This document shows positions 1 to 64,000 of a stretch of 64,000 nt of DNA, one piece after another; within the stretch, counting starts at the first letter, position 1, and every line of letters begins with the position of its first letter. Source of the DNA: Fulvivirga sp. M361 (lineage in GTDB: Bacteria; Bacteroidota; Bacteroidia; Cytophagales; Cyclobacteriaceae). Made by a program: the position numbers and the translations under genes. The DNA lies in the NCBI RefSeq assembly GCF_007097395.1, contig NZ_VKDC01000006.1, positions 124,001 through 188,000 on the forward strand, in the 5' to 3' direction. The notes under the pieces are model-generated. The model was given only the letters and a program-made list of their open reading frames with translations, had not been told where the DNA came from and did not search any database.

Positions 1-1
1 G

Positions 2-820
2 GCTATGGGACAGCTGAGTTTTGGGGCCTTTAATACACTGTTGCCTTCTTATTACTTGCACGAGCTGTTCGTATTTGATGAAATGGACCCGTCGAATGCC
101 GGTAATTTTGGCCTTACACAGTCCCAGAGAATGGGGGCCAGCATAGTGCCTACCAACGGAGATGGCCTGTACTATCAATTACCCATTGGAGAAAGAGGAG
201 GATGGGCCTTCGGGCAAAGCGCCTATATCAAGAAGCATTCCAACTGGTACCAATGGTCGAGCGAAGATCCGAATAACCGGTCAGGAATTAATTTCAGGCA
301 TATCCGCCTAGCTGATGTCTACCTGATGTACGCCGAAGCCATACTTCAGGCAAGCGGAGACGCAGCGGTTACCGAGGCCATGTCTTACATTGACAGAGTC
401 CGTGCCCGGGCCGGCGTGATCACCCTTGACCAGTATAGGAATGATAACGCCGGTCAAATCCCGGAATTACATATTTCCGTACAGGTCCACGGACCAAGGA
501 CATTTACCAACCCTACGGCAGAAACCGTTTTGACCCATATTATGAAAGTAGAGCGCCCTGTTGAGTTATGCTTTGAAGGACATAGATGGAAAGACCTGGT
601 ACGATGGGGTATGGTAAAGGAACAGTTCGATGCCTTGAGAGCAGACGAAAAATGGCGTGAAGATAACTTCGATACAATTGAAGGGGAGGAACCATTGCTG
701 GTCGTAGAGCGTATCCGTCCGGACTTTATTTTGTCGAGTCAGAATTATTCGCCTGACGTTCACAATTACTTCCCTATCCCGACAGGTGAAAAGCAGATCA
801 ATGATCAATTAGGAGGGTAA
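2..820 (+). CDS. SusD/RagB-like outer-membrane glycan-binding lipoprotein, C-terminal part
   Basis: This is the C-terminal part of a SusD-family protein; its reading frame is open to the left edge, so the start and signal peptide lie outside the window. SusD proteins sit on the cell surface and cap a SusC TonB-dependent porin, delivering oligosaccharides to it. The family is recognised from the C-terminal pattern RHIRLADVYLMYAEAILQAS, a repeat-type helix, then the late motif VELCFEGHRWKDLVRWG and the end FPIPTGEKQIND. All three are typical of SusD C-termini. The partner SusC gene is presumably just upstream. The next gene starts 37 bases downstream on the same strand and encodes a surface lipoprotein, so the two are probably co-transcribed. 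The enzymes that follow suggest the ligand is an agar oligosaccharide (inference). Confidence 0.93.
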   Translation, partial: AMGQLSFGAFNTLLPSYYLHELFVFDEMDPSNAGNFGLTQSQRMGASIVPTNGDGLYYQLPIGERGGWAFGQSAYIKKHSNWYQWSSEDPNNRSGINFRHIRLADVYLMYAEAILQASGDAAVTEAMSYIDRVRARAGVITLDQYRNDNAGQIPELHISVQVHGPRTFTNPTAETVLTHIMKVERPVELCFEGHRWKDLVRWGMVKEQFDALRADEKWREDNFDTIEGEEPLLVVERIRPDFILSSQNYSPDVHNYFPIPTGEKQINDQLGG

Positions 821-856
821 TACCAACCGTCCAAAGTATAACTTAAAAGAGTATAG

Positions 857-2440
857 ATGAAAAATTCAATTATTTACATATGCATGATTGCTGCAATGGT
901 TTGGTTTACAGCCTGTGATGATGACTATGAAAATCCTACTGGTGAACCGAATCACTTTTCAGTGTTTTTATCTGAAGAAGATTTTGAGAACCAGGTACAA
1001 GTGAATGATCACATCGATTTTGGCGATGTGTCCAGGGGAGTCATCGCCAGAACATGGACCTTTCCTGCGGGTTCGGTGGATATTGTGGGCTCGGAAAACA
1101 ATGAAACCTCACCAGAGCCGGTTGTCAAGGCAGTTTTTATTACTCCCGGCACTTTTGAAGTCACCCTGAGCCAGGAGTATGCGGGAAATGCCTTTATCGA
1201 TGAAGATTTAAGAAGTAGCACTATTGATACGACTTACACCATTACAGTGTTAGATTCGGTCAGGTCATCGTTCGAAGCGAACCTGCTGTTACCGGATGGG
1301 TCGGTGGGAAGCCCGCTCACTATTGCTGACGGTGCGCTGAACAAAATAGAAGCCGGTAATACGATACAATATACGGCTACTTCTACCGGCGGCTCAACAG
1401 ATTATACATGGATCCTGGAAGGAGGCGACCCGGCTGAAATAAGTAGTGAGCCCGGAGACGATGCCGCTATTACTGAAGTTAAATACAAAAAGCTGGGTGT
1501 ATATGATGCTATGCTGATCTCATCCCGGGCCAGGCCATTTGGGGTGGATACTACCCGGTTTGAAGATGTCATAGAGATCACAGCTTCTACCGCTCCTGTG
1601 TTGATAGATGAAGCTTTCAGACAGGACAACAGTGTGGTCCTGAATTTTAGCAGGGAAATGCAAAACCCGGCGGCTGAAGCAGCTAATTTCACCGTTACGG
1701 TCAGGAACAATGGTCAGACTATTATGCCAGCGGTGTCAGCGGTAAGACTTGATCCTGATGCCAGTAATATCATTTATTTGGACCTGGGAGATGAATTGCT
1801 CTACAATACGGATACCATTACCGTCAGTTACACACAAGGGACCTTGACCACAACGGATTTCTATTTGGTAGACCCCTTTGCGGATGTATCTGTCGATCCA
1901 AGTAAAGTAAACTTACTTACAGGGCCCAACGCTACCATTGATTATGGTATTGAAACTACGTCAGAGAGTAACTGGCCTTATTTATGGTGGGGAGGAATTT
2001 GGGGAGAGTATACTTTCGAGGTCTCAACGGACCAGGTATTTGAAGGGGCTAAAAGCGCTTATGTCGTGATGAAGCCCGGTGGTGGAATGATCATAGGCCA
2101 TAGAGAGGGGGATGACTCTTTTACTTTTCCGGCGGAAGACGGTAAACTTTACGAAGTAGGAGTGTGGATGTACGTCGAATCCATAGGAAATAATGGGGCC
2201 GGTGCGCCACCCGACCTGCGTTTCTATGTTGCTGACCCTTTCTTTGAATTAGGTATCCAACCCTTTGCTCCCGGACAAATTGAACTTGGCAAATGGGTAT
2301 TTGTCTCATTCAGGATCGGAACATTTCCTACCAGTGGAAATCTTGGTTTGGCCATAAGGGGGTTTAATGGAAATAACCCGGAAGAGGTGCGGTTCTACAT
2401 GGACAATATCACAGTGACTGAACTGCAACAACGGCCTTGA
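857..2440 (+). CDS. Surface glycan-binding lipoprotein (SusE/F position) with PKD-like domains
   Basis: The 527-residue lipoprotein has a short hydrophobic leader ending in a lipobox with Cys20. Three aspartates follow the cysteine, an acidic run of the kind that routes Bacteroidota lipoproteins to the cell surface. The middle contains Ig/PKD-like stretches, for example TRTWTFP-like and DYTWILEGGDP segments followed by GVYDAMLISS. The C-terminal ~160 residues (YTFEVSTDQVFEGAKSAYV to the end) look like a jelly-roll carbohydrate-binding module. Its place directly after a SusD gene is where SusE/SusF-type surface glycan-binding proteins are found, so it probably holds the polysaccharide at the surface for the GH86 enzyme. 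Sequence in this class is poorly conserved, so the role rests on context plus architecture. A strong hairpin follows the stop. Confidence 0.8.
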   Translation: MKNSIIYICMIAAMVWFTACDDDYENPTGEPNHFSVFLSEEDFENQVQVNDHIDFGDVSRGVIARTWTFPAGSVDIVGSENNETSPEPVVKAVFITPGTFEVTLSQEYAGNAFIDEDLRSSTIDTTYTITVLDSVRSSFEANLLLPDGSVGSPLTIADGALNKIEAGNTIQYTATSTGGSTDYTWILEGGDPAEISSEPGDDAAITEVKYKKLGVYDAMLISSRARPFGVDTTRFEDVIEITASTAPVLIDEAFRQDNSVVLNFSREMQNPAAEAANFTVTVRNNGQTIMPAVSAVRLDPDASNIIYLDLGDELLYNTDTITVSYTQGTLTTTDFYLVDPFADVSVDPSKVNLLTGPNATIDYGIETTSESNWPYLWWGGIWGEYTFEVSTDQVFEGAKSAYVVMKPGGGMIIGHREGDDSFTFPAEDGKLYEVGVWMYVESIGNNGAGAPPDLRFYVADPFFELGIQPFAPGQIELGKWVFVSFRIGTFPTSGNLGLAIRGFNGNNPEEVRFYMDNITVTELQQRP

Positions 2441-2471
2441 TCTGAAAACAAATCTCATTTACTGAATGATC

Positions 2472-2510
2472 AGACAAAAGCCGGGGATAACGGTTAGCCG
2501 GCTTTTGTCT
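2472..2510 (+). terminator. Strong hairpin between the binding-protein gene and GH86
   Basis: A 13-bp perfect stem (AGACAAAAGCCGG pairing with CCGGCTTTTGTCT) encloses a 13-base loop, 32 bases after the stop of the surface lipoprotein gene and 28 bases before the GH86 start. There is no long U tract after it, though the right arm itself is T-rich. It may end the SusCD-lipoprotein transcript, attenuate read-through, or protect the 3' end of the upstream message. It implies different transcript levels for the uptake genes and the enzyme genes. Confidence 0.6.
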
Positions 2511-2537
2511 TCAACAACTAACCACCCTTAAGTATAT

Positions 2538-4760
2538 ATGAAAAACGGAGTTAAAGGTAGAAAACAGGCTTTGCTGGTAGGGATGACACTTGCCACCGGG
2601 GTTTTATTTGGACAAGGAACGATGGTTGACATCAACCTTGATGTCAGGCACAGCGTAGGAGGTATATCCGAATTCGAGCGGGAGAAATTTATTACAATGC
2701 ATGGAAACTTCACTTCACGTGACTGGGATGGCAACAACTTTACGGACGACCTTCTGGGCGATTTTCTGGAAGGATATAATGCTTTTTTGGGCAGAGATAC
2801 AGGAGGTATTACGTGGTTTGCTCACCAGGTAGATGAAGACCCTGCAAGGCCGGGACAAATAGATCTGGATAACTTAAAAGCACGTGGTGCTCAAGTCAGG
2901 AGTCAGTATGCAGCCAAAACCAGTATACACCGGTACGCGGCCAGGAATACCGGATTAGTACTGGCCGCCCAGTACTATCCTTTTTGGCCGGGATCAATGA
3001 CCAACCCGTACGATGGCGAAACGCCCTGGTCTTATAAGGACGGTGTTGCCACTGGTGAATACATGGGCCAATTTATCAATGAGTTTTTTGGAAATGACGG
3101 ACCTCCCAGACCCAAGCTGGTGGAGGTGATGAATGAACCTATGTATCATTTCATAACAGAACCAGGTGATTTTACCAGCACACCCGAGGAAATAGCAAAA
3201 TTTCATAATGACGTGGCAGATGGCATTCGTGCCGTTGTCACAGATGACGTATTGATCGGTGGGTATACCACGGCTTTTCCCGATTTTGAAAAACAGGATT
3301 TCAAACGCTGGGAAAACCGATGGAAGCTGTTTATGGATAGGGCAGGAGAAAAAATGGATTTTTGGTCCATCCACCTTTATGACTTTCCTGCTTTTGGTGG
3401 AAAGGAGCTTTATCGAAAAGGTAGTAATATGGAAGCCACCTTCGACATGATGGAACACTATAGTATGCTTTCATTCGGAGTGGCCAAACCTTTTGTTATT
3501 TCAGAATACGGAGCGCAAAGCCATGATTTTTTTAATGAGCCATGGAGTCCTTTTGAAGACTGGCTATTTCTGAAGTCAGTCAGTGCCATGATGATGACCT
3601 TCATGGAACGCCCCCACCTGATGTATAAAACCATCCCGTTTATGGTAGAAAAAGCTGAATGGGGAAGGTTGCCCTCAGGGGCACCGCATGGAACACGCCT
3701 TCTGCGTCAAAAAAAGGAAGGTGAAGGAGAAACAGGCGAAGAATGGGTTTATACGGATATGATCTTGTTCTTCGAATTGTGGAAAGATGTTCAGGGCACC
3801 CGTGTGGACTCACATCCATCAGACCCTGATATACAGGTGGATGCATTCGTGGATGATCACAAAGCCTATGTGATTCTTAATAACCTGAACTTTGATCCGG
3901 AAAAAATAATATTGAACGCCCTGGGTATAGAAAACAATCCCTTGGAGCGTGTGGTCATAAAGCACCTGCACCTGGCAGGCAACACACCTTTGGTGGAAGT
4001 AAAGGAGTTGCAAGAGGCTCCGAAAAGTGTTGAGATAGGTACAGAAGCTACCATGGTGATTGAATATACCTTCGCAAACCAGGTCGTAGTTGACCAGACC
4101 TCGGACGAAGTGAAATATTATGCCGAAGAATACTATAAACCCATTGTATCCGGTCAGGCGGAGGTATTTCATATCAATGGGGTAACTATGGGAGATCAGG
4201 GTGAGGCGGTGCTTCGGTTAGGTATCGGAAGAGACCATGGGAGCTCTTTGAGGCCTTTGGTGACGGTTAATAATACTGAGGTTACTGTTCCCACAGATTG
4301 GAAGGGGTATGACCAAAAGTCCAGGGACCGCTTTTTCGGGGTAATCGAGATACCTGTGCCCTACGAACTGCTGAAAAACGACAATACCATTTCTGTAAAG
4401 TTTGACGAAAACGGAGGCCATATCGGAAGTGTAGTCATACAGGTATTTGAATTTAGCAGAGCAATCCAGCGTACAGAGGCTACAGACGTGATCGCGGCGG
4501 TGGGTGATACGCTACCTGCGCTGCCTGAGCTCAAAGTATACCCAAACCCCTCCAACGGTAGTATCCATATTGATTTACCGCAGGCAGGACCTGCTTCACG
4601 GATCTCCATTTATACTATGGATGGAAAGGCGGTAATAGAGAGGCTCATCGACTCACAGATCAACAGATCAATTCGGGTGGACAGTTTGTCCAGGGGCATT
4701 TATTCAATCCTTTGGAACACGGATAACAAAATAGTAAGACAGAAACTGGTGATAAAATAA
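2538..4760 (+). CDS. GH86 family beta-agarase/beta-porphyranase, T9SS-secreted
   Basis: The 740-residue secreted enzyme is predicted to cut internal beta-1,4 bonds of agarose or porphyran. A signal peptide covers about residues 1-26 (ending VLFGQG). A (beta/alpha)8-type catalytic region follows, with the acid/base glutamate in VEVMNEPMYH (Glu200) and the nucleophile glutamate in FVISEYGAQ (Glu323). The NEP and SEYG motifs and the surrounding sequence match GH86. Beta-sandwich regions fill the middle. The last ~80 residues (LKVYPNPSNGSIHIDLP through IVRQKLVIK) form a classic type A T9SS sorting domain, so the protein is probably exported and anchored to the surface or released. Agarose versus porphyran specificity cannot be read by eye. 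The AHG pathway and the GH117 gene downstream favour agarose or mixed agar. The start follows the hairpin at 2472-2510. Confidence 0.88.
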   Translation: MKNGVKGRKQALLVGMTLATGVLFGQGTMVDINLDVRHSVGGISEFEREKFITMHGNFTSRDWDGNNFTDDLLGDFLEGYNAFLGRDTGGITWFAHQVDEDPARPGQIDLDNLKARGAQVRSQYAAKTSIHRYAARNTGLVLAAQYYPFWPGSMTNPYDGETPWSYKDGVATGEYMGQFINEFFGNDGPPRPKLVEVMNEPMYHFITEPGDFTSTPEEIAKFHNDVADGIRAVVTDDVLIGGYTTAFPDFEKQDFKRWENRWKLFMDRAGEKMDFWSIHLYDFPAFGGKELYRKGSNMEATFDMMEHYSMLSFGVAKPFVISEYGAQSHDFFNEPWSPFEDWLFLKSVSAMMMTFMERPHLMYKTIPFMVEKAEWGRLPSGAPHGTRLLRQKKEGEGETGEEWVYTDMILFFELWKDVQGTRVDSHPSDPDIQVDAFVDDHKAYVILNNLNFDPEKIILNALGIENNPLERVVIKHLHLAGNTPLVEVKELQEAPKSVEIGTEATMVIEYTFANQVVVDQTSDEVKYYAEEYYKPIVSGQAEVFHINGVTMGDQGEAVLRLGIGRDHGSSLRPLVTVNNTEVTVPTDWKGYDQKSRDRFFGVIEIPVPYELLKNDNTISVKFDENGGHIGSVVIQVFEFSRAIQRTEATDVIAAVGDTLPALPELKVYPNPSNGSIHIDLPQAGPASRISIYTMDGKAVIERLIDSQINRSIRVDSLSRGIYSILWNTDNKIVRQKLVIK

Positions 4761-4810
4761 CGGTCACATAGGTGCACCAACTTTAAATACACGACCACTT
4801 CCAAGTAAAG

Positions 4811-7375
4811 ATGAAGAAATATACATACATCCTTTTGATAGCTATTGTAGGATCAGTCAGCTTGTTTTACACTAGTAAGTCCGAAAAAGTTAGTGTTGAA
4901 AGAGAAGTTGATTTTAACTTCGACTGGAAATTTTCCCTGGCAGATGACTCTGCCTCTGTCAAAGAAAGTTCAGCCGGATTCAATGATGCCGGTTGGAGAA
5001 CACTTCACTTACCGCATGACTGGAGTGTTGAACATTCCTTCGATTCGGTGAACGGCGATGGAGCTACGGCTTATTTACCGGGTGGTACCGGATGGTATAG
5101 AAAACGTTTTGATCAGGATCCGGATAAAAATACCTATGTAGTATTCGATGGAGTCTATAACAACTCGGAAGTCTGGATAAATGGCACCCGGTTGGGGGTT
5201 CATCCCTATGGATATTCTCCCTTTTATTTTGATATCACATCGTACCTGAACATTGACGGTAAAAATAATGTCCTTGCGGTTAAAGTAGATCGTACACGAT
5301 ACATTGACAGTCGTTGGTACCCCGGATCCGGCATTTACAGGAATGTAAAGCTGATTACAACGGACAAGTTACACATACCGGTTTGGGGCACATTTATCAC
5401 CACTCCAGAGGTATCAGAAGAACAGGCTGTTGTTGTTTTGGACGTAACGGTTCAAAATAACTATTCTACCGGTCAGGACTTTGATATCAGGACCGAAATA
5501 TATGGGCCTCAAAAGGAGCTGGTCTCGTCGGAAACCAATGCATTTTCTTTATCGAAAAATAGCAAGAATACCTATCGCCAGACGTTTGAGGTGGCCTCTC
5601 CCCAACGTTGGGATGTTGCGGACCCTAAGATGTACAAAGCAGTTACTTCGGTACTATCCAATAGTGAGGTGATCGATGAATATGAAACTTCTTTTGGCAT
5701 TCGCACGATTCGGTTCGACCGTGACAAAGGGTTTTTTCTGAATGGAAAGAACATGAAAATAAAAGGAGTTTGCCTGCACCATGATGGAGGGCTGGTTGGT
5801 GTGGCTGTTCCGAAAGGCGTATGGAGACGCAGACTTCAGAAACTGAAAGAAGGAGGTTGCAACGCCATCAGGATCTCCCATAACCCCGGTTCGGAAGAAT
5901 TCCTGGACCTTTGTGATGAAATGGGATTCCTTGTTCAGGACGAGTTCTTTGATGAATGGGACTACCCGAAAGACAAAAGGCTTAATTCACAGGAGCGACA
6001 TTCCGATTACGTTTCCAGAGGGTACTCAGAGCATTTTCAGGAACATGCTGAATCCGATCTTAAAAATTCGATGCTGGCACATCGTAACCATCCTTCCATA
6101 TTTCAATGGAGTATAGGTAATGAGATAGAGTGGACCTATCACCCCCGATACAGAAATATCACCGGCTATTTCAATATGAATTGGCAAGGGAATTATTTCT
6201 GGGAACTACCTCCAATTTCACCCGAACAGATCAAAAAACGCTATAAGGAAAGCGCGGCGCAGGAGTATGAACTGGCCACTACGGCCAGGAAGCTTTCTTC
6301 ATGGGTCAGAGAAATGGATACCACCCGGTATGTTACGGCTAACTGTATATTACCCTCAGCGAGCCATATCACAGGGTATGCTGATGCATTGGATGTGGTA
6401 GGGTACAGCTACAGACGTATCCTGTATGATTATGGCTATCAGAACTACCCTGACAAACCTATTATGGGAACGGAGAACCTTGGGCAATGGCACGAATGGA
6501 AAAGTGTAATGGAAAGAGACTTCATCTCAGGAATATTTATCTGGACCGGGATAGAATATATGGGAGAAGCGCATGGTCAATGGCCTGAGAAGGCTACTGC
6601 TTCAGGGCTTCTGGACCTGGGAGGCTTCGAGAAAGGCTCCTATCATATGATGAAAACACTGTGGGTGGATGAACCACATATACATATGGCTACTCAAACG
6701 GTAGAAAGGTCTATCAACAAAATTGACCCGGAAACGGGCCTCCTGGTAGCCAGGGACCCGGAAGAATGGGAAACGGCACTCTGGAACTGGCAGGAGGTCA
6801 ATAGTCACTGGAATTACAGTAAGGGTGAAATAATAAGTGTGGAACTGTATTCCAATTGCGAAGAAATAGAACTGTTCCTGAATAATAAAAGCTTGGGCAC
6901 GAGAAAACTCGCTGAATTTGAAGATCGCATATATAAATGGGGGGTCCCTTTTGTTCCGGGAAATCTGGTGGCCAAAGGTAAATTCAAAGGCGACCCTGTC
7001 AGCGCCTCACTGGTCAGTGCAGGAGCGCCCGCTGCTATTGAACTTACTTTAGACAAAGCGTCATTGAAAGCGGATGGATACGATGTTGCGCATGTCGTGG
7101 CACAGTTAGTCGATGATGACGGTCACCCTGTGAAATCAAAAGAACGGGAGATTGCATTTAAGGTACGAGGTGATGTTAAGGTACTTGGTGTGGACAACGG
7201 TTCGAGCAAAAATGTTCAGGACTATCAATCCGACAGAATAGTTACAAGTCAGGGCAGGAGTTTACTCATTGTACAATCAGGTCGAAAAACGGGAGAGGCA
7301 GTGATTGAAGCCACCTCTGCTGACATTAAATCCAATGAGGTCACCTTAATTGTGAATGGAAATGCGCTTAAATAA
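4811..7375 (+). CDS. GH2 beta-galactosidase
   Basis: The 854-residue GH2 enzyme probably removes non-reducing galactose from agar oligosaccharides in the periplasm. A hydrophobic N-terminus (about residues 5-21) suggests export. The sugar-binding jelly-roll domain comes first (HDWSVEHSF, then [10 protein letters not shown] and [14 protein letters not shown]). An Ig-like domain and the TIM barrel follow, with [10 protein letters not shown], the acid/base Glu438 in SIGNEIEW and the nucleophile Glu555 in MGTENLGQ. C-terminal Ig-like domains close the protein ([15 protein letters not shown], then a domain around [13 protein letters not shown]). Comparable GH2 enzymes in agarolytic loci act on agaro-oligosaccharides with galactose at the non-reducing end. 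The stop codon overlaps the start of the GH3 gene by 20 bases, indicating translational coupling. Confidence 0.9.
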
Positions 7376-9560
7376 GACATCACTCCTTTTTTCTTGTTTG
7401 TTCATCTTTTCATTCATCCAACAGGGGTTTGCCCAGGTTGACCATGCATGGTATAATTCCGATCTGCCTTTTGAGGAACGGGCGGACCTCCTGGTAGCGC
7501 AAATGACATTGGAAGAAAAGGTAAGCCAGGTGGTACACCAGGCTCCGGCTATTCCACGTTTAGGCATTCCCGAATACAACTGGTGGAATGAAGCACTACA
7601 CGGTGTTGCCCGTAATGGTAAGGCTACCATCTTCCCCCAAAGTATAGCGTTAGCTGCCACGTTTGACCCTGAGCTGGCCTATGAAGTAGCTTCTGCCATT
7701 TCTGATGAGGCAAGGGCTAAATATAGTGTTTCGCAAGCTATGGGAAACAGGGGGCAATATGCCGGACTCACCTTCTGGACACCAAATGTCAATATCTTCC
7801 GGGACCCTCGTTGGGGCAGAGGCCAGGAAACCTATGGAGAGGACCCTTATCTCACTTCCCGTATAGGGGTGGCATTTGCCAAAGGCCTCCAGGGCAACCA
7901 TCCGAAATACCTCAAAACGGCCGCATGTGCGAAACATTTTGCAGTTCATTCCGGGCCTGAAGCGCTTCGTCATAATTTCGATGTTCATCCTACGGAAAAA
8001 GATCTGAATGAGACCTACCTGCCTGCATTTGAAGCCCTGGTAAAGGAAGCAAAGGTGGAAGGGATTATGGGCGCTTACAATGCCGTTTATGGGGAGCCAT
8101 CCTGCGGAAATGGAACGTTATTGAAGGATATTTTAAAAGACACCTGGGGGTTTAATGGCTATATCGTTTCCGACTGCGGTGCATTGGGAGATTTTAATAA
8201 CGGCCATAACATAACCGGGACCATAGAAGAATCTGCCGCCATGGCCTTGAATACAGGGGTCAACCTAAATTGTGGTTACGCCTATCAAAATTTGAAAAAG
8301 GCGATCGAGCTAAATCTGACGTCAGAAGATATACTTGATAGGCGGCTGAAAGAGTTGATGATGACACGTTTTAAATTGGGCTTTTTCGATCCTGTAGAAC
8401 AAAATCCATACACACAGCTGGGACCGGAACAGATACACAGTGAAGAACATATTCAGTTGTCCCGAAGAGTGGCCCGTAACTCCATGGTGCTGCTTAAGAA
8501 TAAAGATAATGTGCTGCCATTGGATAAAAATATAAGGGTCCCTTATGTAACAGGTCCATTCGCTTCTTCCGGTGATATACTACTGGCCAATTACTACGGC
8601 GTATCCAATAACCTCGTAACGATTTTGGAAGGTATTGCTGATAAGGTTTCATTGGGGACCTCCCTTAATTACAGAAGCGGCTCATTGCCATTTCATGAAA
8701 ACATTAATCCACTTAACTGGGCTCCGCAAGTAGCGAAAACGGCAGATGCAGTCATTGCAGTGATAGGTCTGTCGAGTGATTTGGAAGGGGAAGAAGTCGA
8801 TGCAATTGCTTCGGCACACAAAGGAGATCGGATGGACCTCAGGTTACCACAAACTCAAATAGATTATGTCAGGGAGTTGGCAGAAAACAAAAAGGGACCG
8901 TTGATCCTGGTGATCGCCAGTGGCAGCCCTGTGGCGTTACATGAGCTTTACGATCTGGCCGATGCCATTTTGCTGGCCTGGTATCCGGGAGAACAGGGGG
9001 GAAATGCAGTAGCAGATATTTTATTTGGCGATGCTTCCCCTTCCGGCCATCTGCCTGTAACCTTTCCCCGGTCTGTTGATCAATTACCGGATTATACAGA
9101 TTACAATATGAAAGGACGGACCTATAAATACATGGAAGAAGAGCCGCTTTTCCCATTTGGCTTTGGACTGTCCTATACACACTTCACCTATACTGATTTA
9201 ACACTCAGCAAGAAGCGATTAAAGAAGGGAGATGAAGTCACCATTTCTGTTAACGTGAAAAACACCGGGAAAGTGGACAGCGATGAGGTGGTTCAGCTCT
9301 ACCTCGTCCCACAAAATAAAGATTCCGGTCTGGCAAGGTTCAACCTTAAGAAGTTCCAAAGAATTAACCTTAGCTCGGGAGAATCAAAGACCGTAAGTTT
9401 TGACCTTCATTCTTCTGACTTACTTCAGGTCAATAATTCAGGAGCAAAAGCCTGGATCAAAGGAAATTATACCATTGCTATAGGAAATGCGCTGCCTTCT
9501 CAAAGAAGCTTTGACCTTGGCGCCGCCCAACCTGTTTCAGCTAAAATAGAATTCAAATAA
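7356..9560 (+). CDS. GH3 family glycoside hydrolase (beta-xylosidase/beta-glucosidase type)
   Basis: The 734-residue exported GH3 enzyme has a signal peptide at about residues 1-26 (ending QQGFAQ). The first domain carries [20 protein letters not shown] and the catalytic nucleophile in [10 protein letters not shown] (Asp273). The second alpha/beta domain follows (NSMVLLKN to [14 protein letters not shown]), and the protein ends in a fibronectin type III-like domain ([23 protein letters not shown]). The SDCGA form and the [13 protein letters not shown] block resemble the beta-xylosidase branch of GH3 more than classical beta-glucosidases. Its substrate inside an agar locus is therefore not obvious: it could act on a xylose or glucose side group, or on a galactoside. 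Translation probably starts at 7356, or at a second ATG at 7362; both overlap the end of the GH2 gene. Confidence 0.9.
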
Positions 9561-9584
9561 AAAAGAAAAACGCTTTGTAAATAT

Positions 9585-10601
9585 ATGAAAGCAACAATGT
9601 ACAAAGGAGATAAAAAGTTCTCCATAATTGAAAAAGACGTAGAGCATCCGCGACAGGGCGAAGTAAGGGTTAAGGTAGCATTTTGTGGCGTTTGTGGGAC
9701 GGACATTCATATTTACCACGGTATGATGGATCAGCGTGTTCAGATACCCCAGGTCATCGGACATGAAATGTCCGGAACAATAGATGCTCTTGGAGATGGG
9801 GTAACAGGCTTTGAAGTCGGAGAAAAAGTGGTAGTACGTCCTCTGGATAACCGGGACGAACAACCTTCCGACAAAGGGCATAGCCACATATGTAAAGAAT
9901 TGAAGTTTATTGGAATAGATAGCCCTGGTGCCATGCAGGAGTATTGGAATGTGCCTGCTTTTACGCTCCATAAGCTTTTTGAACATACGGATCTTAAATT
10001 GGCGGCCCTGATAGAACCTTTATCGGTGGCTTGTCATGATGTACGGATGTCTGGCCTGGAAAAAGGTGAAACCGCCGTGGCATTGGGGGGTGGTCCCATC
10101 GGACTTTTGGTAGCCCTGGTGGCCAGGAATAAAGGTGCGAATGTGGTCATTTCAGAGGTGAATGAAGTACGTGCCGTTCTGGCGGAAGAACTTGGATTCG
10201 TTGTAATTAATCCTGAAAATACCGACCTGGTCACTTTTGTCCATGATCAAACGGACGGGGCAATGGCCGATGTTGTTTTTGAAGTAGCAGGGGTACAGCC
10301 CGTACTGGATGTAATGACCAAAGTAGCTGGCATCAGGGGACGCATTGTGATGGTAGCCATTCATGGCCAACCTAAACACGTGAACCTCTTTGACTTTTTC
10401 TGGAAGGAGCTTAAACTGATCGGTGCAAGAGTCTATGAGGTGGAAGATTACAAGGAGTCCATTGAACTGATCACAAAAAACGAGCTACCCTTCGAAAAAC
10501 TGATCACCGCAGTAAAACCATTGAGTACCATTCAAACAGTGTTTGAAGACATTGACAAAAATCCGGAAGGGATGAAAGTATTGATGGACTGTGAGGCTTG
10601 A
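9585..10601 (+). CDS. Medium-chain zinc-type dehydrogenase, probable 2-keto-3-deoxy-L-galactonate dehydrogenase
   Basis: The 338-residue cytoplasmic NAD(P)-dependent dehydrogenase has the GroES-like domain with the catalytic-zinc motif CGVCGTDIH (Cys37) and the GHEMSG block (VIGHEMSG). A Rossmann domain with ALGGGPIGLLVAL follows. In the known AHG pathway an enzyme of this type oxidises 2-keto-3-deoxy-L-galactonate to 2,5-diketo-3-deoxy-L-galactonate, which the neighbouring reductase then converts to 2-keto-3-deoxy-D-gluconate. The assignment to that step is inferred from the company it keeps: reductase, AHG dehydrogenase and cycloisomerase all follow in the same operon. The lobe that usually carries four structural-zinc cysteines (around residues 85-105) contains a single cysteine, so the structural zinc seems absent. 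It starts 24 bases after the GH3 stop. Confidence 0.85.
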   Translation: MKATMYKGDKKFSIIEKDVEHPRQGEVRVKVAFCGVCGTDIHIYHGMMDQRVQIPQVIGHEMSGTIDALGDGVTGFEVGEKVVVRPLDNRDEQPSDKGHSHICKELKFIGIDSPGAMQEYWNVPAFTLHKLFEHTDLKLAALIEPLSVACHDVRMSGLEKGETAVALGGGPIGLLVALVARNKGANVVISEVNEVRAVLAEELGFVVINPENTDLVTFVHDQTDGAMADVVFEVAGVQPVLDVMTKVAGIRGRIVMVAIHGQPKHVNLFDFFWKELKLIGARVYEVEDYKESIELITKNELPFEKLITAVKPLSTIQTVFEDIDKNPEGMKVLMDCEA

Positions 10602-10647
10602 AGCCGGAAAATAAGTTAACACGACAACATAGAGTTTAAGACATACG

Positions 10648-11418
10648 ATGAGCATTTTAGACAAATTTAAGTTAGAAGGAAAAATCGCGCTGGTGACCGG
10701 ATGCAAAAGGGGAATAGGGAAGGCCATGGCCGTTGGGCTGGCGGAAGCAGGTGCAGATATCATTGGAGTAAGCGCATCGCTGGAAAAGAATAGGAGCGAG
10801 GTGGAAAAAGAAGTCACCGCTCTTGGCCGGAAATTCAGTGCATATACCTGTGATTTTTCAGATAGAGCGTCTCTTTACAAATTCATCAAAGAAGTAAAAG
10901 GCGACTTTCCGGTAATAGATATTTTAGTAAACAATGCAGGGACCATCCTGAGGGCCCCGGCCGCTGAGCACCCGGATGAAATGTGGGACAAGGTGATAGA
11001 AGTCAACCAAAATGCACCATTCATCCTGACCCGTGAGATTGGAAAAGAGATGGTCAGCAGAGGAAGTGGGAAAATAGTGTTCACGGCTTCGCTGCTGACT
11101 TTTCAGGGAGGTATAACCGTACCCGGATATGCAGCGAGTAAAGGAGCTATCGGTCAGATGACCATGGCGTTTGCCAATGAATGGGCAGGCAAAGGAGTTA
11201 ATGTCAACGCCATTGCTCCCGGATACATTAGTACTGATAATACGGAAGCCCTTAGAAAGGACCCTGTTCGGGCAGAGTCCATTCTTTCCAGGATACCGGC
11301 AGGGCGATGGGGTAAGGCGGAAGATTTTGCAGGTCCGGTGGTATTTCTTTGCGCTGAAACTTCAGCATATATGCATGGGAGTATCATGCTGGTGGATGGA
11401 GGCTGGATGGGTAGATAA
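10648..11418 (+). CDS. SDR family reductase (KduD-like), probable 2,5-diketo-3-deoxy-L-galactonate reductase
   Basis: The 256-residue short-chain dehydrogenase/reductase shows the cofactor motif VTGCKRGIGKAMA, the NNAG motif (DILVNNAGTI), the catalytic YxxxK (YAASKGAIGQM) and a standard end (GSIMLVDGGWMGR). It closely resembles 2-deoxy-D-gluconate 3-dehydrogenase / KduD proteins. In the AHG pathway such an enzyme reduces the 5-keto group of 2,5-diketo-3-deoxy-L-galactonate to give 2-keto-3-deoxy-D-gluconate, thereby epimerising C5 together with the upstream dehydrogenase. That placement rests on operon context; a role in uronate breakdown is the alternative, but no uronate enzymes are nearby. 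KDG kinase and KDPG aldolase, needed to finish the route, are not in the window. Confidence 0.88.
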   Translation: MSILDKFKLEGKIALVTGCKRGIGKAMAVGLAEAGADIIGVSASLEKNRSEVEKEVTALGRKFSAYTCDFSDRASLYKFIKEVKGDFPVIDILVNNAGTILRAPAAEHPDEMWDKVIEVNQNAPFILTREIGKEMVSRGSGKIVFTASLLTFQGGITVPGYAASKGAIGQMTMAFANEWAGKGVNVNAIAPGYISTDNTEALRKDPVRAESILSRIPAGRWGKAEDFAGPVVFLCAETSAYMHGSIMLVDGGWMGR

Positions 11419-11446
11419 ATCAATGGAAAACCATAAGAACAAGAGC

Positions 11447-12901
11447 ATGTCAACAATTAAAACATATCAATTATTCATTAATGGGGCCTGGGTCAACGCG
11501 GCATCCGGAGAAACTGCAGATATCCTCAGTCCTTCCACAGAGGAAATAGTCGGAAGCGTTCAGGTAGGGGATGAAACCGATGCGCTTAAAGCCTTGCAGG
11601 CCGCCGAAAAAGCCCAGAAAGAATGGAAAAAAGTGCCTGCAAGGAAGCGTGCCGCGATCATGCGTGGTTTTGCCGCTGAAATAAGAAAAGAAAAAGACCG
11701 CCTGGCCGGGATACTGGTAAAAGAGCAGGGCAAACTATTTACACTGGCACAATTCGAAGTGGAGGTTACCGCTTCGTTCATTGAATATGCGTGTGACTGG
11801 GCCAGGCACATCGAAGGGGACATTGTTACTTCTGATAACTCCGGCGAGCATATCTGGATACACCGGATACCGAGAGGAGTGGTAGTGGCGATCACGGCAT
11901 GGAATTTTCCGCTGGCATTGGCGGGTCGCAAGATAGGTCCGGCGCTGGTGGCAGGTAACAGCATAGTGTTGAAACCCACACAAGAGACACCGCTTGCTAC
12001 CCTTGAACTAGCTGACATTGCCAAAAGATCAGGGCTGCCGGACGGACTACTGAACATCCTTACAGGGCAGGGAAGAGTGTTAGGGAATGCCCTGGTGGAA
12101 AGCCCCGTCACAAAGATGGTTACGATGACAGGGAGTACTCCTGCCGGACAGCAAATATTCAGAACAGCTGCTAATAACCTGACCCATGTTCAATTGGAGC
12201 TGGGAGGCAAAGCGCCGTGTATCGTTTTTAGCGATGCCGATATCGATCAGGCAGTTGAAGGGGCATTTCACTCACGATTTGATAACTGCGGTCAGGTATG
12301 TACCTGTAATGAGCGCTTGTATCTCCACGAAGACATCTACGATGCCTTTATGGAGAAATTCATGAGTAAGGTAAAAGCGTTGAAAATAGGAGACCCTATG
12401 GACCCTGCTACTGATATGGGACCTAAGGTAAACCAGTCAGAATTAAGGAACATGGAACACTTGGTAGCCAAAAGTATAGAGGAGGGCGCCACCATAGCTT
12501 TTGGCGGGAAGAGCCCTGAAGGAAAGCAGTTCGAAAAAGGGTACTGGTTTGAGCCCACTATCATTACGGATGTCAGACAGGACATGACCATTGTCCACGA
12601 AGAGTCTTTCGGACCCATACTGCCGGTGATAAAGTTTACGGATTTTGATCAGGTGATGGAATATGCGAATGACTGCGCGTATGGATTGGCTGCTATGGTC
12701 TTCACCAGAGACATGCGTAAGATCATGCGCTGTAACGACGAATTGGAATTTGGTGAGATTTATGTCAACAGGGGGCACGGTGAACAATACCAGGGGTTCC
12801 ACAACGGGTACAAATTGAGCGGAAGCGGAGGAGAAGACGGTAAATATGGATTCGACCAGTACATGGAAAAGAAAACGTTTTATGTCAACTACGACGCCTA
12901 A
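11447..12901 (+). CDS. AldA-like aldehyde dehydrogenase, probable 3,6-anhydro-L-galactose dehydrogenase
   Basis: The 484-residue NAD(P)-dependent aldehyde dehydrogenase is predicted to oxidise 3,6-anhydro-L-galactose to 3,6-anhydro-L-galactonate, the first step of AHG use. Visible motifs are the [12 protein letters not shown] block, the general base in LELGGKAP (Glu251) and the nucleophile in NCGQVCTC (Cys285). The protein aligns well by eye with E. coli AldA (lactaldehyde dehydrogenase), and counting from 11447 places both catalytic residues at the AldA positions, which supports this start. A second in-frame ATG lies at 11423, and the frame stays open further upstream inside the SDR gene (to 11171), which I regard as spurious. 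The AHG assignment is inferred from the adjoining cycloisomerase gene; lactaldehyde is the alternative substrate and would link to rhamnose use elsewhere in the window. Confidence 0.88.
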
Positions 12902-12930
12902 GTGGTGTTCAGACCATTCGGAGTTTAACT

Positions 12931-14025
12931 ATGACAAATACGATAAAAAATATAGAAGTCAGGCTGTTTGAAATACCTCTTCCGGAGGTGTTATCAGATG
13001 CAAAACACGGGGACCATTTTCATTTCGAGTTGATCACCGTAACGACCACTTTAGAAGACGGGAGCACAGGTACGGGATATACCTACACAGGAGGAAAGGG
13101 AGGCCAGGCGATATGGGCGATGCTACAAACTGACCTGATACCGGCACTCATTGGCAAAGACGGATCGGACATAGCATCGATCTATGATTTTATGGAATGG
13201 CACATCCATTATGTAGGCCGTGGAGGCATTGCTGCGTTTGCTATTTCAGCCATAGATATTTCCCTTTGGGATATTCATTGTAAAAAAGCCGGTCAACCTT
13301 TGTGGAAGATCGCTGGCGGGGCAGGTAATACATGTAAGGCGTATTGCGGAGGTATTGACCTCATGTTTCCTCTGGACAAACTGCTGAACAATGTCAGGGG
13401 CTACCTCGAAGATGGGTTCAACGCAGTCAAAATAAAGATCGGACGTAGTGACCTTCGTGAAGATATTGAACGCATCAAAGCCGTTCGGGAACTCATAGGT
13501 GATGAAGTGACCTTTATGGTAGATGCCAACTACTCCATGAGTGTGGAGCAGGCCATTGCAGCGGCCGAAGCTTTTAAACCGTATGACATTTTCTGGTTTG
13601 AAGAACCTACCATTCCTGACAATTACAAAGGCTATGGGGAAATAGCGGATGCGACCGGCATGCCACTGGCCATGGGAGAAAACCTGCATACCATTCATGA
13701 ATTTGAATATGCCTTTGATCAGGCCAAACTTTCCTTTATTCAGCCGGACGCCTCTAACTGCGGTGGCATATCGGGATGGTTGAAAGCCGCCGAACTTTCA
13801 CGGGAACATGGCATACCCGTTTGTTCACATGGCATGCAGGAGTTACATGTCAGTCTGGTCTCTGCCCAATCCAATGCCGGGTGGCTGGAAGTGCATAGCT
13901 TCCCTATCGACCAGTATACCACACGTCCGCTTGTAGTGGAAGATCATAGGGCCGTAGCGCCGGCCCAGCCAGGTACAGGAGTAGTATTTGACTGGGATAA
14001 ACTTACTCCATATGAATTAACATAG
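12931..14025 (+). CDS. Enolase-superfamily cycloisomerase, probable 3,6-anhydro-L-galactonate cycloisomerase
   Basis: The 364-residue protein is a member of the mandelate racemase/muconate-lactonizing subgroup of the enolase superfamily. It has the catalytic KxK (VKIKIG, Lys167/Lys169), three metal-ligand acids (VDANYS Asp198, FEEPT Glu224, MGENL Glu250) and a late histidine in CSHGMQELH (His300). Family members in agar degraders open the anhydro ring of 3,6-anhydro-L-galactonate to yield 2-keto-3-deoxy-L-galactonate. This product feeds the dehydrogenase/reductase pair encoded upstream. Position directly after the AHG dehydrogenase gene (29-base gap) is the arrangement expected for that pathway. 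A generic sugar-acid dehydratase is the fallback annotation. Confidence 0.87.
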
Positions 14026-14044
14026 ACCATAAAATCATTCTCCT

Positions 14045-15088
14045 ATGCAAATAAAGAAAAGACACTTTGGTACTTACCAGGACCAAAACATTGATCAATA
14101 TATCCTTACCAATAACCAGGGGATGAGGGTAAAGATCATTACCTATGGGGCCACTATAACGTCCATGACCATTCCCGGAGAGAGGGGTGACCTGGACCTT
14201 GTTTGTGGATTTGATACGTTGGAAGGGTATTTTTCAGCAGCATATAGCAAAAATGCCCCTTACTTTGGCTGCACTGTAGGCCGATATGCTTCCAGGATCA
14301 AAGACGGTAAATTTTCCCTTAACGGAATAGATTATACACTGGCAGTGAATGACGGATCGAATCATCTTCACGGAGGGGTAAAAGGGTTTGATAAAAAAGT
14401 ATGGAGGGCTGAGGTCATGCAGGACCGGGAGGAGCCAAGGGTGGTCATGTTCCTGAGTAGCCCTCACTTGGAGGAGGGTTATCCGGGAAACGTGGAAGTA
14501 GAAGTCAGTTTTGGTTTGAATCATAAAAATGAACTATCCATTCGCTATTCAGCAGTGACTGACCAGGCCACGCCGCTTTCATTGACCAATCATACCTACT
14601 TCAATCTATCCGGTTTTAAACACACCATAGAAAACCATAAAGCCATTATATTTTCTGATAAGCATCTTGCTCCGGATCAAACCAATGTACCGGTAGGGGC
14701 TGTCGAAAACCTGTCGGGATCACCGGCTGATCTAAGTGGTGGGAAGCTTTTGAAAAGTGCTTTTGAAGGATTGGAAACAGGCTTTGAGCATTATTTTCTT
14801 TTCGATAAAAAATGGGGTGAACGTACCAAAGCTGCCATGTTTACCGATACAGATACAGGAAGAACATTGGAAATAGAAACCACAGAGCCCGGCATGCTCT
14901 TTTACTCCGGTTACTTTACTTCTGATGAATTACGACGTGAAAGCGGTCCCCAATATGGAAAATATCGCGGTTTTTGTTGTGAAACGCACCGTTATCCGAA
15001 TGGGCCGAACATAAAGAACGCCCCGGGGTCCATTACCGGACCTGGAGAAAAATATACCAGCGAGACGATTTACAGACTCGGATGGTAA
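14045..15088 (+). CDS. galM: Aldose 1-epimerase (galactose mutarotase)
   Basis: The 347-residue cytoplasmic mutarotase interconverts the alpha and beta anomers of galactose before the Leloir pathway. Recognisable blocks are DLVCGFDTLEGY, GRYASRI, the histidine motif SNHLHGGVKGFDK, LTNHTYFNLSG and the C-terminal glutamate region ETTEPGMLFYSG followed by FCCETHRYPNGPN. All are standard GalM features, and the length is typical. It sits 19 bases after the cycloisomerase gene. It serves the galactose half of agarobiose released by the GH2 and GH117 enzymes, as the preceding genes serve the anhydrogalactose half. No galactokinase or uridylyltransferase is present in the window. Confidence 0.92.
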   Translation: MQIKKRHFGTYQDQNIDQYILTNNQGMRVKIITYGATITSMTIPGERGDLDLVCGFDTLEGYFSAAYSKNAPYFGCTVGRYASRIKDGKFSLNGIDYTLAVNDGSNHLHGGVKGFDKKVWRAEVMQDREEPRVVMFLSSPHLEEGYPGNVEVEVSFGLNHKNELSIRYSAVTDQATPLSLTNHTYFNLSGFKHTIENHKAIIFSDKHLAPDQTNVPVGAVENLSGSPADLSGGKLLKSAFEGLETGFEHYFLFDKKWGERTKAAMFTDTDTGRTLEIETTEPGMLFYSGYFTSDELRRESGPQYGKYRGFCCETHRYPNGPNIKNAPGSITGPGEKYTSETIYRLGW

Positions 15089-15124
15089 CAAAAAAAATAC
15101 TGCACTTAACTAAACATAGAAAAA

Positions 15125-16144
15125 ATGACTGAAGGAGTTATATGGGCAATACTAGCGGGATTAATGCTGGGACTTTATGCCCTTCCGGAAAAATTCACCA
15201 AAGGCTTTAAGTTTGAAAACACCTGGGGACTGTTCTTTATGCTGACGATGTTCGTTGTCCCTGTTATTGCTTCACTTACATTGATCAAAGGGTTTGGACA
15301 GGTCTTTGGTGCAGTTCCTACGGATGTATTGGTAAAAATGGCCATAGCCAGCTTTCTATGGGGCATCGGAGTAATGATGTGGGGAAAAGCGATTAATCAT
15401 ATTGGTTTGTCGCTGGGGTTTTCCTTATTCATAGGAACCGTGATCCTGATAGGCTCTGTTCTTCCTTTTTTAGTGGATGGTGTGCCGGAACAAAATACAT
15501 TTTTGACTATCATGGGAGGCATTGTAGTGGTGCTCATCGGGGTGATTGCCAATGGAAAAGCTGGCCTGGTAAGAGAGGCGGATGAAAAAACAGGAGGTAC
15601 TCCCACAGGGGAAGAAGGAAAAGGGTCTATGGGTACCGGAATTCTAATTGCTGTAGTTGGGGGACTTTTGGCAACAGGCTTTAGTTATGCCAATGCCGTT
15701 GGTCGTCCGCTTTTACATGAAGCTTGCCAGGCAGCCGGTAATGCTGATTGGGTAACTGCCGTGGCGGTGATGTTCCCTATATTTATAAGTGGCGGGCTGG
15801 TGATGGCAGCCTATTTCGCCTGGCAGCTGGGTCAGAAGAAGGCCTGGGGGGATTTTAAGACATCACACTTTACCCGTAACCTGGTATTGATTTTGGTCAT
15901 GGCTGTGTTTCATTATGCAGCCTCGGCCTTATTTGCTTTTGCCGCCTTCAAATTAGGCGGTATGGGAAATACTGTGGGGTATGCCATATTTAATACGGCC
16001 TGTGTTGCTACGGCTATTGTAAGTGGCATAGTTACCAAAGAATGGATAAATGCCTCGTCCAAAGCGAAACGTTTCCTGTATTTTGGCCTGACATGTATGA
16101 TTGCAGGGATCGTCATAGTAGCGATCGGTAATGGGCTGTCATAA
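15125..16144 (+). CDS. RhaT-type sugar/proton symporter
   Basis: The 339-residue inner-membrane transporter has about ten hydrophobic segments and an overall organisation like the L-rhamnose/proton symporter RhaT (drug/metabolite transporter superfamily). The start GVIWAILAGLMLGLYALPEKF and GIGVMMWGKAINHIGLSLGF are diagnostic. Its location between the mutarotase and GH117 genes suggests import of a product of agar breakdown, such as anhydro-L-galactose or galactose, rather than rhamnose. That substrate is inference. Rhamnose catabolic genes do occur about 32 kb downstream, so rhamnose transport remains possible. The gene is spaced 36 bases from galM and 42 bases from GH117. Confidence 0.85.
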   Translation: MTEGVIWAILAGLMLGLYALPEKFTKGFKFENTWGLFFMLTMFVVPVIASLTLIKGFGQVFGAVPTDVLVKMAIASFLWGIGVMMWGKAINHIGLSLGFSLFIGTVILIGSVLPFLVDGVPEQNTFLTIMGGIVVVLIGVIANGKAGLVREADEKTGGTPTGEEGKGSMGTGILIAVVGGLLATGFSYANAVGRPLLHEACQAAGNADWVTAVAVMFPIFISGGLVMAAYFAWQLGQKKAWGDFKTSHFTRNLVLILVMAVFHYAASALFAFAAFKLGGMGNTVGYAIFNTACVATAIVSGIVTKEWINASSKAKRFLYFGLTCMIAGIVIVAIGNGLS

Positions 16145-16186
16145 CTATCTAACCCTCGAATTGAAAATTTAATAAAAATCATAACT

Positions 16187-17416
16187 ATGAGATCAAATTT
16201 AAGCTATCCTGTCCTCATCATCCTGTTGGCTCTTTATTCCACTGCCTGTGGACCTGATTCACAAAATCAAGCGGTTACACCTACGGAAGAGGTAAGTGAA
16301 ATTTCACCCGAACAAATAGACCATCTGGGCATTACTAACCCGGATAAATTAAGCGCTGCTTCAAAGCGGGCGCTGAAGTGGCCTGACGTAGGGAACGAAT
16401 GGTTCGGTGAATTCCGGGTGTTTGACCTGAAAGGAGACCTGGCCTATGAAGAGGGCGTAGTACGAAGGGATCCAAGCGCTATGATTTATGAAGAGGGTAA
16501 GTATTTCGTCTGGTATTCCAAAAGCACCGGGCCATCCCAGGGCTTTGGCGGCAATGTAGAAGTGGATAAGGTGTTCCCCTGGGACCGTTGTGATATCTGG
16601 TATGCCACTTCCGAAGACGGCTGGACGTGGAAAGAGGAAGGCCCCGCAGTAAAAAGAGGTGCCAAAGGAGCTTACGACGACCGATCTGTTTTTACCGTTG
16701 AGATCATGGCGCACGAAGGAAAATACTACCTCTGCTATCAAACGGTCAAATCACCCTATAATGTACGTGTTAAAAACCAGGTGGGACTGGCCTGGGCAGA
16801 TTCGCCGCATGGCCCATGGACAAAGAGTGAAAAACCCATATTGAGCCCGGCAGACAATGGTGTTTGGAAAGGGGAAGAGCAAAATCGCTTTAATGTAGTC
16901 CGAAAGGGAGATTTTGATAGTCACAAAGTACATGATCCTTGTATTTTGCACTATAAGGGTAAATTTTATCTTTACTACAAAGGAGAGCAGATGGGGGAAG
17001 AGATCACCTTCGGAGGGCGTCAGATCAGGCATGGGGTAGCCATTGCGGATGATCCGCTTGGGCCATACGTTAAATCTCCCTATAACCCGATATCGAACAG
17101 CGGTCATGAAATATGTGTATGGCCGTTTCAAGGCGGGATTGGATCATTGATCACAACGGACGGACCAGAGAAAAATACCATTCAATGGTCACCCGATGGG
17201 ATCAATTTTGAGATCCAATCCGTAATAAAAGGCGCGCCACATGCTATCGGGCTGAACCGGGCATTGGCGGATACCGATACCGAACCGTTCAAGATCTTCG
17301 AATGGGGCCTGACGCATCAATATAAGAACAGTGATTACCAGTATATTCGGAGGTTTAGCGGAAAAAGAAGGGTCAATCACGTGGCCAAAGGAGCCAGTGC
17401 TAAAACGAACCAATAG
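16187..17416 (+). CDS. GH117 exo-alpha-1,3-(3,6-anhydro)-L-galactosidase lipoprotein
   Basis: The 409-residue lipoprotein has its lipid cysteine at residue 21 in STACGPDSQ. It is predicted to release 3,6-anhydro-L-galactose from the non-reducing end of neoagaro-oligosaccharides. An N-terminal helical segment ([13 protein letters not shown]) precedes a five-bladed beta-propeller fold. Key residues are Asp95 in RRDPSAM, Asp250 in KVHDPCIL and the adjacent His307-Glu308 in SGHEICVW. Their mutual spacing agrees with what I recall for characterised GH117 enzymes, where these are the base, the pKa modulator and the unusual histidine acid with its neighbour. The product feeds directly into the AHG dehydrogenase encoded five genes upstream. 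This gene ends the catabolic series; a regulator follows after a 130-base gap. Confidence 0.93.
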
Positions 17417-17458
17417 GTTATCGATCATCGGACAGTTCGAGGAGTAAGAAGTTAACGT

Positions 17459-17546
17459 TTTTCGGGGTCATGTCAGTGTTGTATCCTTTTGATATCTGAT
17501 ATTTACAAGTAAGTTACAGACTGTTGTATCATTTAGACCCCGAAAA
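17459..17546. promoter_or_regulatory. Inverted and direct repeats in front of the AraC-type regulator gene
   Basis: A perfect 11-bp inverted repeat, TTTTCGGGGTC at 17459-17469 and GACCCCGAAAA at 17536-17546, brackets the gap between the GH117 gene and the regulator. Inside it the 9-bp word TGTTGTATC occurs twice in the same orientation, at 17477-17485 and 17522-17530. Paired direct repeats are typical AraC binding sites, so this could be an autoregulatory or attenuation region. The long inverted repeat could instead form a large RNA stem. Both readings are inference from pattern alone. Confidence 0.4.
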
Positions 17547-17548
17547 GC

Positions 17549-18736
17549 ATTTTCGATTTTTTAAATATTGTTATTCTGGTTGGAATAGTTCAGGGTGTTT
17601 TGCTGACTATTTTGATTTTCCATAAATACATCAGCCTGTTTGCCAATCGCTTTTTAGGGGCCTTGATGTTTTTTTATTCGATCAGTTTGCTACATCTCCT
17701 GCTGGAAGAGACAGGCTATTATTTGACGCACCCTCATTTGATGTTTGTCCTCTTGAGTATGATCTTTTTGATTGGTCCGCTACACTTTCTCTATGTTAAA
17801 CACCTCATCCGCCCTTCGCCAAAATTTAGCGCCAAAGAGTGGCTGCACTTTTTGCCTTTTGTCCTCTACCTGGTAAGCCTGGCACCAGACTTTCTTACAC
17901 CGGCAGAAGAGATGCGGGTAGTGGCAGAGGCCAGCGCGAATGACCATATACCGGCGCAGTTTTTATGGCTGAATTGGGTTTTTGCCATGCAGTTGCTGGC
18001 CTACATGTTCGTGACCATTTTATGGCTTAAAAGATATGCTTTGGACATAAAGGATGTTTTTTCCAGCCTGGATAAAGTCAGGCTGGACTGGCTGCGAAAT
18101 ATCACTTATATGGCAACGGCTGTGGTATTTATTTTCTTCAGTGAAAATGTGCTGCTCATGAATGGTATTAACCTGTCTGATTTCAATTTAAGCTCTACCT
18201 TAACCGCGGTGTATGTATATACTATGGGTTACCTTGGGATATCGAAATCCGAAATATTTAGCCAACCGGAAGTAGCCAGATCGATGGAACAGCTACCTGG
18301 CCTGGGAGGTCATGACAATGTTCAGAATAACGAAAGGGTAGAAGAAGCAGAAAAAAAATATCAAAAATCGGGGCTGTCAGCAGAAGTAGCCGGTAAGCAC
18401 CTGGAACGATTACTGAGGTTGATGGAGGAAGAAGCACCGTATACGGACAGTAGTTTAACCTTACTTCAGTTGTCACAAAAAATGTCTATTTCACCCCACC
18501 ATTTATCGGAAGTAATTAATTCCCGGCTAAATCAAAAGTTTTTCGATTTCATCAATCAATACCGGGTAGCAAAGGTGGCCCAGGACCTTTCGGATGAGAA
18601 GAAACAACATTTTACACTACTTGCCATCGCTCATGATGCCGGCTTTAACTCAAAATCTTCTTTCAATACGATATTTAAAAAACAGACTGGCCTGACACCC
18701 TCTGAGTATCGAAAGGAATTAAAGGCTAAGACATAA
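17549..18736 (+). CDS. Membrane-anchored AraC-family transcriptional regulator of the agar locus
   Basis: The regulator has an N-terminal half of several transmembrane helices (MLTILIFHKYISLFANR, LGALMFFYSISLLHLLL, HLMFVLLSMIFLIGPLHFL and further segments) and a C-terminal AraC DNA-binding domain. The latter runs from LLQLSQKMSISPHHLSEVIN to FNTIFKKQTGLTPSEYRKEL. The first conventional start is a TTG at 17600. That would cut into the first membrane helix; the same frame is open back to 17537 and reads IFDFLNIVILVGIVQGVL, which is what related proteins have at their N-terminus. I therefore place the start at the ATT at 17549 and treat it as uncertain. It lies at the end of the agar gene series on the same strand and probably senses the substrate or a membrane signal. 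Confidence 0.85.
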   Translation: MFDFLNIVILVGIVQGVLLTILIFHKYISLFANRFLGALMFFYSISLLHLLLEETGYYLTHPHLMFVLLSMIFLIGPLHFLYVKHLIRPSPKFSAKEWLHFLPFVLYLVSLAPDFLTPAEEMRVVAEASANDHIPAQFLWLNWVFAMQLLAYMFVTILWLKRYALDIKDVFSSLDKVRLDWLRNITYMATAVVFIFFSENVLLMNGINLSDFNLSSTLTAVYVYTMGYLGISKSEIFSQPEVARSMEQLPGLGGHDNVQNNERVEEAEKKYQKSGLSAEVAGKHLERLLRLMEEEAPYTDSSLTLLQLSQKMSISPHHLSEVINSRLNQKFFDFINQYRVAKVAQDLSDEKKQHFTLLAIAHDAGFNSKSSFNTIFKKQTGLTPSEYRKELKAKT

Positions 18737-19028
18737 TAGAAAAGAAAAATACCGGCGGTCACTACGAAGGAGGTCATGATTGCATGCTGTCGCTGAAGCT
18801 TTCCCCGAGGTCATAGCCTTTGGAGAAGAACTTAGCATAGAAGCCGGTACTCTCACCATTGTGTAATGAAAAGAATTACAAAATCCTATTCCTGAACCAG
18901 TAAGCCTGATGTTATTGCCATAAACCCGCCAGATGGATGCATTACCGGTAAGATTGTCTCATTTTTCCAATTTTGAATCGTTTAAAGAGGCTTCTTTTGC
19001 CAAAGAATGAACTTCAAAACTACAAGAA

Positions 19029-20237
19029 ATGCAACACCTCCATGAACTGGCAAAAGCGCATCTTTCATTTTTGTGTGAAAAGATTACGAATAGATGTGTC
19101 GGGAGTAAAGGCAATTTATCCGCAACAAACTTCTTCAGCGAACAGCTAGAGAACTATAATTGGCAAGTAGAGCGTCAGGCATTTGAGGCCTTTGACTGGG
19201 AAAGTGAATATGCTTGTATTGAAATAGGTGAATTAGTGTTAAAAGCTTTTTCAAGCCCGTATAGTAACTCTTGTAACCTTAAAACTGAAGTTGAAATTGT
19301 TTCCACGATAGAAGAACTGAAAAAAACAGATACGGTCGACAAGATTCTGATCGTAAAAGGAGAACTGTCCATAGAACAACTAATGCCAAAGAATTTTGTG
19401 TTTTACAATCCGGACCATCATAAAAACATCCTTGCCTCACTTGAAAACAGCCGTGCCCTGGCCTTTATATTCATTGTCGGAAAATCGGGTTTCTACGAAG
19501 GCGGAGAGTACCCGTTTCCTATCATTGAAGATGGCGACTTTATGATCCCTTCCGTATTCATTTCGGAAGAAGATGGTGAGCAATTGCTCATGCATAAACC
19601 CAAAATGCTAAAACTGATATCAAGAACCAAAAAAATACCTTCAAAGGGCTATAACGTTATCGGGAGACAAGGCCATGGCAATGGAAAAAGAATTACAATT
19701 ACAGCGCATATCGATGCGAAAAAAGGTTCGTCGGGAGCCATTGATAATGGCACAGGTGTGGTAACTATGCTATTATTATCGGAATTATTGAAAGATTATA
19801 TCGGCAATTATCAAATAGAGTTAGTAGCACTCAATGGTGAAGATTATTATTCAGTGCCCGGACAAATGACTTACCTTAAGAACAACAAGGATAATTTCAG
19901 TGATATTGCGTTAAATATAAACATAGACGGTGCCGGTTTAAACATAGGTAAGACAGCTTATGCTTTGATAAATTTGCCTGACGTACAGATAAACAAAGCC
20001 AGAGATGTTTTTAAGCAGTTTTCAGGTTTCGTAGAAGGTAAGCCTTGGCTGCAGGGAGACCACAGCATGTTTTTGCAGTTTGGGGTCCCTGCAATAGCCA
20101 TATCGTCGGAATGGTTGTTAGATAATTTACAAACTCAACGGATAACACACACCGAAAATGATACTATGAGTAGGGTAGATTTGGATAAAGTAATAGAATT
20201 GGCAAATGCCATTTGTACGTTGATCTATAAATTGTAA
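19029..20237 (+). CDS. M28-family zinc peptidase-like protein
   Basis: The 402-residue protein has the architecture of bacterial M28 aminopeptidases: an N-terminal part interrupted by a PA-type insert (about residues 70-190), then the metallopeptidase domain. Metal-site motifs are ITAHIDAKKG, AIDNGTGVV, ALNGEDYYSVPG, NINIDGAG and a late THTENDTM histidine. The usual EE pair appears as ED, so activity should be tested rather than assumed. There is no signal peptide, which suggests a cytoplasmic protein. It is followed 21 bases later by an AraC-type gene, and the two look like an operon. Parts of this gene reappear in the degenerate sequence at 27.9-28.3 kb. The preceding 290 bases (18737-19028) show no convincing gene. 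Confidence 0.82.
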   Translation: MQHLHELAKAHLSFLCEKITNRCVGSKGNLSATNFFSEQLENYNWQVERQAFEAFDWESEYACIEIGELVLKAFSSPYSNSCNLKTEVEIVSTIEELKKTDTVDKILIVKGELSIEQLMPKNFVFYNPDHHKNILASLENSRALAFIFIVGKSGFYEGGEYPFPIIEDGDFMIPSVFISEEDGEQLLMHKPKMLKLISRTKKIPSKGYNVIGRQGHGNGKRITITAHIDAKKGSSGAIDNGTGVVTMLLLSELLKDYIGNYQIELVALNGEDYYSVPGQMTYLKNNKDNFSDIALNINIDGAGLNIGKTAYALINLPDVQINKARDVFKQFSGFVEGKPWLQGDHSMFLQFGVPAIAISSEWLLDNLQTQRITHTENDTMSRVDLDKVIELANAICTLIYKL

Positions 20238-20258
20238 AATATTGCGAGTAAAGTAGCT

Positions 20259-21071
20259 ATGACATACACAATTAAGAAACCATCTAAGGTGTTAGCTCCT
20301 TACATAAAACACTACTGGATGCTGGAAACACCGGTTTCATCTTACCCGGAATATGTACAAAGAATTGTCCCGAACGGTTTGTTCGAACTTACATTTTATC
20401 TGGGTGGCAAACCTGTTTTTGTTGACCACTCAAAATACACCTCCTTTAGTTTACAGTTTACCGGACAATTGAAGAACTATTTTGACATAAAAATAAGTGG
20501 CAGCCTGTCCTTATTTTCCGTGTATTTTAAACCACAGGGCCTCAGTGCCTTTCTGGATATACCACTTAAGGAAATATATAATGAGGTGATTCCCTTTCAT
20601 TATCTTTTTAGAACGGGTTCTGAAAGACTTGAGGAAGCATTACGCCATTCAGCATCTTTTACGGATAGAGTTGACGTCACCGAAAGGTTCTTGATCGACC
20701 AGATTCGTAAAAGGAAAAATTATTATGAGTTTGACCGGGTCAACCATTGTATTGAAGCTATCAACTCCAAAAAAGGAGAGGTTAAAATTGACCAATTGGC
20801 ATTGGATTGTTGTTTGAGCAGGAAACAGTTGGAAAGGACATTTTCAGATCACATTGGTGTATCACCAAAACAGTTTATCAAAATAGTCCGGTTCCAACGT
20901 ACAATCTACTGTAGATCCATTGATCAGGACGTTTCGTTAACTGAGCTGGCATACAAATGTGGCTATTATGACCAGTCTCACATGATCAATGATTTTATTA
21001 CTTTATCAGGTTTGACCCCCAAGCAATATTTTGAAGAATGTGAGCCGTTCTCAGATTATTTTTATGATTAA
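20259..21071 (+). CDS. AraC-family transcriptional regulator with N-terminal DUF6597-like domain
   Basis: The 270-residue cytoplasmic regulator has an N-terminal sensing domain of the kind seen in many Bacteroidota AraC proteins (YIKHYWMLETP, RIVPNGLFELTFYLGG, FSVYFKPQGLSAFL). A C-terminal pair of helix-turn-helix motifs follows (IDQLALDCCLSRKQLERTF and ELAYKCGYYDQSHMINDF). It lies 21 bases downstream of the M28 peptidase gene and is probably co-expressed with it. Its ligand is unknown. A clearly related but broken copy occurs at 27988-28265, in front of the adenylation/oxoamine-synthase gene. Confidence 0.9.
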   Translation: MTYTIKKPSKVLAPYIKHYWMLETPVSSYPEYVQRIVPNGLFELTFYLGGKPVFVDHSKYTSFSLQFTGQLKNYFDIKISGSLSLFSVYFKPQGLSAFLDIPLKEIYNEVIPFHYLFRTGSERLEEALRHSASFTDRVDVTERFLIDQIRKRKNYYEFDRVNHCIEAINSKKGEVKIDQLALDCCLSRKQLERTFSDHIGVSPKQFIKIVRFQRTIYCRSIDQDVSLTELAYKCGYYDQSHMINDFITLSGLTPKQYFEECEPFSDYFYD

Positions 21072-21137
21072 TTTGATCAACACGCACGATGCTATCACTT
21101 TATGCGTGCCGGGGGGTATTTGTCGATGAGCTGTTTT

Positions 21138-21974
21138 CTACCCGGCCTTGATCTCTTTCATTACCATTCTATTGCAGTTGAGTAATACTTCCTGCAATTC
21201 ATGGCCATTTGATTTCAACGGGTCTATATTCTTAACAAGTTTGATTCGAAGTTCTAACAGCTTCTCAGCTTCCACGTTGCCGGCATTCTTTATCATTCGA
21301 ATTTTCATCTTTTCTTCTTGTGCATTTTGTTTTGGGTTCATCCAGCCATTTAACTCGGAGCATTGATTGCAAATGCCATTTTTATTAATAAAAGCACATC
21401 GTTCCTCAAAGATGTTGTTAAGCGTACTTCTGGCACGCTGGATCGAGTATTTTATAGTCCCTTCGGATTCATCGAGTATTTTCATAATCTCAGGTACTGT
21501 AAAATCATAGATGTCTTTAAGTATAATGGTCACCTGATTTTCGATGGGCAGCGTCTTTGACATGCATGTGAAACAAGTGTCAATGTGTTCTTTTATTTCA
21601 AATTTTCCATATTCCGAGGTGGAATGCACCCGTTGAATAATCTCTGCTAATTCAGGTCTGCTTTGTACTAATTCCTTTGCTTCCGACTTTACAGTCACCG
21701 TCCATCGTTTTCTTTTTTTTAGTTCGTTGTATGCCTGATGGGTAGCTATTTGGAAAACCCATGTTTTCAGTGAAGACTGTTGATTAAATCCATTGAGTTT
21801 ATCAAAAGCTTTAATAAAGGTATCGTGGGCAATGTCTTCCGCATCTGCACGATTGGTCATCAACCTAAAAAGATATGATTTAAGCTGATCTTGAAATTTG
21901 CCGAATAATTGTTGATAGGCATTAATGTCACCTTTTATTGCCTGTTTTAGAAGTTTAGCTTCACTCTTTTTCAT
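21138..21974 (-). CDS. Sigma-70/ECF-type RNA polymerase sigma factor with two cysteine motifs
   Basis: Counting from the ATG at 21974 the protein has 278 residues; a longer reading to 22004 adds ten residues with no clear support. Region 2 is clear (AYQQLFGKFQ, RADAEDIAHDTFIKAFDKL, KTWVFQIATHQAYNEL) and region 4 follows (TLPIENQVTIILKDIYDF, VPEIMKILDESEGTIKYSI, QRARSTLNNIF). Between them lies HIDTCFTC (His130, Cys134, Cys137), and after region 4 comes Cys193 with a CNQC pair (Cys202, Cys205). These look like possible zinc or redox sites inside the sigma factor itself. It also has a tail of ~70 residues beyond the usual end. The next gene on the same strand (22030-22419) lies just upstream and is probably co-transcribed. 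No anti-sigma gene is adjacent. Confidence 0.85.
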   Translation of the reverse strand: MKKSEAKLLKQAIKGDINAYQQLFGKFQDQLKSYLFRLMTNRADAEDIAHDTFIKAFDKLNGFNQQSSLKTWVFQIATHQAYNELKKRKRWTVTVKSEAKELVQSRPELAEIIQRVHSTSEYGKFEIKEHIDTCFTCMSKTLPIENQVTIILKDIYDFTVPEIMKILDESEGTIKYSIQRARSTLNNIFEERCAFINKNGICNQCSELNGWMNPKQNAQEEKMKIRMIKNAGNVEAEKLLELRIKLVKNIDPLKSNGHELQEVLLNCNRMVMKEIKAG

Positions 21975-22029
21975 ATGAGTATGTATAGAAAACAGCTTGC
22001 GCATGGCAAGCTGTTAGTGGTCGTTCAGG

Positions 22030-22419
22030 TTAATCAGATAACCAATTTACTGCTTTTGATGTGTCATCAAAGTAATCGGTATGAAAGCCTTCTTCCTTTA
22101 CCGGAGAATTTTTCATAAACTCAACATGTTCCGTATTCATAACATAAGCTACTTTGCTCACACCAATTTTGCGGTAACGATCATGATGTACCGTCTTTTG
22201 CCACTCATGAAATTCCGGAGGAGGCATGTACGTAAAGTTTTTTGTGTCGATCAATATTTGCCTGGTGTTAAATTCAAAGCCATAACCTATGAAATTACAA
22301 CAAGCTTCAATGAAGCTCTCGTAAGTCACTTCCGGATGATTCTCCTCCCAGGTAAATTCTAAAATGTTTTCCGCTTCTTTAAGTTGAATGCAATAAAATC
22401 GGTCTTGATAAAGTTTCAT
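22030..22419 (-). CDS. Small protein, STAS/SpoIIAA-like (uncertain)
   Basis: The 129-residue protein from the ATG at 22419 has no signal peptide. The pattern of alternating strands and helices (FYCIQLKEAENILEFTW, YESFIEACCNFIGYGFEF, RQILIDTKNFTYMPP, SKVAYVMNTEHVEFM) resembles the STAS/SpoIIAA-like proteins common in Bacteroidota, but the match is by feel only. Three further codons upstream start with TTG and are less likely. It is transcribed toward the sigma factor gene, ending 55 bases before that gene's ATG, so the two may form an operon and act together. No catalytic motif is visible. Confidence 0.65.
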   Translation of the reverse strand: MKLYQDRFYCIQLKEAENILEFTWEENHPEVTYESFIEACCNFIGYGFEFNTRQILIDTKNFTYMPPPEFHEWQKTVHHDRYRKIGVSKVAYVMNTEHVEFMKNSPVKEEGFHTDYFDDTSKAVNWLSD

Positions 22420-22615
22420 AATTGTCAAATTTTAATGTTTTGCCCTTTTGACAATTATCCAGGTTCGATCGGATGAAAATGCTTGATTTTTTTTTGAAAC
22501 CTAACGCCCGGATAGGGCACATGCCCCGGATTATTTGAATACATACAAAATACCGGATTTGTGCTGCACTTTAAGTAACTATGCGGAGGCATGTGCTATC
22601 GTTTGTTATGCTCCT

Positions 22616-23446
22616 CTAATTTTGCAATAAGTTTACCTCCTTCATCATCATTGATAGAAGAGCAGGTTTTAAAACAGACTCATGATCTTCCCCCGGAATT
22701 ATTTTCATCGTAACAGTAGCCCCTAAGCCATTTGTGGAGTTGTAAAATTCTGTGGTTAGGAACGGAGGGGTCGCTAAGTCATTCTCGCCCACGTAGAGAT
22801 GGATTTTCTTGTTCAAATCTAGTTTTGATATACCATCCATGGGAGATAAGCCTCCCATTGGGTTTGACCAATTAGGATTGTTGGTCAGCGTTGCCATTGA
22901 TTTTCTCCAGGCAGCTAAATTACATGGACAAGCTACCAGAATAGATTGGTCTATGAGTTCGGGGTTTGATTGAGCTAAAAGAGCGGTTAAAGCGGCCCCA
23001 CCTGAATGTCCCATGACAATAGTCTGTGTGGTGCTTTCCTCTTCCTTAATCGTTGAAATGACAGAAGCAATTGCTTTTACTATTTCTTCGGTATAGTTAT
23101 CACCCATCGTTAGCCCTTTATTTCCCCCGGATAGATCTCCGCAATCATCTCTGTAACCAGGCCTCAATATAGCAACTGTTACAGCGTTTGTGATTTCTGA
23201 GATACTTTTTGAAATATTGTATTGGTAAACCGGGTCTCTGAAAGGGGAGTCGCCATGTATGAAAACCACTAAATTCGAGTTAGTCGTTTCTTGGGGATAA
23301 ATGATCAGTGCTTTTTGATTTCCAATTTCAGTATCATACCATCTTTTTGCAATTCCGTCCTTTTCCGGGTCGCAGAACCAATCCTGGTTTTGAGCATTAA
23401 CCAATGTACTCACTAACAGCCCCGGGAAAAGAAGAAGGTATTTCAT
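22616..23446 (-). CDS. Exported alpha/beta hydrolase
   Basis: The 276-residue protein has a signal peptide (about residues 1-18, ending VNAQ). It carries an alpha/beta hydrolase core: oxyanion region NLVVFIHGDSPF, nucleophile elbow VMGHSGGAA (Ser148), a likely acid in VGENDLATPP and a likely histidine in IPGEDHESVLKP. The probable role is a periplasmic esterase or lipase-like hydrolase; the substrate is unknown. It follows the large adenylation/oxoamine-synthase gene on the same strand after 280 bases, which leaves open both an editing or release role for that pathway and mere proximity. Confidence 0.82.
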   Translation of the reverse strand: MKYLLLFPGLLVSTLVNAQNQDWFCDPEKDGIAKRWYDTEIGNQKALIIYPQETTNSNLVVFIHGDSPFRDPVYQYNISKSISEITNAVTVAILRPGYRDDCGDLSGGNKGLTMGDNYTEEIVKAIASVISTIKEEESTTQTIVMGHSGGAALTALLAQSNPELIDQSILVACPCNLAAWRKSMATLTNNPNWSNPMGGLSPMDGISKLDLNKKIHLYVGENDLATPPFLTTEFYNSTNGLGATVTMKIIPGEDHESVLKPALLSMMMKEVNLLQN

Positions 23447-23726
23447 GTGTTTTTAAGCATTACCATTAGATAAACGTACGAATTTACCTGTTTATTTCTC
23501 ATATCCTGATCTGGCGGGAGGGATGGTTTTTGGTGACGTCTCTGATAAGGAGGTCAATGACAGCATGCAGTCTTCCCGTCGTGCGACGTAAAGCCATTTA
23601 TTCTACGTCTGGCGACCAGGAGATTGTTTCTTCATCATTTCATGCGTTGTGTCTCCGATCTCTTCCGCAACGGAGTTTTTGGAAGAGCGGATCTTGGGCC
23701 TGGTTAACCAATGCTTCCGACCCGCT

Positions 23727-26700
23727 TTACTCCAAATCAGCATGCGTATGGACAGCCTGTCGCTGATCTACCATGCGCCCAATAAGCCATATAAATGGCT
23801 CGACTTGCCCGTTTAGCACACAGGTCCCCTCACAAATGCTGTGAAGTAGTCCTTGTACATCAAAGGGCTGCAAAGCCGAAACCGTGGCCTTCTCAGAGAG
23901 AAGCAACGAACAGTAAGGTAAGTCACAACCCTTCTGAGTACTTAATGTCACGTCTGCGTCTTTAACCAAAATTGTGATGGGCTCAGACGATTCAGAAACA
24001 CTAACTAATATGGCAAGATCCGGGGTTGGAGCAGCTACTTTAGCCATCGATTTTTTCAGATAGTCAGCGAATGCATTGGCCCAGACCACGACGTCAGAGT
24101 GCGTGATATTTGAGTTCCCTGTTTCATCACATACTGCGGCGAGTTGCTCATCTACTTCACGTTCTGCTTCGATGAGAGCTTCCAGCGTTTTATCCACGTC
24201 TTCACGTGTATGGGCCGCTGAGCAGATGAGTCTTAAGCGGCCTCGTCCGATTTCCACAATGGGATAGGTCACCGCCAATGTTTGAACGCCCCGCTGATAC
24301 AAGTTCTGTACTATGGCGTAAAGTTTATCTTTATCGCCAAAATGAGGAGTGACGATAGGTCCGTCTCCGGTCCCCAGGTCATACCCTGCCTCTTCGAATC
24401 GCCGGCGCATGTAACGGGTCATGTCCCACAATTGCTTACGTAATGCCTCATCGGAACGGAGGAGCCGTAATGATGTGAGAGCTGCCGCTATATCCGCCGG
24501 GCTAATGGAAGCCTGAAAGATGTAGGCCCTGGAAGACGACTTCAAAAGATCAATGTGCTCGTGGCTGGCCGCAACAACCCCGCCAATACTACCTAAGGCT
24601 TTGCTGAGGGTTGTCATGATGAAGTCCACCTCATCAGTAACACCTTGAGCAGCACAAATACCGGCCCCATTTTCACCGTAAAAACCAAAAGAATGCGCTT
24701 CGTCTACCAGCACGAGTGCATTGTATTTTTTTGCCGTACGTACAATTTCTGCGACCGGTGCGGTACCTTCTCCCATGCTATATACACTTTCCAAAACCAC
24801 CAGAACAGTACGATAGGGTGACACTTCCGACTCAAGGACAGCCGCCAGGTCAGATGCATTATTGTGCTGGAACGTTCTGATAGATGCACCGCTTAGACGA
24901 GCGCCATCAACAATAGATGCATGGCAAAGCTGATCGATAACAACAACATCGTTTTTTCCCAAAAGCCCTGAAACCGTTCCAAGATTGGCCGTATAACCGG
25001 TTGGAAACAGACAAGCGCCGGGTTTTCCTACTAAATCGGCAAACTCTTTCTCGAACTCCAGGTGTTGGTTGGTCATACCTGTCGCTGCTGCCGAAATGCC
25101 CATGCCGGTTCCAAAACGTGCCAAAGCAATGGAAGCTTCCCTGATAACTTTCGGATCACGGTTCAGTCCAAAATACAGGTTGGTCGACCATATAATGGCT
25201 TCCTGCTCTTCATTATGGTAGGAATCGCTGATTGTACCTCTGGCCGCGCTTCCCGTTTGCAATACCTTGCCATAAGGGTTTCTGCGATTGTCGTTCACCA
25301 TGCGCATGACTTCCTGAACCAGCTTGCTCTTATCATTAGCACTCCATGCCGGGGCATTCGCAGCCTGAAAGGTCGGATGACTGGATTGAATATTGGTTTG
25401 GAAGCTGGCAAGTGAATCTGTAGCCACACTAAGTAGCTTATCTGCTGAGAGGGGATCAGTGTCATTTCCCATCCTATTGATAATATAATTGACCAATGCC
25501 TTTGGGGTGGGGTGTTCAAAGACCGCATAGGCAGGCAACTTTTGACCCAGTAATTTGGAGAGTCGACTGCTAAATTCTAATGTAGTCAGCGAGTCGAGGC
25601 CAAGGCCTTCGAATGAATGGTCTGGCGATACCTGGTCCGGGTCCCCCAGGTTAAGCAGAGAAGCCACCTCGTTCTGAATGATCTGGAGTATCGTTGCCTG
25701 TTCGTTGTTTGAGCCCGCTAAATGTTCTATGAGTATACTGGCGTTATTGACTGCGTCAGCACCCGGAGTTACTGCACCTGTACTTTGTTCAAAACGCACC
25801 TCTTCTTCCAGGTTCATAAGTTTCTTACGGTCGAGTTTGTCATTGGGTAAAAGAGGCAGTGCTTTGAGGTGTTTCACAATCTGAGGAACCATATATTTTG
25901 GTAGTCGTTGGGATAAATAAGACTTGACGCTTGCCTCGGTTACTGCTTCACCCCGGCTTACCACATAAACTACCAGTATTTTCTGACCAATGCCTCCGTC
26001 CATGGCTGCCGCGGCCGCAGCGTCAACACCTTCCATCGACTCAAGGGTCGACTCAATTTCTTCAAGCTCAATTCGAAAGCCCCTGACCTTTACCTGTTGG
26101 TCTACACGGCCAAGGAATTCGATCTCTCCATTTTCTGTCCAACGGCACAAATCACCCGTTTTGTACAACCGGTTATCCGGAATCAGATCACTCGGTTCCA
26201 TCTCGATAAAACGCTCCCTGGTCAGTGCTTCCTCGTGCAGGTACCCACGTGCAAGCTTGCTGCCTGCGAGATATAATTCTCCCGCTACCCCGGCAGAAAC
26301 GGGTTGCAAAGCATCATCCAAAATGTACGCACGTGAGCCGGAAACCGATTTGCCAATTGTAACCACCTTGGCGCCACGAGGAACTTCGGCAATGGTCGAA
26401 TAAACGGTATCTTCGGTAGGACCATAGGCGTTTAACACGCGCAGTCCCGGGTTTTGTACATGGACCTGTTCAACCAGTGAACGTTTGAGCGCTTCGCCTC
26501 CAAAAACCAGGCATCGTATTCTCTCAGGCAATCTTTCTGTAGAGAGCAATGCTTGTACTGAAGATGCGACCATTACACAGGTCCTCACTTGGTCTGACGC
26601 AGGAAGTTTAGTTAACTCAAGAGCGTTTTTCGCTAGTATTATAGTACCACCCAGTGACAAAGTGCCCATAATTTCCATAACTGAAGTATCGAAACATACA

Positions 26701-27482
26701 GAGGCGCCGGCAAACACCCCTTTCAGCTCTTCATCACTGAATAGTTCGCGCATAGACTGACTCATGTAAACCACACTTCTGTGCTCAACAGCAACCCCTT
26801 TTGGTCGCCCTGTTGAACCCGAGGTATAGATGACATAGGCCAAATCACTGGCAGAGGGTCGTACCAGGTTATCTGTATGATTCCCTAATTTATCGATCCA
26901 CATCAGCTCACGTACTCCACTGCATAGGTAGGCAGAATCGTCATTATTCACGATAGCTGCCACAGCACGAGAATGTGTTAACATATACCGGACCCGGTCT
27001 TGCGGATATGCGGGGTCCAGCGGTACATATGCACACCCTGCTTGCATCACACCAATAAGAGCGGCGATCAGTTCCCAGGATCGGTCCATACATACCCCGA
27101 CTAACGATCCCGGTTCTACTCCAAGAGCCACAAGCTCTCCGGCAACCTCACCAGCCCGTTTCATGAGACCTCTATAATCAATTTTGATCTCCCCATCGAT
27201 AATTGCCATCCGTTCCGGGTATTCCAGCATTTGCCTGGCAATCCGTCCACAAATTGTTGTTTCTAAATGATCACTGGTTTTTTTGACCAGCTCTTTCTCC
27301 ATTAATTTTTGCAAATCCCGGGCCGCCATCCCGATTATCTCTTCTGCATACTCTACTCCCGCTGCATTCAACATACTCCGTCGATTGCGGGCAATTTCGG
27401 CCTCGCTCGAGCCTGAATTAAAACGGTCCAGTTTATCCGTATGGGCTAACAGCTCGCTGAAAAATTGAGTTAAGTTATCCAT
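23727..27482 (-). CDS. Stand-alone A-T-alpha-oxoamine synthase assembly-line protein
   Basis: The 1251-residue fusion has four parts. Residues ~1-560 form an amino-acid adenylation domain with [49 protein letters not shown] and the A10 lysine in PNDKLDRKK. Residues ~600-675 are a carrier domain with the phosphopantetheine serine in [12 protein letters not shown] (Ser631). Residues ~720-1130 are a PLP-dependent alpha-oxoamine synthase of the KBL/AONS/serine-palmitoyltransferase type, with [12 protein letters not shown] and the Schiff-base lysine in [11 protein letters not shown] (Lys961). The last ~120 residues form a separate domain that vaguely recalls SCP2-like sterol-carrier folds. Known chemistry predicts that the A domain loads an acid on the carrier and the PLP domain condenses it with a free amino acid, losing CO2. 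The gene seems richer in G+C than its neighbours. No other NRPS/PKS gene or phosphopantetheinyl transferase is visible nearby. Confidence 0.92.
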
Positions 27483-27936
27483 TTGTTCTTCCTTTTTGAT
27501 TGTTGCTTAGATTGTATTCGTGTGTCCTTTTGACCAGATATATCTTTGAACACTTTTGTTTGGTAATTAAAAATACCATAAAAAAAGCCACATCCTTCAT
27601 AATAAATCCGGCAATTTATAGCACTTTCCCGACGTGATGCAGAGTCCTGAGTTGAGGGTTTAAGAGATTGTCAACGGTACCGGCAAAAGAACAGATTGAT
27701 CAACAGGGTTTTAGAATTATAGTCCTATTAGTGGAAATCAAAAAATTGGGAGATATACCTTATGTCAAGTGTGACCTTTTCCCATCACAGACCCTTTAGT
27801 CAATGAAAATTTTATAACCCTCGTATTTGATCCTGCTTTGGGATCACGACAGGCAGACCAGACTGTTTATGCCCGCGTTTCTCAAGCGGATGATAAGCTT
27901 TACATAGGTAACGATCGAGACAGTGCCTGGGTATTG
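27483..27936. other. Region upstream of the assembly-line gene, no intact gene
   Basis: These 454 bases hold the promoter region of the - strand assembly-line gene and no convincing coding sequence. A frame open from 27838 reads into the degenerate peptidase/AraC copy, but its first ~30 codons match nothing I recognise. The segment next to the gene is A/T-rich, as expected for a promoter. I could not identify a specific operator. Confidence 0.4.
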
Positions 27937-28265
27937 GGAGCAAAGGTAATTTACCTGCAACGAACTTCTTCAGAAAGCGACCAGCGAGCCATTTTCAGCT
28001 CACACGGAATATGTGCAAAGAATTGTTTAGAACTTACATCTTATTTGAGCGACAAACCGGTTTTTGTTGACCACTCAAAATACTCCTCCTTTAATTCACA
28101 GTTTACCAGACAATAAAAGAGCTATTTTGACATAAAAATAAGCAGTAGTCTGTCTTTGTGTTCAATGTATTTCAAACTGCAAGACCTTAGTGCCTTCCTG
28201 GGTATACCAATTAAAGAAATATATAGACGAGGTTATTCCCCTTCATTATCTTTTCAGGAAGGATG
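27937..28265 (+). pseudogene. Decayed, internally deleted copy of the M28 peptidase/AraC gene pair
   Basis: Bases 27937-27985 resemble the beginning of the M28 gene around 19098-19146 (shared words GGGAGCAAAGG/GGGAGTAAAGG and CAACGAACTTCTTCAG/CAACAAACTTCTTCAG). From about 27999 the sequence instead follows the AraC gene from ~20348: CGGAATATGTGCAAAGAATTG, then TTTTTGTTGACCACTCAAAA and TATTTTGACATAAAAATAAG are near-identical. The match continues to about 28260, to the block TCCCCTTCATTATCTTTTCA. Most of the peptidase gene is missing, a 14-base deletion lies early in the AraC part, and a stop (28114-28116) interrupts it. It has the same orientation as the intact pair. Confidence 0.8.
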
Positions 28266-28287
28266 ATCAATAACCTTTGTTTATTCT

Positions 28288-29088
28288 TTACTTTCCTATG
28301 ATTATGTTCCTAACATAGGGCTCATCATTAGGAATTGTAATAAAGCGAAATTGAGCCTTATCATCATCGCTTATTAAACCGTCTCCATTGACATCTGTAT
28401 ACTTGATTCCTCCGATTACTGCGCCGTCTTGTGGTGCTGAATTATCTATGTCTTCCTGCGTTTGGAATACACCATAGATCAAAAAACCATCTTTGCTACT
28501 CTTGGAATCACCCATTTCTACGGATAAGTAATAGTTACCATTTTCCAAATCATAAAATACTGCTTTACCATTTTCATCACTTTTTGCCACAAAGTCCGGA
28601 GTTTTTGAATCAATAGAAGATTGGCTGGTATACAATTTTGCATCTGCTCCTACAACAAGTAAAAGTTCAGGATTTTCAATGGTCCAACTGTTTGCATCTT
28701 TAATAGTAAGGTCGATCGACGTTCTATTCGGATCAATTTTTATGATTTTTGAGATAGAATCCGGGTTGTCAAGCTGGTTTAATACACCATCATTATTCTT
28801 ATCTTCTCCTGCCAGAAGTATAACTTCATAGTCACCTTGTTGTGAAAAAATATGGCTTGGGTCTCTTTGTGTAGATGAATTTCCATCTCCGAAATCCCAT
28901 ACAAATTTTGAAGCGTTTTGAGAACAATTGGTGAATGTCAATTCATCATCCACTTTAAACTCGCTGTTAGCCAATTCAAAACAGGCTTCAGGTTGGAGGT
29001 TATCAGAATCTTCTGTATCATCTTCGGTACAGGAGATAATGAATAGAGAAAACAAAATAACGATTAAGCAATACTGTTTTGTAGCCAT
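28288..29088 (-). CDS. PKD-domain lipoprotein of unknown function
   Basis: The 266-residue lipoprotein has a hydrophobic leader ending FIISC (Cys20) followed by TEDDTEDSD, an acidic stretch suited to surface export. A PKD domain follows (ACFELANSEFKVDDELTFTN, FVWDFGDGNSSTQRDPSHIF, GDYEVILLAGED). The C-terminal half has an Ig-like or prealbumin-like part (GKAVFYDLENGNYYLSVEMG). Two acidic loops, DKNNDGVLNQLD and DVNGDGLISDDD, resemble calcium-binding EF-hand/dockerin loops. The function is unknown; binding or structural at the cell surface is likely. It is transcribed alone. Confidence 0.8.
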   Translation of the reverse strand: MATKQYCLIVILFSLFIISCTEDDTEDSDNLQPEACFELANSEFKVDDELTFTNCSQNASKFVWDFGDGNSSTQRDPSHIFSQQGDYEVILLAGEDKNNDGVLNQLDNPDSISKIIKIDPNRTSIDLTIKDANSWTIENPELLLVVGADAKLYTSQSSIDSKTPDFVAKSDENGKAVFYDLENGNYYLSVEMGDSKSSKDGFLIYGVFQTQEDIDNSAPQDGAVIGGIKYTDVNGDGLISDDDKAQFRFITIPNDEPYVRNIIIGK

Positions 29089-29406
29089 TAATAAAAGGAT
29101 TTTATCTATTATGCGTTGTCATAGTTTTTAATGTCTGGTTAGGTATGAGAATTAGAAAGCGTTTTCCGTTCTATTGGCACCGAACCACATCATGGCTTAA
29201 AAATATTCATTTTAGCTATATTTACCTATTACAAGCGACGTTTCCTGACTGAAAGAACCCTATTACAAAATCAGCGCATATGACGTTATCGCCAAATGTA
29301 TAGCAGGTAGAAAAAAATCGAAGACTAAAGATTTGTTACCATTACTCCTGTAAACAAAACACCTGGCCCTGAGAGCTTCGGGATCGTGACCGTTTTGAAA
29401 AAATTC
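29089..29406. other. Intergenic stretch, nothing recognised
   Basis: These 318 bases separate the PKD lipoprotein gene from the transporter remnant. I see no open frame with protein-like composition, no strong hairpin followed by a T run, and no repeat shared with the rest of the window. Confidence 0.4.
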
Positions 29407-29705
29407 CTAACAGTATTTTTGGAAAGAATACGGAAAGAAAAATCCTAGCGCAACCCAATGCTGTGTGTTCAGTTTTTCTTGAAAAAACAAGACCTCAGTG
29501 ATCATTCGTCGAATAGGAACGAACTCCTAAAACCAGAAACCCTTAAAACGTCTTCAACTTTTAACGCTTTGAGAAACACAAAGACTCCAACGGTGGATAG
29601 AATGCCAAAAGAAAAGATGATAAGTGTGGATTTTCCCTGGGCAATAGTGATGTCCCAAAGAAAAAAACTAAAAGTAGAATACCTCATGATACTTGCGAGC
29701 ACCAT
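29407..29705 (-). pseudogene. Remnant of a DMT/EamA-type membrane transporter
   Basis: Reading the - strand from 29705 gives a membrane-protein stretch: SFFLWDITIAQGKSTLIIFS, then GILSTVGVFVFLKALKVED and VSGFRSSFLFDE, ending at a stop at 29502-29504. A different frame then continues MITEVLFFQEKLNTQHWVAL and GFFFPYSFQKYC up to a stop at 29407. Together these look like the C-terminal half of an EamA/DMT transporter (the TEVLFFQEKL...QHWVALG block is typical), broken by a frameshift and lacking its N-terminal half. The frame open on the opposite strand (29458-29727) is a shadow. I could not find the missing half nearby. Confidence 0.5.
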
Positions 29706-29977
29706 AGATAATCAGCGTCCGATTTGAAATGTTTTGAGATAAATATTTAATTAAAAGGGTTATTTAATGCTCAAAATAAGGCTGTTCTGAAAGCTTCACT
29801 AAAAACAGGAACGATTGAAACTATAAAATAATCGTATACTTTTATGAGGCTGTATAAAAATGACGTTGAATGCTTATCTTAAAAGCGAAATATTGTATTT
29901 AGCCATGTGCTCACCTTAAACGCTTGCATTTATTTTACTGCCATATGTTTTGTTATGTGCAATCGTTAGCTAAAACT

Positions 29978-30790
29978 ATGGAGAAAATATATTTCCAGGA
30001 AGACTCCACACCAAAGACATCAGGAATAATCAAAGGCTTTTGGCACATTGATAGTAACGAAGATGTATCTGTTATCAGAGAAAAAATAATACCTGATGGT
30101 TACCCGGAACTGATTTTTCATTACGGGGATTATTACAGAACAAATATTAATGGGGTTTGGCAGATCCAGGGGCTAAACCTGATTGCCGGTCAGATAAAGG
30201 ATCATTTTTTTCTCGAGAATACCGGGGAGAGTAAAATCTTTGGAATTAAGTTTCAACCCTGGGGATTAAGTGAATTGTTTAATATTAAAATGTCTGACGT
30301 AACAGATAAAGTAATTGAAATTCCGGAGGATATATTAGATAAGTTGATTCCAATCAAAAACATAAGTGTAAGTTCTTTGCCATTTGTTGAAAAAGTAATG
30401 AAAATCGAAAATTGGTTTGTTGAATTTCTTTCGAATTTGGATTTGAGAAGTTCCAAAGGACAAGAAGCCGTTGAATTGATGATCAAAAATAAAGGGAAAT
30501 TGGAGCTGAAAGATATTCAAAATGAAGTTGGAATTAGTGAAAGAAATTTAGAGCGTTATTTTAAAACAAAAATTGGATTGTCACCGAAATACTACAGCAG
30601 AATTATTCGTTTCAGTCATGTTTTTAAGTTGGTACAATCGGATGGTATTGATTGGTCGGATATTGTTTTTCTCACCGGTTTTTATGACCAATCACATTTC
30701 ATTAAAAATTTTAAGGAATTTACCGGTGAAGACCCATCAAAGTATAGCTTTTTCGAGAAAAATTTAGCGAACTTTTTCCTGAAAAAATGA
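29978..30790 (+). CDS. AraC-family transcriptional regulator
   Basis: The ~270-residue regulator begins at the ATG at 29978. The longer frame to 29924 adds 18 residues rich in Cys and His that do not fit the family. The N-terminal sensing part (GIIKGFWHIDSNEDVSVI, KIIPDGYPELIFHYGD, FGIKFQPWGLSELF) is of the same general kind as in the 20259-21071 protein, though clearly diverged. The C-terminal AraC domain is seen in LELKDIQNEVGISERNLERY and IVFLTGFYDQSHFIKNFKEF. A small exported protein gene follows after 74-80 bases. The target and ligand are unknown. Confidence 0.87.
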   Translation: MEKIYFQEDSTPKTSGIIKGFWHIDSNEDVSVIREKIIPDGYPELIFHYGDYYRTNINGVWQIQGLNLIAGQIKDHFFLENTGESKIFGIKFQPWGLSELFNIKMSDVTDKVIEIPEDILDKLIPIKNISVSSLPFVEKVMKIENWFVEFLSNLDLRSSKGQEAVELMIKNKGKLELKDIQNEVGISERNLERYFKTKIGLSPKYYSRIIRFSHVFKLVQSDGIDWSDIVFLTGFYDQSHFIKNFKEFTGEDPSKYSFFEKNLANFFLKK

Positions 30791-30870
30791 CCTGTCGGGT
30801 TCTTACAATTAGCATCTGATATTTGAAACTACATTTACATCACTGAATTCTAAAAACAGAGGTGATGAAT

Positions 30871-31320
30871 ATGATCAAATTAAGTATCGTTTTACTAATG
30901 CTGACCTCGCATAGTGTTTACAGTCAGCATAAAGATTTACAGCAAGTTGAGTTTTTACTGGGTACCTGGAAAATGGAGGGAAAAGAAAGCTACGAATCCT
31001 GGGAGAAAAAAAACGATATACTTACCGGAGTATCATACAAAATTGAAAACAGGCAAAAGACCGTATCTGAAAAAATTGAAGTGAAAATGGTAGGGGGTCA
31101 AATAATCTATGCCCCTACTGTTTTTGATCAAAATGATGGCAAAGCAATTCCGTTTAAACTGGAGTCGTTAGAACAAAACTTATTTTCTTTTGAAAATCCG
31201 GAACATGACTTTCCGAAAAAAATTCAGTATCAAATATTAAGCGATAATGAGTTATACGTTTCTGTTCTGGGAGAGAAAGATGAAGGCTTTTCATACAAGT
31301 TGATCAGGCAGGTGAATTAA
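30871..31320 (+). CDS. Exported small protein, DUF6265-like
   Basis: The ~150-residue protein has a signal peptide (MIKLSIVLLMLTSHSVYSQ). Its body has FLLGTWKMEGKESYESWEKK near the start and ENPEHDFPKKIQYQILSDNE toward the end, a pattern I associate with DUF6265 proteins, which resemble small beta-barrel lipocalin-like folds. Three close starts exist: GTG 30862, ATG 30865 and ATG 30871. The last has GAGGTG about five bases in front and starts directly at the signal peptide, so I prefer it. It follows an AraC gene on the same strand. The function is unknown. Confidence 0.75.
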   Translation: MIKLSIVLLMLTSHSVYSQHKDLQQVEFLLGTWKMEGKESYESWEKKNDILTGVSYKIENRQKTVSEKIEVKMVGGQIIYAPTVFDQNDGKAIPFKLESLEQNLFSFENPEHDFPKKIQYQILSDNELYVSVLGEKDEGFSYKLIRQVN

Positions 31321-31420
31321 TTCGGAATAGTGGAGAACAATGGCTGAATTTGATCGTGGCAGATGAAGCCTCGGGTCTCTAAATAGTTTTATTCACAATA
31401 ATTTAGAATACAATCAACAG

Positions 31421-31863
31421 GTGAAACAAATGAAAAATAGCGGAACGATATTCAGTGCCTTATTGATACTCGGGATGATGTACGCGAGTTGTTCAACGGA
31501 TGATGAAGGAAAAACGGACCTAACCGCACCAACAATTTCAATCCAAAGTCCTGATGTAAATCAAACTTATATCGGAGATTGGGGTGGAGCATGGCCGGAG
31601 GAGGACAAGGTGAATTTAATAGCGTTAGGAGTGGATGAAACAAAAATAGCGTCGATGAAACTGACCGTTACAAATAGCATCATAGCATCGGAACGGTTGT
31701 GCTCGAAACAACAGTTAATAGTATAACAGACACTCAAACTGAACTTGTTATTTCCGAAAGTTTCACTCCAACAGATATAGGAACTTATAGTGTGATATTT
31801 ACGGCTACTGACGTCCATGGAAATGTTGAAGTTTCAGCACCTCGAACTTTTTTAGTTAAGTAG
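31421..31863 (+). pseudogene. DUF4625-like lipoprotein gene interrupted by a frameshift
   Basis: The first frame encodes a lipoprotein start (LILGMMYASCSTDDEGKTDL) and TAPTISIQSPDVNQTYIGDW, reminiscent of DUF4625 proteins, up to KLTVTN. After about 31677 the protein-like reading moves to another frame: GTVVLETTVNSITDTQTELV, then DIGTYSVIFTATDVHGNVEV and a stop at 31861-31863. Adding a single base near 31676-31678 would give one continuous ~147-residue protein. The first frame alone stops at 31726 after an unlike tail. This may be a true recent mutation or a base missing from the assembly. Confidence 0.7.
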
Positions 31864-32069
31864 CCCAATCGTACAATAATGGATAATTTCTAATCGGCTG
31901 AATAAAAGTAAAGATGAAAGTTATGCTAAGAGCTGTGAATAACGTCTAATAAACCCAATATCTGTGCAAGCTTGCCTACGAAAATCCTCTTGCGTTTTCT
32001 CGCCAAATCCCTATGCCAAAACAACCTCACATAAAACATTTGTGGTAATAGAAAGAGTCAGATTAGTCT

Positions 32070-32882
32070 ATGATAGGACGTAATGTTTCAAATTGGTTAG
32101 AAAAGCTCAAATCAGAGAATCCGGATGAAAAGAATAAATCTGCCGGTCACTTATTAGGGTTCTCCGAATGGTATTTTGATGATAAAAAGATTACCCCTGA
32201 AGAAAGGATGGAAATGGTCAGGGCCCTGGTTCAACTACAAAATGACGCTGATCCAATCGTTAGAAAATGTGTGGTTTATTTAATCGGTGTATTAAAAATA
32301 CCGACTGAACCAATCCTTAACCTTTTGGCAGGAAGGCTCAGGGACGAAAATGAAAAAGTTCAAATAACAGCCGTTTGGACAAGTGGGAAGTTAGGTAAGG
32401 CATCAGCTTCATTAATTCCAATACTTGCCTCCTTGTCGAAACACCCGAATAGTGAAGTCAGATGGAGAATGGCCCGGACCCTTAAAGAAATTGGAGTAAT
32501 TGATCATTCACTATCTGAAGTGCTCATTGATTTGTCAAAAGATAAGGACCGTACAACAAGAATGTACGCATTGGATGCGATACCCTACTGTATTAAAGAA
32601 ATAGATCCAAGGATAAAAAGAGTCGTGAAGACTGCTCTTAAAAGCAAGGATGAATCAGCAGGAGCGGCTTGTCGTGTTATTCAAAAAACCAAGACTGACT
32701 GGAAAAGTACGAAAACAAGGTTAATGAAGCTTGTTAAAAACAATAACCTGGAAGCGGTACTCGCTCTTTGTGTACAGTGGCCTGAAATTGTAAATGAACC
32801 AACTATAAATAGGTGGTTGAATAACAATACCGGATATTGGTGGGCGGAGGATTTACTCAAAGGGGAGGGTGTTAAAATGTAA
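32070..32882 (+). CDS. HEAT-repeat protein
   Basis: The 270-residue protein has no signal peptide and consists mostly of helical pairs of HEAT type, for example DPIVRKCVVYLIGVLKIPTE, DENEKVQITAVWTSGKLGKA, NSEVRWRMARTLKEIGVID and DRTTRMYALDAIPYCIKEID. The spacing (about 32-40 residues) and the conserved Ala/Ile positions fit. Such proteins are usually scaffolds for protein-protein contacts. The gene lies 94 bases before a DKNYY-repeat gene, and both encode repeat-rich cytoplasmic proteins of unknown role. The function cannot be assigned from sequence. Confidence 0.75.
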   Translation: MIGRNVSNWLEKLKSENPDEKNKSAGHLLGFSEWYFDDKKITPEERMEMVRALVQLQNDADPIVRKCVVYLIGVLKIPTEPILNLLAGRLRDENEKVQITAVWTSGKLGKASASLIPILASLSKHPNSEVRWRMARTLKEIGVIDHSLSEVLIDLSKDKDRTTRMYALDAIPYCIKEIDPRIKRVVKTALKSKDESAGAACRVIQKTKTDWKSTKTRLMKLVKNNNLEAVLALCVQWPEIVNEPTINRWLNNNTGYWWAEDLLKGEGVKM

Positions 32883-32976
32883 AAAGAGGCTGATAGTTTA
32901 TATACTACGTCTTCATCCGGTAAAATGCGGACGCACGGTTTGATAAACGTCAACGGCAATGATAAAGTAAAATCGA

Positions 32977-33603
32977 ATGGAAAAACTAAACCATATTTGG
33001 TCAAAAGACCATCAATATGTTTATTGTAATAACTCAAAAGTATTAAAGGCAGACATTCAGACCTTCAGGGTGTTGAATGCCATTTTTGCGAAAGACACTC
33101 ATCATGTTTTTTATATCGAGGGAATAGCCCATGGTATTGACGCTTCCACATTTATACCTTTGGATGTCGGTAAAACGGAGAAGACAGACTCGGTCTACGC
33201 TAAAGAATTTCAACGTTGGCGGTATAGGGGATATGGCAAGGACAAAAACCATATCTATTTCCATGATATGATGTCGGGAAAACCAAGAACGGTGAAAGGA
33301 GCTGACAGTGAAAGTTTTGAGGTACTTGACTTTGATTATTCAAAGGATTGTAACCATGTATATTATTATGGTCACCGAGTGAAAGAAGCGAATAGTTCCA
33401 ACTTTGAAATAATCAATGCTTTTTTCGCAAGAGACAATAAATTCGTATTCTACGGCGCGAATGTTATACCAAAAATAAACCCTGAAAATTTCGAGGTGAT
33501 TGGAGATTATGAAAGTAAATGGTCTTTCTGGGGTAAGGATGAGCATTATCTTGTACACCAAAACGAACTATTCGCAAAACTGGAGCCATTGGAAAGCATA
33601 TAA
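32977..33603 (+). CDS. DKNYY-repeat family protein
   Basis: The 208-residue protein lacks a signal peptide and is built from repeats of about 25-30 residues centred on K-D-x-x-x-V-Y/F-Y. Examples are WSKDHQYVYCNNSKV, FAKDTHHVFYIEGI, YGKDKNHIYFHDM, YSKDCNHVYYYGHRV, FARDNKFVFYGANVI and WGKDEHYLVHQNEL. In between lies xxxDxxxFxVLNxxF. This is the DKNYY family pattern, and the function of these proteins is unknown. Such proteins often appear in variable regions next to other repeat proteins, as here. Confidence 0.75.
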   Translation: MEKLNHIWSKDHQYVYCNNSKVLKADIQTFRVLNAIFAKDTHHVFYIEGIAHGIDASTFIPLDVGKTEKTDSVYAKEFQRWRYRGYGKDKNHIYFHDMMSGKPRTVKGADSESFEVLDFDYSKDCNHVYYYGHRVKEANSSNFEIINAFFARDNKFVFYGANVIPKINPENFEVIGDYESKWSFWGKDEHYLVHQNELFAKLEPLESI

Positions 33604-33706
33604 TACCGGCTAGAAATGAACATACAAATCAAATTCAGTAAACCCAGGTATACTGATGTTATCCAGGCTTTAGCAGTGATTGAATGAATACCTAAAAAAA
33701 CAAACT

Positions 33707-34579
33707 ATGAATTTTAAAATATCCCTGATCGTCCTTTTAATTTCAACTGTAATTTCATGTGAATTCAACAAATCGGTCAATAAAGATCTCATAACGGGTT
33801 TAGTAACTAAAGGGGACGAACTTTCTTGTGAAAGTGTTTATTTGTCAGATGGTCTGGACAAAATAAACAGAAGCTCATTTGTTTACGGAGAGAAGATATA
33901 TTTAAACTTTAACGACATTGATGGATTTACGAAAGACGGTGATAACGCCTTTCCAGGTTTACAACTTCTGGTCCTTGGAATGAACAGGGACACCGTAATG
34001 TACAATAATGACTTATATAAAAATAACCGGGATGGATTTGATATTTCTCCTTTGTTGCTGCAAAGCAATATAACCGTCGCTAAGCCCATTCATTCGGGAA
34101 ATGAGTATACATTATTCGTGAGCATTTGGGATAAAAAGGGTAAGGGAACGTACAAGGCTGAAATGGATTTTGACGTTATCTCAAATAATCAAATCAAAGT
34201 TGAAAATAATAGTATTTCTTATGCCGAGATTTATTTGTTCTCGCAGGAAAGAAATGCCGTTATTACAGGCAATGAGGCAAAATTCGATGAGAATATATTC
34301 ATGATATTTGAAGGGCTGGAAGGGTTCAGTATAGAAGACGGAAAAGCGGCCATAGGATTAAGTATAAAAGGCAAAGATTCTGAGGGTAAAGTGATTTTGA
34401 ACGAGGATGATCTAATAGGGGATTTGAGTATTGTGGCTTCCGAGCTAAAGAACCGGTTAGCTCCAAATTTTATATTTTCCGGTTCAGATATAAAGAACCC
34501 TGTGACCTGTGAAGTAACGATTTGGGACAAAAGAAGTGATAATAGAATTAAAGCACTGATAGCGCTAAACATAAAATAA
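33707..34579 (+). CDS. Lipoprotein of unknown function with duplicated halves
   Basis: The ~290-residue lipoprotein is counted from the ATG at 33707; an ATG at 33680 adds nine residues before the leader. The leader ends STVISC followed by EFNKSVNK. The mature part seems to contain two related halves. The first has ESVYLSDGLDKINRSSFVYG, KIYLNFNDIDGFTKDGDNAF and TLFVSIWDKKGKGTYKAE. The second has YAEIYLFSQERNAVITGNEA, NIFMIFEGLEGFSIEDGKAA and TCEVTIWDKRSDNRIKALIA. Both end in a shared strand with the words IWDK. I do not recognise a named family. A surface or periplasmic binding role is possible. Confidence 0.75.
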   Translation: MNFKISLIVLLISTVISCEFNKSVNKDLITGLVTKGDELSCESVYLSDGLDKINRSSFVYGEKIYLNFNDIDGFTKDGDNAFPGLQLLVLGMNRDTVMYNNDLYKNNRDGFDISPLLLQSNITVAKPIHSGNEYTLFVSIWDKKGKGTYKAEMDFDVISNNQIKVENNSISYAEIYLFSQERNAVITGNEAKFDENIFMIFEGLEGFSIEDGKAAIGLSIKGKDSEGKVILNEDDLIGDLSIVASELKNRLAPNFIFSGSDIKNPVTCEVTIWDKRSDNRIKALIALNIK

Positions 34580-34823
34580 GGCCAACCCAAAGGAGGGCAA
34601 CCAGCGGGCTTATTATTCAGAGGTAGAAATATTTCGCTTTGATGCCTGTGTTTTGGAAAAGTACGATTGTTATTCAAAAAAACAGGAATAAAAAAGCCGT
34701 TGCCCATGTTCAGTGGTAATAAATTTCATACATAACCTCACATAAATAGGTTCGATCCGTTCGGATCAGTCGATTTGGATATACGGTAGATCTAGCTTAG
34801 CGGCAGGTATAACACGTATATTC

Positions 34824-37154
34824 ATGTCAAAAGCTAGAAATCTACTCATTATTACAATTGTGATGTGTCAAACAAATGTATTGGCACAAATAGAAGGCCG
34901 GATAAAGGGGCAGGTCACGGATAAGGCATCAGGTGAGCCCCTTTCCTTTGTCACTGTTCATATTAAAAACACTGACCCTCCCAAAGGAGTGGTGACTGAC
35001 CCGGAAGGAAAGTTTCTGCTGGAACATGTACCGGTTGGAAGGTATACCATTGAATTCTCTTTTTTGGGATACGATCCCATTGTGCTAAAAGAAATATTAG
35101 TGACGTCCGGAAAAGACGTGGTACTCCATGCTGCCCTACAGGAGTCGGTAGTGACATTAAGTGAGGTAGTGGTAAAGCCGAAGATAGAGAAAAATGAGCC
35201 TGTAAATCCGCTCTCTGGGATAAATGCCCGTATGTTAAGCGTTGAAGAAGCTAAGAGATATGCCGGAGGCTTCGATGATCCTGCCCGGCTTGCGGCTTCA
35301 TTTGCAGGCGTCAGCAGCGGGATTCAAAGTAATGGCATAGTGGTAAGAGGCAATAACCCTCAATCCCTGCTGTGGAGGATGGAAAACGTAGAGATCGCTA
35401 ACCCTAACCATTTTGCAGACCTGTCCGTGTTTGGCGGTGGTGGATTGACGGCCCTCAGCAGCCAGATGCTCGCCAATTCGGACTTTCTTACCGGGGCATT
35501 TCCATCCGCTTATAACAATGCCATCTCAGGCGTTTTTGATCTTTCCATGCGCTCCGGGAATAGCGATGAACGTGAAAATACGTTTCAGCTAGGACTGATC
35601 GGCATTGACCTTGCGTCAGAAGGTCCCTTTAAAAGGGGAGGGAAAGCCACTTATTTGTTTAACTATCGTTATTCAACCCTGGCCCTTTTAAAGCCCGTAT
35701 TACCGGAAGAAGCCGAAGGGATCAAATACCAGGACCTGTCCTATAAGTTTCAGTTACCAACGGAAAAGACGGGTATTTTTTCCGTGTGGGGCATTGGACT
35801 GTTGGACAAGTCCGGCCAGAAGGCAGAAGATGATCCTGTGGAGTGGGAATATGAAAGTGACCAGTTCAGGCAGGATGTAGATCAATATATGGGGGCATCA
35901 GGGATAAAGCACACTATTTATACAGGTAGTAAAACATACATTGAGTCGGACCTTGCCCTGACAACCAGCGGACTGGACCTGACTACCCATAAAACGAACG
36001 TTGACCTTGAGGAGACATTGGATGAAGTAATAAATACTGAGGATTGGAACATTGTTTTTCAATCACAGATCAATAGCAAGCTAAGTAAAGGTCATACGAA
36101 CCAAACCGGGTTCAGAGCTACTTTTCTTAATTACAATTTATTGCTGCAAAATGTGGAGACGAATGTACTCGAAACGGTGGTCGATGAAAAAGGCTCAAGC
36201 GGCTTGTTCTCTGTGTATAGCCAATCCCAATTTAATATCTCATCCAGCCTGTCTGTTCTGGCCGGGGTGAATGTTCAATATTTTGCCCTGAACGAGCAGA
36301 CTCTACCTGAGCCAAGGCTATCCGTAGAATGGAATTCCGGAAAAAACCATTCTTTTGGCTTGGGGTATGGCCTTCATAGCAGGGTGGAAAAGCTTAATTA
36401 TTACCTGAACAAAGATATCAACGGGGTGCAACGAAATAAGGATATGGGACTGACAAGAGCGCACCATATGGTAGGAAGTTACAACCTGCAAATGAATGAA
36501 AACCTGAGGCTGAAGGTGGAACCCTACTACCAAAAACTCTTTGATGTACCGGTAATAGAAGGCTCCTCCTTTTCATTCATTAACCTCAAAAACGATTGGT
36601 TCATCAACGATGAGCTGGTCAACGAAGGGGAGGGACGGAACTATGGTATTGACCTTACCCTGGAACGTTTTCTGAGTAAAGGATATTATTTCTTACTTAC
36701 CTCGTCATTTTATAGATCGGAATACAAAGGTGGAGATGGTGAGTGGAGAAATACAGCATTTGATCGTGGATATGTGGGGAACGTGCTGTTTGGGAAGGAG
36801 TGGTTTTTAGGAGCAGCCAAAAGCAATATCCTCGGGCTGAACATTCGTGCCGGGTATCAGGGTGGTCAAAGATTTACTCCTGTTAACTTTGATGCTTCCA
36901 TTGAAAACAGAGATGTTATTGAATTGGAGCATCAAGCCTATCAGGGACAATTGGACCCATCACTAGTACTTCATTTTTCAGCTACGTTCAGGATAAATAA
37001 GCCCAAAAGGTCTTCTGTATGGACGTTAAGTTTGATCAATGCTTCTATGACAGAAGAGTTTGAAGAATTTGACTATAATTTTCAAACCAATACCATCGAT
37101 AAAATAAGTGAGGCCCTCATTATTCCTAATTTGAGCTACAAAATAGAGTTTTGA
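34824..37154 (+). CDS. TonB-dependent outer-membrane receptor with N-terminal carboxypeptidase-regulatory-like domain
   Basis: The 776-residue outer-membrane protein has a signal peptide (ending NVLAQ). An N-terminal CarboxypepD-reg-like domain follows (IKGQVTDKASGEPLSFVTVH, GKFLLEHVPVGRYTIEFSFL, ending LSEVVVKPK). Next come a plug (DPARLAASFAGVSSGIQSNG, IVVRGNNPQSLLWRMENVEI) and a beta-barrel ending in an aromatic strand (NLSYKIEF). It lacks the SusC-specific signature and no SusD gene is adjacent, so it is a receptor or channel of unknown substrate rather than part of a glycan uptake pair. The gene appears monocistronic; the 244 bases before it hold no gene I can support. Confidence 0.87.
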   Translation: MSKARNLLIITIVMCQTNVLAQIEGRIKGQVTDKASGEPLSFVTVHIKNTDPPKGVVTDPEGKFLLEHVPVGRYTIEFSFLGYDPIVLKEILVTSGKDVVLHAALQESVVTLSEVVVKPKIEKNEPVNPLSGINARMLSVEEAKRYAGGFDDPARLAASFAGVSSGIQSNGIVVRGNNPQSLLWRMENVEIANPNHFADLSVFGGGGLTALSSQMLANSDFLTGAFPSAYNNAISGVFDLSMRSGNSDERENTFQLGLIGIDLASEGPFKRGGKATYLFNYRYSTLALLKPVLPEEAEGIKYQDLSYKFQLPTEKTGIFSVWGIGLLDKSGQKAEDDPVEWEYESDQFRQDVDQYMGASGIKHTIYTGSKTYIESDLALTTSGLDLTTHKTNVDLEETLDEVINTEDWNIVFQSQINSKLSKGHTNQTGFRATFLNYNLLLQNVETNVLETVVDEKGSSGLFSVYSQSQFNISSSLSVLAGVNVQYFALNEQTLPEPRLSVEWNSGKNHSFGLGYGLHSRVEKLNYYLNKDINGVQRNKDMGLTRAHHMVGSYNLQMNENLRLKVEPYYQKLFDVPVIEGSSFSFINLKNDWFINDELVNEGEGRNYGIDLTLERFLSKGYYFLLTSSFYRSEYKGGDGEWRNTAFDRGYVGNVLFGKEWFLGAAKSNILGLNIRAGYQGGQRFTPVNFDASIENRDVIELEHQAYQGQLDPSLVLHFSATFRINKPKRSSVWTLSLINASMTEEFEEFDYNFQTNTIDKISEALIIPNLSYKIEF

Positions 37155-37269
37155 CCTGGCTTTTTCCTAACTTCCGCAACCGAAATTTATTGATTTCATA
37201 ACTTACAGGATTTAACTAAAGCTAGTAGAAATATGGAGTAGCAGGACTGATTTTTATCGAAGTGTTTCC

Positions 37270-37735
37270 CCCGCTGGCGGGGGCCAGGGGGTGGACTTTC
37301 ACATAACTCTAAACATAAACCCAAATAAAATGACCAACCCAAACAATAGTCATTACAATAAGAAACTTCAACCATTCACCAAAGCGCTAAGATCAGATAT
37401 GACTAAGGCTGAAGCGTGTTTATGGAAGTATGTGTTGAGAGCAAGAATGATGAAGGGATACCCATTCCGCAGACAAAGGCCTGTTCTAAACTATATTGCC
37501 GATTTTATGTGTAAAGAGTTAAATCTCATTATAGAAGTTGACGGAATTACACATACCTACGAGGGTATAGCTCTAAACGACAAGAAGAGAACCTCAGATC
37601 TCGAAAAAGATGGTTTCACGGTTTTGAGGTATACTGATGAAGAAGTGCTACAGCAAATAGATCGAGTTTACAATAGCATTGCGAGTTGGATGGAAGAACA
37701 TGCCAAAGCTCCATCCCCTGGCCCCCGCCAGCGGG
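37270..37735. repeat. 21-bp perfect inverted repeat bracketing the DUF559 gene
   Basis: The left copy covers 37270-37290 and the right copy 37715-37735; they are exact reverse complements over 21 bases. Each arm also contains an inner palindrome (CCCGCTGGCGGG). Beside both arms lies the word GGGGGTGGA in direct orientation (37287-37295 and 37742-37750). The arms are strikingly G/C-rich in an A/T-rich setting. The right arm lies inside the 3' part of the DUF559 gene and encodes its unusual PSPGPRQRE tail. Confidence 0.85.
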
Positions 37736-37779
37736 AGAAAAGGGGGTGGAAAATGATGACGCGGCTATTTCGGTTTTAA
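37330..37779 (+). CDS. DUF559 endonuclease-like protein (Vsr/very-short-patch fold)
   Basis: The 149-residue protein begins at the ATG at 37330; the listed frame to 37291 would start inside the left repeat. It has the DUF559 pattern: LRSDMTKAEACLWKYVLRAR, GYPFRRQRPVLNYIADFMCK, LIIEVDGITHTYEGIALND and KDGFTVLRYTDEEVLQQID. This is the restriction-endonuclease-like fold with the likely catalytic Asp/Glu of ADF and IEVDG. The last ~25 residues are encoded by the right inverted repeat and its surroundings, beyond the usual end of the domain. The biochemical role of the family is not settled. The gene is alone and bracketed by the repeat. Confidence 0.85.
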   Translation: MTNPNNSHYNKKLQPFTKALRSDMTKAEACLWKYVLRARMMKGYPFRRQRPVLNYIADFMCKELNLIIEVDGITHTYEGIALNDKKRTSDLEKDGFTVLRYTDEEVLQQIDRVYNSIASWMEEHAKAPSPGPRQREKRGWKMMTRLFRF

Positions 37780-37887
37780 GTCATGGGTCCCAGTGCGGAA
37801 GTTAGGTGACCCGGTTTTTTGAAGACGAAAGAAAGCTGCAAATAAATGATGAACGTTCCGTCATCAACAAATGTATTAATGAGTGTT

Positions 37888-37936
37888 TTAAAAGGAGTTA
37901 TCGCAAACCTCAATGGATGGCGGTAACTCCTTTTAA
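37888..37936. terminator. Bidirectional hairpin terminator between convergent genes
   Basis: TTAAAAGGAGTTA (37888-37900) pairs perfectly with TAACTCCTTTTAA (37924-37936) across a 23-base loop. The T and A runs at the two ends give a U-rich tail in either direction. It lies between the DUF559 gene (+) and the LamG esterase gene (-), exactly where a shared terminator is expected. Confidence 0.7.
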
Positions 37937-37976
37937 GTAAAGCAACCTGCACTATACAGGTTCTTATCAGAGTACA

Positions 37977-40900
37977 TTAGCCCTCACTTTTAACGATCCG
38001 GCCTTGTTTTACCTTACCTTGATCGGTCGTCACATAGTAAATGTACATCCCGGCCCTGAGTTGATTCAGGTCTAGAGTAGTAAATCGGCTGTCAATACTT
38101 GTCGAAAAAACCTCATTGCCGGCCAGGTCAAATACACTTATCAAAACATCACCCGTCTGTTCCATAGTATTTATGTCCAGTTCCAGATGGAGTTGCGTGC
38201 TAAAAGGATTCGGATAAACTCTTATCTCCCGCTGCTCTTCAAAAAGACCTTGTTCAATACTTTTGTCAGAGGCAGGAGCGGTTGTTCGTGCTGTAGCCAA
38301 TGGAGCTCTTGCTGTAGCCAGGGCTGTCACCTGTTCCGGGCCAATGGCCTCTTTATAGATCCTGACATCATCGATCAGGCCATTCCAGTATTCAAACTTA
38401 TCGTTCACCTGTTTTCCAATAAAGGCCTCTGACAGTTCCAGGGGCCAGTTCTTGTTTTCACTGGCTATTTCCACACCATCGGCATACAGCTTTGCCACAG
38501 TACCGTCATAGGTCAGGGTAATATGATGCCATACATTTTCCTGCCAGAAGTTGGGCACGACCAGGTCATCCTGGTACCCGCCGGCTACCAGGTCTTTTCC
38601 TTTTTGGCCTATGAACATAGCTTTTGACTTGGTTCCTTTGCCAAAAGCAGCGATCCATCGGAATCCGTTGGAAACATCCTGTGTGGTGGCCCATGCACTT
38701 AATGAGCGTGCTGCCTCACCCTCGGGAAGTACGTCCGGATTTCCCAGGTCAATGTATTGCCTCTGACCGTTGAGCTCTAATGCGTGCGTACCTTCTTTCT
38801 TCACGGTAGAGAAGTCCGCGCCGCCCTGTAATGTGCCGTTAATACTGTTGGCTGTTTCGTCCACGGTAGTATTATTCAACTTCCAGTGACCTACCAGTGT
38901 TTCGGGTTGTGGTGGCACAATGCTGATGATCTCTTCGATCTCCTGGCCGGTAAGTACCTTGTTGTATATTCTTACATCATCGATCCGTCCGTTCCAGTAC
39001 TCGAATTTATTGTTCACCTGTTTTCCAATAAAGGCCTCTGACAGTTCCAGGGGCCAGTTCTTGTTTTCACTGGCTATTTCTATGCCATCAGCATACAGCT
39101 TTGCCACGGTACCGTCATAGGTCAGTGTGATATGGTGCCATACATTTTCCTGCCAGAAGTTGGGCACGACCAGGTCATCCTGGTACCCGCCGGCTACCAG
39201 GTCTTTTCCTTTTTGGCCTATGAACATTGCCTTTGATTTGGTTCCTTTGCCAAAAGCAGCGATCCATCGGAAACCAGTGGAAACATTCCGGGTAGTGGCC
39301 CATGCACTTAACGAACGTGCTGCCTTACCTTCGGGCAGTACGTCCGGATTTCCCAGGTCAATGTATTGCCTTTGACCGTCGAGTTGCAGTGCGTGCGTAC
39401 CTTCTTTCTTTATGGTAGAGAAGTCTGCGCCACCTTGCAATGTGCCGTTAATGTTGTTGATGGTTTCGTCCAGGATGGTATTGTTCAATTTCCAGTGACC
39501 TACAAGCGTTCCGGGTGTTGGTGGTGGTTCAGCACTGATAATCTCTTTGATCTCCGTATCGGTGAGTACTTTATCATATATTCTTACATCATCGATCAGG
39601 CCGTTCCAGTATTCGAATTTATTGTTCACCTGTTTTCCGATGAAGGCCTCTGACAGTTCCAGGGGCCAGTTCTTGTTTTCACTAGCTATTTCGACGCCAT
39701 CAGCATATAGCTTTGCCACGGTACCGTCATAGGTCAGGGTGATATGGTGCCATACATTTTCCTGCCAGAAGTCAGGCACGATCAGGTCGTCCTGGTATCC
39801 ACCGGCTACCAGGTCTTTTCCTTTTTGGCCAATGAACATAGCTTTTGACCTGGTTCCTTTTCCAAAAGCGGCAATCCATCGAAATCCACTGGAAACATTC
39901 TGGGTGGTAGCCCATGCACTTAACGAACGTGCTGCCTTACCCTCGGGCAGTACGTCCGGATTTCCCAGGTCAATGTATTGCTGCTGGCCGTCGAGTTGCA
40001 GTGCGTGCGTACCTTCTTTCTTTACAGTAGAGAAGTCTGCGCCACCTTGCAATGTGCCGTTGATATTGTTGACCGTTTCGTCCAGGGTGGTATTGTTCAA
40101 TTTCCAATGGCCCACCAGTGTTCCGGGTGTGGGTGGTGGTTCGGTACTGATGATCTCCACGATCTCTGTATCGGTGAGAACTTTATCATATATTCTTACA
40201 TCATCGATCAGACCGTTCCAGTATTCGAATTTATCGTTCACCTGTTTTCCAATAAAGGCTTCTGACCGTTCTAATGACCAGTTCTTGTTTTCACTGGCTA
40301 TTTCCACACCATCGGCATACAGCTTTGCTACAGTACCGTCATAGGTCAGGGTAATGTGATGCCATACATTTTCCTGCCAGAAGTTGGGCACGACCAGGTC
40401 GTCCTGGTACCCGCCGGCTACCAGATCTTTTCCTTTTTGGCCAATGAACATAGCTTTTGATCGGGTCCCTTTTCCAAAAGCGGCGATCCATCGAAAGCCG
40501 CTGGAAACATCCTGTGTAGTGGCCCATGCACTCAAAGACCGTACTGATCTGCCCTCGGGAAGAGCGTCCGGATTTCCCAGGTCAATGTATTGCCTTTGAC
40601 CGTCAAGTTGTAGTGCGTGTGTACCTTCTTTGTTGGAAGTGGTAAAGTCTGCGCCACCTTGTAATGTGCCGTTAATATTGTTGGCCGTTTCGTCCAGGGT
40701 AGTATTGTTCAATTTCCAATGACCGACGATTCCACCGTCTGAGGTATTTCTGACAGGTGTGGTCACATCTTCGGCAGGTGAAAAATCAGATGTCCCGTTA
40801 TCGTTGACTGCTCTGACTCTGTAATAATAGGTTGTACCGGACTCAAGAGAATTGTCAAGATACTCCGTATCGTCAGATCCGGAGGTGTGAACCGTTGTAT

Positions 40901-41852
40901 ATTGCTCTGGTTCGTCTGTTGCTCTTTGGACTTCGAAATATTCTTCATTGTCGGAGTTGTCAGCCCAGTTTAGCGCGACTTGCGAAGGTGAAATAGCGCT
41001 GGCCTGAAGGCGATCAGGTCCATATGGAGGGCTACCCGGGCTATTATTGGGATCGCGGCTAAGGTCCAGGAACCATTCGTAAAGGTTGGGATTGTGAACG
41101 GAATGGTCAGTGGCATATGCCCTGGACCAGGAGTTATGGCCAACGCCCTGATAGGTAGAAAACCGAAGTTCGGCTGTAGGTACAGGATCGGTACAGTCTT
41201 CGATGGCGTCGAATAGGTCTTTTCCCCTGTTGTAGGTAATGGTACGATCATTTGTGCCATGGAAAGCCCAGACATTGATCTTTCTTTCTGAAATAACACA
41301 TGCCTTGGATATGGCCCCAAAAGCAGCTACCGGCGCCATGGCCCTGAGGATATTGGGATTGTTTTCAGGGCCGTAGGCATAGTTATAAGTACCGCCACCG
41401 CCAAGGCTTAAACCCGTCAAAAGTATGCGGTCCGGATCAATTCTATAATTATCAGGTCCGTTAATGACATGTTCCATTACTTCATGAATAAGGCTACTTC
41501 TCCAGAAACCACTTTTGAGCTGGGGAGAGATCACAATATAACACTCTTCGACTCCACCAACTGAGTAACACATTTTATGACCATTCTTAATGTGTCTGGG
41601 AGGCCCGTTCTTCTTTACACGTTCCAGGGCGCCCGGACTCCCGTCACCTTTTTCTCCAGATCCATGTAAAAAAATTAATACCGGATACAGCTTATTGGGA
41701 TTGCTATCATAGTCCGGGGGAAGGTGTTCGAGGTACCCAAGTTGGTTACTGCCTGATGTACGTTTGGGGGTTTGTTGTGAAAAGAGTTTGCCTGATAAAA
41801 TCAGGGCTAAAAGAAAAATGTAACTGGTTCTCACGGGTAAGGCTTTAATCAT
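37977..41852 (-). CDS. Secreted esterase with FN3, four LamG modules and a T9SS sorting domain
   Basis: The 1291-residue secreted protein has a signal peptide (ending KLFSQQ). An alpha/beta-hydrolase esterase of the feruloyl-esterase/PHB-depolymerase type follows (residues ~25-275) with LIFLHGSGEKGDG, the nucleophile in TGLSLGGGG (Ser149), AFHGTNDRT (Asp202) and GVGHNSW (His239). Next is a fibronectin type III domain (~285-365), then four tandem LamG modules of ~204 residues each (VGHWKLNNT, IDLGNPDxLPEG, WHHITLTYDGTVAKLYADGV, FEYWNGLIDDVRIY). The protein ends in a T9SS sorting domain (IRVYPNPFSTQLHLELD to QGRIVKSEG). The modules probably bind glycan and hold the esterase to its substrate. 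Acetyl, feruloyl or other ester groups on algal or plant polysaccharide are candidate targets; no choice can be made by eye. Confidence 0.87.
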   Translation of the reverse strand: MIKALPVRTSYIFLLALILSGKLFSQQTPKRTSGSNQLGYLEHLPPDYDSNPNKLYPVLIFLHGSGEKGDGSPGALERVKKNGPPRHIKNGHKMCYSVGGVEECYIVISPQLKSGFWRSSLIHEVMEHVINGPDNYRIDPDRILLTGLSLGGGGTYNYAYGPENNPNILRAMAPVAAFGAISKACVISERKINVWAFHGTNDRTITYNRGKDLFDAIEDCTDPVPTAELRFSTYQGVGHNSWSRAYATDHSVHNPNLYEWFLDLSRDPNNSPGSPPYGPDRLQASAISPSQVALNWADNSDNEEYFEVQRATDEPEQYTTVHTSGSDDTEYLDNSLESGTTYYYRVRAVNDNGTSDFSPAEDVTTPVRNTSDGGIVGHWKLNNTTLDETANNINGTLQGGADFTTSNKEGTHALQLDGQRQYIDLGNPDALPEGRSVRSLSAWATTQDVSSGFRWIAAFGKGTRSKAMFIGQKGKDLVAGGYQDDLVVPNFWQENVWHHITLTYDGTVAKLYADGVEIASENKNWSLERSEAFIGKQVNDKFEYWNGLIDDVRIYDKVLTDTEIVEIISTEPPPTPGTLVGHWKLNNTTLDETVNNINGTLQGGADFSTVKKEGTHALQLDGQQQYIDLGNPDVLPEGKAARSLSAWATTQNVSSGFRWIAAFGKGTRSKAMFIGQKGKDLVAGGYQDDLIVPDFWQENVWHHITLTYDGTVAKLYADGVEIASENKNWPLELSEAFIGKQVNNKFEYWNGLIDDVRIYDKVLTDTEIKEIISAEPPPTPGTLVGHWKLNNTILDETINNINGTLQGGADFSTIKKEGTHALQLDGQRQYIDLGNPDVLPEGKAARSLSAWATTRNVSTGFRWIAAFGKGTKSKAMFIGQKGKDLVAGGYQDDLVVPNFWQENVWHHITLTYDGTVAKLYADGIEIASENKNWPLELSEAFIGKQVNNKFEYWNGRIDDVRIYNKVLTGQEIEEIISIVPPQPETLVGHWKLNNTTVDETANSINGTLQGGADFSTVKKEGTHALELNGQRQYIDLGNPDVLPEGEAARSLSAWATTQDVSNGFRWIAAFGKGTKSKAMFIGQKGKDLVAGGYQDDLVVPNFWQENVWHHITLTYDGTVAKLYADGVEIASENKNWPLELSEAFIGKQVNDKFEYWNGLIDDVRIYKEAIGPEQVTALATARAPLATARTTAPASDKSIEQGLFEEQREIRVYPNPFSTQLHLELDINTMEQTGDVLISVFDLAGNEVFSTSIDSRFTTLDLNQLRAGMYIYYVTTDQGKVKQGRIVKSEG
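38335..40735 (-). repeat. Four tandem LamG-coding repeats, period about 612 bp
   Basis: The same DNA recurs with a 612-base spacing. The words around GGCACGACCAGGTC occur near 38555 and 39167, a variant with GGCACGATCAGGTC near 39776, and the first form again near 40386. Repeats are near-identical over long stretches at the DNA level, not just the protein level, which implies recent duplication or ongoing gene conversion. Long frames on the + strand recur with the same period and are shadows. Confidence 0.9.
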
Positions 41853-42260
41853 TGTTTTAATTGTACTTAACTAATATCCTGTGCGCTCATGACGCACTTC
41901 GCGGCGAAAGTAAATAAAACACAAAGAGCTGTGATTCAACATTCTATGAACGGTAGAATAGATCGATAAGTCAAATCTCACGGGTATAAAGTGCTTTAAT
42001 CTGCGGATGGACCCATCAGATCAAAACCCTTTACATACAAACCAAAGGGGGAGTATATATACTTTGAAGAAATAAAGCATGAGATGTGGTCAGAACCAGT
42101 GATTTTGTATGCTTTTCAAGCTCTTAAATTAACGGTGATCAGGTGGAACATTCTTCACCATTTTATTTTCCTTCAAAGTGTAATACGAGCGTAAGGGCAA
42201 ATGGCTGAAGATACCACTGCCCGTATAGATTTCCGTTCAATGATTGATCAGAAGATTTTG
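41853..42260. other. Intergenic stretch, nothing recognised
   Basis: These 408 bases lie upstream of the LamG esterase gene and downstream of the serine hydrolase gene. I see no open frame with protein-like composition. The half next to 41853 must carry the esterase promoter, but I cannot point to a clear -33/-7 pair. Confidence 0.4.
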
Positions 42261-43376
42261 TCAGTTGAAATCGTTGATGATTCGAATAACCGCTTCTTCA
42301 AACCCTGAAATATCCGTGGCCTGTTGATTGACTGCCAAACATAGGATGGCATTTTTTTCGGGATAATAATAAAGTCCGCTGGTGAAACCAAAACCTTGCC
42401 CGCCATGCCCTATGACCTCATGTCCTCCGATGTTATATTTACCCACTCCAAAACCGTAGGCCGACTTGTTATTCAATACTATCCATTCCTGCATGTCCCG
42501 GAATGAACTGCGCTTACCAAACAATCTACCATTCGTTAGCGCTTTCATGAAAATACTTAAGTCCGCAAGTGTTGAGACCAATCCACCCCCTGACCAATCG
42601 GAACTTGTATTCCAGTTGTTTAAATGATTATTTTCAAAATAGCCGGAAGCCAGGTTATTGTCATCCCCCGATTCATACGCCTCCATGTAAGTGTGGTCCA
42701 TCTTTAGCGGTTGAAGTATCCTATCTTCATATGCTTTGTGAATGGGTTTGTTGAGAAGTTTTTCGATGATCAGTCCAAGTAAAACATAGTTGGTGTCGGA
42801 ATAATAATAATTCGTTCCGGGTTCAAACTGAGCGATGCTGTGCTCTTTTACATAGTCCAGTAGATCTTGTGGTTCCCAAAACCTGAGAGGATCAGTCAAA
42901 AGGGTAGTAGTCCAGTTTAATGCTACATAATCCTCGATGCCACTTGTGTGCCGGAGTAAATCTTTAATGGTTATCCTATCAATAGCTTCTTCTGCCTGTA
43001 GGCCTGTAAGTAATTGCCTGCCCAGAATTTCAAAGATATTATCAGAGAGGTCTATACTTCCTTCTTCTACCATCTGAAAAATGACTACCGAGGTGAACAT
43101 TTTGGTAATACTGGATATTCTGAATTCACTTGTAACAGAAAGGCGTTGGAAGGAGGCTTTATTTCCATATCCGCTAACCAACTCCGTATATCCTTCATCC
43201 ATAGTAACGGAAAGCCATGCTCCGGGTACTTCAGCAAATCCCGTGACATAATCATCCAGTTCATTTTGCATCTGCCGGGCCATACGTCTGTTGGTCTTCT
43301 GATTGAATGGCTCAGGGTCATGGCAACTGTTTAGAAAAAGCACGATCATAATGGCTCCAAAAAGTAATTTTTTCAT
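42261..43376 (-). CDS. Serine hydrolase (class C beta-lactamase/penicillin-binding-protein-like) lipoprotein
   Basis: The 371-residue lipoprotein has a leader ending FLNSC followed by HDPEP. The catalytic Ser-x-x-Lys motif lies in RISSITKMF (Ser89, Lys92), the tyrosine motif in YYYSDTNYVLLG (YSD where YSN is usual), and a late HGGQGFGFTSGLYYYP corresponds to the KTG/HxG box. This is the beta-lactamase/DD-peptidase superfamily, which includes esterases and peptidases; antibiotic hydrolysis should not be assumed. It is exported and probably acts in the periplasm or on the surface. It is transcribed separately. Confidence 0.87.
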   Translation of the reverse strand: MKKLLFGAIMIVLFLNSCHDPEPFNQKTNRRMARQMQNELDDYVTGFAEVPGAWLSVTMDEGYTELVSGYGNKASFQRLSVTSEFRISSITKMFTSVVIFQMVEEGSIDLSDNIFEILGRQLLTGLQAEEAIDRITIKDLLRHTSGIEDYVALNWTTTLLTDPLRFWEPQDLLDYVKEHSIAQFEPGTNYYYSDTNYVLLGLIIEKLLNKPIHKAYEDRILQPLKMDHTYMEAYESGDDNNLASGYFENNHLNNWNTSSDWSGGGLVSTLADLSIFMKALTNGRLFGKRSSFRDMQEWIVLNNKSAYGFGVGKYNIGGHEVIGHGGQGFGFTSGLYYYPEKNAILCLAVNQQATDISGFEEAVIRIINDFN

Positions 43377-43494
43377 GTTGATTATTTTTTCGTTTTGAAG
43401 CTAATGACGCAATTCAACGAAATAGGGACTAGCTAAAATCAACAGATTCTACTGAAGGGATCATATTACTGACCGAAGTATACGTGTCAAGCGT

Positions 43495-44273
43495 TTAGTG
43501 GTCAAACCAGCGTTTAAAAGTACTGGCCCTTTTTTGACTGACATATACATTTTCATTGAACACAGGGCTTAATGAAATTTCTATTTTACGATTTTCGATA
43601 GGCTTATAATCAACAATAGCTTTATCAGAAGCTAGTATTTGCCTGTTCAGGCGGAAGAAGTTTCCGGGCAATTTACTCTCCAGGGTATCCAGGGTATAAT
43701 CCGTTCTGAGTTGTTTCTCATCCCTTGAACTGCGAATACAATTTTGTTCCTGGAGTAGAAATAGGCAACGTTATCAAGGTTTATGTGTGATTTTCGGTTG
43801 CCGGTCATCCCTACCAGTTTAATACGATCTGTTTTTCCTTCATTGTCATTCCCCCTTTGGAGTAAGTATAAAATAAGGTACAGGAGGTTGATGATCAAAG
43901 TGAAAATCAGTCCCATCAGAAGTTCGGCATCCGGGGCCATCACCTGGTAAAACCCAATCCCCATAATGGAAGTATACACAAGTGTTATGGATGTTAGCAA
44001 CAATGCAGACGCTGTTAATGTAACCGGCAGTTGTACCAAAAGGCGTTTGTATAAACGGGTTTTCCAGGGAATTTTTACATCTAACTTTTTGATAATGTAA
44101 CGTGTGACCTGCCAAACGGACCAGGTCACAGTTAGTGAGAATAAGAGGTCGAAATAGTAATTGTCTCTATTTTGAAGGAGCTCAATAAAAGCTCCTTCGC
44201 GTCCCATATGAACAGTAGAGAAAACGATGAACGAAATTCCACAGATTTTTAACCACCTATCTTTGTATTCCAT
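43495..44273 (-). pseudogene. LytTR-type membrane regulator gene with a single-base frameshift
   Basis: The N-terminal half encodes several membrane helices (ICGISFIVFSTVHMGREGAF, YFDLLFSLTVTWSVWQVTRY, LMGLIFTLIINLLYLILYLL). A LytTR DNA-binding domain begins HINLDNVAYFYSRNKIVFAV, and at that point the first frame runs into an unlike tail ending at 43647. Another frame carries on perfectly: RDEKQLRTDYTLDTLESKLP, FFRLNRQILASDKAIVDYKP and FNENVYVSQKRASTFKRWFD, with a stop at 43495. Inserting one A (+ strand) at about 43728 would restore a ~260-residue protein. The gene is thus either recently inactivated or affected by an assembly error. Confidence 0.85.
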
Positions 44274-44423
44274 ATGTTTTTACCTTCAAGTCAGGGAGTA
44301 AAGACAATACACAACGTTAAAGGTATGTCATTACAACAAAAAACTTCCCACCCGACGGCTCCGTTCCCAGGTCGTTGATCCTGGTTTTATTGAAACCAGT
44401 CATGCACTTTATGCTTTTAAGGT

Positions 44424-45053
44424 TTATATGGTTTCGAAGAGTGATCCCATTGGTTTTCTGACCTTTTTTGCGTCCTGCGTCTGGTCTTCCATGGAACGAT
44501 AACCTATGGTAGCGATGACTGCAGCATTTAACCCTTTCTCCGAGAGGCCTAAAATTTCGTTGTACTTTTCGGGGTCGAACCCTTCCATAGGGCAGGCATC
44601 TATTTTCAGCTCTGCACAGGCTGCCAGGAGATTGCCAAGTGCAATGTAGGCCTGTCGTGCAGTCCAATGATTTTTTTCGGCCGCCGTTTGTTCACCGAGT
44701 TTACTTTTGATAAAGTCTCCATAACCTTTTAACCTGTCCAGGTCAGCGTTCTGGATATCGGCTTTCAATTGAATATACTCATCAATGTGTTCATCTTTTA
44801 TCTCAGAATAATTGCAAAAAACGAACAAATGAGATGCATCGGTGATTTGACTTTGCCCCCACGATGCCGGCCTGAGGGTTTCTCTGATCGTTTTATCTTT
44901 TATCACCAAAACTTTGTAAAGCTGAAGTCCATAAGAGGACGCGGAAAGTTGAATAGCTTTCTTTACCTTTTCTAAGTTTTCACCACTTACCTGTTGCGTT
45001 GGGTCAAATTTTTTGGTGGCATATCGCCATTGTAAATGCTTAATTAATTCCAT
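44424..45053 (-). CDS. NAD(P)H-dependent oxidoreductase, nitroreductase family
   Basis: The 209-residue cytoplasmic flavoprotein has typical nitroreductase-family signatures: HLQWRYATKKFDPTQQVS with the phosphate-binding RYATKKFD, LSASSYGLQLYKVLVI, AYIALGNLLAACAELKIDAC, PMEGFDPEKY and GLNAAVIATIGYRSMEDQ. Such enzymes use FMN to reduce nitro compounds, quinones or dihydropteridines. Length and motif order are normal for the NfsB/YfkO type. It lies 56 bases downstream of the GNAT gene on the same strand, and the Crp/Fnr regulator further upstream may control the group. Confidence 0.88.
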   Translation of the reverse strand: MELIKHLQWRYATKKFDPTQQVSGENLEKVKKAIQLSASSYGLQLYKVLVIKDKTIRETLRPASWGQSQITDASHLFVFCNYSEIKDEHIDEYIQLKADIQNADLDRLKGYGDFIKSKLGEQTAAEKNHWTARQAYIALGNLLAACAELKIDACPMEGFDPEKYNEILGLSEKGLNAAVIATIGYRSMEDQTQDAKKVRKPMGSLFETI

Positions 45054-45109
45054 TAGTATAGTTAGTTTTCTCTTTTATGAAGATCTTATTCTATTTTCAA
45101 AAATTCTAC

Positions 45110-45847
45110 TTACACTTCTTGCCGTAAGGCATAATTTTTCATGATGAACTGTTCTTTAAAACCTAATTTCAAATATAAACCCTGCCCAAGGGTGGAAGCC
45201 TGAAGTGTTGCATAATTGAACCCCTGTTCTGTTATCTCATAAAGGATGTTCGTCATCATTTGTTCCGCAAAACCTTTTCTTCTCATTTCAGGGATCACAC
45301 CCATAGCATGGATACCTGCAACGCCATTTTCATTGACATGTACCAAAGCTGTGCCTACAGGCTCATTTTTTTGCCATGCAATTAGATAATCTATATCAGG
45401 GTGAACAGGAAATAATAACTTATGACTAATATGATAATTAAAAGCTTTTTCGAACAGTTGACTCCATAATAATGCGTCCTTATCATCCGTTACTTTTTTG
45501 AGTTCCAGTTCATCTGCTTTCTCATAAGTCCGGGTCAGTTTTAAATACATGCCCACCTGTTCAGACAATTTTTCAAAACCATTGGCTTCCAGCAGTTCGT
45601 AAGCGGTACTTTGATAGATATCCCAATAGGGGATGGTAAGCCGGGTAGAATGGGACAGTAACAGGCTTTTTGCGCTATCCAGCGTTCTTTTATTCACATC
45701 ATGGTGAAACCATAACTTGTTAGGCCACGCCGAATAACTTATCTCGCCGAAATCGAAATCTTCTCCGGTAGTGTAAGCATTTGCTTGTTCACTTACCTTT
45801 TGCCAAAGCGACGTCAAGTCTTTTATGTTTTCTTTTATAATATCCAT
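45110..45847 (-). CDS. GNAT-family N-acetyltransferase
   Basis: The 245-residue protein has the GNAT fold in its C-terminal half: VGTALVHVNENGVAGIHAMG, the acetyl-CoA loop VIPEMRRKGFAEQMMTNILY and ATLQASTLGQGLYLKLGFKE. The N-terminal ~130 residues form a second, less conserved GNAT-like half. The substrate (an amine on a small molecule or protein) is unknown. It starts 7 bases after the small transporter gene on the same strand, so they are likely co-transcribed. Confidence 0.85.
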   Translation of the reverse strand: MDIIKENIKDLTSLWQKVSEQANAYTTGEDFDFGEISYSAWPNKLWFHHDVNKRTLDSAKSLLLSHSTRLTIPYWDIYQSTAYELLEANGFEKLSEQVGMYLKLTRTYEKADELELKKVTDDKDALLWSQLFEKAFNYHISHKLLFPVHPDIDYLIAWQKNEPVGTALVHVNENGVAGIHAMGVIPEMRRKGFAEQMMTNILYEITEQGFNYATLQASTLGQGLYLKLGFKEQFIMKNYALRQEV

Positions 45848-45853
45848 AGCTTT

Positions 45854-46303
45854 TTACTTGTTATTGATGAATAAAATTCCGGTGATCATAGCCACAATTC
45901 CTATGATCCGTTTGTATGTAATGGGTTCTTCAGGCAAACCAAACCAGGCGAAATGGCCGGCAATGACAGAAAATACCAATTGACCACACAAACCAAATGA
46001 GATCATGGTGGATATGCCCAATTTAGGGATAGTATAGTAGTAAAGGCTAATGCCTAACACACTAAATGCGGCACCCGAAAACCATAAATAATGCGGCACA
46101 TCTTTTAGCTGCTGCAGGGTTGGAATGCTTTTAATACTGAAAACTACGATCAGGAATACAAACACCGCGCTGCAAAAGAAAGTGGCCAACGAGGCCAAAA
46201 GGGGATTACGCAATAACACCCCTAACTGGGCGTTCAAACCACCCTGCATCGCCAGGAATATCCCGCCGGTCAATGCTAAAATACTTAGCGTTATTTGGTT
46301 CAT
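45854..46303 (-). CDS. Small DMT transporter, YdcZ/DUF606 family
   Basis: The 149-residue inner-membrane protein begins at the ATG at 46303; the frame to 46333 adds ten residues upstream that do not fit the family. It has about five hydrophobic helices and the family pattern LALTGGIFLAMQGGLNAQLG, LLASLATFFCSAVFVFLIVV and STMISFGLCGQLVFSVIAGH. YdcZ proteins are small members of the drug/metabolite transporter group that often work as pairs or homodimers. The cargo is unknown. It lies between a Crp/Fnr regulator gene and a GNAT gene, all on the - strand. Confidence 0.87.
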   Translation of the reverse strand: MNQITLSILALTGGIFLAMQGGLNAQLGVLLRNPLLASLATFFCSAVFVFLIVVFSIKSIPTLQQLKDVPHYLWFSGAAFSVLGISLYYYTIPKLGISTMISFGLCGQLVFSVIAGHFAWFGLPEEPITYKRIIGIVAMITGILFINNK

Positions 46304-46379
46304 AATACTTGCTGTTAGTAATTGATAAACCAAAATTAAGACGGCAACAGTCCAATGGCATTTACATATGTTAATGCAA

Positions 46380-46979
46380 CTAAATTTTATTCAATTCTTT
46401 TCTAATTCGGCTCAGCTGGGTGGGAGTAATACCCAGGTACGAAGCGATGAGCCATTGAGGAACCCTTTCTGGTAAAGAAGGGTATTCTTCCAGGAAGGTT
46501 AAATAGCGATCCGTAGCATTTTTAGCAGCAAAAGAGATCTGCCTTTTTTCATTTTCTATGACCCATTTTTGCTCCAGGTAGTTGATATAGTACCTTTGTA
46601 GGTCATCGTGATCATAAATGGTTTGTTTGTATTCCTGATAATCCATTTCGATAATGACCCCATCTTCTATTGACTCAATGCTGAACTCTGAAGGTGCAGA
46701 TAGTAATGATGAAACGATAGAACCCGCAAAATTCCCTTCCAGGAAGAAATTTTTAATGTGGATATTCCCTTCTTCATCCGTCCATTGTGATACTAATATA
46801 CCTTTACATACAAAGTAGATCTTTCTTGCTGTTCGGCCTTTTAATAGAATAGGCTCACTTTTTTTTACCGTTCTGAATTTTGAAATTGAGAATAGCTTTA
46901 TGAAGGACTCATCGGTTATGGGGGCATATCGATGGAGTGATTTTTTGAAGAGGTCCTCGTATCCTTGATCAGAAAACAT
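46380..46979 (-). CDS. Crp/Fnr-family transcriptional regulator
   Basis: The ~199-residue regulator begins at the ATG at 46979; the frame to 47033 adds 18 residues of doubtful value. It has a cyclic-nucleotide-binding-like jelly roll ([40 protein letters not shown]) and a C-terminal helix-turn-helix ([20 protein letters not shown]). It lacks the Fnr-type cysteine cluster. Many Bacteroidota proteins of this shape control nearby transporter or oxidoreductase genes, so the downstream YdcZ, GNAT and nitroreductase genes are candidate targets (inference). Confidence 0.88.
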
Positions 46980-47122
46980 AATTGCCGGTGCTTCTTTGTG
47001 GTGGCCTTTATGAAGTAAAATGGCGGGATACACCCCAAGCGAAATATCCCGGCATTACCTCATGTCGATAAAGATAATGCAAAGCAGAAAGAATACTGAG
47101 AGGGAATATTAATAACTTAAGA

Positions 47123-47593
47123 TCATTCTGTTTTCGTCAGTGAAAATGTCCAATCGCCTTCTACACTATTCACCCTGGCGCCCAACTGGTCCGTGTCACT
47201 TGACAAAGTGAAAGATAACTCCATGGTGTTGCCCGAAATAGACAGCAATGCACTTTCCGCACTGGCGCCATTAAAGATCAACTGAAATTGTGATGCGCTA
47301 TTACCGGTAGTTTCAAAGCTGGTCAGGGAAAAAACTTCTGATTCCGGGGGTATTCCGGTTGCCACTACACCGTTTTGATTGTTAAAGGTAATGCTAAAGC
47401 CGGACCAATCACCAGGGGCATCATCCGTATCTAATTTTACATCGCTGGTACTTTGAGTGGCCCATGTGCCGAGAACCGCTGCCAGTTGCTGTTCTTGTAT
47501 AGTTGGACCTGAATCATCCCCGTCGTCACAACCTGTTGTTATCATCATGGCTGCGAGTGCCATGAAGCTCAGTAAATAATTTATTCTTTTCAT
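47123..47593 (-). CDS. Small lipoprotein of unknown function
   Basis: The 156-residue lipoprotein begins at the ATG at 47593, directly before the signal peptide KRINYLLSFMALAAMMITTG with the lipid Cys22 following. The longer frame to 47629 adds 12 residues in front. After CDDGDDSG, an acidic surface-export-type sequence, the body (LAAVLGTWATQSTSDVKLDT, DWSGFSITFNNQNGVVATG, EGDWTFSLTKTE) resembles small lipocalin-like proteins that begin with a GTW motif. I cannot name a family. It is transcribed separately. Confidence 0.72.
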   Translation of the reverse strand: MKRINYLLSFMALAAMMITTGCDDGDDSGPTIQEQQLAAVLGTWATQSTSDVKLDTDDAPGDWSGFSITFNNQNGVVATGIPPESEVFSLTSFETTGNSASQFQLIFNGASAESALLSISGNTMELSFTLSSDTDQLGARVNSVEGDWTFSLTKTE

Positions 47594-48099
47594 TTTTGTA
47601 AATGTTATGTGGTAGACTAATTTCATCAAAGATGGAAGTTATCAGAAAACCAGGTATTTATCATCCTGCGGTATCCTGATCGGTGGAATGCAGAGGGGAG
47701 ATCGTCCTGAATTGGAGAAGTTCGTTCATTCTCTTCTCAGATAAGTCAGGATGGATTACCATGTATGCCCCATGGCAGTAGCTCTTTCCAGTGAAACAAC
47801 CCGAACAGTTTTATCTGTAAAATGGCTGGCCGGCAAGGACAAAAAAAATGGTTTTTGACCCCCCCCCGAAAATATAAATATCTGTAACCGGGTGGCTTTC
47901 TATGACCCTTTCAACGGACCTTGCCTGGCATATGGCCAGTTGGAGCATCAGGTGGTAATAAGCCTCTTCATACGTGTTATGGGCATCGGGTTGTATATCT
48001 TATCCCCAACGGGCGGACATTACTTTCATTTAGCGGATAAAAAGGTGTGAGATCTTGTTCATACCCTAAGTCATGCAATAGGCCAAAATTCGCTGAGAT
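47594..48099. other. Intergenic stretch with a poly-C tract
   Basis: This 506-base stretch between the small lipoprotein and the rhamnose isomerase contains no gene I can support. It includes a run of nine C (about 47869-47877) and an A run nearby, but no adjoining open frame whose reading could be switched by slippage. Short open frames here have no protein-like composition. Confidence 0.4.
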
Positions 48100-49389
48100 T
48101 TACAAGCCTGTACTTATCGCAACGGCCCCTCTTTTCCTGATAAGCGCAGCCCGAACATCCAGTTGACGAAAAGCATTTAACGGATCGATGAAAGCATGAG
48201 ACTGACGCCGCGCTTCGCGTACTAATGGTCGTACATCGGTACGGAAAGCATCTTGAATGACCTCCTGGGCGCCGGCTACATCATTTTCCTGCTGAGCAAT
48301 GAAAAGCTTTTTACGGTCGATGATCAGCGCTCTTGCATAGGCATTAAGAATGGCATCAGTGGATTGTAACAAGTCTTCCAGAGGGTCCTTAATAGTATGA
48401 CTGGCATCTATCATCCAGGCAGGAATGGGATTGTTGGCATCATTGTGGGCCATTCCATCTACTAATTCATTAAATATCAGGAAGAGTTGGTAGGGATGTA
48501 GAGAACCTACGGTAAGGTCGTCATCACCATATTTGGAATCGTTGAAATGAAATCCGCCCAGCTTACCTTCCATCATAAGTGTGGTTACAATTTGCTCAAT
48601 GTTTGTATTGGGCAGATGATGACCCAGGTCCACCAGGCTGAAAGCCTTATGTCCAAGTTTGTTGGCAAGGAGAAATGAAGTGCCCCAGTCGGGTATGACC
48701 ATTGAATAGAAGTTGGGCTCATAGGGCTTATATTCAATGAGCACTTTCCAGTCTTCGGGAAGGTGGTCGTAGATTTCCTGAAGTGATCTCAGGGTATTTT
48801 GAAAAGCAGTTTTGAAGTGACTTTGACCGGGGAAACTGGAGCCATCTGCCAGCCATACAGTCAAAGCTTTTGAGCCCAGACTAATGCCATAATCGATCAC
48901 TTGCTTATTATGTTCAATAGCTCTTGCCCTTACTTCTTCACTTATATGGCTTAATGAGCCAAATTTATAGGACTCCTTTTGGTCTTCCTGATCTTGAAAA
49001 GTGTTAGAATTCACCGCATCAAATAGTAAGTCATGATCAGCTGCCAGTTGTCGGATCGCTGCCGCATCTGCTGGTATATCCCAGGGAATATGCAAAGATA
49101 TGGCCCCGCAGGAACCATTCAGGCGATGTAATAGCCCCACATCAGCTATTTTCTCCTCCAGGTCCCTGGGCTCTCCGCCATCAGGGAACCTTCCAAACCT
49201 TGTTCCTCCTGTCCCCAACGCCCAGCTTGGTATGGCTACCTGGTACTTTTTCAGGGTATTGATGACTGCTGTAACATCAATGTCAGTATTGACCAGCTTT
49301 GTCGTCAGGTGGCTAAAGTCAGCTTTATGCTGTTGGAGGTAGGGCTTATTCAGTGTTTCAATTTGATTCAGATCAATTTGCATAGGCAA
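48100..49389 (-). CDS. L-rhamnose isomerase (Pseudomonas-type)
   Basis: The 429-residue TIM-barrel sugar isomerase resembles the Pseudomonas stutzeri-type L-rhamnose isomerase rather than the E. coli RhaA. Recognisable stretches are WALGTGGTRFGRFPDGGEPR, KALTVWLADGSSFPGQSHFK, VLIEYKPYEPNFYSMVIPDW, HKAFSLVDLGHHLPNTNIEQ, GGFHFNDSKYGDDDLTVGSL and AWMIDASHTIKDPLEDLLQS. Conserved acidic and histidine residues in these blocks match the two metal sites. It converts L-rhamnose to L-rhamnulose. It lies 22 bases downstream of the bifunctional aldolase/dehydrogenase gene, forming a two-gene rhamnose operon. Confidence 0.92.
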   Translation of the reverse strand: MPMQIDLNQIETLNKPYLQQHKADFSHLTTKLVNTDIDVTAVINTLKKYQVAIPSWALGTGGTRFGRFPDGGEPRDLEEKIADVGLLHRLNGSCGAISLHIPWDIPADAAAIRQLAADHDLLFDAVNSNTFQDQEDQKESYKFGSLSHISEEVRARAIEHNKQVIDYGISLGSKALTVWLADGSSFPGQSHFKTAFQNTLRSLQEIYDHLPEDWKVLIEYKPYEPNFYSMVIPDWGTSFLLANKLGHKAFSLVDLGHHLPNTNIEQIVTTLMMEGKLGGFHFNDSKYGDDDLTVGSLHPYQLFLIFNELVDGMAHNDANNPIPAWMIDASHTIKDPLEDLLQSTDAILNAYARALIIDRKKLFIAQQENDVAGAQEVIQDAFRTDVRPLVREARRQSHAFIDPLNAFRQLDVRAALIRKRGAVAISTGL

Positions 49390-49411
49390 TGTGTGACTTA
49401 CGCTTTTAGAT

Positions 49412-51514
49412 TTACCTTGGAAAAGCCGCAGCTATACCACCGTCAACATTGAGTATATTTCCCGTACTCTTACTCAATAACCCTCCTACAAAGGCAAAAG
49501 CTGCATTGGCAATGTCTTCGGCTTCGATAATCTCATTCAATAAAGTGCGTTTCGCGTAATGTTCCGGTAGTTCTTCCGGGGTAATGCCATAAGCTTTAGC
49601 CCGACCTTCTGCCCACTTACCTTCCCAGATCTTACTGCCCGTGATCACTGCATCAGGATTGACAACATTTACCTTGATCTTTTCAGGCCCTAACTCTGCT
49701 GCAAGCAGGCGTGACATATGGATCTGTGCACCTTTTGCGGTACCATACCCTACGTTATTTGGCCCGGACACCAAACCGTTTTTGCTGGCAATGTTTACTA
49801 TATCGCCGCCAAAACCCTGTATACGCATGATATCAGCGCCTGCTTTGGAAACATTGAATTGTCCTTTGACGATAACATCCTGCAGCAAGTCCCATTCTTT
49901 TTCGTTCGTGTCGGTCATAGGCTTGGAAATGGCCAGCCCGGCACAATTTACCACTATATCTACACCTCCGAAAGTAAGGCATGCTTTTTTGAAGGCTGCG
50001 TCAATGTTGCTTTGATCAGTAACATCCATAGCCATGCAACCGGCATGATCTGCACTGTATCCTGCCATAACAGCTTCCAGTGCATTCTCATCGATGTCGG
50101 TAAAGAAAACACAGGCCCCCTGTGCAGAGAATACTTCGGCAATAGATTTGCCAATGCCGCCAGAACCACCTGTAATGAGTAATACTCGTCGTGATAGCGG
50201 CTTTTCAGCAGGCATACGTTGTAGCTTAGCTTCTTCAAGTAGCCAATATTCTATATCAAATGCCTCTTGTAACGGCAGAGAAACATAACTTGAGACAGCT
50301 TCAGCGCCTTTCATTACGTTAATGGCATTGATATAAAATTCACTCGCCACCCTGGCGGTCTGTTTGTTTTTAGCAAAGGAGAATAGACCTACACCCGGCC
50401 AGAGAATGATTACGGGGTTACTGTCCCTTATGGCAGGGCTGTTGTCACGTTTATGATCCGTATAATATTTGGCGTAATAGTCACGATATTCTGAAAAAGA
50501 TGCTTTCAGTTTTTCCCGGATCGAAGCATCAATGATTTCATCCGGAGTCAGCGGTAGAACCAGTGGCCTGATCTTGGTTCTGAGAAAATGGTCCGGGCAA
50601 CTGGTCCCCATAGGGGCAAGCCGGTCCAAATCGGCGCTATTGATGAATTCCAACACCCTATCATCATCCGTGAAGTGACCGATCATTTTATTTTCGCCGG
50701 AACATAGTCCTCTTAGAAATGGGGCGAGCTTAGCTGCCTGCTCCTTCCTTTGGTCTTCCGGAAGCGAAGTGATGACCTGACCGCCAAAAACAGGACGTTC
50801 TTTACCATAGTTTTCTTCCAGGTAAGCGGCAGCTTTATTGATCTTGTCGAGACTGTTTAAATAACATTCATGTGCGGTATCTCCCCATGTGAACAATCCA
50901 TGGCCACCAAGAATAATACCTTCAATGCCTGGATTATCCTTTAGGGACTTTTCCAGTTGAAGAGCCAGGTCAAACCCTGGTCTTTGCCAGGGGATCCAGG
51001 AAAGCTTCCCTTCGAACAGCTCTTTCGTTATTTTTTCACCATCCGCAGAAGCGGCAATGGCAATGATAGCATCAGGGTGTAAATGGTCGATATGCTTAAA
51101 CGGAAGAAACGCATGTAGTGCTGTGTCTATGGACGGTGCTTTAGAATCCAGATCGTATAAGCAGTGATAGAACAGACCTACCATTTCATCTTCATGTTCC
51201 AGGCCACGGTATACATTTTTAAGATTTTGAAGCCGGTCCATGTACAGACCGGCCAGGCCTTCTCTTTTTAAAGTGCCAATGTCACCGCCGGAGCCTTTTA
51301 CCCACATTACCTCTGTTTGTTCTTTGGTCAGGGGGTCAGTTTCAATGGTTTTACAACTGGTGTTACCGCCACCATAATTGGTGATCTTTAAATCGGAGCC
51401 TAATGTATTAGACCTATATAACAATAGTCCCACTTCCTGACCCTTCAGTTTGTCTTCCTCTTCTTTATTCCAACGATCCTCAATGTGACTAAATGACTTT
51501 TCAATGATATTCAT
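49412..51514 (-). CDS. Bifunctional rhamnulose-1-phosphate aldolase / short-chain dehydrogenase
   Basis: The 700-residue fusion has an N-terminal class II aldolase domain (~20-400; GGGNTSCKTIETDPLTKEQT, HDEMVGLFYH-like, HIDHLHPDAIIAIA, GIILGGHGLFTWGDTAHECY). Its zinc histidines lie in HIDHLHPDA and GGHGLF. The C-terminal short-chain dehydrogenase (~430-700) has VLLITGGSGGIGKSIAEVFS, VVNCAGLAISKP, YGTAKGAQIHMSRLLAAELG and NILNVDGG. This is the known RhaD-alcohol dehydrogenase architecture. It cuts L-rhamnulose-1-phosphate to dihydroxyacetone phosphate and L-lactaldehyde and then acts on the lactaldehyde. It is the first gene of the operon, with the isomerase downstream. The kinase that makes its substrate is not in the window. 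Confidence 0.93.
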   Translation of the reverse strand: MNIIEKSFSHIEDRWNKEEEDKLKGQEVGLLLYRSNTLGSDLKITNYGGGNTSCKTIETDPLTKEQTEVMWVKGSGGDIGTLKREGLAGLYMDRLQNLKNVYRGLEHEDEMVGLFYHCLYDLDSKAPSIDTALHAFLPFKHIDHLHPDAIIAIAASADGEKITKELFEGKLSWIPWQRPGFDLALQLEKSLKDNPGIEGIILGGHGLFTWGDTAHECYLNSLDKINKAAAYLEENYGKERPVFGGQVITSLPEDQRKEQAAKLAPFLRGLCSGENKMIGHFTDDDRVLEFINSADLDRLAPMGTSCPDHFLRTKIRPLVLPLTPDEIIDASIREKLKASFSEYRDYYAKYYTDHKRDNSPAIRDSNPVIILWPGVGLFSFAKNKQTARVASEFYINAINVMKGAEAVSSYVSLPLQEAFDIEYWLLEEAKLQRMPAEKPLSRRVLLITGGSGGIGKSIAEVFSAQGACVFFTDIDENALEAVMAGYSADHAGCMAMDVTDQSNIDAAFKKACLTFGGVDIVVNCAGLAISKPMTDTNEKEWDLLQDVIVKGQFNVSKAGADIMRIQGFGGDIVNIASKNGLVSGPNNVGYGTAKGAQIHMSRLLAAELGPEKIKVNVVNPDAVITGSKIWEGKWAEGRAKAYGITPEELPEHYAKRTLLNEIIEAEDIANAAFAFVGGLLSKSTGNILNVDGGIAAAFPR

Positions 51515-51594
51515 CTCATGATTTTTTGAACTTCATCAAAACTATTGATGGTATGTCCGAATGCTATCCTGTACTATGCTGAGCAATCGTTATA

Positions 51595-51613
51595 ATCGGT
51601 TAAACTTTCCGAT
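51595..51613. promoter_or_regulatory. Possible operator in the divergent rhamnose promoter region
   Basis: In the 165-base gap between the divergent rhamnose operon and the GntR gene, ATCGG (51595-51599) and CCGAT (51609-51613) form an inverted repeat over a 9-base A/T-rich spacer. GntR-type regulators commonly bind such palindromes. Arms are only five bases, so chance is a real possibility. Confidence 0.3.
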
Positions 51614-51679
51614 CATTTAAATTTTAGATCCTATTAAGTTAAAAACTATTTATTTTAGAGACCAAAAGTAAGAAAGGTA

Positions 51680-52729
51680 ATGCGGACAGGATCAGAAGGC
51701 TTGATGGATGAATTGGAAATTAATGCTGATTCCAAGACACCGAAGTACAAACAGATAATAAACTTCATCATTAATCAAATAGAGAAGGGAAAACTCAAAA
51801 TGGATGATAGAATTCCCTCTATCAATGAGACGAGTGAAGAATTCTACCTTTCACGGGACACCGTAGAAAAGGCGTATAGTTTTTTGAAGGAAAGAAATAT
51901 TATTACCAGTGTAAAAGGTAAGGGGTATTTTGTCTCTAATGCAGAACTGGTTTCTAAAGTCAATGTGTGTCTGATATTCAATAAATTGAGCGCGCATAAA
52001 AAGATCATTTTCAACTCCATATTCAAAACACTGGGTACACATGCCTCAGTAGACCTGTTTGTACATCATTCGGATCTTGAACTATTTAAGAATTTATTAA
52101 AAAAGAAGATTGGAGAGTATAACTATTATGTTATAATGCCTCATTTTGAGCGTTTCGATGATGAGAGTCTGAAGCTATTGAAGGGCATTCCTGAAGACCA
52201 GCTTATTATTTTGGACAAACTTCCGGAAGAACTACAAGGGAATTTTGGCGCTATATACCAGGACTTCAAAAACGATATTACCAAAACGTTAGAGCAGGCA
52301 CTGGAAGAGTTAAAAAAGTATAAGAAGCTCGTATTAGTCTTTCCTATCGATGAAATGTATCCTTATCCCAGGGAAATAGAGCAGGGTTTCAGGAAATTTT
52401 GTGCTACTAACCGGTTTGCCTTTGATATCATAGATGAATTTGGGCCGGGGCGGGATATTTCAGAAAAAGGGGAAGCGTTTGTGGTAATAGAAGAGAGCGA
52501 CCTTGTCAATATTGTAAAGAAAGCAAGGACCCTGAATTGGCAGATAGGCAAAGACGTAGGCATTATTTCCTATAATGACACTCCTTTAAAAGAAGTGTTA
52601 GCCGAAGGCATAACCGTCATCTCTACAGATTTTAAAAAGATGGGGACCCGGGCTGCCGAAATGATTTTGAAAAAGAATTTCATACAGACTGAAAATCCAT
52701 TTACGCTGATCAAGCGCAAGTCACTTTAG
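51680..52729 (+). CDS. GntR-family regulator with LacI-like sugar-binding domain
   Basis: The 349-residue regulator has an N-terminal winged helix of GntR type (TPKYKQIINFIINQIEKGKL, RIPSINETSEEFYLSRDTVE, SFLKERNIITSVKGKGYFV). The C-terminal ~260 residues form a periplasmic-binding-protein-like domain (VNVCLIFNKLSAHKKIIFNS, NYYVIMPHFERFDD, KLVLVFPIDEMYPYPREIEQ, GKDVGIISYNDTPLKEVLAE) that binds a sugar effector. This architecture is found in Bacteroidota rhamnose and arabinose regulators. Being divergent from the isomerase/aldolase operon with a 165-base shared control region, it probably senses L-rhamnose or a derivative. Confidence 0.88.
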   Translation: MRTGSEGLMDELEINADSKTPKYKQIINFIINQIEKGKLKMDDRIPSINETSEEFYLSRDTVEKAYSFLKERNIITSVKGKGYFVSNAELVSKVNVCLIFNKLSAHKKIIFNSIFKTLGTHASVDLFVHHSDLELFKNLLKKKIGEYNYYVIMPHFERFDDESLKLLKGIPEDQLIILDKLPEELQGNFGAIYQDFKNDITKTLEQALEELKKYKKLVLVFPIDEMYPYPREIEQGFRKFCATNRFAFDIIDEFGPGRDISEKGEAFVVIEESDLVNIVKKARTLNWQIGKDVGIISYNDTPLKEVLAEGITVISTDFKKMGTRAAEMILKKNFIQTENPFTLIKRKSL

Positions 52730-53072
52730 TGTCGTGTCACAGTTGTTGAATATTAGAGGAAGAACTCTATTTGCAGATTGCTGACTTTAAGAATGAGACC
52801 TCAAATGGCGGTTAGAGTTAGATTATAAACGCTATTTGCAGTGTTAGAACATTCTCTATTAACTAGCAATAGGTAAGGGGCAATCGGCAAAACTGACACG
52901 TTCATATAATTACATTTTTGCCTACTGCCTACTTTAATCGTTCAGTCACCATTTGAGCTGTGACACTAGTAGGAGTACCAACCTCGGGACAGGTATCCAC
53001 CCAACTGTCGTGCTCCAGGCGCTTTACGCTCTGCTCTTCCTTGGGGAGATTAAAATGGATTTTCAGTAAATT
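52730..53072. other. Intergenic stretch, short repeats only
   Basis: This 343-base stretch after the GntR gene has no convincing gene. It contains a 9-base inverted repeat, GTGTCACAG at 52734-52742 and CTGTGACAC at 52958-52966, and two similar GCCTACTGCCTAC-type words. The repeat could mark the ends of a small non-coding element, but the arms are short. Confidence 0.35.
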
Positions 53073-53450
53073 TTAGTTATAACAATCCTGGTTGACGATT
53101 ATCATTCTCCCCATCATTCCCAGGATCTTGTTTTCTTTAATATATCGGGCTATTGTACCCGAAACGATCGGCTGAATAACGTCGTTTCCAGTGTTGCAGC
53201 ACTGTTCTGCTTCTATTTGTGTTACCACTATTTGATGACCTCTTTTTTCGTTAAACCTGACCTGGTAAAATCGCCCGGATAAGCAAAAACACAGTCCTTT
53301 TTCTAAAAAAGAAGTATCGTTTTGTAACAGTATTGAAATAGCAATGGAAACAAGAGAGCATAAGCGGGGTAGATCCTGACAATGTATGTCGCAGGCCATT
53401 TGGATGGGTTTGGAGATCAGTGCGTCAATAGGAGCTGTTGTGCAACTCAT
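53073..53450 (-). CDS. Possible small protein of unknown function
   Basis: This is an open frame of 125 residues with a protein-like composition in its second half (FCLSGRFYQVRFNEKRGHQI, VSGTIARYIKENKILGMMGR) and seven or more cysteines overall, an unusual number for this genome's cytoplasmic proteins. No family, signal peptide or neighbour supports it. There is no better frame on either strand here. I keep it as tentative. Confidence 0.35.
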   Translation of the reverse strand: MSCTTAPIDALISKPIQMACDIHCQDLPRLCSLVSIAISILLQNDTSFLEKGLCFCLSGRFYQVRFNEKRGHQIVVTQIEAEQCCNTGNDVIQPIVSGTIARYIKENKILGMMGRMIIVNQDCYN

Positions 53451-53778
53451 TGGGGGTATCCATTTACGGCAAAAAATAAAAAAGTCACAAAATCACTGGC
53501 AGAAACTTAATGAAAACCTTCATCGTTAGAGTGGTCTGCTTTTAATTGTCCATTCAATTGTCCTGTCAAACCTCCTTTTTTATGCCCTGATATAACTAAA
53601 ACGGCGCTACTTTTTTGAATAATGGTTAATATCACCTTTTTGGTTTGAAGAAGACATAACGATTAACATTGAACGCCTGGTACACTGCTGAAACAACACA
53701 TCTTGCTCAATACTGCCTGTGAGATCATTTTTTTTGATGCCTCTTTTCAATCAGTTACTTTAGAACCACGCCTGTATT
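53451..53778. other. Intergenic stretch, nothing recognised
   Basis: The 328 bases between the possible small gene and the sulfatase gene show no open frame of note, no strong terminator hairpin and no repeat shared elsewhere in the window. The sulfatase stop lies immediately to the right. Confidence 0.4.
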
Positions 53779-55200
53779 TTATCTTCTTCCCCAAACGTGG
53801 GCTTTCGCCGGATCGTAGGCAGGGTTAGGTTCTGGCATGGCTGCATCTACCAATGATCTCCACTCTTGTAATAAGCGGTGCAATTCTCTAGTCTTTTCAG
53901 GAAGACTTGTTGTAAGGTTTTTGGTTTCGCCAATATCACTTTCCAGGTCATAGAGACTCAACTCGTTTGTGTCGAAGTGTTCAATGAGTTTATATTTACC
54001 TAGCCTGATCGCACCGGCGGGTCTGTCATGATGGTATACCGGATAGTGCCAATAGACGGGGCTGCTGTCAAAGGTTTCCTGACGGGTAAAGGCCGGAACA
54101 AATGATTTACCGTCCAGTATTGCGTTACTGTCTGAAGGGATGTTTAACATTTCCATAAAAGTGGGAAACAGATCGACCCCTGCCACTATTGCGTTGGTTT
54201 GTGTGCCTGATTCTGCCACTCCGGGCCATTTCACGATCAAAGGTTCTCTGATGCCCCCCTCGTAGACCGAACCTTTTTCGCCACGTAAGGGATCATTATT
54301 CGTGACAATAATATCGTTGGCTTTGTCATAACGTTGTACCAGGCCGCCATTGTCTGAGAATAATACCACAATGGTGTTTTCTTCCAGTCCAAGCTCTTCA
54401 ATTTTATCCAATACCTGCCCAACACTTTGGTCAACGTATTCGATCATAGCCGCGTAGGTTGGATTACTTACATAACCATCTGCTTTGGGTTTAGCTTCAT
54501 ACTTTTTTATCAACGCTTCTTTTGCCTGTAATGGAATATGTACGGCATAATGAGAAAGAACAACAGCAAAAGAAGAATCTTTTTTCTCCTCCATAAAGTC
54601 AAGTGTTTTTTTTGTCAGGTAATCTGTCAGATAGGTGCTGTCGGGAATGGATTGATCCTTTGGGTTCAGGCTGTTCTTAATGTTGAAATGTGTCCAGCCA
54701 TTAAATACTATTGAAGTACCAAAGCCCTGCCCGGCAGGTAATACGTCACCATTCCAGCCCAGGTGCCACTTTCCAAAGTAGGCAGTTTCATAGCCTGCAC
54801 TTTGTATTTGTTCGCCAAATGTAGTGACTGAGTTAGGCAGGTATTGGGTTCTGTTAACAGGTACCGTAAGTTTTTCGAAAGGACGAAAGTGACCTGGTAT
54901 GAAATCATTCAGCCCGAACCGGGCCGGGTATTGGCCTGATAGAATGGCAGCGCGGGAAGGGGAACAGACCGGACTTGAGGCATAGGCATCGGTAAACCGG
55001 ACGCCCTGTTTGGTCAGTCGGTCTATGTTGGGCGTTTCATTGAACTTATTGCCATAAGAAGGTAAGTCTGCCCACCCCATGTCATCAATAAGAATGAATA
55101 CTAAGTTGGGTTTCTTTAGGTTCTTCTGTTCATGATTTGAGGTGCATTTAAAGGTTAAGATGCTAATTATCAGTATTTTTACTATGGTTGTTATTTTCAT
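53779..55200 (-). CDS. S1-family sulfatase
   Basis: The 473-residue sulfatase has an N-terminal export signal with a possible lipid cysteine (Cys19 in LTFKCTSN). The metal-binding start is NLVFILIDDMGWADLP, and the formylglycine signature lies in SSPVCSPSRAAILSG (Cys79). YFGKWHLGW, the VVLFSDNGG block and the C-terminal GKYKLIEHFDTNELSLYDLE follow. Cys79 must be converted to formylglycine by a maturase, which is not in the window. It removes a sulfate ester from a polysaccharide or oligosaccharide in the periplasm or on the surface. The divergent SusC/SusD pair 209 bases away and the rhamnose genes nearby suggest a sulfated rhamnose-containing glycan (inference); agar- or porphyran-type substrates are the alternative. 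Confidence 0.93.
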   Translation of the reverse strand: MKITTIVKILIISILTFKCTSNHEQKNLKKPNLVFILIDDMGWADLPSYGNKFNETPNIDRLTKQGVRFTDAYASSPVCSPSRAAILSGQYPARFGLNDFIPGHFRPFEKLTVPVNRTQYLPNSVTTFGEQIQSAGYETAYFGKWHLGWNGDVLPAGQGFGTSIVFNGWTHFNIKNSLNPKDQSIPDSTYLTDYLTKKTLDFMEEKKDSSFAVVLSHYAVHIPLQAKEALIKKYEAKPKADGYVSNPTYAAMIEYVDQSVGQVLDKIEELGLEENTIVVLFSDNGGLVQRYDKANDIIVTNNDPLRGEKGSVYEGGIREPLIVKWPGVAESGTQTNAIVAGVDLFPTFMEMLNIPSDSNAILDGKSFVPAFTRQETFDSSPVYWHYPVYHHDRPAGAIRLGKYKLIEHFDTNELSLYDLESDIGETKNLTTSLPEKTRELHRLLQEWRSLVDAAMPEPNPAYDPAKAHVWGRR

Positions 55201-55409
55201 TTCAAGAAATATTTAATTCAAAAATGAATTAATTTTCTGAGTCTGGTATCCTGTTCATTCATGAAAACGGAACGAACACGGTGTACTTTTTCCATCCCCT
55301 CCGCAACTATCCTGCGGTACACCACAGGATGGTTGATATTCAATCTAATACTAGTTTCATTGAAAAATTCCCTAGTTGAATTTTAAAGTCCACGCTAATA
55401 AACCTAAGT

Positions 55410-58400
55410 ATGAAGAAAACTTTACAAGTAGTATTACTCTTGCTATTCCCGCTCGCTGTTGCACTGGCCCAGGCCCAGGAAGTGACCGTTAGTGGCAAAG
55501 TAATAGACGAGAAAAATGAAGCCCTCCCAGGTGCCAATGTGATTGTAAAAGGTACTACCATTGGTACGGTCACCGATGTTGATGGTAACTATACCCTGAC
55601 GGTCCCTTCCAATGCTGAAACGCTGACTTTTTCCTTTGTCGGTTATTTAACGGAGGAGTCACCAATCAATGCACAGTCTGTTATCAATATGACACTCTAC
55701 CTGGATGTGTTATCGCTTTCGGAAGTTGTGGTAGTAGGATACGGAGAAAAACGAAAGGCCGATTTGATCGGGGCGGTTTCACAACTTGATGCCAAGTCGA
55801 TTAAGGAGTTGCCCATAACTACCTTTGATCAGGCCCTAACCGGCCAGGTGGCAGGGGTGCAAACACGACAGACGGGTCGACCGGGGGGTGGTCCGGAAGT
55901 GCTTATACGGGGGGTGAGTTCCATAGGCGCTAATAACGCACCTCTTTATGTGATCGATGGTTTTCCGGTAGGCAACTCTAATGAGCAGAAAGACAATTTC
56001 AATTTGAGTTGGCTATCACCGGATGACATAGAATCTATTAGTGTATTAAAAGACGCTGCGGCTAAAGCTATTTACGGGTCACGTGCATCAGCGGGGGTGG
56101 TCATTATTACCACCAAAAAAGGAAAACAAGGGGCCCCTTCGATAAGCTTCAGCACCTATACAGGCATTCAGGAAATACCGGATTACGAAAAGCTGGATGT
56201 TTTGAATGCCCGGCAGCTGGCCCAATTTCAAAGGGAGCGAATAGAGGATCAAATACGTGTAGTACAGGGCAGAGAACCTACTGAAGAAGATATTCCTGAG
56301 GCGTTCAGAAACCCGGAACAATATGGTGAAGGGACGGATTGGTTTGATGAGGCGACCAGAAATGGGATCATGCAGAACTACCACATCAATATGAATGGCG
56401 GTACTGATAAAGTTACTTACAATGTATCTGCCGGTTATTTTAACCAGGAAGGTGTTGTGCTCACCACTCAATTCGAGCGATATTCCGTAAGGGCTAAATT
56501 TGATGCCAAGATAAGTGATCGTTTGAGGTACGGTATGAATATCGCTCCGTCATGGGTAAGAAACCAGGCAAGCAATACCGACCCTAATGAGGAAAGTGGG
56601 TTTGGTGTATACGGCGCTGTTTTATCCAGCTATTGGGTGGACCCTTCGGCTTCCGTCAATAATCCTGACGGAACGTTATCAAATAATACACAAGGTGATC
56701 TTCTGGAGTTCTTTACGGCTTCCCCGGTTTTTCGATTGAAAGAAACCAGGGATAACAGGGAGACTTCTACACTTCTGTTTGGGAATTACCTGGAGCTGGA
56801 TATCCTTAAAAATTTAACAGCAAAAACATTTTTCTCGGTTAACAACAGTGATCGGAGGGTCGATAATTTTACACCTTCCACCTTGCCGGGAACAAGTTTG
56901 CCACCTAACCCGGAAGGCACCGGTATTGCAGAGGCACAGATCATTCATGAAGTCAGGAGGAACTGGATCAATGAGAATACGCTGACATACAGAGCTCAAT
57001 TAAATGATGTTCATAAAATAGATGCCCTGGCTGGATTTATACTGGAAAAGAGAGAATTCCAGAAGACCAATGTTGAAGCAAGAAATCTAATAGAAGAAGG
57101 TTTCATCCGGCCAATAACCCCTAATAACGTAGCTAGTGATAATGTGAATAACCTGAAAGGGACAGAGAGCTTCGAGGAAAATGCTTTAGTGTCATTTCTT
57201 GGTCGCGTTAACTATGTCTATGATAATAAATACTTCGTTACGGCTGCATTGAGACGTGACGGGTCGTCCAGGTTCGGTGCGGACCAGCGTTTTGGTAATT
57301 TCCCTTCTTTAACGGCAGCATGGAGAATATCCAATGAAGGGTTCTGGAATGGTAGCCTGAAAAATATCATAAGTGACCTGAAGTTAGAGGCCGGGTATGG
57401 TTTGAGTGGAAACAATGCCATTGGCAATTATATCGCCCAGGGCAGAGTAGGTACTATAAATTACGTTTTTGGTCAGGTCCCGGGGGCTAACCCTGCCGTA
57501 GGGCCTGTCGAAGCCCCCGGAAGTGTGGTAAACAGGGTCCCTAATTCAATATTGACCTGGGAAGAAACGGAGCAGTGGGATGTTGGCCTGGACATAGGTT
57601 TGTTGACCAATCGCATCAACATCTCTTTGGATGTATATAATGCAGTATCAAAGGATTTTCTTATCAGTGCACCTGTGCCACGAAGTACAGGTTTTGCAGA
57701 CATTATAAGCAATGCAGGCAGCATACGCAACCGGGGTTTCGAGATCGAGCTAGGAACCAGTGGCCTGGTAAAGGCGGGTGATTTCACCTATGATGTCAAC
57801 GTAAACTTTACACGTAATGTCAACGAGGTAATCGAATTGACCAATGAGGAGCTCAACAGAGGAGGCGCAGGTAACGGGACTACTTTTTCAACGACACGGG
57901 AAGGAGAACCTGTCGGGTTATTCAGAGGACTTTTGATAACGGGTTTATTCACACAGGCAGAAATTGACGACCCGGACGTTCCCAAGTATAATGGCGCTGT
58001 TGAAGGGTCCATTAATTACGTTGATGCGGACGGTGACGGAAGGCTTGAAGAGTTGGAAGACTATGTGGTGATCGGAAACCCTCACCCTGATTTTGTTTTT
58101 GGATTACGACACAACTTTAAGTATAGAAACTTTGATCTGAGCATTTTAATGAATGGGGCTATTGGCCAGCAAATATTCGATCTCAGCAAGCAGAATTTAC
58201 AAAATCTTGATGGCGTATTCAACCTGCACACAAGTGTACTGGATCGCTTCAGACCTGGAGATGATCCAACAACTAAAACCATTCCCGGTACAGTACAGAT
58301 TAGTGGATCGAGTGTGGCCACACAGCGTTGGAGGATACCCAATTCAGCTTCTGTGCAAGATGCGGACTATCTAATGGTTCGAAACATTACGTTAGGCTAT

Positions 58401-58607
58401 AATATTCCCAATGGCATTTTCGACCAGAAATTCTTCAAAAATGCCCGGGCCTATGTAAGCGTTCAAAATGCCATACTTTTCACTGAATATGAACTGGGTA
58501 ACCCGGAAGTGGGCAGGGCGGGGGACAATGCCCTGGTCCGAAATGTGTTTCAGGGGAGTTATCCTAATGTAAGGACGTACACCCTGGGGTTAAATGTGAC
58601 TTTTTAA
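55410..58607 (+). CDS. SusC-family TonB-dependent outer-membrane porin
   Basis: The 1065-residue SusC/RagA protein has a signal peptide (ending LAQAQ). An N-terminal carboxypeptidase-regulatory-like domain follows (VTVSGKVIDEKNEALPGANV, DVDGNYTLTVPSNAETLTFS). The SusC signature runs from SEVVVVGYG through LTGQVAGVQTRQTGRPGGGP and PLYVIDGFPVG to VLKDAAAKAIYGSRASAGVV. The barrel ends VRTYTLGLNVTF. It imports oligosaccharides across the outer membrane, energised by TonB, with the SusD-like partner encoded 11 bases downstream. The substrate is unknown. The nearby sulfatase and rhamnose genes suggest sulfated, rhamnose-containing material. Confidence 0.95.
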   Translation: MKKTLQVVLLLLFPLAVALAQAQEVTVSGKVIDEKNEALPGANVIVKGTTIGTVTDVDGNYTLTVPSNAETLTFSFVGYLTEESPINAQSVINMTLYLDVLSLSEVVVVGYGEKRKADLIGAVSQLDAKSIKELPITTFDQALTGQVAGVQTRQTGRPGGGPEVLIRGVSSIGANNAPLYVIDGFPVGNSNEQKDNFNLSWLSPDDIESISVLKDAAAKAIYGSRASAGVVIITTKKGKQGAPSISFSTYTGIQEIPDYEKLDVLNARQLAQFQRERIEDQIRVVQGREPTEEDIPEAFRNPEQYGEGTDWFDEATRNGIMQNYHINMNGGTDKVTYNVSAGYFNQEGVVLTTQFERYSVRAKFDAKISDRLRYGMNIAPSWVRNQASNTDPNEESGFGVYGAVLSSYWVDPSASVNNPDGTLSNNTQGDLLEFFTASPVFRLKETRDNRETSTLLFGNYLELDILKNLTAKTFFSVNNSDRRVDNFTPSTLPGTSLPPNPEGTGIAEAQIIHEVRRNWINENTLTYRAQLNDVHKIDALAGFILEKREFQKTNVEARNLIEEGFIRPITPNNVASDNVNNLKGTESFEENALVSFLGRVNYVYDNKYFVTAALRRDGSSRFGADQRFGNFPSLTAAWRISNEGFWNGSLKNIISDLKLEAGYGLSGNNAIGNYIAQGRVGTINYVFGQVPGANPAVGPVEAPGSVVNRVPNSILTWEETEQWDVGLDIGLLTNRINISLDVYNAVSKDFLISAPVPRSTGFADIISNAGSIRNRGFEIELGTSGLVKAGDFTYDVNVNFTRNVNEVIELTNEELNRGGAGNGTTFSTTREGEPVGLFRGLLITGLFTQAEIDDPDVPKYNGAVEGSINYVDADGDGRLEELEDYVVIGNPHPDFVFGLRHNFKYRNFDLSILMNGAIGQQIFDLSKQNLQNLDGVFNLHTSVLDRFRPGDDPTTKTIPGTVQISGSSVATQRWRIPNSASVQDADYLMVRNITLGYNIPNGIFDQKFFKNARAYVSVQNAILFTEYELGNPEVGRAGDNALVRNVFQGSYPNVRTYTLGLNVTF

Positions 58608-58618
58608 ACGTAGATCAG

Positions 58619-60109
58619 ATGAAAACTTATTATATAGTATTGATTACATTAATTTGTTTACAGGGTTGCGATGACTTTTTGGATGTAACCCCGGAAACGC
58701 AATTTACTCCGGCCACTTTCTTCCAGAACGAAGAGCAGGTAGACCGCGCAGTGGTAGGCGCTTATGCTAAGAATAAAGCAATCCATAATTCTTTGCAATG
58801 GAAATTTGGCGAATTTCGATCCGATAACGCCAGCTTTCAGTTTAATTCAAGTGACAGGGGAGGAATAGCCCTGGAGGCGGTGGATGAATTCATCATGAAC
58901 GCCGATAACAGTGAGATCAGAAAATACTGGGAGGAAGCTTATGATGGTATTGGACGATGTAACTACGTACTTGAAAATATTGACGGTGTAAGGTTCAGTA
59001 GTACATCACAGCGAGACTTGAAAATAGGAGAAGTGCTGTTCATGCGTACCTGGTACTATTTTAACCTGGTCAGGCTATACGGTGATGTCCCTTTTGTGGA
59101 AAGTACATTCGCTACACTGGAAGAATCATTGGGTGAAGAGTTTACTACACTGGTTTCTGCAGAGGTTATCTATGACAGCCTTTTCATAGATGCACAGAGG
59201 GCGATCGATGGCCTGCCGGTACAGTGGGAACTGGAAAATACCGGTCGTGCTACTAAAGGGGCAGCTTTAATGCTAAAAGCGAAAATGCACATGACCCTCC
59301 GGGAGTTTAACGAAGCGATTCCCTTGTTGGAGGAAGTCCAGTCCATGGGATATGAGTTGCAGGATGATTACGAGTCCATCTTTAACCCTGCCAACAAAAA
59401 TAATAAAGAATCCATTTTTGAGATACAGTACTCCTTTGAGTTAGGACAGGCCTCTGATTTTCTGTCCAGCTTCGTCCCTTTTAATAGTGGCGGAGACATA
59501 TTGGGTGGGGTTTTCAGAGCCAATAGCAGGGCCGGCAGAAATCAACCCACACAAGACCTGATGGACCTGTACGAAGACGAGGACGAACGCAAAGCCGTAA
59601 ATATCGGATTGTACATCACAGATGCCGGTGATACCATTCCCTTTATGAATAAGTACAATTATCCTTTATTGGATGCAGGAGCGCAGGATGTGAATTGGCC
59701 CATGTTCCGGTATGCCGATGCATTGCTTATGCTCGCAGAGTGTCTTAATGAAGTAAATGGGCTGGACCAGAACGCCATAGGCATTATTAACCTTATTCGT
59801 CTCAGAGCCGGAGTGCGTCCCCTTTCAGACACAAGTTCTGATCCTGATTTGGTTGTGATAACCGCTGATGATCTCCGACTGGCCATAGAAAGGGAACGAA
59901 GACTTGAGTTGGCCTTTGAAAACCATCGTTGGTTCGACCTCGTGCGAACAGGTAAGGCAGAAAGCGTAATGATCGCACACGGCACTGCTCAAAAGAATGA
60001 GAAGACCACCGTTTCAGGCGAAGCTTATACGAACATAAGAACCACCCTTGGCTATCCTACCAATCAGGTTCAGCAATTTGGATACCCCCAAAAACCTGAA
60101 TGGAACTAA
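58619..60109 (+). CDS. SusD/RagB-like glycan-binding lipoprotein
   Basis: The 496-residue SusD-family lipoprotein has a leader ending LQGC followed by DDFLDVTPETQFTP, the typical SusD N-terminus. It has the internal helical repeats (EVLFMRTWYYFNLVRLYGDV, GAALMLKAKMHMTLREFNEA, MFRYADALLMLAECLNEVNG) and the late IERERRLELAFENHRWFDLV motif. It pairs with the SusC porin encoded 11 bases upstream to capture and import oligosaccharide. It is separated by one base from the next gene, a large repetitive secreted protein, so all three are probably one transcript. Confidence 0.95.
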   Translation: MKTYYIVLITLICLQGCDDFLDVTPETQFTPATFFQNEEQVDRAVVGAYAKNKAIHNSLQWKFGEFRSDNASFQFNSSDRGGIALEAVDEFIMNADNSEIRKYWEEAYDGIGRCNYVLENIDGVRFSSTSQRDLKIGEVLFMRTWYYFNLVRLYGDVPFVESTFATLEESLGEEFTTLVSAEVIYDSLFIDAQRAIDGLPVQWELENTGRATKGAALMLKAKMHMTLREFNEAIPLLEEVQSMGYELQDDYESIFNPANKNNKESIFEIQYSFELGQASDFLSSFVPFNSGGDILGGVFRANSRAGRNQPTQDLMDLYEDEDERKAVNIGLYITDAGDTIPFMNKYNYPLLDAGAQDVNWPMFRYADALLMLAECLNEVNGLDQNAIGIINLIRLRAGVRPLSDTSSDPDLVVITADDLRLAIERERRLELAFENHRWFDLVRTGKAESVMIAHGTAQKNEKTTVSGEAYTNIRTTLGYPTNQVQQFGYPQKPEWN

Positions 60110-60110
60110 C

Positions 60111-63100
60111 ATGAAAAGAAGAACGGAAGATTTTAATACTAATCGTATGATAAAGAGATTTACGCTATTTATACTCATGATTATTTGTGCTGTTCAGGTT
60201 GCTGAAGCCCAGGTGATTGTTTCAGAGGATTTTGATTATACTGCTGGTTCTAATCTGGGTAATGCCAATGGCGGTACAGGGTGGGGCGGTTCCTGGCAAG
60301 CGTTAGCCACGGAAAGGACTATTGTAGATGATACCCTTAGAAATTACAGGATAGGTAAAGCCAGTGGGACTTATTTAGACCTATCAGTGACCAGTGCAGC
60401 TGAAAATCTGCGCTATCAAAGAGCGCTAGCTTCCGATATCACAGATGATGGAAATACTTACTGGCTTGGTTTTACCATGGACATAATGTCTACAGGAGGT
60501 AATGTAGCCAATTTAGTTTTACTGGATGAGAATGGTACCAGCCTTAAATTCATTATTGGCCGAATTGGTAATGGTAAGTTAGCAGTCGGAGCGCCTAATG
60601 ACTTTGAAAGTATTGATGACATCAGCCCCAACCAATTGAACTGGCTTGTGGCAAAAATATCGTTTACAGGTGATACTGAAGAAGACACCGTCAGGCTTTT
60701 CGTCAACCCTGATCCGGAGATAGAGCCCACAAATGATATGGCTGGAGCTACTTTTAGCGGAACTATAATGAATACCGGAATAATTAATTCTATCATGATA
60801 AGAGCTGAAGATATCACCTCCATTACGGCAAGTTTTGATGATATATACCTTGGACAAAGCTATAATGATGTAGTCCCGGCTACAGCAGTTGATATAGCCA
60901 AATATCTACCCGTTAGAGAGAAGTTTGAATATGCCGCTGATGCTGGTATTTCCGGAAACGGAACAGCTTCGGAAGGTTGGGGTGGTCCGTGGGAGCTTAC
61001 AGGAGGTGTAGAGCAGAATGTGGTCAGTCAGCAGATCAGCAATGAAAATATTCTTAGGACAACTATAGGTAACTCGCTTTTGATGGACAATGTCGCAGGC
61101 GAAACCCGGCTTACCCGGCCTTTATCGCAGACTTATGAAGACAACGGATTAACCTATTGGTTCAGTTATTTCGGTGATTTTGTGAATGCAGATGGTAATG
61201 ATATTATGTTGCCTATGTTGATTAATAATGACATTGAGGTGATGGGGCCTGGCGGTCCGGGAGGACAGTTTGCGGCGAGCGGTAAATGGGACGGGGCCTT
61301 TCAATTTGGCCTGGGGAAATTTTCAGGCGGATTTGACAAGGAGGTTACTACCTTGACAGAAGATGGAGCGCACTGGCTGGTTACTTCTATTGAAACCAAT
61401 GGTACCAGCGATGCGGATACATTAAGGTTATTCTTAGACCCAAATCCGGGAGTGGAGCCACAGATAGGAGATGAAGTAGCTAAATTCTGGTCGACACGAT
61501 TAAACGACGGGTGGAAAGCCATAGGAATTAAAAACGGTCCCGGCAACTTAAAGACTAACATCGATGACATGTATCTGGCTATTGACTACAAGGATGTGGT
61601 TCCCGAAGACTTAGCGACAATAGATGCGCCGCCTTCGCCCGCCTTTGAAAAATTTGAGTATACAGCGGGAGCGGGGATAAGTGGTAATGGTGCCATAGAA
61701 AATGGTTGGTCAGGTCCTTGGGAATTGATAGGAGGTCCGGAACAAAATGTAGTGAATGAGTCTATTGTCAATAGCAATATTTTAAAGATCACCACCGGTA
61801 ATTCACTCCTCATGGATGCCGCCGTTGGTGAAACACGTATTGCAAGACCGCTAGCGAGTACCTATGAAGATAATGGTCGTACCTATTGGATGAGCTTCTT
61901 TGCTGATTTTGCCGGTGCGGAGGGCTCGGACCTCATGACCGTCATGTTAATCAACAGTGATGCAGAAACTATGGGGCCTTCAGGTCCTAATGGTCAGTTT
62001 TTAGCTGTAGGGAAATGGAATGCTGCTTTTGAATTTGGCCTGGGGAAATTTTCCGGTGGGTTTGCCAAATCTCCGAATAACGTTACACTAGGCCAGGACG
62101 GCGCCCATTGGTTCGTGGTATCCATTGAAACCAATGGAACTTCAGATGCCGATACAGTTCGCTTGTTTTTAAATCCTGATCCTTTGGTTGAACCAATTAA
62201 TGGTACAGAAACGGTAAAATATGCAGCTACACGTCTTAATGACGGATGGAAAGCAATTGGGATCAAGAATGGTATTGGAACATTAAAATCAAATATAGAT
62301 GATATCCACCTTGGCAATAGCTACGGTGAGGTAGTGCCCAATGATCTTATTGACGTTGCCATACCTTCTGCTGCCTTTGAAAAGTTTGATTATGCAGGTA
62401 ATGAAACCATTGAAGGTAAAGGCAACGCTGAAAATGGTTGGTCAGGCCCCTGGGAACTGGTGGGTGGCGTTGCACAAAATGTGGTATCTGATCAGGTTAC
62501 TAATACAGAGATATTCAGGCAAACCACAGGCAATTCACTATTAATAGATGCAACGGCAGGTTCGACACGTTTGGCGAGACCGTTAGCCGATCGTTATGAA
62601 GACAACGGGTTGACCTATTGGATGAGCTTTTTCGCTGAGTTTAATAATACTACTGACAATGGAGTGACTACGGTCATGCTCATCAATAATGATACGGAAA
62701 CGATGGGCGCTTCCGGTCCCAACGGTCAGTTTGTCACCATTGGTAAATGGACGAGTGCCGGTGCGTTAGCAGTCGGTTCATTTGGGCCATTTGAAGAATC
62801 CGTATTACCAGGTGTGGCGGAAGGTACCCATTGGTTGGTAGCCCGTATTGAAACAAATGGTACTGCGGCGAAAGATACCGTCAGATTATTCTTGAACCCA
62901 GATCCTGCTATTGAACCTGAGGTTGGAAGTGAAGTGTTGAAGTTTGCAGCTTCCGAACTTAATGGAGGTTGGGATGCTATTGGTATTAAAAATGACGGCG
63001 GTGTTATGACTACCCTGATCGATGATATCTATTTGGGCGCTTCGTATGCTGATGCCGTACCGGGAGACTTGATTGACGTTGAATTTCTTTTTACCGCTGG

Positions 63101-64000
63101 AACCACCTATGAACCATTCAGTTATACGGTGGACGCCAATATTGCCGGTAATGGTGACCGCTCTAATGGGTTCGGAGGGCCCTGGGTCCGGACTTCCGGA
63201 GAGGATATAACCGTTTCTGCCGGAAGTATTGAGACAGATTTTACATTATTTGAGGGAAACAAAGCCAGAGTAAATGTGATTACCGATGCCATACAATACG
63301 ACCGTCCCTTATCAGGAACATTTGAAGACGATGGAAGTACTGTCTGGATGAGTTTTCTGATGGATTTTGAAACCGTAGAAAAAATCAGTTCGGAAGGTCA
63401 GCTTGTTTTGATGAATGGAACTGAAGAGGTAATAGGTTTTGGCAGAACAGAAGGGTTTAATCGGATAGGATTTACCTGGGATGATGAATCGTTTGAATTT
63501 ATCTCCGACGCCACTACCGATGATGCGCATTGGGTGGTAGTTAGAATAGATATGTCTGGTGACTCCAATGCTGAGGACATTTATATGTGGGTGGACCCGG
63601 TGCCGGACTTGCAGCCCGGTGTAAATACGGCGGCTACATTCACTAACTCTACGGTGGATAAAAGGCTGGCTATTAATGAAGGCTTTGATGGTATCCGAAT
63701 AAAAACAGGAGGGGGTACACCTTTCAGTTTCTTTATCGATGAGATCCGATTGGGATATTCTTATTCTGATGTGACTACCATAGAAGAAGAAGTGCCGGAA
63801 GATCTTATAGCACGTGAACAATTCAGGTACCCGGTAGGAGAATCCCTGGGTAACATCGGTTCCGCCGGTGGCCAGTGGGGAGGACCGTGGGAAGCAGTAG
63901 TGGCAGGCCCTGCCGTGATAGAAGCAGGAAGTGTTACCATCCCCGGATTGAGTTCATTAGACAATAAAGCCAGGCTGATATCAACTCCTGACTTAGGGGC
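60111..64000 (+). CDS. Very large repetitive secreted protein (LamG-like modules), 3' end beyond the window
   Basis: A frame opens at the ATG at 60111, one base after the SusD stop, and stays open to the window edge, about 1296 residues. An in-frame ATG at 60147 places the signal peptide (IKRFTLFILMIICAVQVAEA) right at the N-terminus and may be the true start. The mature part consists of at least six modules of ~235-245 residues. Each begins with a KFEYxAGxxIxGNG-type block and continues GWGGPWELTGG, TYEDNGLTYWxSxFxDF, AHWLVxSIETNGTSDADT, VRLFLNPDPxxEP and GIKNGxGxLKxNIDDIYLG. The fold resembles LamG/concanavalin-like jelly rolls. Modules starting near 61646 and 62379 are closest to each other; the first and fifth are more diverged. 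It is probably a surface glycan-binding or adhesion protein of the second locus; enzyme domains could lie past the edge. Confidence 0.85.
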   Translation, partial: MKRRTEDFNTNRMIKRFTLFILMIICAVQVAEAQVIVSEDFDYTAGSNLGNANGGTGWGGSWQALATERTIVDDTLRNYRIGKASGTYLDLSVTSAAENLRYQRALASDITDDGNTYWLGFTMDIMSTGGNVANLVLLDENGTSLKFIIGRIGNGKLAVGAPNDFESIDDISPNQLNWLVAKISFTGDTEEDTVRLFVNPDPEIEPTNDMAGATFSGTIMNTGIINSIMIRAEDITSITASFDDIYLGQSYNDVVPATAVDIAKYLPVREKFEYAADAGISGNGTASEGWGGPWELTGGVEQNVVSQQISNENILRTTIGNSLLMDNVAGETRLTRPLSQTYEDNGLTYWFSYFGDFVNADGNDIMLPMLINNDIEVMGPGGPGGQFAASGKWDGAFQFGLGKFSGGFDKEVTTLTEDGAHWLVTSIETNGTSDADTLRLFLDPNPGVEPQIGDEVAKFWSTRLNDGWKAIGIKNGPGNLKTNIDDMYLAIDYKDVVPEDLATIDAPPSPAFEKFEYTAGAGISGNGAIENGWSGPWELIGGPEQNVVNESIVNSNILKITTGNSLLMDAAVGETRIARPLASTYEDNGRTYWMSFFADFAGAEGSDLMTVMLINSDAETMGPSGPNGQFLAVGKWNAAFEFGLGKFSGGFAKSPNNVTLGQDGAHWFVVSIETNGTSDADTVRLFLNPDPLVEPINGTETVKYAATRLNDGWKAIGIKNGIGTLKSNIDDIHLGNSYGEVVPNDLIDVAIPSAAFEKFDYAGNETIEGKGNAENGWSGPWELVGGVAQNVVSDQVTNTEIFRQTTGNSLLIDATAGSTRLARPLADRYEDNGLTYWMSFFAEFNNTTDNGVTTVMLINNDTETMGASGPNGQFVTIGKWTSAGALAVGSFGPFEESVLPGVAEGTHWLVARIETNGTAAKDTVRLFLNPDPAIEPEVGSEVLKFAASELNGGWDAIGIKNDGGVMTTLIDDIYLGASYADAVPGDLIDVEFLFTAGTTYEPFSYTVDANIAGNGDRSNGFGGPWVRTSGEDITVSAGSIETDFTLFEGNKARVNVITDAIQYDRPLSGTFEDDGSTVWMSFLMDFETVEKISSEGQLVLMNGTEEVIGFGRTEGFNRIGFTWDDESFEFISDATTDDAHWVVVRIDMSGDSNAEDIYMWVDPVPDLQPGVNTAATFTNSTVDKRLAINEGFDGIRIKTGGGTPFSFFIDEIRLGYSYSDVTTIEEEVPEDLIAREQFRYPVGESLGNIGSAGGQWGGPWEAVVAGPAVIEAGSVTIPGLSSLDNKARLISTPDLG
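60915..64000 (+). repeat. Tandem ~730-bp modules in the large secreted protein gene
   Basis: Module starts, recognised by the (E)KFxY block or its variant, fall near 60915, 61646, 62379, 63112 and 63823, a spacing of about 711-733 bases, with a diverged first module at ~60220. Shared words in the protein are GPWEL, GNSLL, LARPL, YEDNG, ETNGT, GWKAIGIKN and IDDIYLG. Similarity is clear at protein level but only moderate in DNA, unlike the nearly identical LamG repeats at 38.3-40.7 kb. Confidence 0.85.

Follow-up and report, generated by a model that had tools for sequence, protein, structure and literature searches.

Gene and domain layout

The window analysed here is a stretch of 64,000 nucleotides from Fulvivirga sp. 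M361. On its minus strand, at 23727..27482, lies a solo gene encoding an enzyme of 1251 amino acids with an adenylation (A), a carrier (T) and an alpha-oxoamine synthase (AOS) domain, followed by a C-terminal domain modelled as SCP2-like. The assignment is based on the open reading frame, which starts with ATG and has its stop at 23727, and on full-length relatives in several phyla. A Shine-Dalgarno-like GGA is located 8–10 nt 5' of the ATG (27490..27492, minus strand). The coordinates given in an earlier note on this DNA are right, and the strand, absent from that note, is minus, as for the parts of the gene listed below.

The first 70 residues (27273..27482) form an N-terminal extension, at least 70% filled in 28 of the 79 aligned members of the family, and this extension is not general to the family. 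The A domain (residues 83–557, 25812..27236) contains Pfam matches to AMP-binding (residues 83–415, E 2e-71) and AMP-binding_C (475–549), and scores 387.2 bits with the NCBIfam model of amino acid adenylation, TIGR01733, above its cut-off of 317.4. By this profile, and by the Asp and Lys equivalents discussed below, it is identified as an NRPS-type amino acid adenylation domain. The T domain (residues 598–670, 25473..25691) matches PP-binding (601–667, E 1e-14, 54.9 bits against a cut-off of 20.8), with the phosphopantetheine attachment residue Ser631 encoded at 25590-25592. A conserved linker containing the motif SSHPTFQA (residues 680–745, 25248..25445) leads into the AOS domain (residues 717–1112, 24147..25334), where Aminotran_1_2 matches residues 763–1103 (E 2e-44). 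The AOS domain features His854, Asp927, His930, Lys961 (codon 24600-24602) and Arg1084, and a substrate-side loop SAAA at residues 797–800. The C-terminal domain, assigned by its predicted fold, spans residues 1125–1240 (23763..24110).

Pfam thus agrees with the earlier reading of A, T and AOS domains in one protein. It also yields no match to condensation, ketosynthase or thioesterase domains anywhere in the 1251-residue chain (E up to 10 for condensation), again as read before. By its domain content, a chain without a condensation domain is not a canonical multi-domain NRPS module. Since the whole layout is conserved across phyla, it is not a chance arrangement.

Members of the family and their conservation

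Relatives were collected by scanning 84,980 species, a set that may omit the genome of the window itself, with two peptide patterns falling in the linker (SSHPTFQA) and in the AOS domain. Because of this choice distant members are missed, and the sharp edge of the family is partly made by the search. The scan produced 81 relatives, of which 80 were retained, representing 77 distinct loci. They come from the Bacteroidota (Aquimarina, Kordia, Fulvivirga, Tenacibaculum, Sinomicrobium, Chitinophaga and others), the Pseudomonadota (Pseudoalteromonas, Microbulbifer, Shewanella, Lysobacteraceae, Janthinobacterium and others), the Acidobacteriota (Sulfidibacter, Acanthopleuribacter and bins) and one Myxococcota bin; for those loci that are metagenome bins, the taxonomic label may be mistaken.

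Genome searches show that the synthetase gene is rare and patchy. Among 145 genomes of relatives, that of the window included, 14 match at E 1e-140; twelve besides the window have essentially the whole gene, and one (G016) has two fragments. In the genus of the window the gene is matched in 10/15 genomes, its own included, while among 395 genomes drawn evenly across the phylum that of the window is alone in matching at E 1e-85. The Pseudoalteromonas aurantia locus gives a similar picture: 23 of 108 genomes of its genus match (the seed included, one match being a fragment), and out of 299 genomes of its phylum only the seed genome does so at E 1e-80. In each of 20 carriers searched by locus, one copy of the family was found, and two of these carriers hold in addition a distant AOS, 34–37% identical.

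The 77 scan loci, the window and four loci from the genome searches make up 82 sequences; after removal of the fragments L038, L040 and L103, 79 were aligned. Ser631 and Lys961, which stand on re-reading of the sequence, are invariant in all 79, and so are His854, Asp927, His930 and Arg1084. The mean pairwise identity is 0.80 for the AOS domain (minimum 0.67), 0.60 for A, 0.44 for T and 0.38 for the C-terminal domain. It is as expected of one shared reaction that the AOS domain is the most conserved part, although this conservation is partly selected for, as both scan patterns fall in the linker and the AOS domain.

Phylogeny and possible transfer

The tree of the 79 members was constructed with FastTree only, a quick method, and has a long-branch warning for L104. 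The phylum labels require at least 6 changes on it, the least possible number being 3 and the shuffled mean 29.0. The window copy has its highest identity (84%) with a bin of the same genus, L031, but on the tree its partners are Aquimarina intermedia and a Cellvibrionaceae bin, away from most Fulvivirga copies. The copy of Chitinophaga japonensis groups with three Sinomicrobium copies. These placings fit horizontal transfer, with the cautions due to the quick method, the bins and the long branches, and suggest that the synthetase gene has spread horizontally. On the same tree, the copy of Kordia aestuariivivens (L037) is found among those of Aquimarina.

Carriage on plasmids was considered and rejected. 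A 575-residue query from the T domain to the end of the protein is nowhere covered to 80% at E 1e-60 in 72,556 plasmid records. AOS relatives, 36–44% identical, occur in four of the records, and the two inspected are stand-alone genes, in Rhizobium rhizoryzae (L106:7851-9137) and Photobacterium damselae (L107:7866-9173). Their products are 44% and 37% identical, respectively, to the AOS part and have a related loop, GTSAMSGG; they are possible outer relatives of the family.

Genomic neighbourhood

For the 82 loci, the neighbouring genes at distances of up to about 10 kb were sorted into clusters; the gene itself was recovered in 78 of these neighbourhoods, the ORF picker having skipped L071–L073 and the fragment L103. 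Besides the synthetase, no gene is widely shared among the 82 neighbourhoods, and no assembly-line gene recurs. The widest group is a generic short-chain dehydrogenase, present at 8 loci, 0.1 to 9 kb away, on either side and on either strand. Then follow a Kordia synteny group of 7 loci and smaller Pseudoalteromonas groups. A clustered pathway was therefore rejected, the widest neighbours being a generic dehydrogenase and local synteny. At L027 the dehydrogenase follows the synthetase gene by 107 bp on the same strand, a placing that does not recur elsewhere, and there it could act on an aminoketone. At the seven Kordia loci (L044, L054, L055, L059, L062, L063, L070) the genes upstream of the synthetase come in a common order.

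In the window, the products of the neighbours tested include an ECF-type sigma factor, AraC regulators and a PKD protein, besides a hydrolase with a weak match. The earlier note had seen no other assembly-line gene, and indeed none of the ten proteins tested between 19029 and 37151 has an NRPS or PKS domain, nor does any further A-domain match of the genome fall within the window. The genome (8.1 Mb) does have NRPS-type A domains, on C63 and at C105:561-575 kb, about 0.4 Mb away. Condensation domains are present on contig C63, far from the synthetase gene.

Thirty-three genomes, a part of the carriers, were searched for condensation domains. They are found in 28, so that partnership with other lines is possible in some hosts. 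One could thus imagine the protein as a loading or release module serving other NRPS or PKS lines of its host in trans, and in Flavobacterium hercynium a 996-residue ORF with an adenylation-like start adjoins the family member (L034:11890-14880, minus strand, convergent, at a distance of 171 bp); it clusters with the family by BLAST. We consider such a role in trans unlikely, given the lack of recurring assembly-line genes and the five carriers without a condensation match at E 1e-5 (G005, G010, G050, G532, G549), of which the first three are 98–99% complete, though fragmented into 280 to 1300 contigs. All five have at least one match to the phosphopantetheinyl transferase family. The solo character noticed originally in one window is hence reinforced by the comparison: as the neighbours are not shared and 5/33 carriers lack a condensation match, the synthetase is probably self-sufficient and can probably act without other NRPS lines at least in these five hosts.

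Adenylation and carrier domains

Asp265 and Lys549 are present in all 79 aligned members. We take them to be Asp235 and Lys517 in the GrsA numbering, and the equivalents of these residues mark A domains specific for alpha-amino acids. The specificity code, placed by what we take to be the GrsA positions and re-derived by hand, is DTMVVGAVYK, in agreement with the earlier reading, and matches no standard code known to us. It is the commonest in the family (27/79 members) among 23 codes, which are mostly hydrophobic, and the pocket reads as mostly hydrophobic. The carrier motif is mostly G[LIV]DSL.

The alpha-oxoamine synthase domain

The PLP domain is assigned to the alpha-oxoamine synthase family by its fold type I, the catalytic Lys and the conserved His, Asp, His and Arg. 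Among the best 25 of 116 NCBIfam families, however, it falls below every equivalog cut-off for SPT (325.7 of 500, 302.1 of 640 and 257 of 670 bits), BioF (320.7 of 426.45), KBL (310.8 of 460 and 260.6 of 493) and ALAS (255.6 of 338.55). By resemblance, its closest kin is serine palmitoyltransferase (SPT). In the alignment with S. paucimobilis SPT, with pairs counted by eye, His854 corresponds to His159, Lys961 to Lys265, Arg1084 to Arg390 and Ser797 to Ser102. Arg390 presumably holds the carboxylate of the amino acid, and Arg1084 occupies its position.

The loop starting at Ser797 is SAAA in 75/79 members, as opposed to SRML in S. paucimobilis SPT. According to a paper on ThAOS, the residue equivalent to Ser102 lies on a loop controlling amino acid entry, and smaller residues there widened the substrate range (PMC11906848). 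By analogy, this small-residue effect may carry over to the AAA of the family loop. The family differs from stand-alone SPT, KBL, AONS (BioF) and ALAS not only by scores under the equivalog cut-offs (within the best 25 of 116 families), but also by this loop and by the fusion to A-T and to the SCP2-like domain.

That the protein might be a decayed or non-catalytic fusion is most improbable, since the catalytic residues are invariant in 79/79 members and the window copy agrees with the family at every well-filled column conserved at 95% or more. Two residues of this copy that look odd, Ile796 and Thr801, were considered as signs of decay and rejected, as they are common to other members; the 11-residue stretch concerned is seen in 13/79.

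Proposed reaction

On balance, we lean towards a self-sufficient single-module synthetase that joins two amino acids through a C–C rather than a peptide bond. The A domain would activate a hydrophobic alpha-amino acid with ATP and load it onto the phosphopantetheine arm of Ser631. The AOS domain is probably a dimer, as in related enzymes. Its PLP, bound at Lys961, would take up a free amino acid whose carboxylate is held by Arg1084; once deprotonated, this amino acid would attack the aminoacyl thioester with loss of CO2. By the chemistry of the family, condensation and release would occur in one step, and so neither a condensation nor a thioesterase domain would be needed. A 1,3-diamino-2-ketone would be set free, and its dimerisation and oxidation could lead to dihydropyrazines or pyrazines. 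The invariance of Asp265, Lys549 and Arg1084 fits an aminoacyl-S-T substrate plus a free amino acid. Against this reading, the pocket code varies, with 23 codes among 79 members, and a small diaminoketone has no obvious need of a lipid-type SCP2 domain.

A wider proposal, tentative and open to considerable doubt, is that the family is a stand-alone, horizontally moving system of one gene and one metabolite with the A-T-AOS-SCP2-like order, converting two amino acids into a diaminoketone-type signal or defence compound in several phyla. If true, one gene would yield one compound in several phyla, and the product could be found by expressing this single gene; the spread across phyla without partner genes would point to a general function. 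The enzyme would be a compact catalyst, of use in biocatalysis, that activates an amino acid and joins it to another by a C–C bond, and an example of carrier-based chemistry without condensation or release domains, in which the SCP2-like domain would gain a place.

The C-terminal domain

In 78/79 members the C-terminal domain is filled to 70% or more, the exception being L088, a bin with an early frame end. The earlier note had left it unassigned. By sequence this stands: the Pfam scan of the window copy gives no match in this region; the C-termini of 13 copies, the window's included, scanned singly, match three Pfam families in one copy each (best E 0.001), none consistently; and the best hit in a profile search of solved structures (PDB) has only E 0.84. 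For an assignment to SCP2 by sequence, Pfam and PDB profiles give nothing usable, and the assignment is made by the predicted fold: the top fold matches of the AlphaFold2 model are UbiJ-SCP2, SCP2 proteins and alkylsulfatases, and the domain is therefore modelled as SCP2-like. A profile–profile comparison with SCP2 is weak (P 0.006, HH probability 6.2%, 79 collinear columns; controls P 0.15, 0.27 and 0.34). In the genome of the window, PF02036 has no match at E 0.001.

SCP2 folds bind lipids, and SCP2 domains usually go with lipids. Hence one has to consider that the T-bound amino acid is itself the nucleophile: PLP would bind its free amine, the SCP2-like domain would bring in a (long-chain) acyl-CoA with which the AOS domain acylates the alpha carbon, and hydrolysis and decarboxylation would come last, giving a sphingoid-like aminoketone lipid. 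The fold matches and the resemblance of the AOS domain to SPT speak for this course, but it is fairly unlikely. The invariant Arg1084 occupies the presumed carboxylate site, which fits a free amino acid and not a thioester, and so favours a free nucleophile; moreover, no thioesterase domain was matched. If two amino acids are joined as preferred above, the SCP2-like domain may bind or shield a hydrophobic product or help to position the carrier.

Comparison with known systems

An A-CP-AOS layout has been on record since 2013. Table 2 of a survey has two AOS-type proteins denoted A-CP-PLP2, A1ZVW4 of Microscilla marina and A3ZWL3 of Blastopirellula marina, and assigns neither cluster nor product to them (PMC3870968). 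Compared by description only, they have the same order of adenylation, carrier and Aminotran_1_2 domains as the window protein, while the table entries give no C-terminal domain or function. A further point in common is that the family locus L036 is titled uncultured Microscilla sp. The earlier note named a characterised homologue of the same domain order as grounds against its reading; among the top matches in the open-licence PMC literature no such characterised protein was found, yet the A-CP-AOS layout itself had been tabulated. Nor did the top-matching open-licence PMC papers yield a function for the layout, its SCP2-like domain, its breadth or its solo character.

TamD of the tambjamine pathway is a carrier-AOS protein encoded in a 19-gene cluster, its chemistry being given as a hypothesis in a conference abstract (PMC4698589). 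In TamD and in the CP-AOS and CP-CP-AOS entries of the survey, the carrier is fused directly upstream of the AOS, as in the family, but these chains lack an adenylation domain and are listed with no other domain. The abstract proposes that the acyl donor of TamD sits on the carrier, which argues against a T-bound nucleophile. By analogy we infer that the AOS domain of the family takes a T-bound rather than a CoA-bound acyl group. Most characterised AOSs do use acyl-CoA, also according to the paper on ThAOS (PMC11906848), and the AOS domain could use acetyl- or another short acyl-CoA, with A-T only supplying the amino acid and a simple aminoketone as the product. This is quite unlikely, as it would leave the conserved A-T fusion without a clear role as acyl donor.

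Two other systems are similar in part. In BioWF, an acyl-CoA synthetase–AONS fusion, one chain activates the acid and feeds the AOS, as in the family; however, it is a di-domain protein handling pimelate through CoA. SgaAB links an AOS to an assembly line with only two genes, but its iterative PKS and AOS are separate proteins; they act in a sphingolipid pathway, with L-serine and a fatty acyl thioester as the expected substrates (PMC12134224).

Other features of the window

The M28 peptidase and AraC genes at 19096-20616 have degenerate partial copies across the synthetase gene, at 27931-28262, with pieces 74–85% identical. From these sequence pieces they are read as a relict duplication flanking 20.6–27.9 kb. 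Farther away, at 37977-41852, the window encodes a protein of 1291 residues in which, by eye, a hydrolase-like start is followed by four near-identical repeats; this protein is probably secreted.
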